Below, in pieces: positions 1-64,000 of a stretch of DNA of 64,000 nt. Below the pieces are notes generated by a model. It worked only from the letters and a program-made list of their open reading frames with translations, did not search any database and was not told where the DNA came from. The stretch lies in assembly GCF_964355755.1 (NCBI RefSeq), contig NC_092679.1, forward strand, positions 17,412,932-17,476,931. Direction: 5' to 3'. Within the stretch, counting starts at the first letter, position 1. Each line of letters begins with the position of its first letter. Position numbers and translations under genes: made by a program. The stretch comes from Antedon mediterranea (taxonomy: Eukaryota; Echinodermata; Crinoidea; Comatulida; Antedonidae).

Positions 1-45
1 AGGACCTATGCATTGATGTGTCATTGGTTGTCGTCCTGACTCAAA

Positions 46-165
46 ACCATCAGAACTTAGAACCATCAGAACTTAGAACCATTAGAACCATCAGAACTTA
101 GAACCATCAGAATTTAGAACCATCAGAACTTATAACCATCAGAACTTATAACCATCAGAACTGTG
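46..165. repeat. short tandem repeat, about 15-bp unit
   Basis: Head-to-tail imperfect copies of a unit reading roughly GAACCATCAGAACTTA. The rest of positions 1-571 shows no coding exon; with the foldback element at 385-558 it is the intron upstream of the first visible IFT172 exon. Confidence 0.85.
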
Positions 166-384
166 TCAAGGAATAGAGTGAGGAAGCACGTCTGAACTTT
201 CCTGTATGCTCACAATGAATTAACATGACCTGACATGTTACGATAATAATAATACTTTAAAACAAGATAAAGTATAGTTAACTCTCATTGTATGGGCATA
301 CATTTTTTGGTCCCTGTCATTGTTTCGTTTTATATTTGGCATGTTCCTTTATCCAATATTTCATTTAATATAAAAAGAACTTCT

Positions 385-558
385 AAAGCTTGGTTCCCAC
401 TAGAACGTAACGCAAGGACGTAAACGCAACGCAAGCGTTTTAACCAATGACAAGCAAAGTTATAGACAGTTAGCAATCATAAGCCATCGCTTGGGATTGG
501 TCAATTCACTTGCGTTGCGTTACGTCCTTGTGTTGCGTCTAGTGGGAACCACGCTTAA
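385..558. mobile_element. foldback MITE, unclassified
   Basis: Terminal inverted repeats: the left arm reads TGGTTCCCACTAGAACGTAA and the right arm ends with its near reverse complement (GTCTAGTGGGAACCA). The right end lies only 13 bp before the first visible IFT172 exon at 572, so it covers that exon's polypyrimidine/branch region. No internal coding capacity. Confidence 0.75.
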
Positions 559-571
559 ATTTGTATTACAG

Positions 572-3500
572 TGTGCGTTTGAATGAGCGCAAGCAGCTTG
601 GTGTTGATGACAACAAGAAGATGGCATACCTTGTAGATCTGAAAACCATCGCGATTGTTGATCTTGTTACTGGATTCCCAATGGCCACCATGGCACATGA
701 TTCAAAGATTGATTGGTTAGAGTTGAACGAGACAGGACATAAGCTTCTATTCAGGGATAAACGATTAAGGGTAATTTATATAGTTGTTAATGAAATAAAT
801 AAATTCCAAATTTTAGAATAAGCTAGATGTCAAACTTAAAAATGTTATTCTTTAAGTTCCCTGTAAGTGATTTTCTTGTATTAAAATTGATTTATATATT
901 TTACATTGATTAAATAATGTCGGGTATTTCACCTTTTTTTTCCTCTTCTTTATCTAGCTTCACCTCTTTGACATCATTACTGAAACAAAAACAACAATAC
1001 AGAATTATAGCTCCTATGTACAGGTAAAAGGTTATTGATTATGTGATTTGTATATGAATACCAATTTATATTTTGAAGATTACAAGAATGATTAAAATAT
1101 ACATATACCTATCGAAATTTAAATATAGCATGGTACAATCCTGAGTCTATTTTGAAGCCTTTAAAATACTAATATTTAGTATTAATGATGCATTGATAAA
1201 TCGAATGTTTCTGTTTATCTTCAGCAAATCCTTTGTAAGAACAACAAACAAATCATGTAGCGCCTGCATTAGAATCAAAATCAGAACTTCTAGAACATTT
1301 GTCTGTATGTGCTCATCATCTTTTTTATTCATATATAATGTATGACTCTTTTATTTTCTACTGTTTTCTTATTTTTAGTGGGTTCCTCAAAGTGATGTGG
1401 TTGTTGCTCAGAATCGAGACAGTCTCTGTGTTTGGTACAATATAGACCATCCTGAAAAGGTTACAATGTTTCCTATCAAGGTTTGTACCATTTTAAATTT
1501 GATTTGTATTTATAACTGGTAATTGATTGACTTTTTGCATCGCGAGTGTGTGCGTTCATTAGATAAAAATTCTGCCGATTACATCATATTGTTTACTGTA
1601 TTGTATTTAGTATCATGTGAATTAACAAAGATTACCAATTACAACTTTTTTGTAGGGTGATATTATTGATCTTGAGCGTGTAGATGGTAAGACTGATGTG
1701 ATCGTTAAAGAAGGTGTTACTACTATCTCATACACATTAGACGAGGGATTAATTGAGTTCAGAACGGCTATTGATGATGGAGATTATTCAAGGTATAGGG
1801 CGAAAATAAATTAAACAGATATAGATTCTTTTTATTGTCCAATATAAATGGAAATTAAAGTGCTCATAAAATAATTATCTTAATAATTACTTAAATAAAT
1901 ATAAGGGGAAAAAAAGAAACTATCTAAACAACAAATCTTTTGTTATAATGCCATATCCCAGCTGGGTAGAACAATATTGATATGGCAACATTCATGTACT
2001 TGTTACTAGATGTATGCTTCACACATTCCTAAAAAATCTCTCAAAAATGCTGCAATATGTTAATACAGTAGAACCCCTCCTTAGCACTAAGTGTATACTT
2101 TCCCATGAAACAAAATATTAATATGTTTTAACAGTGACACTACAGAAAACACTATTAAGGGGATACTGTTGGGTACCAAAGGTGTCCCCTTAATAGGGGG
2201 GTTTAATGTAATTAGCAAGACAATGTTATTGTTATTGCATGGGTGTTAATTTCAAATTAACATTATAAGTAACCTTATCACAAAATGTTATATTATATTA
2301 TTTTATTCATATCTCAAAAATTTGTATAGAGCTGTTGCTTTTTTGGAGACCCTTGAGATGTCGAATGAAACTGAAGCTATGTGGAAAACCCTAAGTAAGC
2401 TATCGCTTGAATCCTGCTATCTGCACATCTCAGAACGATGCTATGCAGCTCTTGGTGATGTGGCAAAGGCACGATATCTCCGTAATCTCAATCAACTTGC
2501 AGCCAACTATGCTAAAGAAATGGTAAGTTCATTATTATACAAATAATGCAAAAGTCATAGTACGTTAATGCGGCACATTTGAGGGTACTTTCACATACTT
2601 TTGTGGGTGAATACACCTAGGCCTAGCCTAGGAGCTAGGCCTACCGCGGCAAGCACCACTCTGCTCATCGACCAGATCACTGCCTAGCCTAGGCCTGGCA
2701 AAACAGTTGTTTACTTATTGTATCCGAGACAACAACAACTAACTGAGAGAGTTTTTTGACATACACATTTGCCATTGGCAGATGTGCACAATAATCTTAA
2801 ATAAAAAGATAAGATTCTTTAATTTATGTTTTTTAGAGTGGTGATGGAATGGCTCATTATGAAGTGCGAGCAAAACTGGCCATCTTGAAAAGGGACTTTA
2901 AAGAGGCTGAGACAATATACTTGGAACAGGTATTTTATTTTGTAAATTTGTGGAACCCGAATAAAGAATTCTTAAATAGCAATTGTTGTTAACATTACCT
3001 TACAATTCTAATGTGCAGGGATCAATCCTTACCTACTGCTAGTGTGCCAACTCACGACTGTAGACTACTCCACTCCCTAAAGGCCCATCCTTTATGTATG
3101 TTTATTTATTATCGTCAATTGTTATCGTCCTAGTGTAAATGGGCCTTTAGCATCAAATGAGTCTTGTTTGAACTGTTATCATTTGATATGGAGATGTCTT
3201 CTTTTTTAGAATATGATTGATGAGGCCATGCAGATGTATCAAGAACTGCACAAGTGGGATGAGGCTATTGCTGTAGCAGAAGCCAAGGTAAACATCATAT
3301 ATTAGTATACTTAATACAGTCAACTCTCCCAATACCGGACTCTCTGAAAACCAGAAACTCTCCCAATACCAGACTTTTTTTGAGGACCAAAAGGTCCCAA
3401 ATTTATATTTACCATTAAAAACACATTCCGAATACCAGACTTTCCGGAAAACCAGACTTATTTGGCCGGCCCAAAGGTGTCCGGTATTGGGAGAGTTGAC

Positions 3501-4243
3501 TGTACTTACTTGATAATTGACCCTTCATTCCTTAGGGTGGGCCCTCATTTTTTTAAGAATAACTTTACACTAGGTACAGAGATGATCTCATCTGGTATTG
3601 AATTTCATTTATCCACAACACGATTTGAAAAGAACTGTTTTCCCACATCTGTTCTTGGATAACTTCCTTGAGTGACCTCCAGCTATGATTTTCAGACCAT
3701 TTTTTAGGGATAGTATGCTGCTGCTCTAACTTCTTCATTTAAGCTCTGTCTACACTATAAAACTTATGTGACAACAACATGTGATGTGCCGATATATGGA
3801 CACGATGATGTCATATCACTACCATATTTGGGCACATCACACTTTTTTGTCAAAATTGTTTGATGGTGTAGTCACAGCTTTAGATATGATTTATCAGTAA
3901 TAGAAATGTTAATCTTTCCAGGGACATCCGGAACTAGACAATCTTCGACAAAGTTACTACCAATGGCTGATGGACACTAGCCAAGAAGAGAAAGCTGGTG
4001 AGATGAAGGAGAACAATAACGACTATCATGCTGCCATCAATCTATACATGAAAGCTGGTATGCCTGCACGTGCCGCACGCTTGGTAACTAGCCACGAAGA
4101 TTTGATGTCTAACCGGGATCTTGTTCAGAGGATTGCTGCATCGCTTATTAAGAGTGATTTTTATGAAAGGGTAAGTTTGTTTATTTTATTTTAGTTGTGT
4201 GGAAGTAACCTTTATTGTCTTTGAGTTTAAGATACAAACATAC

Positions 4244-4277
<34 letters not shown>

Positions 4278-7200
4278 TATTGCCAAAAACCAGTTACAAA
4301 CATACAAAAACACAGAAACTAAGGGAGTAGGCAGGAACCTAAAAGTGAACCTAATCACTATAACAAGAGTTCAGGTTCCGTACTCCCAAAGTAACAACTA
4401 TGATAAATTGGTATATTTAAGTACTGTATGCAATATCTTTTATCATTACAATAACAAATACCTGTACCTTAAGTAACCAAAGAAGTACACATTCTTTTTG
4501 GCAATATGAGTAAAATAATACCTGATTTTACTTTACCTAGGCAGGGGACTTGTTTGAAAAGACTGGGGATGAACAGCGAGCCATGGAGTGCTACAGAAGA
4601 GGAAAGTCATTTCGTCGAGGTATGCAGCAATGTTATACATTTCCTGTTTGAGAGTAAAAAAAAAGTATATTATATTATTGTATTAGAGTAAAATAATCAT
4701 GTCTAAAGTGCTGTTGTCTGCAAACTTTATGTGACAAAAAAGTGTGATGTGCCCAAATATGGTAGTGATATGACATCATCATGTCCATATATGGACACAT
4801 CACATTTACATTGTATAAGTGTAACTATATTTGTTTGTTTTTTTAAGCTGTTGAGCTGGCTCGAGTATCTTTTCCTAATGATGTTGTCAAATTGGAAGAA
4901 GAATGGGGTAGCTATCTTGTCAGTCAAAAACAGATGGACGCTGCAATCAACCACTTCATAGAGGCTGGGTATGTGAAGACTAGTTTGACAAAAAAGTGTG
5001 ATGTGCCCAAATATGTTAGTGATATGCTCAAATATGTTAGTGATATGACATCATTTCCATGGGCACATCACATTTTGTGTATAGTGTAGACTGAGCTTTA
5101 GAATCCATTACAAATTGTATCACTTTACTTGTTTTAAAGGTTTTTATCGTTACTACTTTTTAAAATCATTGTTGATTGAAATTAATGCTGTATTTCATTG
5201 CAATTCAGTATTACTCTGAAGATGACGTTATTAATAAATATTATGTACATAAACGATTATACAGTCAACTCTCCCAATACCGGACTTTTTTAAACTAATA
5301 TGTCTGGTTTTCCAGAAAGTCTTGTATTTCTTGTTTTTAAATGGTAGAAATGAATTTGAGACACTTTGGTTTTAAGAGAGTTTCTGGTTTTTAGAGAGTC
5401 TTGTATTGGGAGCGTTGAATGTATAACATAATTTATTTCTTTTTATATGCAGTTGTTCTGAGAAAGCTATAGAGGCAGCAATTCACTCCCATCAATGGAA
5501 CAAAGCCATTCAAATTATTGAGATTCAGGAACCAAGCATGGCTGAGAAATACTATGCTGATATTGCCCGTCATTATGCCTCTATCAAGGACTATGAGACA
5601 GCAGAGAAATTCTATGTACGGGCAGACATGACGAAGATGGCAATTGAAATGTACACAAACGCTGGAAAATGGGAGGCTGCTCATAAAGTAGGTTTAAACA
5701 ATTTCAAGCCAATAGCTTTTATTTTGTTTTTATCTTTTTTTACAAAAATGAGCTAGGCTAGTAGGCCTATGCATCACTGCTGCTGCTGCTGTAGTATGAA
5801 ATAGGAATATCAGCAAGAAATGTGTTTTCGGGTTTAGGGAAGCATGTTCAAACAGACTTGATATATCTACATTATTGTAAAGATCATGCTACAATTGTAA
5901 ATCATTCAAATTTAGTGATGGCCAGGCAATAATGTACAAACATAAGAAATTCCAAATATTTAAAATTACTTTTAAATTCACTTTTAGCTTGCAGTCACTT
6001 GCATGAAATCTGAGGATGTTGCTGTGCTCTATATTAGTCAGGCCCAGCAATTGGAAGCGCAGGGCAAATTCAGGGAGGCTGAAAGACTGTACATTACCGT
6101 TGAAGAACCAGATATGGCGATTACCATGTACAAGAAGCAACGTCAATATGACCACATGGTTAGGCTAGTGAAACACTACCATCCTGATCTGCTACAAGAC
6201 ACGCATCTACATCTAGCACAGGTAATCCAATGTAAAGAGTTGAATAGTTTAGTAGATGTTCTACTGAGAATACAATGTGAAGATATTAACAATTTTGACT
6301 GAAACAAGTCCTAGAGTATTATTATACTTACTGTTGGAGAAGAAATGATGTCTTTCCCCATATATTAACTAAAATTTAATTTAGAATCTACATATAAATT
6401 GATTTCATCAGGAAATTTACATGGTCATAGTTCAAGATACACTAATGATGATATTGAAAAAAATTTATCTCTGAAATTGTCATTATAACATCGTATCCCT
6501 GAGCTTTGAATTATTAATTATTTGTTTCAGGAAATGGAAACTGATGGACAATTACGGCAGGCGGAGTATCACTTCATTGAAGGCAAAAACTGGAAAGGAG
6601 CAGTCAATATGTACCGTGGTGCTGACCTGTGGGATGAGGCATACAGGGTCAGTATTATTTAAAGCTTTCATTTTTTCATCAGTTTCAACATTTTGTCATA
6701 AATAATTTTACTACTGAATTACTGGTATTGGCAGCTCCTGCTACCACAATGCCACAAGAATTAGTCACATGATCAATTTCATTTGAGCTCTACATGCTTG
6801 AATAATCTTGATTATGATATACTCAAATAGGTTTGCGGTATTGTTGTATATTTAATTAAATTAGTTAAATAATTGAATTGCCTTGCAGGTAGCCAAAAGC
6901 CACGGGGAAGCTGATTCTACAAAGCAGGTAGCCTACCTGTGGGCTAAGAGTCTTGGTGGTGATTCTGCTGTCAAACTTCTCACCAAGTTTGGCTTACTTG
7001 ATTCTGCCATAGAATATGCTGCTGACAATTGGTAGGTTTTGCTACTTTTATACGTATTAACAGTATTAATCCTAAAAGCACAACATATATACATTCATAT
7101 ATTACCGTTACTAAAATTAATTATGTTCTCACCCACAGTGCATTTGAATTTGCATTCGATTTGGCCAAAACATCTGCTAAAAACAAGATACCAGAGATCC

Positions 7201-10200
7201 ACTTGAAACATGCCATGTACCTTGAGGACGAGGGCAGGTTCAAAGATGCAGAGGCGGCATTCATCAAAGCTGGAAAACCCAAAGAGGCTGTATTGATGTA
7301 AGTTTTTGTGCCAATTATGGCATTATTGAAAACTAGGGCCCATCAGTTTCAGTTTTATTTCATTTGTACTTATAAATATTAAATAATAATAATACATTTG
7401 ATTGTGTGTGGATATATCAATAAGCCACAATGGCTTTAAGTCTGAACCTCCAGACTTTGACAATCCTGAACTTTAAACTTCAGGCCTAGAAATAGTTGTT
7501 GATGTCATCAATAGTAGGCCTAAGTTTCTGTTGCAAGCCCTGTGTATTCTATGTTCATTCCCAGTTCATTGTTGTTTCTGTTATAGGTATGTACACAGCC
7601 AAGATTGGGATGCAGCTCAGCGGGTGGCAGAGAAGCATGACCCAGACAGCGTTGCTGATGTCCTAGTTGGTCAGGCTAGATTTGCATTCGAACAGAAGGA
7701 CTTCCAGAAAGCGGAGTCATTCCTTCTGAGGGCTCAACGACCAGAACTTGCTGTAAAATATTACAAGGTAACCAGAAGAAATAGATTAACACTGTGTTAG
7801 TGATTTCAGCTTGTTTTACTATTAAACAGCAACAGTGCTACTTTACATAGTTACTCAATTGAGTGTTTAATTTATTTGTTACCATTGAGGGAAATGTCTT
7901 ATGCTCTCCACAGAATGCTGGTATGCGGCAGGACTGTCTACGGGTCTGCAAAGAGTATGTGCCACACATGCTGCAACAGCTGCAAGAAGAATTTGACAGT
8001 GAAGCGCTGAATCCAGAATTGGGGTAAGAATTAGGCATCATGAATGATAAATGTCCTCTTTCCAGTTTCATTTCAATTCACATTTACTTTAGCTATCATA
8101 CAGTATGGTATAATGTATGAAGATCTTCCACTGAGAATGAATTCTATTTTACCTCAAAACTCTTTTAATGTAAAGAGAAAGATTGTATAGTATTATTGTT
8201 CTTTTAACACATTTTTTATTTTTTTTTATTTACTTTTACAGTGGTGTAGAGATATTGATTTCCCAGGCCCGTGAATGGGAAGGAGCTGGAGAGTATGCCA
8301 GAGCTGTGGACTGCTATTGTAAGGTGACACCTAAGCATACAAATGACACCAAACTTCTTGAGAATTGCTGGTCAAAGGTAAAAGTTGTATTTGTTTTTAT
8401 TTCTGTTTTTTTGTAAACAAGATTCAAAGAATTGGATCAGATCCTAAATTTAGATTTTTCAGTAGAATCCCTTCTATGGGCAAATCTTCAAAACTCAATT
8501 CTAAATTGAATAGTGGTTATCTGTTTATTTATCATGAGAGTACCATGAATGAGTGTGTTGCAAAGGAGGGGTTCCACTGTCCTGTATATGCGATAAATAA
8601 ACTATGTGATCCTGACCTTTCACCACAGGCTGTTGGCATAGCTATGAAGTTCATTGATAAGTCACGAGCCCTGTCAGTAGTGAAGCAAGTAGGCCCTCAA
8701 TTGGCTGGTATTGAAAAGTACAACACAGCAGCAGAGTTGTATCTTCAGCTAGACTTGATCAAAGAGGCCATTGACGTTTTGCTAGATGGACAGGAGTGGG
8801 TGAAAGCTAAGAAAGTGGCTAAAGAGTTGGAGCCTAGGTACGAGAAGTATGTTGACAGCAGATATAAGGAATTCCTGAAGGAGAAGAATGATCCTGATTC
8901 GGTATGTTTTTTCTTTTTTTGTGATATCTACTAAACATCTATCCTATTAAACAGTATACTGAGTACTGTATAGTATTTTGTTTTAAACAGGTATTCACCT
9001 GTCATTTAACAATAACTGACCAATTAATATTATTATTCCTAGTTTACGCTGATGTTATGTGCTTCTAGGGGATACTGCATGCATATTGTCCTTTTTAAGT
9101 GCTACCATTATTTAAAACTAAATGTATTATTTTTAGATGATGGATCTGGAACCGACTGAAGCCTTAAACATGTATGTTGAACAAGGCAAGTGGGAGGAGT
9201 GTATTGAAAAGGCACAGAAACAAGATTTCAAAGTACTTCATAAGTACATTGCTCTCTATGCTGCACACCTTATCAATGAGAAAAACATCCAGAAGGCACT
9301 GGATCTGTACGTCCAACATGGAGCACCACCAAACCCAGAGGTATGCAGTGTATTTTTATAATGTATGATGAAAACTTGTCACCATGTGATGTGCCTACGC
9401 TGGTTGACCCTGCTCAGCACTATCAATTTCTGCACTTTTGGCATTAATTAAAACAAAACTAGCGTTAAAAACATCAAAGGTAGACCATTTGGAATCTGAG
9501 CTACTTTCATTGAAGGAAGTTATCTCAAAGATAAGAGGGATACCTCTTAGACCTTCACCCAGGACGATGTCAATGCACCGGGCACTTAGATATGGCTGGG
9601 CACATCCCTATTGTCAATGTGTGTCTTTTTATTTATGTATGTTGCCTACATTATGTTACAACATCCAATTTGTTTTTTATCTCTGTAAATTTATTTCTAT
9701 GTTAACTAGAACTTCAACATCTACAAACGAATCTTTATGGAAATTCTTTCAATGCCAAACCTGGACAGACCACAGGCGTACCATACATGGGGAGATCTGC
9801 GGGATATGTTAATGAATCTGACCGAGAACCTTGCAAGATCCCCTGCATCAAAAAATCCTGCATGTGAGGAATTTCAAAATATGCTGTTAGTAGCACACTA
9901 CTATGCGACCAGGAGTGCTTGCTTAGGGCAAGAAAAATTGGTAAGATCTTTGTAAAGCCCTCTATTTTCCTGTAACATTTTGATATAATATTCTAAGCTA
10001 GGCTAGTATATCAACTCCTGTGGCTGGGAAACACCCTTGAAATTAATAAAATCTCCTAAAAATGAATACTTAAGTTTGATGGTGAATACGGCCACTGAAC
10101 TGTGTTTATTTGGTTTACAGGAGGTACTTGCTGCCAAATTGTCTGTTGCCCTGTTGAGACACACTGAAATAGTACCAGCAGACAAGGCATTCTACGAGGC

Positions 10201-11923
10201 TGGCATTCAGTCACGGAAGCAGGGCTGGGATAACATGGCATTTGTGTTCCTTAACAGATTCCTGGACCTCACTGAGGTAAGATATCAACAATTATATTAA
10301 TTAAATTAGATTTATTATTGTATTAATAAATATTCAAAGGTATTATTCATACTGTACAAGTCCATCTGAAATCTTTTGATCAAATTTTCTATTTTATTTG
10401 ATTATATCTACTGGAGCACTGTAACCAGACAACATTTTTGACTTGTTTTATGCATTATAATTACTTTATGTTATGTAATACCTTACAGTATTATTACAGT
10501 TTGCATGTCGTGGTTTTATGATTACTGTAGGCACAGTGCAGAGTTTTTCTCAGGCGGGCCACGAGTCATATTTGCCAAGTAGTATTATGGTGACTTAACA
10601 TACAATTTGTATTTCTGTGGTTCTTCTCCAGGCTATAGAGGACGGCAGTTTAGACATGCTTGATCACTCTGATTTCCAAGATACAGACATTCCTTTTGAG
10701 ATTCCCCTCCCAGAAAAACAACATGTAACAGTAAGTTTTATTTCACATTTTATGGTAGCTGTAGACATGGATTAATGGATCATGCCTATACACAGTCTCC
10801 TATTACCTTCATTACTCAACAAAGTGTCCCTCAATACTGAATAGGCTGTAGTGATAATAATTTTTTGTTTCATTGGAAGTGTCCACTTTACACAGATGAG
10901 CGGTAAGCAGAAACCAAAAATGTAGAATCAATGTTATTTGAACATTTACACAAAACTGTTTCTGCTTTACCGTGTAAATTGGCCTTAATAGAGGTGTTTC
11001 TACTGTGCAATAATTACAAGAAAATTATTTAAAATTTAAAATTACATGTATGAACCTGCAGGTGTACGGGGTAATAACAATTTGTTTGTACTTGTAGGAA
11101 GATAAGAAGGAAGAAGTGAAGGAATGGGTGTTGTCAGTTTCAATGGACCAGAAGGTGGAGCAGTGTCTTGATAGAGATGAGAGAGATACATACGTTGCCT
11201 CACTTATTGCCCCAAATACTGGAGTGAGATCTCCACCTTGTGTTATCTCAGGTATGTGTAACGTCACTGTGGTAAATGGTTGTAGAATAGTCATCAGTGT
11301 TTAGGATCACTAAGTGGCCCTCCAAAGCTGTAGGCCTTGGGCGTTTTTAGCCTTTTTTGACATATTTTAATGCTTTTTTTCTCTTCTGGGCGCTGCATGC
11401 TCAGTGGCCCCATAAGCTTTAACCAGATAGTCATATGTAAAATACATTAATATTCTTTATCAAACCTCTAGGCTACCCTGTTCTTCGAAATAAGCTGGAC
11501 TTTAAGAGGAATGGACATGCAGCTAATAAAGATGACTGGAATAAGTTCTTGATGTGTACTAAGGTAATATAAAAATGTTTACCCCATTTGAAATAATAGA
11601 ATCACAAACCAACAGTGGTATTGGTAGTCAATAAGTGAGATACCTACCTTTCGAGGGGTGTCCATAATAAGAATAATGGCATATGTAGATTCTATACAGG
11701 TAGGGATTTCACAAAATAGATCTGGCCATTAACTGTAAACACAAAATAAGGCATGTGTAGACTGTGTATACTGTACATGTTACTGATGAATTAAAAGTTG
11801 TGTATTTAGACGCTTAATTTATTAAATTTTTAGATGTCGCACAGTACAGAATGTCAAGATGTTATGCGGTTTGTAGGCCAATGGAGTGGGAGCACACCAA
11901 GTCCCAGCTATACATTCCAGTAA
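572..11923 (+). CDS. IFT172: intraflagellar transport protein 172 (5' partial)
   Basis: IFT172 is the large peripheral subunit of IFT-B trains that carry cargo along cilia. The window holds the last 26 coding exons, about 1,309 residues; vertebrate IFT172 is about 1,750, so most of the N-terminal WD40 region lies upstream. Exons: 572-770, 958-1023, 1379-1480, 1656-1792, 2330-2522, 2837-2929, 3210-3287, 3922-4170, 4541-4619, 4848-4968, 5453-5687, 5988-6221, 6531-6647, 6889-7031, 7139-7297, 7587-7767, 7914-8023, 8242-8377, 8629-8901, 9137-9340, 9710-9940, 10121-10276, 10632-10730, 11098-11251, 11472-11563, 11834-11923. All junctions are GT-AG and keep frame. The first two exons ([24 protein letters not shown]) end the beta-propeller part; the remainder is TPR-like alpha-solenoid ([39 protein letters not shown]), ending in PSYTFQ. 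It converges on DYNC2LI1. Confidence 0.97.
2066..2208. mobile_element. pogo/Tigger-like MITE, degenerate
   Basis: Flanked by TA dinucleotides. The left end reads CAGTAGAACCCCTCC, and the right end reads GTGTCCCCTTAATAGGGGGG followed by TTTAATG. The ends resemble the CAGT...ACTG termini of pogo-type elements. It lies in an IFT172 intron and carries no ORF. Related fragments occur near 15830-15880, 27000-27058 and 38490-38575. Confidence 0.65.
3317..3502. mobile_element. pogo-like MITE, CAGTCAACTCTCCC family
   Basis: Nearly perfect terminal inverted repeats: CAGTCAACTCTCCCAATACC at the left end, GGTATTGGGAGAGTTGACTG at the right. Bounded by TA on both sides, as for Tc1/mariner/pogo target duplications. 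Intronic in IFT172; a second, more diverged copy is at 5262-5421. Confidence 0.85.
3741..3882. mobile_element. MITE-A copy 1
   Basis: Reference description of the family: ends read GCTCTGTCTACACTATCAAA and its reverse complement, followed inwards by TTTGACAAAAAA, then a second palindrome GTGATGTGCCCAAATATGG ... CCATATATGGGCACATCAC around TGACATCATCATG. Length is about 140 bp and there is no ORF. The outermost bases often read TAAGC...GCTTA, which would fit a TTA/TAA target (PIF/Harbinger-like), but that class call is inference. This copy is 40 bp upstream of IFT172 exon 3922-4170. Confidence 0.9.
4709..4812. mobile_element. MITE-A copy 2 (right end missing)
   Basis: Keeps the inner palindrome and a worn left end (TGTTGTCTGCAAACTTTATG) but lacks the right terminal repeat. 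It ends about 35 bp before IFT172 exon 4848-4968. Confidence 0.8.
4979..5100. mobile_element. MITE-A copy 3 (left end missing)
   Basis: Begins at the inner motif ACTAGTTTGAC and ends with GTGTAGACTGAGCTTTA. It contains an internal direct duplication of the ATATGNTAGTGATATG segment. It starts 10 bp after the 5' splice site of IFT172 exon 4848-4968. Confidence 0.85.
5262..5421. mobile_element. pogo-like MITE, CAGTCAACTCTCCC family, second copy
   Basis: Same termini as the copy at 3317-3502, with a more diverged right end (TATTGGGAGCGTTGAATG). TA flanks on both sides. It ends about 30 bp before IFT172 exon 5453-5687. Confidence 0.8.
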
Positions 11924-12237
11924 ACAAAATCAGAAAGAACTGCATGTATTTATATTGATTTGACCTGTAAACCACAATTATTCATTTGAGAAATTGCATA
12001 TTTATCAGCGATTTGGTTAAAAACCAGGTTTATATTTCTATTTTTAGCACCTTGATTGAATTAGAATAGCATTCAGATGTATCTGTACACAAAAAATATT
12101 AGTACAAATAAATACTGTTAATGGAAATAGGACATATTTGAAACAATAGAAATGTAATTATATTTAATGGATGTTGAACAATACTGTAAAACAAACATGT
12201 ATATTCTATTTTTGTGCATATGTTTTAGAACAATAAA
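11924..12237 (+). other. IFT172 3'UTR with poly(A) signals
   Basis: After the TAA stop there are AATAAA hexamers at 12107-12112 and 12232-12237; the second is followed by a GT-rich stretch (ATGTTTGGTCAG) and is the likelier end. The remainder to 12614 shows nothing recognisable and would hold the 3' end of the convergent DYNC2LI1 transcript. Confidence 0.55.
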
Positions 12238-12614
12238 CAACATGTTTGGTCAGATTTGAATTTTAGTTACATTTTAATTGCACAGAACTACTTACTGGTC
12301 CCAACAGTCAAATTGTTACCACACTACTTGAAATACATTTGTATTTAAAATGTAAATTACCATAAAAATCCATCAGTCAATATATAGATAATTAAATACA
12401 AAAGAATACATTAAAGCATACAGTCGGCATTTTGATTTTTGTCTTAGAAAAATGAAAATAAAAGCTCATGTATTATACATATAAAAACACCATATGTGCC
12501 AAAATATTTATCTTTTTACAGTATAGTACAATTTAAGTTTATAGTTTACATATATTTCAAGCCTGGACTTGAGGTACTGATGTTATATCCAGATGATTGA
12601 TATAAACTATAATC

Positions 12615-12746
12615 CTCTGTCTACACTATCAAACTGACAAAAAGCATGATGTGCCCAAATATGGTAGTGATATGATATCATTATATCCATATATGGGCAC
12701 ATCACATTTTTTGTCACATAAAGTTTGATTGTCTAGACAGAGCTTA
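12615..12746. mobile_element. MITE-A copy 4
   Basis: Both terminal repeats present. It sits between the convergent IFT172 and DYNC2LI1 coding regions, 45 bp downstream of the DYNC2LI1 stop, so it is probably transcribed in the DYNC2LI1 3'UTR as a hairpin. Confidence 0.88.
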
Positions 12747-12790
12747 AGAGATGTGTACTGTAGTAGCTTAGGAATTGGTTTAAAGTCTGT

Positions 12791-15700
12791 TCAGTGACCA
12801 TCGCCCATTCCGGCTCCCATTGCACGTTCTTTGGCTCGTCTTTCAGATACTTTACGATATCGTGCCAATTCCTGAAAGATTAAACAATGATAACTAAGTA
12901 TTGTTAATTACTATACTAATATGGTCCACTTAAATTTTCTGCAATTGAGCCGACAAATATAATAATTCTAAAAGCTATGAATTTCCAAATTTAATTAGAT
13001 TTCTATGGTTATAATGTTTCCAATTCCAACAAATGAAATAAAAACTAAAAAGTTAGATCAAATATTTAAGATAAACATCAGACTGTAACAAAAAGATTAA
13101 AAAAGGACATTTTATTAGTAAATAAGTTAAAAAGCAGAAAATTTAACAACACACTTTTACATCCCAGAATGTCAGATATTTTGTCTCACAACACAATCTC
13201 AAACTTCTTATCTCAACCTTTCTCTAAACATATATAGTAAGTAAAACAATTTGTGAAATATTGTTAGTACTGTATTAGACTGTTAAAGAACATAACGCAA
13301 AGCTACTATTTTCTCAACACTCACAGCCACCCTCAAAGTCTCTCACTTAGGCTTATTAGACTGATGTATATGTTCCTCCTGCAATACCTCATCTTTCTGG
13401 GCCCGCATGCTGTCCACTTCAGGCTCGGCATACTGGGGATCTTTAGCTGGATCGTCTGAGATAGAAGCACTTCCAGTCGCCTTAAAATAAAGACGGAAAT
13501 GATATTAGATCTATGAATAGATTTGTGGCCGAGTAGTTAAAGTAGCCACAACCCATAATATTGGTACAAGGTGGAGAAAAAGGACAGGAATTTGCAGTGT
13601 ACTCATCACAGCCCAGGATTGGCAAACTCAGATACATTTACAGCAAAACAAGATAATTATAATGTATTCATTTTTATAGCGCAAATCCCATATATACAGT
13701 ATACTGTATAATGTTCAAATAACGCTTTCCTATTATTACCCCGGTTATTTTGATGAAACATGTATGGAAACATACTACCATAACGTTAACCAGTAATCAG
13801 CGCAGTTGGTTGATGAGATTATGTCAGATGCATCTGCTTGATATTTGATATACTATGATTACATAACTAACAGGCTACCACAGTCAATACTTTACTATAT
13901 ACTTACCTCCTGAGGGAAATATGAAGTAAAAGCCTGTTTCCAAAGATCAAGCGGGCTTCTTGCTTGGATTTGTCCAATCGAGCCATCAGTAATTGGAGGA
14001 CCACCTATTAGATAATAAAACACTCAGGTGAAAATAAAGTCTCAAATAAAGTAATAGCTGTATAAACAAAACAGTGATAGACGATGTTAAATTATTTGTG
14101 AATATACGAAACAATGGGAACTGACAAAACATACCGATTTGGTTCATTGAATCCGTTCCACAAGGTGCTGATATTGGTTTGTTATGATCAACACAATACG
14201 CTTTACTGTGAAAAATATAATAGATATAAAGCAAGTACTAATTTTAATGTAATAATCTAGGCCTATAGTTTACTTTTTGTTTCCAACTGTTATTGAACTA
14301 AAGAGAAAAATATATGAAAACAAATTTAAGTAGTAAGCAAGTACAGTCAAAATTTTCAATAAAAACACAAAAAGGAATTTTGACTTACTTCAAATTTGTT
14401 CCAAAAACAAAATGACTCATCAACGACCTCACTCTCATCAATATCGATTCATTCTTTGAACTAGAGAACTAAAAAAGGATTAAGCAATTATTAATATCAG
14501 CTAAATAACATTTAAACAAAAAAAAGACTTTTCCTTAAATAATATAATAAACTTACTAATAGTGTTCCACCGTAATTATGAGCCACAAATCGTAAAGTTC
14601 GACTGATAACTTTCCTCTTTTCTGAGTCAAAATTCTGATAAGAAAACAATAAATGCATAGTAAGAAATGCTTTCTAAAGCTCTGTCTACACTATCAAACT
14701 AGTTTGACAAAACAAGTGTGATGTGCCCAAATATGGTAGTGATATGCTCAAATATGGTAGTGATATGACATCATCATGTCCATATATGGGCACATCACAT
14801 TTTTTGTCACATAAAGTTTGATAGTGTAGACAGAGCAGTGAAACTGAAATACAGGTAGAGGCTTACTTACCTGGAATAAGTCATACTTTGTTCCTAAAAT
14901 TCCAAATGGTATTAACATCGGCTCAACCAGATCTCTATCCTACGAAAACAAAAAGGCACGCTTTAAATGAAATGTAATAGAATGGGGAAAAAAAATCTAA
15001 CTGACTTTACTAACATCATACTTAGTTCATTTAGTTATAAATCAACTAAGTTTAGTTATAAAGATACAGATATACACAACTAGATGAATGCAGACCTCTC
15101 AACTTGGAAAAATGAAGTATCGTGGGGTTTTATGAAACTATAGAGGGTGCTATAATAATAATTAAACTGTAGATGGTGCTATAATTGTAAACATGGGGTA
15201 TATCATGCATGCCAACAGTGGAAAATGTGATGCCAATTCATTATTTCACTTATTAAACAATGCATGAATTATAAACGGACCAATATAAAGTATGTTTTCT
15301 ATTTTCTAATGACAGTATTAGAAATGATTAATTGATACATATTAGGAGATTTTTTTGATTAATCCAAAATAACAAGAGCAAATGCACTTTATTGGCAAGC
15401 AGGAGATTACTTGAGGTATCTGGAGACTCCTGCCATTACCGGAGGAGTTGGAACGTCCTTGAATTAAATATTCTTGCACTTAATGGTGTCACGATGTTTT
15501 AAGTGAGAACCTGATTCAAACTTACTGGATGGTCAAGTGCAAATCGATTGAATGATTTTCTTCTCAGCCTTTCTTCAATCTGGGGATCTTCAACGGCAAG
15601 CTTCTTAATAACCTGTTTTATACGCTCATTGACAGCTTTCAGCGATGTCTCAAGTACTGTCCACATTGTTTCTGGCTTTGATAAATCCACAACTAAAACC

Positions 15701-18086
15701 ACTGATAGTGCCCTAAAATAAAAATTATTATTTGAATGATTGATAACACTTTGTAAAAAAAGCAAAAGAGTATGTATGATTCAAGCAATATTGGTATCAG
15801 CTTCACAAGAAATACAAACCTTTGAAGACCCAACAAAGTGTCCCCTTAATAGGGGTATCCTTTAAATAGTGGTTGACCATTATGTTAAATTGAATTGAAA
15901 TTTATATTTATACTGGGTAACCTCTTCAGTCAAAGACTGGTCTCCCAGAGGGCCCAGTTATGATCAGTGGCTGTGATGTACTAATACACCGAGGTAACCC
16001 CCTACTCATCTCGAAAGATGTACTAGGTTCTTTAAAGTGCACACGAGCTAGATGTGTACACTAGACCTACGGTTTATAGTCCTTATCCGAGAAGACTCGT
16101 TCTACCACCAGAACCATGGAGTGAGTGAGCCTCAAACCCCTGCCGAACTACCATAGTATTCTCTATGACCTAGGATTGGCAAAATTGAGTCCTAGCAAAA
16201 AAATCTGATATTGATTTCTTATTTTTTAGAAACTGCAAAACAAATGATAATTTATCTTACTTAAGATTGCTCATGTTGATTGGCACTTCCAAAAGCTGAG
16301 TCATGTTTGTTCCACCCCCTAATTCCCAAATGTGCCCAACATCCTTTCCCTGGAAAAAAAAAGTTAAGCCTGAAACCATGACAACATGCAATGTAAAAGT
16401 AAAGTAAGTAAAACTTTAAAAGATTTAAGAAAATGCATTTATAATAGTACTTCCTATACACACTAAGAATTATTTTGCAATTAAAATTCTATAAATAACT
16501 GAGTAACAACTGAATCAATGGTAATATATAGACATATTTACAAATTTTGTTGACAGCATTAAAAATACATCTGTCTACACTAACTGTATGTGAGTGATGT
16601 GCCCATATATGGACATTATGATGTCATATCACTACCATATTTAAGCATCACAACCATATTTGTGCACATCTCATTTTGTTTTGTTTTGTTTTGTTTTTTA
16701 TCTTTATACTGGGTGACCTCTTCAGTCAAAGACTGATCTCCCAGATCACATGAAGTTTGATAGTGTAGACAGCAGAGCCTTACCACATTGTGCCCCTTTG
16801 ATCGTCTTCCAAATGTATACTCAAGAGCTATCGTAGATTTTGGTATGTCATCACGGTCGAGAAACCTACAGATGATTGTTGTTTTACCCTGTCAAAAAAA
16901 CATTTAATAGTTTATTAGTGTTTCACTTATAACTTTATTTACAGAACTGTTTTGGGAGTACTGTATACTCTTTGTAAATTGCTCAGATTAAAATACCGTA
17001 CTATTTTAACAAAAATGAGAATTAAACTAAAAATCTTACAGCATCTTTGCCGCCAAAGAACAGTATACTGGATTCACCTCCAGCTCTTCCATCCTCTGTA
17101 GCTATTAAAAAGAGAAACATTATTAGGTAAAGAGGAAAATGTAAATTAAATAATAAAGAGGAAAATGAAAGTATCAAATCAAAATAATAATAATGATAAT
17201 AAAAAAATTATTATTTCCTTCAATAGCAGAAAAGATAGAAACAATAACAACAATGAAATGTAATAGGGTTTAAAAAAGAAAACATAAAAATCATAAATTT
17301 CATCAGACAATCATAAAACAAGATTGAAAATGTTCATCTGGTTTGTTAGTATAAGTATATTGAAAATATTCTTTTTTTCAAACCAATAATTAGTAAAAAC
17401 TAACCTTGACAGTTTCGCTGTCCTGATCGGACAGCTTCTTCAGAAATAATGACAGCGAAACTGTCAAGGTTAGTTTTTACTAATTATTGGTTTTAAAAAA
17501 AGAATATTTTCAATATAATCATAAAACAATGTCAACATTTCTATTTATAAATATTTCTGTTAAAAATAGAAAGCAAGTAAACAACATTTCAACATACAAT
17601 AGATCAATATTCACCTTCTTGTTCTGTATTTGCCTTTTCTACTTTCTCAGCCTCATATACAGAAATATCCCAAAGTACCTTTTCTCTATTTTGTGTAAAA
17701 TAAAACATAAATATACAATTACAAGATATAGGGTAGGCCTAATAATAATTATAAAATAACAATTAAAAACTTATAATATGACATACTAAAGTTTAAAATT
17801 AGCCAATGCAGTGGCCGATAAATAATACATTTTAAAAGGCTAATTCATATTAAAGTAAGAAAATACCGTGTTTAGTGTTTAGTTCCAGGCCCATGTAAGA
17901 TTGATATTTGCGCACAAAGATTGTCAACGTCCAGGCTTAAACTGCATCCTTCCCGTGAGAAATAATTACTTCATACAGAGATTTAAAGGCCTAGAGTTTT
18001 CATAAAATTCTTTATTGTAATTAGAATCAAATAAGTTTAAAATACAAACCACGAACTGAGAAATTATTATTTTACCCTTTAGGCAT
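12791..18086 (-). CDS. DYNC2LI1: cytoplasmic dynein 2 light intermediate chain 1
   Basis: DYNC2LI1 binds and stabilises the dynein-2 heavy chain, the motor that returns IFT trains to the ciliary base. Thirteen exons on the minus strand: 18086-18076, 17685-17615, 17101-17040, 16888-16784, 16349-16261, 15712-15526, 14939-14871, 14634-14557, 14468-14389, 14205-14135, 14004-13907, 13480-13388, 12871-12791. They sum to 1,095 nt, 364 residues (human 351). The tiny first exon encodes MPKG and splices in frame to EKVLWDI. A P-loop, GGKDAGKT, is at residues 44-51, followed by [19 protein letters not shown] and WELGGGT as in the Ras-like fold of this family; [12 protein letters not shown] and [11 protein letters not shown] complete the GTPase-like core. 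The C-terminus is charged ([13 protein letters not shown]). It shares a promoter region with CLHC1. Confidence 0.96.
14677..14836. mobile_element. MITE-A copy 5
   Basis: Complete copy with an internal duplication of the AAATATGGTAGTGATATG segment, giving 160 bp instead of about 140. It lies 34 bp downstream of the 5' end of DYNC2LI1 exon 14939-14871 (its intron side) and 42 bp upstream of exon 14634-14557. Confidence 0.9.
15901..16170 (-). mobile_element. SINE-1 copy (tRNA-derived SINE), minus orientation, head truncated
   Basis: Shares its body with the full copy at 35189-35491 (CCCAGTATAAA tail, ATAAGGACTATAAACCG, CATGGTTCTGGTGGTAG). The tRNA-like head is largely missing and the sequence ends near CCTAGGATTGGCAAA. 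Intronic in DYNC2LI1. Confidence 0.8.
16571..16781. mobile_element. MITE-A copy 6 interrupted by a SINE-1 tail
   Basis: MITE-A left half (16571-16690), then TTTATCTTTATACTGGGTGAC...CTGATCTCCCAG (about 16694-16745), which is the minus-strand tail of SINE-1, then the MITE-A right end. The right end runs to the 5' splice site of DYNC2LI1 exon 16888-16784. Confidence 0.75.
17356..17517. repeat. 67-bp near-perfect inverted repeat with a 28-bp spacer
   Basis: Left arm 17356-17422 and right arm 17451-17517 are almost exact reverse complements (inner ends ACAGTTTCGCTGTC / GACAGCGAAACTGT). Read on the minus strand, which is the sense strand of DYNC2LI1, the spacer and right arm give CTGAAGA, a 7-bp stem (GCTGTCC/GGACAGC) and GAAAC. 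It lies in DYNC2LI1 intron 2. Confidence 0.9.
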
Positions 18087-18816
18087 GTCTGCCTTGGTGA
18101 ATTTGTTTGTTATTGTAGGATTTAAATCAATTTACAAGCACACTTCTGTACCGCACACATTTATCAGAACAATTTTCTTTAGTTTACTGTCACCAGGTAA
18201 TATCGTGACGTCAGAGATTAAGAATTTTGATTGATTGTAAGTTTTCAATTTTGTCAACAAAGAACTAACTGTCTGTGATCTGAGATTGGTTTGAAGGAAA
18301 CATTTGGTAATAATTTTTTTAAATTGATTGAGATTAATATGAATGTGTTCATAATATGTGTAAAATAGTAAATAATCCGTAGGAAACTTTTGCCCTTTCT
18401 ACTAATATTTAATAATAGTAAAGGCCAGGCCTACTAGTAGAGCCTAGAGGGGCCTAGACTAGGCCTAGAGGCCCCCTAGCTAGTAGAGAGTAGCTAGCAT
18501 GGTTAAGCCGGGAGGACCAGGTCAAACTAGGCTTGCCTAGGCCTAGTTAACTTGTTGGTGGGGTGGTAGGCCTCTATTACTAGTAGGCCGAATACTCCAG
18601 TTCGATAGGCCTAGGCCTAAACCCCTGAGTGCCTAAGTACTATTAGTTAGCAGACTAGAGGCCTATAAGTTTAGCTGTGCAATCTGGTAGTCTTTCTATT
18701 ATAAATCATGTGGATAAGTAGACTGTTACCTATTCCCTTCATCTAGTCTAATTGAGTATTACAAAAAAATATATAAATTATTTATCATTAATTGAATCTT
18801 TTTCATTTGACAGATA
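18087..18816. promoter_or_regulatory. divergent promoter region of DYNC2LI1 and CLHC1
   Basis: Only 730 bp separate the two start codons. A perfect CRE-type octamer TGACGTCA lies at 18206-18213. An RFX X-box-like imperfect inverted pair, GTCACC-A-GGTAAT, lies at 18189-18201, about 105 bp upstream of the DYNC2LI1 ATG. Its half-sites are one base closer than the classical X-box. The CLHC1 ATG is 4 nt after a 3' splice site (CAG ends at 18813), so CLHC1 must have an upstream non-coding 5' exon inside this region. No TATA box is evident. Confidence 0.6.
18420..18665. repeat. CTAG/AGGCCT-rich simple-sequence cluster
   Basis: Dense overlapping GGCCTAG, CCTAGGC and TACTAGTAG words with no fixed period. 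Similar clusters occur at 2615-2700, 40820-41065, 46425-46610, 50140-50205 and 53165-53330. Confidence 0.7.
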
Positions 18817-21800
18817 ATGCAGAACAAACCAACTTCAGCCCACAGACGTGTTCTCCCACCAATCTGCAGCGAAGCGGACAAGAAATTTCTTCTTCATCTT
18901 GATCAATTCATCCAAAGTGAGTTGAAAAGACTGGACTGTCCAGATGCCGGACCCGATGACCATCGCTACCATGTCTACAAGCAGTCTTTTGATCAGGTAT
19001 GATCAATTTCAAAGAATTTGTTGGTGCTTAACCTTACTTGCAACCTTTTATGTATAAAACCTTTTTTTTTATAGCTTATAGATTATGTCTGTGCATATCG
19101 CCCTCTGCTGACTATGATTAAGGTGGAATACGAAGACTGTATCAATGCTGTCAAGCAGGGTGAAATGGATGCGTTTTACCTGACGGGAAAGGTTAAATCT
19201 ATGGCAGCCGAGAAAACTACAGTGAGCAACTATCGAAGACGAGCAGCTGAACTTGAAGAAAAGTAAGGACTTGTGTTGAGTGCAACCCGTTTAAAATATT
19301 GAATTTTAATGCTACCATTAATTAAATGCATTTAATTTAATGCTAACTTCTTTCTTTTATTCAATAAAAAAGATTACTAGATAATTTATTTCAGTGTTCA
19401 AAATTCAACCATGGATGGTGGTGGATTAGCCATATTATTATTTGAATATCAAGAATAAATGTGCATGGTCGAATCTAGGGTGATTTTGAGAGGCAAGATC
19501 CAGGCCATGAATAGGGTATCAGAGTTGAGCCTACTGCTGAGGGCCTTGTGAGCGAAGGGCTCCTGTAGCCCTTCATTTAGATCATGACATCAGACAATGT
19601 CTATCATGAATTCACAATGAACCAGTAATAGTACTATTCACTTCATAAAAATACATGTTTGTTTTTACTTTCTTAGAATATCAATAATATCATCAGATAA
19701 TACACGACTACAGAAAGAGTTAAATGACATCTTAACAGAAAGAAGAGAAAAGTTAGAATTGTTAAAGAGAGAAAGTGAGAAGGAAGTTGTAGAGAAGAAG
19801 ATTCAAGTTAATCCAAACTTGCCCATTCCAGGTAAAGTAGAGCCCCTTATTGGGCCGGACACCTCTGATAATGGGAAACTTTCCTGTGAAGGGAACAGAG
19901 GGTAATAAATATCTCCACACTGTGGTCAACCCCTAGTCAGGGTGGGAAGCTCTATTAAAATGACACCACAAAGATGTTCCCTTAGTATGGGTTCTACTAT
20001 ATAGATCAGTAAAACTAAAATATATCAAATTACTTACAATGTACATTATAATATACCTGTTTCTATCTCTCTTATTCTTCCCTTGAACATTAAAATATTC
20101 GTCATACTCAACAATCCCCAATCTCTAGACATGAATTGATATGACATTTTCTTGTGTACATTTATTTCAGGGCTAACTTTAGAAGAATCAACTGACTTGA
20201 CTGTACTAAAAAAGACAATGCAGGAATTAGAATTGAGAATGAAGAACCTTGTCATTAGCAAGGACACCAGACATCAGCCTCGCGAGTATAAGGAAGAGCT
20301 TAAGCAGCAGTTAAGTGGCAAGATCCAGGCCATGGATAGAGTATCAGAGGTGAACCAACTGCTGAAGGCTAGGTGTTGGAAACTTAGGCTAGCTCTGGAT
20401 GCTCTTAAGATGTATTACAGGGATGGAGATCGCAAACAGTCTGCCTACGAGGCTGTTGCAAATGCCTTTGCAAAGTCTACATCGAAGATGAGCTTAAATA
20501 GTGAGTTTTTTTATGTTGGTAATAATTGATAACAGAAAACTTTTGTTTCAGGATAGATAGATGAAGGACAGACATTAAATTGATCAAATGCCATACTAAT
20601 AATGAACAAAAAAGATCTCCATTATTGAAATAACAGACAGTTACCACCTTAAATCTACAGTAAGTCTCCAACTACTGTCAGTGACTCAAGCCCAGCCAAT
20701 CAGATAAGAACACTAAAATCCAACATTTTCTTTGGTTTTACCCTGATCCAAGAAATTCCTGACAGAATCACTGCTACAATCACACTCAACATGGTCAGAA
20801 ATACTTGATTATTCAAAGGTCACGATTTTAATTGTTTTTCTAGGCCAAGAAACAGTCACATCATTTGATGATGATGATCCAACCAAAGAAAAAGAGGCTG
20901 AACTGCTTCTTGATTACATTGAAAATTTTAACGACCTGTTTGACAGTAAGAAGTATGTACAAGCTGCAATGCATGCTGCTAACAGTCCAAAGGGAATACT
21001 AAGGAACACCGAGACAATGGAACGATTTAAAGGTTATTATTCATCATCATCTAACTTTTTCATCTATTTTATGTTATTCTAAATCTCTGTCTACACTATC
21101 AAACTAGTTTGGCCAAAACATGTGATCTGCACAAATATGGTAGTAATATGACATCATTATGTCTATATATGGGCACATCACGTCAAAGTTTGATAATGTA
21201 GACAGAGCTTAAGACAACTCATCTAGAGTGGTTCTCCGATACCAGTCTTGTCTTTCCCTTGTGTTTTGGATTTAAAGCTCGTCTCTATGCTTTCTGTTTT
21301 TTTTTGGGTGGGGCAGTCAAGTTGATCTGTTCGTTAGTGGCACCAACGTATTAACCTCTGTCTACAATATCAAACTAGTTTGACAAAAAATGTGTGATGT
21401 GCCCAAATATGGTATTGATATGACATCATCATGTCCATAAATGGGCACATCACATATTTTTGTCAAACTAGTTTGATAGTGTAGACAAATTGGATGGAAA
21501 ATGTCATTTATTATTAAATGACGAAATAACTAAATATATAATGTAAAACTACTGTAATAATAATAAAGGGGGCAGCCACCATTACATTATGTAGATTATG
21601 GTATTGATATTACATCTAATACCTTACATTACGTGCTTTAGTAGCGTGAATTTGCAATTGGTAGCATGTATTGGCAGTGTGAACTTACCATTTAGTAGTA
21701 TTTTCTTTAGTAGTGCTTTAATTACTTTTCTATTGATAGAATGTATTATTATTTATATAGCCTTGGAGGTAAAACCTGGAGAAAAATCACCATTGTTATC

Positions 21801-23420
21801 TTATTGTGAAGTTTTGATAGACTCTGTTCCAGCTGTTGGTGTGCTTCCAGATGCACCAACCTCACTGGAATGTGTAAAGTGTGCACTGAAGGAGGATAGG
21901 CTAGACTTGATTTATCATTGGCTTGCCCAAGATAGGTATTTATAGTAAATATAAACGATAGGTTTATTGACAGAATTATTCAAGAAACAACTCTTTGCTG
22001 TTATTTCCTTTTAAAATGCAATGTTAATAGGATATTATGGATATTAAGATTCTGACAGTAAATTATATAAATTTAAAATTGTGAAAGGCTAAACAATAAC
22101 AGAACATAATTTTGTTAGGATAATTAACAGCAGAACTACAGTATAAACAATCATCCACTCATTTCTCCCGTTTCTCTTATCAGTTTACTTTTTAATAATT
22201 GTGTTGAAAAAGATAATTCCATTGATCCTTTTTTGATAATTATCAATGTTTTTGTAATAAGGTATGTGATTTGTTTAAAGTTTTTATGTTTTAAATATTT
22301 TGAATCCATTCTATTAGTGGCAGGTTTCCCACTGTTAATGTGAAATTAAATAAAAATAAATTAATATAAAATATTTCCTTGTTTCTCACCAGGTTAACAT
22401 GCACAGATGTATTGGGAAATGCACTCTATAACTATGCCGAAGGAAAGAAAGAAGACGTGATAAGGACCGTGATGGGTCTTGCGCAGAAGACATACGCACA
22501 CGTAGATGCTCATGTGCAAGCTTGTGTGTGCATGTGTAGGCAGGAGAGGATCCTGGCCATGATGGAATATGCAGATAGCAAAAAGTTCACCAAAGGTAGG
22601 ATGTGTACAGGCTTTTGTTTAATTTATATATAGTAATGTCATTGGTAGATGTCTGGGGAGGATGCAGAATTCACTGGTAGGGTGTGTGACACATCCTCAG
22701 CCCACCGATGGTTGGGGCTGATGTAAGAATATTTTCAGATTGTTAATGCATGGAGTTATAAAATTTATAAAATCTAATTGTATAGCTCCATGGTTAATGT
22801 ACTATATCATGCTAGTGAAATGCTGCTAATTTCAACAAAATTGTTCTCCCCATTTTTAGATGCTTACTTGGCTGTGCTAACAGCATGCCCAAGCCAGCGT
22901 TTAGCTGAGGAGATGATAAAACAGAAGGGTCCTGAGGGGGGCACATTGCTGTATCTTGGTGTAGTGGTCCAAACGCTGCTAGCTACCGAGACATTTGATG
23001 TTGGCCTAGAACTTTTACAAAATATTAGAGCTGGAAAAATTGAAGGTAACAAAAACAGTAACCTTTTAATCTATGTTACAAAAAATGTGATTTGCCTATA
23101 TATGGACATGATGATGTCATATCACTACCATATTTGGGCACATCACACGTTTTTGTCAAAATAGTTTGATAGTGTAGACAGAGCTTAAGTTATTTTCTTC
23201 TCTTATCATTTCAACAGATACTGTAGGGTTAAAAGAAGCTGTGTACATCGACCAAGAGACCAGCCCAGAAACTTGGTTTGAGATCGTTGAAAGTTGTCAA
23301 GACTATGGTCTTTATGACACTGCTCTAGAGCTTCTGGCCGCTGTCACCGTGAAGCTAGCCATCTATAAAGCAGTTACCAAGCATGAAGATACAAACCATA
23401 AGTATGACATGTATTATTAG
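18817..23420 (+). CDS. CLHC1: clathrin heavy chain linker domain-containing protein 1
   Basis: Nine coding exons: 18817-18996, 19075-19262, 19677-19831, 20171-20500, 20844-21032, 21761-21935, 22393-22595, 22860-23045, 23218-23420. They sum to 1,809 nt, 602 residues (human 586). The start HRRVLPPICSEADKKFL matches the conserved N-terminus of CLHC1. Residues about 60-285 are strongly charged and helical, probably coiled coil (KISIISSDNTRLQKELND; PIPGLTLEES). DPTKEKEAELLLDYIE...AANSPKGILRNTETMERFK begins the clathrin-linker-like solenoid, which runs to the C-terminus. The molecular role is not established; the family name rests on similarity to the linker of clathrin heavy chain. The last exon reads on to TAG after HKYDMYY. 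An alternative 5' splice site (CATAA|GTATGA) could add another exon, so the extreme C-terminus is less certain. Confidence 0.93.
19492..19550 (+). other. intronic duplicate of a CLHC1 exon fragment
   Basis: Matches 20317-20375 in CLHC1 exon 4 at about 50 of 59 positions, both starting GGCAAGATCCAGGCCATG. It lies in the intron between exons 19075-19262 and 19677-19831, has no splice sites of its own and has lost a usable frame. Confidence 0.85.
19835..19999. mobile_element. pogo-like element abutting a 5' splice site
   Basis: Ends read AAGTAGAGCCCCTTATTGGG and AGTATGGGTTCTACTA. TA dinucleotides flank it at 19833-19834 and 20000-20001. The left TA is part of the CLHC1 exon 3 donor (CCAG|GTAAAG), so intron positions +4 onward are element sequence. 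Confidence 0.65.
21084..21213. mobile_element. MITE-A copy 7
   Basis: Both ends recognisable (TCTGTCTACACTATCAAAC; GATAATGTAGACAGAGCTT). It begins 52 bp after the donor of CLHC1 exon 20844-21032. Confidence 0.88.
21356..21489. mobile_element. MITE-A copy 8
   Basis: Second copy in the same CLHC1 intron, 142 bp downstream of copy 7 and in the same orientation. The right terminal repeat ends early (GTGTAGACAAAT). Confidence 0.87.
23077..23188. mobile_element. MITE-A copy 9 (left end missing)
   Basis: Lies in the 172-bp intron between the last two CLHC1 exons and fills about two thirds of it. The right end is intact (TTTGATAGTGTAGACAGAGC). Confidence 0.87.
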
Positions 23421-25065
23421 CCAAAAAGCACTCATTGTAATGAAGCAGAATACGACGACGCAACCCAAACTGTTAAATAGGACATCTTAAGGGCAATTTA
23501 CACAGAAGAGCGCTAACAGAAAGTGGAAAACGACCCATGTAGAATTCTGTATTTATCCAGCTTCTATATATCGTTTATCCAAAAATGAACTACAGTCAAA
23601 ATGTCAGTCATCTTGGAATTAAAAAAAAAATCTTTGTGCTATGTTAAGCTCTGTCTACACTATCAAATAGTATTTTTTGACAAAAAAAGTGTGATATACC
23701 CAAATAGGGTAGTGATATGACATCATCATGTCCATATATGGGCACACCACATTCTTTTGTCACATAAAATTTGATAGTGTAGACAGTGCTGTACAGTGTG
23801 TATACTTATGTTTCCAATAGTAAATTTGTTATTTAAAATCACTATAACTTCCATCCATGCTAAAGGAAAACTTATTCCGTCCAAACGAAGTGTATTTTAT
23901 AAATTGTCCACCTATAAAGAATGTAAATATTGAATATTCTATATTTAAGATAATTATATCAAACTTGCATATTCCGTCCAACTGTAGTTACCAAAGTGTG
24001 TTTTATATTGTCTACATATCAATCTGTATGTATATTTAAATTAAAACTTGCAAAAATAGTTTAAAACAGACTTGATTTTTAGCAATTGTTTTATTTGCAT
24101 AAAAAGTAACATGTTCTTTCCATATAAACATTTTTACAGCCAATAAAATAACTAATATTCACATCTAATATACAGTATATAAAATAATAACATAATATAT
24201 ATAAAGACAATGATTGCAAAAAGAATAAACCAATCTTTTTTTTCTTCGAACACAAATATAAGTTACAGGATAGTCTGGGTCATCTAGCTCACTATTAATA
24301 CTACAATTTATTTGGGAAGCTGCACCTTTTGGAACGGTCACAAAACTGTGATGTGGTCAACACCAAAAAACTACATGCCAAAGTTTAATAGTCAGTAAGA
24401 CAATTGGAGAGACATTATGAAATACTTGCAAAAAGTCGCCTTCGGTGGCCTTCCGCGGCCATCAGGATACGTTTGTGTTGTGGGGATGGCTACTCCAGAT
24501 ATATTACAGTATCTGCAGTGTTATATATTCCAACAATGGATTAGTGGTGAAAGAGAAATATGAAAACACATAAGGTACAGTAGCTTATAATGTAGTAAAA
24601 CAATACTTGAAGCCTAATAAATAAATGACAATTGCACCAGCAAACACAGTATCGTTCGTATGACATACAGTATAGGCCTAGGCCTACATAATCCTGGCGC
24701 CACCACTGCACTTACGGCTGCTGCCGATAACAGTACATACAATAATGTAGTTTCGTACCCACCCCTTAAAATTACTCAATTGTTTCAGTCCTTCATCCTA
24801 CCTACACAGGGGTTGTCTTCAACATCCTGTAAGCATACAAATCGATATTTTTAATATTTATAACTATTTTTAATCAATTAATAATTGAGCACCCTTCAGA
24901 AATCCATCGCCAGCTTAGCTTCGTGAAAATCGCCACTACGGGAAGAATAATGGCTACAGGCCATAACATGATGTATAGTAGTCTTTGATAGAACTATGAG
25001 GTACCTTTAAATTATAAGAGTACCTCAAACAGCAAACCTCAGATAAACTGTTTATACATTTTGCT
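23421..25065. other. convergent 3' region between CLHC1 and LRRC9
   Basis: No coding exon seen. It holds MITE-A copy 10, a plus-strand AATAAA at 24142-24147 (possible CLHC1 end) and a TTTATT at about 24090, which is AATAAA on the minus strand (possible LRRC9 end). The two 3' ends may therefore overlap. The rest is AT-rich with nothing recognised. Confidence 0.4.
23646..23790. mobile_element. MITE-A copy 10
   Basis: Both ends present (AAGCTCTGTCTACACTATCA; TTTGATAGTGTAGACAGTGC). It is 225 bp downstream of the CLHC1 stop. Confidence 0.88.
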
Positions 25066-40649
<15,584 letters not shown>

Positions 40650-41300
40650 GTTTTATTTATCACTTCTTCAGCTGTAGTGTAAGAAATCCATCTATAAAAT
40701 CTGTAAAAAACAAGCATGAAACAACCCCATCCATGCCAACACAAAACATGTCATTGGATATTGACACAGCGCAGCGGTTTAATTAAATTTTTTAGCCAAC
40801 GTAATTAAGTCTACCCTACTGGGCTAGCCTAGCAAGTAGTAGTAGGCCTGCCAGGCTAGGAATAGGCCTAGCCTAGGCTAGCCTATTATTAGGCCTACTG
40901 GGCCTACTAGCTGGGCCTAGTAGTAGGGCTAGGCTAGGCCTACCCTACCCTTTATTTAGGCTAGGCTAAGATTAACATATTAAAAAAAATTATTATAGCC
41001 TAACCTAGGCCTAACCTAGGCCATGGATACCTCCATGCCTAGGCCTAGGCCTAGGCTATATGATCTATTAATTAAATTTTATCAATATCTTATTTACGGT
41101 CTCAAATCAGATTATTACTTCTTACTGTATTTAAATCATACACCAAAAATTCAATTCAACCACAAAAAACAGATTTCAGTCTACTTTAGGTCCACTAAAG
41201 CCAATTCTAATCACAATGACAGAAACGGAGATTGCGGAAAGAAAAGTTAGTTCTGAATTTCCAATTCCTCCATGATGTTTATTTTTTTTTCAGCTCGTTG
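40650..41300 (-). promoter_or_regulatory. LRRC9 5' region with a CTAG/AGGCCT cluster
   Basis: Upstream of the LRRC9 ATG (40649). Positions 40820-41065 are a dense GGCCTAGGC/TAGCCTA cluster. An inverted CCAAT box lies at about 41308-41312 (TTATTGGTTG on the plus strand). The transcription start cannot be placed. Confidence 0.4.
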
Positions 41301-41905
41301 AGTGCTTATTGGTTGAAATAGTCACATGGTATAACCGTATCTAGGCTTATTTGACCTTTGCACTTGACAACCATAGGCTCAATAAGCCAGTCAGCATGTA
41401 AGGATTACACATAGTCTGGAGAAAAAGCCTAGATGAAAATACTAAATAAGTTGAAAGTAGTCAAGAAAACTTTATTTGATAAATATGTTGTTACTATATT
41501 TACATAAGATGGAAGTATATGTCTATTTGGTGACTTAAATGCTGCTTTTGTACTTTTCTGGCAGTTTATACGCCTATTAGCGTGGAAATACAATTCATTT
41601 TTTAGATCCATGAGTGCATGATTAAAAAAAAGTGTTGATTTTTCTTACCTTTTTGTTTGTTTTATTTAAACAGTATTTTTGTAAATGTAAATTATCTTAG
41701 TTGCCTGAATAAATAATAATGATAACTCCAAACTAAAAAATAGAACATGTTTTATTTGAAAGTATTTTAGTAATAATAATGTTTTGGCACGCATATCAGC
41801 AGGCATGGGATAAGTTCCTGAGGAGGGTTAAAAGCGGTCTAGCGCCCTCTATTTTAGTTAAAAGTTTCGTGCGAGAGTAGGTGTTGAACGTTTTAGAAAA
41901 ATTAT

Positions 41906-42124
41906 CCAATCGTTGTACCGAGAGTTTTCAGAATACCCGGGTAGCAACAGCAATATCTTTCCTGGCCAATCAGCGTATTCCAAAATGTCATCATGTAATT
42001 TGCATATAGTCTCAGCCAATCAAAGTAATTAATCTACAAGTTAACCCACATCAGACGAACTTATTTGCCTTTTTGTGCGCGGCAGTGAGGATCGGAAGAC
42101 GGTGTTAAAAAGAGAGCCGAGAAG
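41906..42124 (+). promoter_or_regulatory. CCAAT-box promoter-like segment and probable 5' exon
   Basis: Three same-strand CCAAT boxes lie at 41906, 41966 and 42016, spaced 60 and 50 bp. They are followed 48 bp later by a pyrimidine-tract start candidate, CCTTTTTG (about 42068). From there a GC-richer stretch without ATG runs to a good donor (GAGAAG|GTAGGT at 42124). It resembles a promoter plus 5'-TOP-like non-coding first exon. It could feed the transcript at 42.1-46.2 kb or be a distant 5' exon of SARS2. Confidence 0.5.
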
Positions 42125-42511
42125 GTAGGTGCTTTATTTGTTTGAATTATTAATAATAATACAGTACTTTTGATTGAGGAATCGACAACAAACAAAACAG
42201 CAAACTTCCGCCAGTTTTACTGGCCAGGATTACACAAGACAAGACAGACTTGAACTTGATTGAAGACGATAAACTTAGGTCTGGCCTAGGCCTAGCCGGC
42301 CCTCATCATGTGAACGTTTGCTATAGATGTTATATTACTGTTACTTAAGTTGAGTACAATATATAATAATTGTGACATTATACTTCTCTGTATTCTTAAT
42401 TTTGTTTTGGCCTATTGAATTGCCTACTTAGTTTGTTTCATCTATTGCCCAAAAATATTAAATTTAAATAGCCTAGTGTAATAAAATCAAATAATTTCTT
42501 TTGCAGGTGAC

Positions 42512-42661
42512 ATGTCTGATTTCAATTTTAAACCACAGTATTTATTGTTTAAAGAACAGTTAAAGAACAAAATGCTTTTCGTCTACCTACTTGAGTCTCT
42601 TGACCCTGTGTGTGTTAATGCAACATTTCAGCTTTGGAAAATGAACCAACATCAAGTATAA
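42512..42661 (+). CDS. uncharacterised small ORF, 49 aa
   Basis: ATG five bases after a good 3' splice site; reads MSDFNFKPQYLLFKEQLKNK and stops after MNQHQV. I recognise no family. If the internal donor CACA|GTATTT is used instead, it would splice to a 34-nt exon reading RRPIDEDIQNI. It could equally be chance, as the locus looks non-coding otherwise. Confidence 0.2.
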   Translation: MSDFNFKPQYLLFKEQLKNKMLFVYLLESLDPVCVNATFQLWKMNQHQV

Positions 42662-43050
42662 AACAATAGCAAGATAGCAGGTATTTTAGTGATAACCATC
42701 ACTGTCATCAGCTAGTAGTATACAACATTAAAATTACAGTTTGAACAGAACATTGCTGTCAACCATTCTGCATGTGCAGTCCTGAAATAAATTGACATTA
42801 AAGTTAATGAAACATTTGCCTTTTCAACATGTATGTACTTTTCATGTTCCAGTCGTAGGCCTATTGATGAAGACATCCAAAACATAGTAAGACTTAACCA
42901 ATAAAACCAATTAAACTAACATATAAATAATGCAAATTATCATATTTATCTATTTGTTAGTTTGTGGTTATTGCCTTGCAGGTGTACTAACACATTTTAG
43001 AGTAGAGTTTATATTCACAGGTTGATGATGATCTGGTCCTGGATTGAAGA

Positions 43051-43072
43051 CCCCCCCCCCCCCCCCCCCCCC
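43051..43072. repeat. 22-base C homopolymer
   Basis: Uninterrupted run of 22 cytosines (guanines on the other strand) in strongly AT-rich surroundings. It could form G-quadruplex or i-motif structures. A 13-C run is at 56148-56160 in a SARS2 intron. Confidence 0.95.
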
Positions 43073-44240
43073 GCCTCTTAAATCCATCCACATGCAAATA
43101 CAATATGATATATCATATACAAAATATATGATATAAAATATGTATTTGCTTGTAGGCTGTTGTATCATGCATTGATAGGATCATTAGGTTAAATTCTAAC
43201 TAAAATTTGTTTATCGGAAATGTATTACACTATAGTATTTTAAGTTTTCATGTTTTACTTGCAAAATATTATTTTTTTTGTCTGTTATAAAGGTATGTAT
43301 TGTATTATAACTATACATATTCATGTTTTATATAACAACAATTATAAATATATACAACTTCCTTTTATTGTAAACATTTTGTTTCAGTTACTAACACACA
43401 CAGTAGAATCAAGTCAAGAAAAGGCTGATTAATATGTATTGTTTTAAATTAAATAAACTGTTTATACAAATCTGTTGGCTTAATCATGGAATGTGAAAAG
43501 CTATGTGTATCACACAGTAGACATAATTAATGTCATATAAATATTTACAAAACATGAAAAGCTCATTGATATTAATTGTATGTTGTTATATACATTACTT
43601 AATTATATATTTATCATAATTACAATATTTACATGATTGTTACAATTGTTAGTTAATTATATTTAAATCGTATTTTAAAATTGAAAAAACTATTGCTTTA
43701 ATACTTCTATACCTATTATTATAACTAACACTTAGATAATGCATGATACAACTCCAGTTGTGCATTCCCCTATTTCTTTGCACACTGGTATTGTTTCCCC
43801 CTTCCCCACTTTTTTTAAAGGAAATGGAAGCACAAAGGTAGGTTACTAACGCAGCAAGACATCGCTTCGAGCATCCAAGCATCAAAACAAGTAAGATTTG
43901 TAACTAGCTGTTAGGGTTGTACTGTTGATGAAATGACACAATGTTTTGTTGTCTTCTTCTGTTGTTGCTATGATGATAGCTTTGCCATGATGCCTGATGG
44001 CATCTTGCGGCATCTTTTTTGTTGCATTGGTTTCATTGCTTGTTGTCATGATATGGCATGGTATCTACCTGTAAATCTACATTAGGGGCTTATTGTTTTT
44101 TATAGTTCGCTTTTTTTTTCTACAGATCATTTCATTTTGAATAAATTTTGTTCAAACAAAAGTGAGTCTATCTTTTTCTTTGTTTTATTGAACAAAAACA
44201 TAATTACACTTGATCATAATTTAAGTTCATTAATAAATTT

Positions 44241-45532
44241 AACAAATAAAATGTTTTGTTTGTGTCGTTTTATTTCTGTAGTTTAAAAAAGAATGATGTA
44301 TCACAATTATTAAAATTGAAAAATAAAGAAATAAAATATATGTGTCTGTTATTTATTTAAAAACATTTAATATGGATGTTTGTCTTTCATTGTGTAAACA
44401 ACATTCTCAATACATTGAAACTTTTTCCTTTTTTAGAGTGTGTATATATTGGTTTTGAAATCCACAGTCATTTTTTTTTTATAGTTTTCAATAAAAAATT
44501 TGAACAGCTAAAATGTTGTATTTATGTGTCTGTTTATTTCTTTAAAATGTAATGATGTATCATATTATTTAAAATCAAATATATTTTACAAATAAAAATG
44601 TGTGTTTGTGTCCTTTGTTTCATTATTACTGTAGTTTAAAAAAAACAGTCACAACATGTTTTCACATCACATCAGAACAATAATTTAATATTAACACTTT
44701 TTTCCTTTTTTAGAGTGTGTATATAATTATTGGTTTGGAAATCCACAGTCAAACCTGTTTTTCATAGTTTTCAATTAAAAAATTGAACTGCTAAAATGTT
44801 GTATTTTTGTGTCGGTTTTGTTTTGTGATGTATCATATAAAATCAATTTTACAAATAAAAATGTGTGTTTGTGTCCTTTGTTTTATTACCACTGTAGTTC
44901 AAAATAACATTCACAACATGTTTTCACATCACATCAGAGCAACAATTTAATGTTATTAAAAGTTTAAAAAAATTTATTTTTGTGTCTTTTGTAAAACTGC
45001 ATACATAATACATTGACAAAATATATATCACCTAAAACATAGTTGTCAAGTGAATAAAGAAAATAAATTGTCTGTGTCTATTTCATTAGTGTATGTTTAT
45101 TTGCATTTTGTTTATAGCATCAATCAATAATTCACTTAACAATTGTCTTGAATGTCTTTTTATTTCTACAGGTCACAGGTTAATTTTGAATAAATTTGTA
45201 TCAAAGCTTGGTGTCATTTGTCTTGTTTTATTATTTTAAGAAAAAATACTAAAGTTGGATAAAAGAAATTTGTAAATAAAAAATAAAAATGTTGTCTTTG
45301 TGTTTATTTATAAAAAAACATTGATATTCATTAAAATAACAGATTTATCTGTGTCTTCTATTTTATTAGAAAAACATTTTTTTAATATATTTTTCCATCA
45401 CATTTTTTTTGGTATAACATATTTTGAATTAAATGCAAATAACAAATGATTTGTTTTCTTTTTGTTAATTGTTTTTAAACATATAAATCTTAAAGCTTTT
45501 TGTGAAACATATCAAAAACTGTTGTTTGTGTC
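44241..45532 (+). repeat. diverged tandem array of poly(A)-site-like modules
   Basis: About a dozen units of 80-140 bp. Most carry AATAAA and, 10-35 bp later, TGTGTC plus a T-rich stretch. TGTGTC starts at 44261, 44341, 44525, 44607, 44808, 44870, 44981, 45073, 45350 and 45527, with GGTGTC at 45210. The clearest duplicate pair is about 44430-44690 versus 44715-44960 (shared AAATGTGTGTTTGTGTCCTT). No coding frame survives. Confidence 0.75.
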
Positions 45533-45697
45533 TAATTATTGCCATTCATTGAAAAATTATTTTATAGTTATTTTTCATTTATATGTCATGTGTTTTATCA
45601 TAATGTAAGTAGAAGTACACTGTTATAAAATCAACAAGATTTGAATGATGAAAACTACATAGTTCTTGTAATATAACTTGTTTTCCTTTTTTTGCAG

Positions 45698-46106
45698 ATT
45701 TTGAAAATGACGGTACTGATACAAGACTGGTTTCACCTATTACAGAATAGGTAGAGAATAATCCAATACATATGAGTATATAACTATAATTATTTCCCTT
45801 CTTTTTTTTTGCAGGTAATTGCCAGTAGGTACTGTTGTTTTGAACATAGATGGTTTGAACCAATCACAGGTAAGGTCAAGGAAATTACGTACAATGTGTA
45901 TATAAAACTATTTTGTTTTCTTCTTTATTGCAGAACTCTTGCAAATGGTCCAATGGATGTTGATTGAACCAATCACAGGTAAGGTATAAAAAAATTACAT
46001 ACATTGTGAATAACTATTTTTTACATCTTTATTGCAGATCCTCCAATAGAGTTGTTATAAGGCTGGTATAGACACTAATCTGCATAACTATTTTCTCCAT
46101 TTGCAG
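45698..46106 (+). repeat. tandem mini-exon/mini-intron array
   Basis: Three exon-like segments, 45698-45750, 45815-45869 and 45934-45978, each preceded by a pyrimidine-TTGCAG acceptor and followed by GTA(A/G)(A/G). They are separated by 58-64 bp related spacers. The last two end in the same AACCAATCACAG|GTAAGGT. Further acceptors end at 46037 and 46106. No common open frame. Confidence 0.65.
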
Positions 46107-46424
46107 ATTCTATTGTTTTGTTATTATTTGTGTTGATATGTTGACAAAACAATTTTTGTTTTGGCTTATGAATTTTAGTTCATGTGCAGGCTATATAATA
46201 GAGGGCGCTATTTTAATTTAGAATGATTTCTTGAAAATGCAGACCAACCAATAGAGGGCACTATAACGAAAACAAAATACACAACATGTGTGATCGAGTA
46301 AATTAATTGCACAAAGTACGCCTAAAGTATATTACTTTTAAACAAATTTAATTTTTTTTTTCAAATTGTGAAGTTTACATGTAAAGTTGTACAGTATTTT
46401 CCGATTATAAACTTTGAATATACC

Positions 46425-46610
46425 TAGCTAGCCCTCTCTCTAGAGGCTTTATAGAGCCTAGCTAGCTAGGCCTAGTAATATAGTAAGTAGTAGACTAGTA
46501 GTAGTAGAAAGCCTGCGTCCCCTTTGTTCAGTGTTGTTGTTTTGGTAGCTAGCTGCAAGGGCAAGCCCTACTCTACTACAGTACTACTACTATAGCTAGG
46601 CCTGCTGGTG
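46425..46610. repeat. CTAG-rich cluster
   Basis: Dense TAGCTAGC, CTAGTAG and GGCCTAG words, like the clusters upstream of DYNC2LI1/CLHC1 and LRRC9. Confidence 0.6.
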
Positions 46611-46698
46611 TGTATGTTTATGTGCTTTCAATGTATTGACTAAAAAGATACTTGAGTCCCTGTTGTTTCACTCCTGGTTGTTTTGAGGGGATCCAGTC

Positions 46699-46812
46699 AA
46701 GTCGCCCCATCGCAAAGTCGCCCCATACAAAGTCGCCCAATACAAAGTCGCCCCATCGCAAAGTCGCCCCAAAACAAAGTCGCCCCGGCACAGTCGCCCC
46801 ATCGCAAAGTCC
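46699..46812. repeat. 16-bp minisatellite, about 7 copies
   Basis: Head-to-tail copies of AAAGTCGCCCCATCGC with small variants (ATACAAAGTCGCCCAA). It is GC-rich in an AT-rich region and lies 68 bp before the foldback element. Confidence 0.92.
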
Positions 46813-46880
46813 CATAAGTTAAAAAACATTTATTTATAATAAAGTTTTTGAAGTATATGAATGATTTATTATATTGTTTA

Positions 46881-47594
46881 TGTTATGCGCGATTTGAACG
46901 ATTTGCGCAATTTAAAATTGCGCAAAGAATTCTTGCGCAATTTGAAATTGTGCAAGGATTTTCTTGCGCAATATTAAATTGCGCAATCAACTTGCAATTT
47001 GAAATTGCGCAAGATAGTTCTTGCGCAATATGACACCTTTGCGCACTTTGAAAACGAACTGTTTATTATTTTTATTATTGTACTCATTTGTTGTTGAGAA
47101 TGGTAGCCTACCGAAAGGTCGATCTTTTTTGTCATTAAATTTAATTTTTAAGTTAAATAGTAAACGTCTAATAATTCGTAATAATTATTGTTTCTAAAAA
47201 AAATCCAATCGTTATTAGTCTTATTAATTGTCATTAGTATTGATATTTGAATTGAAAGTATTATTTACTATTGGTATTTATTTATGCCTTCTCCTCATAC
47301 CATTGGGAATTCGAGATTTTTTTTATTCGGAAAAAAAAATTCGGGAGGGAAGCTCCCGGGAGGGTAAGGAAATGCGATATTATCTTTAATTTTGAATCAT
47401 TCTTAGAAATTACTAAACAAATAATGAAATATGGGTGTGCATGACTTCACAATCTGTGGAAAAACCTTGCGCAATTTGGAGATTACTTGCGCAATTTGAA
47501 ACACATTCAAGGAATTTTTTGCGCAATTTTAAATTGCGCAAGAAAATCCTTGCGCAATTTCAAATTGCGCAAATCGTTCAAATCGCGCATAACA
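46881..47594. mobile_element. foldback element with 44-bp terminal repeats built of GCGCAA units
   Basis: Left arm 46882-46925 begins GTTATGCGCGATTTGAACG. The right arm 47550-47593 is its reverse complement with one mismatch. Both subterminal regions (to about 47045 and from about 47465) are chains of TTGCGCAA(N)TTGCGCAA palindromes. The centre (47046-47460) is AT-rich and has no meaningful ORF. It lies about 100 bp upstream of the SARS2 start exon. Confidence 0.9.
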
Positions 47595-47716
47595 ACTACA
47601 ATCTGATCCTTTGTTTTGTTAATTGATATTATTTTTCATCATGAATCAACCTTTATAATTCATTTCAGAACATTAATAATAATATTTTATCTCTTCCCAG
47701 GCAAATTCATATAAAG

Positions 47717-56865
<9,149 letters not shown>

Positions 56866-57683
56866 TAAATTATACTTTATCTAATTTTGTAATGAAAGGT
56901 ACAGTACACCAGCTGTTTGCTATTATCTAATCATAGTTTATGATTTGTTAGCCATGATCTAAGTGCTTTATTGTAGTAGTATCGGATCAACCCTGTTCCA
57001 ATTTTTCTCTCTTATTCTATTTGTCCATTTGTTGTACAAGTGATTTGTGATACAGTTTTTAAACGATGTATTTATACACCATGTACAATATATGCTGTTT
57101 TACTCACGTTTCCATAAAGAAAACAAACATTTCAATACCGCAGCACAATATATTATTTTTTAAATAATTTTGTACAGATATAAAATAGAAAGTTTATCCA
57201 ATATCCGTGGCTTGATATCCTTTTTCAAATTATAACAAATATATAAAACCAATCATAAACATAATCCATTAATCAAATAAAAAATATAAAATACCCATCA
57301 ATAATCTAAGTACTGTATAATATTATTTTTTTATTGTTGTCAATATGCCATTAAGTTCTACATTTCTGGTTTTTCCAATTTGTGAAAACAATTCGGGTCT
57401 TTCGAGACACCATATATACTACAGACTGCATTATTAGGCATTTAGTAGGGAGCTTTCGATTTGCAACGAAACCAAACTATGTCATCTTAGTTCATTGTGC
57501 ACATGTAGAAATATTGGGAGGCGATGCCATGCATCGGCACAGGTTTGATGGTTTCTAGGTCCAGACGACGATCGACGACACATTGATTGACCTGACCTAG
57601 ATCGGTAGTCTTCGCATTTCAAAAGCTCCCTAATGATAATTGATTCAGCAAGAGATTCATATACACTATTGTACTTAAAAATA
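56866..57683. other. convergent 3' region between SARS2 and TXNDC16
   Basis: Non-coding. It carries an AATAAA on the plus strand near 57275 and TTTATT (minus-strand AATAAA) near 57329, so the two transcripts may overlap at their 3' ends. A foldback MITE occupies 57446-57632. Confidence 0.4.
57446..57632. mobile_element. foldback MITE, TAGGGAGCTTTCGATTTGC family
   Basis: Inverted ends TAGGGAGCTTTCGATTTGC and GCATTTCAAAAGCTCCCTA. No ORF. It lies 52 bp beyond the TXNDC16 stop, so it is probably in that gene's 3'UTR. Confidence 0.75.
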
Positions 57684-60600
57684 TCAAAGTTCTATATGTC
57701 TTTTTGCCTCATTCAATGGAAGGTCTTCTAACAGATTGTCATTGTCCTCCCCAGTAGAAAGACCTTCCTCCTCGGATGATTCTTCCCTAATTTTGTCATC
57801 CTTTTCTGGCATTCGTTCAGCAGACCTACTGAATCTCCTGTTCTCCATTTGTGCCATTTCAGTTAGTTCCTCTGCCTTAATCATCGATAAGAAATCATAA
57901 CCAGTTGTTAGAGGCGTCCATTTCTTTTCTTTTAACATTCCTGAAAGAGAACATTTTTGCATGATGGTACTATAGCCATTTGTTTAAGTAAACAATAATA
58001 ATATTATTATAGTAGTAGTATAGGTCACGGAGCAACAACATTAGCCTTCCTGACCAGCATATACACCGTCTGGTGCGAGCGGCTCACGCTTGCTTATCCT
58101 CTTAGCCTCTCACAAACCTAAAATCTCTCTCTCCCACCAATCTCTATTTACACCAAACCTTTTTTCATAAGTACTTCTAATCTTTGATCCTAGATCTCAA
58201 TAACAACTTTTGGAGTATGTTTTTCAATACAATATTTTCTAAGGATAAAATTAAAACTTCACTCCCAAACCTTATGAAGAGCATCTTGTGTAATGATCAG
58301 CAATTGTTGGATGGATCACCCTCATTAAATATGGTAAAAAAAAAAATCTACTGTATGGACATTTGAATACAGGCTTCTGTAATCCACCAATCTAAAGCTA
58401 TACCTACCTGTTCTATCAATTTCACCATTCAAAGTTTTCTTTATCCAGGGCACTAACACCTTTTTCCTGTAGTCAACTGATGTGCCATAGTGATACAGGT
58501 TCTGAGACTTAAAGTCTAACAACACGATTGTCGGCCTAAACTTCACAAATTCTATATCGTATTGTTTTAGTAGATGCAGGCCAATAGTGTCAGAGGATGA
58601 CCTAGATTAGAAAATTACAATTCTTTGTTTTAAATAATAAAGAATGATCTTTAAAGTTCAGTCTATACTATCAAATTAGTTTGACATAAAAAGTGTAATG
58701 TGCCTAAATATAGTAGTGATATGATGTCCATATATACGGGCACATCATATTTTGTTGTCAAATAAAATAGATATAGCTTATTAAGACAACATTATTATGA
58801 AATTATAATTAAAATGTACACTCAAAATACTTACGAATCCAACCAACATATTTGGACGGTTGGGAATGTCTTTTCACGAGCAATTTCTGCGAGAGACTCC
58901 TCTGCAGATTCTGAGTAATGATCAAATCCATGAAACAACATCAAGAATGCTGACTTCTTTTTCATGAAAAATGGGAAATTTACTTCATTCAGCTCAGGCT
59001 AATAAAGTAAATCAATCTTAAAATGTTATATATTAAGAATATATTAAAAATACATGTAAACTTGTTTGTTGTGCACTTGTATTTTCCTCTACACAATCGG
59101 AGACTCCTCACCATCTAAGCACACACCAGTTGTATATATATTATATCATAATATATTGCCCCTCAACCCAGTCAATATTTGTATAATATCCATGCCAATC
59201 CCAATGTCTATCATGAAAACCAATTGCAAATTCATGTCGACCCAATTCTCGCAAGACATTCTTTGCCGTTGCACCTCTAATTGGAAGTACTACCTTATGT
59301 TCTATGAGGCAGTTAAAAATCTGTCATCCATTGAAGAATGATAATTAGTCAAGTTTAAGGTGTTATATTTTATGAACAGTGAATTAAATTTACCATTATT
59401 TTCTCGGATGATTCCAGCACAAATTTCTTCAGATCTTCCTCAGTGTAGGGCTCTGTATACAAGACTTCTGGCTGATTCACATCCTCCCATTTGATAGTTA
59501 CAACGGTAGCTTCAACACTTCCACCTATTTGACCTGCCCTACGAATATATATATTCATGTTAATTTTGATGCAATGCATAATTAGGGTTAATCAGACCCA
59601 AACTAATACCCTGATTTACATTAATATTACTTACAAGGATTTAGCACAATCTTTGACACAGGATGCCATCAGGTACTGTCCTCTTAGCTCTTCTGCCACC
59701 TCTGAGAACACCAAACGTTCTATGTAAAACACAAATTTGCAAGTTCTTATATTACAATAGTAAAGAAAGGACACCAGAGACTTTATCTGTTAAGGAAGCT
59801 GAACCATTTTAATGTCGATAAAGTAATTCTTAGGGTTTTTTATAATTCCTTAATTGAGAACGTTTTCCTTTATATGCTGGTTTTTTTAGTCTTAGGGACA
59901 AAGAGAAAAACTCACTACAAAGAATTGTTAACTTAAGTTCTAAATTAATAGGTTGTCAACTTCGTAGCTTATCTTTTTTCTGTGACATGCAAACTCTAGA
60001 AAAAAGTAGAGCTATTCTAAAAAATATTAACCATGCCTTGTTCAGTGATTTCGAGCTCATGCCTCATGGGCATTGCTTTTGATGCCTGGCATGTAGAACA
60101 AACCGTTAAAGGAATTCCTTTTTGCCAGTGGCCATCCGACTCTTAAATTCTTGAACTTTGACTCTTGTTATATTGTACTGTGTATTGTGATATTTTGTAT
60201 ATTTTGTAAGATCATTTTAATCCAGACCTTTTTATTTGAATTGCCCCCCTGTTGGATGATTAAAGAATTTTGAATTGAATTGAATTACAGTGTTCCAGAA
60301 TTGTATTCCATAGCGCTCTAATCTAATAGCGCACAGTGGAATGCTATTATGAGAGTCGCGAACTGTCAGACATGACGGATACGTACCAACCAACTAATAA
60401 TCAGGGAAAAAATGGTTTCCTACTTTCTAGGATTTTTATCAGATAATCTATATTGTTTTAACTCTTGTAACATGACCACAGTGCTGATTTTGCCATTTTT
60501 TCTCTAACTGTAATTAAATTATTACAGTATTTACTAGGTTATTTTACCTTTTGTTGTTCCTTCTGGGAAAAAGCCAATTGTAAAAGCATCAAGGTATTTA

Positions 60601-63600
60601 GAATTCCAAGAAGGATTTTTGGCGTCCATAAATTCTCTTCCTTTCTTCTCTGTCATTAGTACTATAGGAGAATTAACAGTCAGCCTACAAAATAATAAGA
60701 CATATTCTACAGGTTCACATAAAAAAAAAGATCCAAATTTTACCATGGAGTCAAACGAGTGAGCAGTTAAGGCCGAGGTGTTGTACTTTACCTAAAGAGC
60801 TAACAATATCGGCAAGGGTTCGAAGCTCTGGTGGGGGAATAAGTTTTCTCGGATAAGGACTATAAACCGTAGGTCAAGTGTACACAGTTATAACCCGTAT
60901 CCCAGTTCATCATTCGAGACGAGTAGATTACCTCAGTGAACTGGTTCACAAATTAGCCCCTGTATCCGGGGGATTACCACCTTTCTAATAGAACAGTGAT
61001 TAAGTTACTTTTTGTGTTCATGCACATGTTGTAGATGACACTTTAGCGATACATTTTTAGAGAGGTTGGCAATCTGGTTACAGATGCAGACAAACCAGGT
61101 TACAGAGGTAGGCATACTAGTCCAAATACTTACAGTAAATAATACTTCAAGAAGTAGAATTCATCAAGAACACCTTTGTATTCAGCAACCTCCTTTCCCT
61201 TTTTGTACATTTTAATAGTAGGGTAACGAGTCACATTTGCTTTGGTGCAGACATCTGGCCAATCAAAACAGTTCACTCGAGCAAGAGCACTTTCATTTGT
61301 ACGTTTAATCTCCATTATCTCCACTGCTGCAAGTCCATACGGTTCACGAAAAGCCAGGCACCGTGGGTCCCCTATCAAACAAAATAAAGCTTTGCTAGAA
61401 TTTATATTTTAAACTGGAGGAATCCACATTTTTTGATTAGGAAACCTACATTTTTAGTTGAATGGTTTAAGCTAATAATTAGCATTGTACTTAATGTCAC
61501 ACCATATGTCTTGCATTTGACAATTAAAAATGTCTCTGAACACTAAAATGCAATCAGGATTGTCTAGTGGGTTACAGTTTATTAAATGCGACATCTACAG
61601 GGGCATCTAGTGTCTAGGATATCATTATTGCACTCTGATTCGATGTAAAGGATCTTTTACACCTGTACCGGTGAGGTGCCTTATATTTGACATGAACAAG
61701 ATGGTAGTAAAGCCCTTCTTTACAATGTAATCAGGATTGTTTTGTGGGTTACAAGTATATTAAATGCGAAGCTAACTGGTGACAAGATCTATTCTAGAAT
61801 CATTAAAAAGAATGTCGTACATTTGACATGGAAAAAGATGGTAGTCAAACCCTTCTTTACAATGAACTCGGGATATGTCTTATCAGTGAGTGCTTCAGTA
61901 TGTATGGTGTCAAGATGTTGAATTGATCGTTCCTGATAAGTTGCGTCTTGAACTGGGTCATCTTGAAGCTCTTCAACTAAAAGACATGTAATCGATATAT
62001 AAAATAAATAATACTCTCAGAAACTGAGTAAAATATTTGGCAAAATGCAGAAGGCATGCTATTTAATATTTGGTCCTTATTAAAGATACAGATATTGGGT
62101 TTGTTGATATATACAGATACAGTAGCTATTTGCAAAAAAAACGAATTGAAAATTGTGAATGTTATCATGCAATCAAACTATAGAATCATACACAGCAAAC
62201 ATGTGGTTCTTACAAACAAGGAGACAAATTTGAGATTCTAGACTGAATTTCAACTTTGGCACAATTGTTTGGCACACATGGCATTTCATACGTGAGCTTG
62301 AAAGACAGACCAAAATTGAAACACCCAGGTAGAACCCTCAAACCCCTTACTATGACATTAGCATGAATTAATAAATTATAAAAACTTCCTATTGGTATTT
62401 GTTGGCATCTTATTTCAGTAATTAGGGAGACATAGTTGTATATTAATTCAGAATAAAATATAAAAGAATAAAATATAAAAGAAGAAAAAATTTACTCACA
62501 TAAAATAAATTTAAATTTGTAAAAGAAAAGAAAGTTCATTTAAAATTAAAATATTTTTAAATGAACTGTTTCATATTTTTGCAAATAAAAGGCTGAGAAT
62601 ACTTATGTTCCATAAGAAAATTGTTGTGTTTGTGTTTATAACCACTTACTGTTCTCATCGTCATTAATTTCTTCATCATCAAGTTGATCATCTGGTACCG
62701 TTTCTCCAAGAACATTCTCAATAAAATCTATAACCTTCCCCACTTCCGTAACACCTTCATGCATTTCAAAAAATTCTCCCTGTATAAATGTAAATTTGTT
62801 TTTAGTTTGAAAGCAAGCAAACTATATACACATATAGTTATAAGCAAAAGCTTGTGAGTACAGTACTAAGATGAATGTACATGCATACATGAGCGTCTAT
62901 TACTCCACGTCTCTGTGATATGCATCTGCATATCAGTTTAAAACTACATTGTTTGAAAATTGTATTAGTCATTAATGTCCTTCATGGGTTAGGGTTTTTT
63001 TGTCACATAAAGTTTGATAGTGTAGACAGAGCTTTATAGTGCTGTGAGACATCAGTATAAAGAGTAATAGGTTTAACTCTTTATACAAGAGAACGCAATG
63101 GTATTCAAATTTATTTGTAACATTATATTAACTTTATATTAACATTGGGTAGTTGACATTTATCGATCGACATAGACCATCTTGACCACTCCTGTTGCCC
63201 TGATTACTCGATTGGGTTCAATCAAGAAGGAATTATTTCCTCCATGGTTTAATCAAGTTGAACAGTCCAGCACTATACATGAAAATCATAAATACTTACG
63301 TTATACGAGTGTCCAGGATCCATTATTAAATAAGGTAATTTACGTTGCTGACCCAGAAGAAATTTTATTTTCAAAGATGGAATTTTCTGTAGCTCAACAA
63401 AGTTCCTGGAAGATAGACAGGGAGTTTAGTTTATAGGGTACAAGTAAGAATTATATATTTGTTATCCTAGACCAGTTAACTTTATATTAATATTATATAT
63501 TTTAAGTTAGTGTGAGCAGTTCTATTCTGATCTGGTAGGTGCTGCACTGCTGGCTGCTGTGGGTCCGTAGAGGGCCTTACCCGAATTTTCTCAATTTCCA

Positions 63601-64000
63601 GTTAAGCTTGAGGACCAGAATAAATACTGTCAATTTACCTTTAACCCATTTTTCACAATTTACTGGCATTTCACTGACATCAAGGTGAACTTAAGGTTGA
63701 CTGATTCATAATCAGGATTTTGTTGCAGGCTACGATTTTTTAAAATTTGTCCTCAAGCTTAACTGCAGCCAGCAGTGCAGTGCCTACCAGATCAGCACAC
63801 CAGGAGACGAATAGTGTACTTTTAACGTGCGTTATGTACATGACCAACGAGGCAATGAGACATTGATGATATTGATAATGTTTGTCAACTTACATATCAA
63901 CTATTACAAATCCAACGCTGCCAAGGAACATAGGAGACACCTGCTCAATAACCTTTTCAATTTCCGGAAATTTCTCGCATTTTGTTATCAACATTACTGT
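57684..64000 (-). CDS. TXNDC16: thioredoxin domain-containing protein 16 (5' partial)
   Basis: TXNDC16 (ERp90) is a soluble ER-lumen protein made of several thioredoxin-like folds. Eleven exons, minus strand: 64000-63894 (partial), 63405-63300, 62779-62650, 61976-61821, 61371-61134, 60684-60548, 59719-59635, 59538-59394, 58998-58835, 58601-58408, 57940-57684. About 572 residues are visible; human has 825, so the N-terminal part lies beyond the right edge. Identifying stretches are VNCFDWPDVCTKANVTRYP followed by TIKMYKKGK, and WTPLTTGYDFLSMI near the C-terminus. KKSAFLMLFHGFDHYSESAE and ADNA-free beta-strand-rich segments fit further thioredoxin-like domains. No CXXC active site is visible in this part. 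An acidic tail (EESSEEEGLSTGEDND) leads to a terminal HIEL, a KDEL-type ER retrieval signal. The edge exon could start at 63996, because the sense strand reads ACAG there. Confidence 0.92.
58653..58780. mobile_element. MITE-A copy 18
   Basis: Worn copy (AGTTCAGTCTATACTATCAA at the left, ATATAGCTTA at the right) 52 bp upstream of the acceptor of TXNDC16 exon 58601-58408. Confidence 0.8.
59765..60293 (+). mobile_element. LINE reverse-transcriptase 3' remnant
   Basis: The plus strand reads QRLYLLRKLNHFNVDKVILR then VFYNSLIENVFLY, matching the QRLYFLRRL...ILxxFYxSxIESVL pattern near the C-terminus of CR1/Rex/Jockey-type reverse transcriptases. Stops and a frame break follow, then a GAATTGAATTGAATT tail. 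It lies in a TXNDC16 intron, antisense to it. Confidence 0.75.
60752..60980 (+). mobile_element. SINE-1 copy, plus orientation
   Basis: B box GGTTCGAAGC and body GGATAAGGACTATAAACCGT are present; the A-box region is rearranged (GTGAGCAGTTAAGGCCGAGG). It lies in a TXNDC16 intron. Confidence 0.75.
63000..63033. mobile_element. MITE-A right-end fragment
   Basis: Only TTGTCACATAAAGTTTGATA and GTGTAGACAGAGCTTTA remain. A similar fragment lies at 31741-31771 in an LRRC9 intron. Confidence 0.75.
63537..63794. mobile_element. foldback MITE, CTGATCTGGTAGGT family
   Basis: Outer arms CTGATCTGGTAGG...GCACTGCTGGCTGC and GCAGCCAGCAGTGCAGTGCC...CAGATCAG. An inner pair, CAGTTAAGCTTGAGGAC / GTCCTCAAGCTTAACTG, makes a nested palindrome. 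In a TXNDC16 intron; no ORF. Confidence 0.82.

Follow-up and report, generated by a model that had tools for sequence, protein, structure and literature searches.

Structure of the locus

The window analyzed here, a 64-kb stretch of the Antedon mediterranea genome, carries on its forward strand a candidate gene that comprises a promoter region with CCAAT boxes, two candidate exons, two conserved blocks with hairpins, an array of poly(A)-type signals, and four distal candidate mini-exons (Table 1).

Table 1. Positions and main characteristics of the features of the candidate gene.
Feature	Position	Strand	Characteristics
Promoter region	41906-42070	+	CCAAT at 41906, 41966, and 42016
Candidate exon 1	42070-42124	+	Putative start; GAGAAG/GTAGGT, donor GTAGGT at 42125; a donor of like type follows the promoter region in the paralogs examined
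Candidate exon 2	42507-42660	+	Preceded by TTTTGCAG; contains a 49-aa ORF
Block 1	42887-42981	+	Candidate mini-intron GTAAGA...CTTGCAG enclosing hairpin H1; conserved in paralogs
Hairpin H2	43080-43160	+	Fold z score -4.85 in the window
GTTGTATCATGCATT	43159-43173	+	Exact reverse complement of 43738-43752
Block 2	43738-43903	+	Hairpin H3, GGTAGGTTACTAACGCAG, invariant core from 43852, donor CAA/GTAAGAT (GTAAG at 43891)
Array	44110-45532	+	AATAAA or ATTAAA, then TGTGTC or similar; acceptors, e.g., at 44110-44125, 44471-44484, and 45160-45171; 11 poly(A)-type sites sense, 0 antisense
TGTGTC	44261, 44341, 44525, 44607, 44808, 44870, 44981, 45073, 45350, 45527	+
GGTGTC	45210	+
Distal candidate mini-exons (four)	45698-45750, 45815-45869, 45934-45978, 46038-46066	+	Introns of ~60 nt; acceptor and donor signals identified by eye

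Part of the promoter region (41932-42026) is conserved in paralog L030 (78% identity, 95 bases), and similar CCAAT regions lie upstream in L033, L036, L037, and L038, as well as in L032, L034, and L035. The ORF of candidate exon 2 is not conserved among the paralogs and had no match in Pfam. Hairpin H1 folds with z scores of -1.56 in the window, -3.89 in L032, and -5.98 in L034, and changes on both sides were seen in 2 of its 20 pairs, i.e., weak covariation, while the 3 of 26 pairs so changed in H2 amount to modest covariation. A long-range pairing between GTTGTATCATGCATT and its reverse complement in block 2 is possible; nine loci have an exact copy of the second arm, and L035 lacks the first. 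Block 2, defined from a six-locus alignment together with pattern searches, has a fold z score of -4.63. Within it, GGTAGGTTACTAACGCAG (window 43837-43855) combines a donor, a perfect branch-point-like TACTAAC, and an AG within 18 bases; this element is almost invariant across the ten family loci that have the core and is too short for a usual intron. From the core donor to the first acceptor that is followed by a hexamer, the distance in the window is 215 nt.

A DNA search found no further copy of the window's mini-exons (45698-46066). Two short minisatellites, at 46699-46811 (AAGTCGCCCC...) and 46903-47033 (TTGCGCAATTT...), lie between this gene and the next. In addition, AGAGGGCGC, which we take to be a CTCF-like motif, occurs in the window only at 41842-41850 and 46200-46208, in opposite orientations (the 41842 copy is inverted) and flanking the gene; related motifs were seen upstream of L033, L035, and L036.

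An array of poly(A)-type signals on one strand

The initial annotation of this DNA counted ten TGTGTC elements plus one GGTGTC and viewed them as consecutive cleavage/polyadenylation sites. A pattern count in the window gave the same numbers on the + strand between 44,261 and 45,532, while GACACA, i.e., TGTGTC on the antisense strand, was absent from 44101-45540. When this interval was shuffled with its dinucleotides preserved, TGTGTC occurred 1.05 times on average (maximum 7) and none of 2000 shuffles reached ten, so that the chance expectation, put at well under one in that annotation, is in fact about one. AATAAA occurred 13 times vs. a shuffle mean of 3.9. Seven of the 11 GU-rich elements have an AATAAA 4-30 nt upstream, and all but the one at 45527 have AATAAA or ATTAAA 4-45 nt upstream (shuffles: mean 0.25, maximum 3). 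The sequence thus bears out the proposed order of hexamer, spacer, GU-rich element, and T-rich stretch. Since TGTGTC shows no excess across the whole 64 kb (29 vs. 29.5 expected), the signal is local.

The units had also been described as diverged tandem repeats, and we indeed found direct-repeat copies of 58-71 nt with 89-90% identity, 262-283 bp apart, the others being more diverged; Tandem Repeats Finder did not report the window units as a single array. About half of the units are preceded by a pyrimidine-rich AG acceptor, and five satisfy the stricter rule of acceptor, hexamer, and GU-rich element. These acceptors had been overlooked, as had the paralogs and the far larger arrays elsewhere in the genome. 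The link originally drawn between the array and the CCAAT promoter near 42 kb holds, as both lie on the same strand and belong to the same gene family.

The array belongs to a dispersed gene family

The window promoter and the two conserved blocks upstream of the array define a dispersed family, for which we found 14 loci: nine with the invariant core, one degenerate, and four core-less relatives on contig C8. With 41,900-44,240 as query, a DNA search returned related places on contigs C2, C8, C10, and C11; on C5 the same query matched two places, over a 31-base stretch only and one of 30 bases. A search with the 22-mer of the core, allowing up to three mismatches, gave 12 matches, of which ten are family members and the other two have three mismatches each. 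A second family motif had nine exact matches, which are the nine full loci, and one further match with two mismatches. The ten core loci are therefore the window, L031 (whose upstream part is L030), L032-L038, and the degenerate L039. The donor CAA/GTAAGAT is kept in nine of the ten, having been lost in L035 and retained in L039, and in these nine loci 94-395 nt separate it from the first acceptor with a hexamer. The core donor was not seen in the four C8 loci, from all of which pattern searches also found the core to be absent.

A retroelement splits the closest paralog of the window gene (L030:3975-4699 and ~500-1220 nt before the core in L031; C10:18.89-18.90 Mb). The high identity of its two ends (99.6% over 725 bases) marks this insertion as young. 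ACAATTGTAAG, a palindrome overlapping a donor-like GTAAG, is repeated upstream of the core in L032, L034, L037, and L038, and so is GTTCCGGCCTAGATG.

The family is probably noncoding. Rfam 15 gave no match in the window, and none at gathering score in 41900-46400 with lax filters. A coding reading was considered for the repeats of L032, L034, L037, and L038 (hereafter group A). Stop codons in the best frame numbered 2 of 506 codons in L032, 9 of 580 in L034, 28 of 892 in L037, and 26 of 994 in L038; because of these stops, no frame is kept across the loci and the coding reading was rejected, though 480 open codons leave coding possible in L032.

Arrays recur at the same position in the paralogs

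Clear sense-strand arrays of AATAAA followed by a GU-rich element were found in 12 of the 14 loci, with 6 sites up to 451 units (one 35-kb array); L035, a full locus, has a marginal array, and L039, the degenerate one, has none. Counts were taken over 1.6 kb after the core, and each region was shuffled 200 times. Hexamers with a GU-rich element numbered 11, 9, 12, 6, 8, 3, 9, 15, 12, and 1 on the sense strand (window, then L031-L039) and were absent from the antisense strand except for one in L036. In eight of the ten core loci the count of poly(A)-type sites exceeded all 200 shuffles, while L035 (3) equaled the shuffle maximum and L039 (1) fell within the shuffled range. At most three such sites occurred in any of 310 control windows, which overlapped, covered both strands, and included six with more than 70% AT. 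Units bearing an acceptor numbered 5, 1, 10, 2, 7, 1, 5, 12, 7, and 0 in the same order and were absent from every antisense strand; six of the ten loci lay above their shuffles, and L031, L033, L035, and L039 did not exceed the shuffle maximum.

The arrays searched with do not consist of one unit scattered through the genome. In searches whose matches represent lower bounds, the window array matched itself and one weak place elsewhere (77% over ~80 nt); the L036 array matched L036, L033, and a stretch of 57 bases on contig C6; and the L037 array matched the four group A loci and an array at C8:8.608-8.634 Mb. On these matches we rejected a dispersed satellite, i.e., one unit spread genome-wide apart from a single gene family. 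The initial annotation had named an ordinary dispersed satellite as the finding that would count against its proposal; for the window array this did not hold, and paralogous genes have arrays of their own at the corresponding place.

Group A units are ~86 bp long and consist of TTTCTTTCACAG, an A/T-rich stretch with AATAAA, and TTGTCTGTGTCTTTTATTT. Their form is that of a minimal terminal exon, with a pyrimidine tract, CACAG, AATAAA ~19 nt further on, and TTGTCTGTGTC. In 47 units anchored on AAATGGTTGTC, patterns found AATAAA kept in 43 and the acceptor in 35; because the anchor adjoins the GU-rich element, its presence in 47 of 47 is biased. Mean identity was 0.940 in the AATAAA columns vs. 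0.878 elsewhere, with columns near the anchor favored; an earlier alignment was anchored on AATAAA itself and hence biased. A pattern for the group A form matched 27 times; the four group A loci account for 20 of these, and the remaining 7 lie at separate places. The gap of ~19 nt between acceptor and hexamer in most of these units is too short to hold a coding cistron, and a trans-spliced operon was rejected on this ground. The group B units (arrays of L033 and L036) contain long inverted repeats, ACAGTTCATGTGAGCAGT...ACTGCTAATGTGAACTGT, which are hairpin-like. Some window units aligned with group A units, e.g., at a score of 50 (shuffle maximum 28; L032), and others with group B units, e.g., at 47 (shuffle maximum 35; L036). 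Since both exceed their shuffles, the arrays share ancestry, and across the groups the DNA between the conserved blocks is mostly unalignable.

The largest array, the C8 array matched by L037, consists of 63-64-bp units over ~35 kb. In 30,242 bases of it (5 kb in the middle left out), TGTGTC occurred 624 times and its complement not once. Of the 451 units found there, 418 span 80% or more of the model, and hexamer and GU-rich element are both present in 408 of them, with an identity of 0.970 in the AATAAA columns. DNA downstream of this array aligned with two family loci at a Smith-Waterman score of 48 (shuffle maxima 34 and 37) and did not rise above shuffles with three others. A search with the array itself, which is incomplete since its own source is absent from the matches, gave at least three further C8 places (7.86, 11.82, and 13.70 Mb), a weak C5 match, and L037. 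At 7.86 Mb, hairpin block 1 precedes the array (81% over 157 bases), and a short family remnant follows the array in all four C8 loci (71-77% over 56-95 bases). Acceptors are sparse in the C8 arrays, most units having none.

The window pattern is not a general poly(A) code of this genome, since AATAAA...TGTGTC (3855 + 2863 matches) shows no excess over the reversed pattern (4556 + 5041), in counts that include repeated elements and differ between the two strands. As judged by eye, tubulin 3' ends mostly have TGTGTT-like rather than TGTGTC elements, in a sample where a script located the right end in 20 of 24 loci (all but L005, L013, L019, and L025). Among these 24 loci, retrieved by their tubulin C-terminal domain, a cluster of 15 matches lies at C7:24.31-24.43 Mb.

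The array appears to lie within an intron

Distal acceptors and repeats were found in the sequence of the window, L032-L034, and L036-L038. Beyond the array, the part of L037 examined contains 46.8 copies of a 57-bp repeat and L033 contains 20.1 copies of a 55-bp repeat, while by eye L036 has six mini-exons of 40-48 nt with introns of ~60 nt, which the window mini-exons resemble. Because these distal acceptors and repeat exons follow the array, it appears to lie within an intron in the loci that have them.

What the arrays may do

The signals, their order, their strand, and their recurrence at the same position in paralogs are features of the sequence itself; from these we infer that the predicted start, the splice sites, and the poly(A) signals may be in use and that two outcomes may compete. 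We propose, with a probability of about one half, that the array serves a multi-copy, probably noncoding family of Pol II genes as a device for intronic polyadenylation, ending transcripts early in competition with splicing to the distal exons. Transcription would start near 42.07 kb and, with splicing, pass the conserved donor at 43891. Next, the transcript would run into around twelve poly(A) sites in tandem, and many of these would be minimal terminal exons consisting of a 3' splice site, AATAAA, a cleavage region, and a GU-rich element. Every unit would offer a chance of being spliced in, cleaved, and polyadenylated, and transcripts that escape could splice to the distal mini-exons, an outcome with which ending in the array would compete. 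The idea of a poly(A)-site array is partly supported, by its signal order and tandem amplification, while a plain transcript end or blocker fits less well than intronic alternative terminal exons, since a 3' splice site is present in many units and the array is flanked by a conserved donor upstream and candidate exons downstream. Against the intronic polyadenylation reading we count L035, which only equals its shuffle maximum, and L039, which has the donor without an array, as well as the acceptor-bearing units of L031, L033, L035, and L039, no more numerous than the shuffle maximum, the acceptors kept in only 35 of 47 group A units, the acceptor-poor C8 arrays, the lack of a genome-wide pattern excess, and the TGTGTT-like tubulin ends.

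The main rival, neutral satellite-like growth, is serious, since the C8 arrays demonstrate how readily units multiply, although we consider it the less probable explanation. An ancestral terminal exon would have expanded by unequal exchange, one unit sufficing and the rest having no role; the growth of units alone could be neutral. Unit number and sequence vary widely among loci, one array of 63-64-bp units reaches 35 kb, and the window itself contains recent local duplications, all of which speak for such growth. Against it, signal order and strand persist in the differing units of groups whose other DNA is mostly unalignable. The somewhat better preservation of the signal columns (0.940 vs. 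0.878 in group A; 0.970 on C8) points the same way, although anchoring near the GU-rich element favors that side.

Poly(A) sites promote termination, and the array might instead be a transcription blocker or insulator shielding the next gene, which is seryl-tRNA-synthetase-like, with a class II synthetase domain at 54658-55074, and lies downstream on the same strand. The AGAGGGCGC copies at 41842 (inverted) and 46200, the only ones in the window, would suit such a role by flanking the gene. We regard it as very unlikely, since the paralogs sit elsewhere in the genome yet bear arrays, and the flanking motif was not found in the group A stretches examined. Least probable of all is a binding array, in which an RNA with many GU-rich and ACUAAC-like elements would titrate an RNA-binding protein (candidate partners of such elements are CstF-64, CELF, and STAR proteins): TACTAACA-like motifs are repeated upstream and the C8 array has hundreds of GU elements, but a decoy needs neither AATAAA spacing nor acceptors, and cleavage at the units would strip much of the array from the RNA.

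Intronic polyadenylation, the reading we prefer, has partial counterparts in known systems. GU-rich elements of the YGUGUUYY and UGUGUU types are reported for animals (PMC1539018). The skipped terminal exon, described in PMC5928244 as a kind of intronic polyadenylation, has, as proposed for the present units, an upstream donor, a new acceptor, and a short exon whose end is a poly(A) site within the intron, with AAUAAA or AUUAAA; the required pair of hexamer and GU-rich element was found in the window, most core paralogs, group A, and C8. The present case differs in its tandem units, in its multi-copy and probably noncoding family, in that the sites are candidates, and in that some units have no acceptor. 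In the CstF-77 gene, a conserved poly(A) site within an intron serves as an attenuator, competing with splicing and lowering the full-length product (PMC3708835). The competition proposed here would be alike, but CstF-77 is a protein gene with one experimentally tested site, whereas our arrays of sites are deduced from sequence. Satellite and minisatellite DNA shares the head-to-tail units, the variable copy number, and the periods (86 bp in group A, 63-64 bp on C8), but the arrays described here adjoin members of one gene family, on the sense strand, and with a common signal order despite different unit sequences. A literature search, which reached few subscription journals, yielded no paper describing arrays of terminal exons in tandem; one paper, PMC8555548, uses the phrase "tandem terminal exons".

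A further, more speculative step, which we think improbable but worth stating, is that the family uses its arrays as serial poly(A) attenuators. With each unit acting as one more trial, the number of units would determine the amount of transcript that gets through to the distal repeat exons. The family would adjust this amount through the gain and loss of units, with as many as several hundred sites at one locus.

Studies of how splicing and polyadenylation compete usually deal with single sites. Our findings point to a multi-copy family of structured RNA genes without a match in the version of Rfam searched, and such rows of signals in sister copies suggest a device for ending RNAs early. Since these paralogs form a series with a common donor and very different numbers of sites, they could be used to measure the effect of site number on the choice of 3' end.
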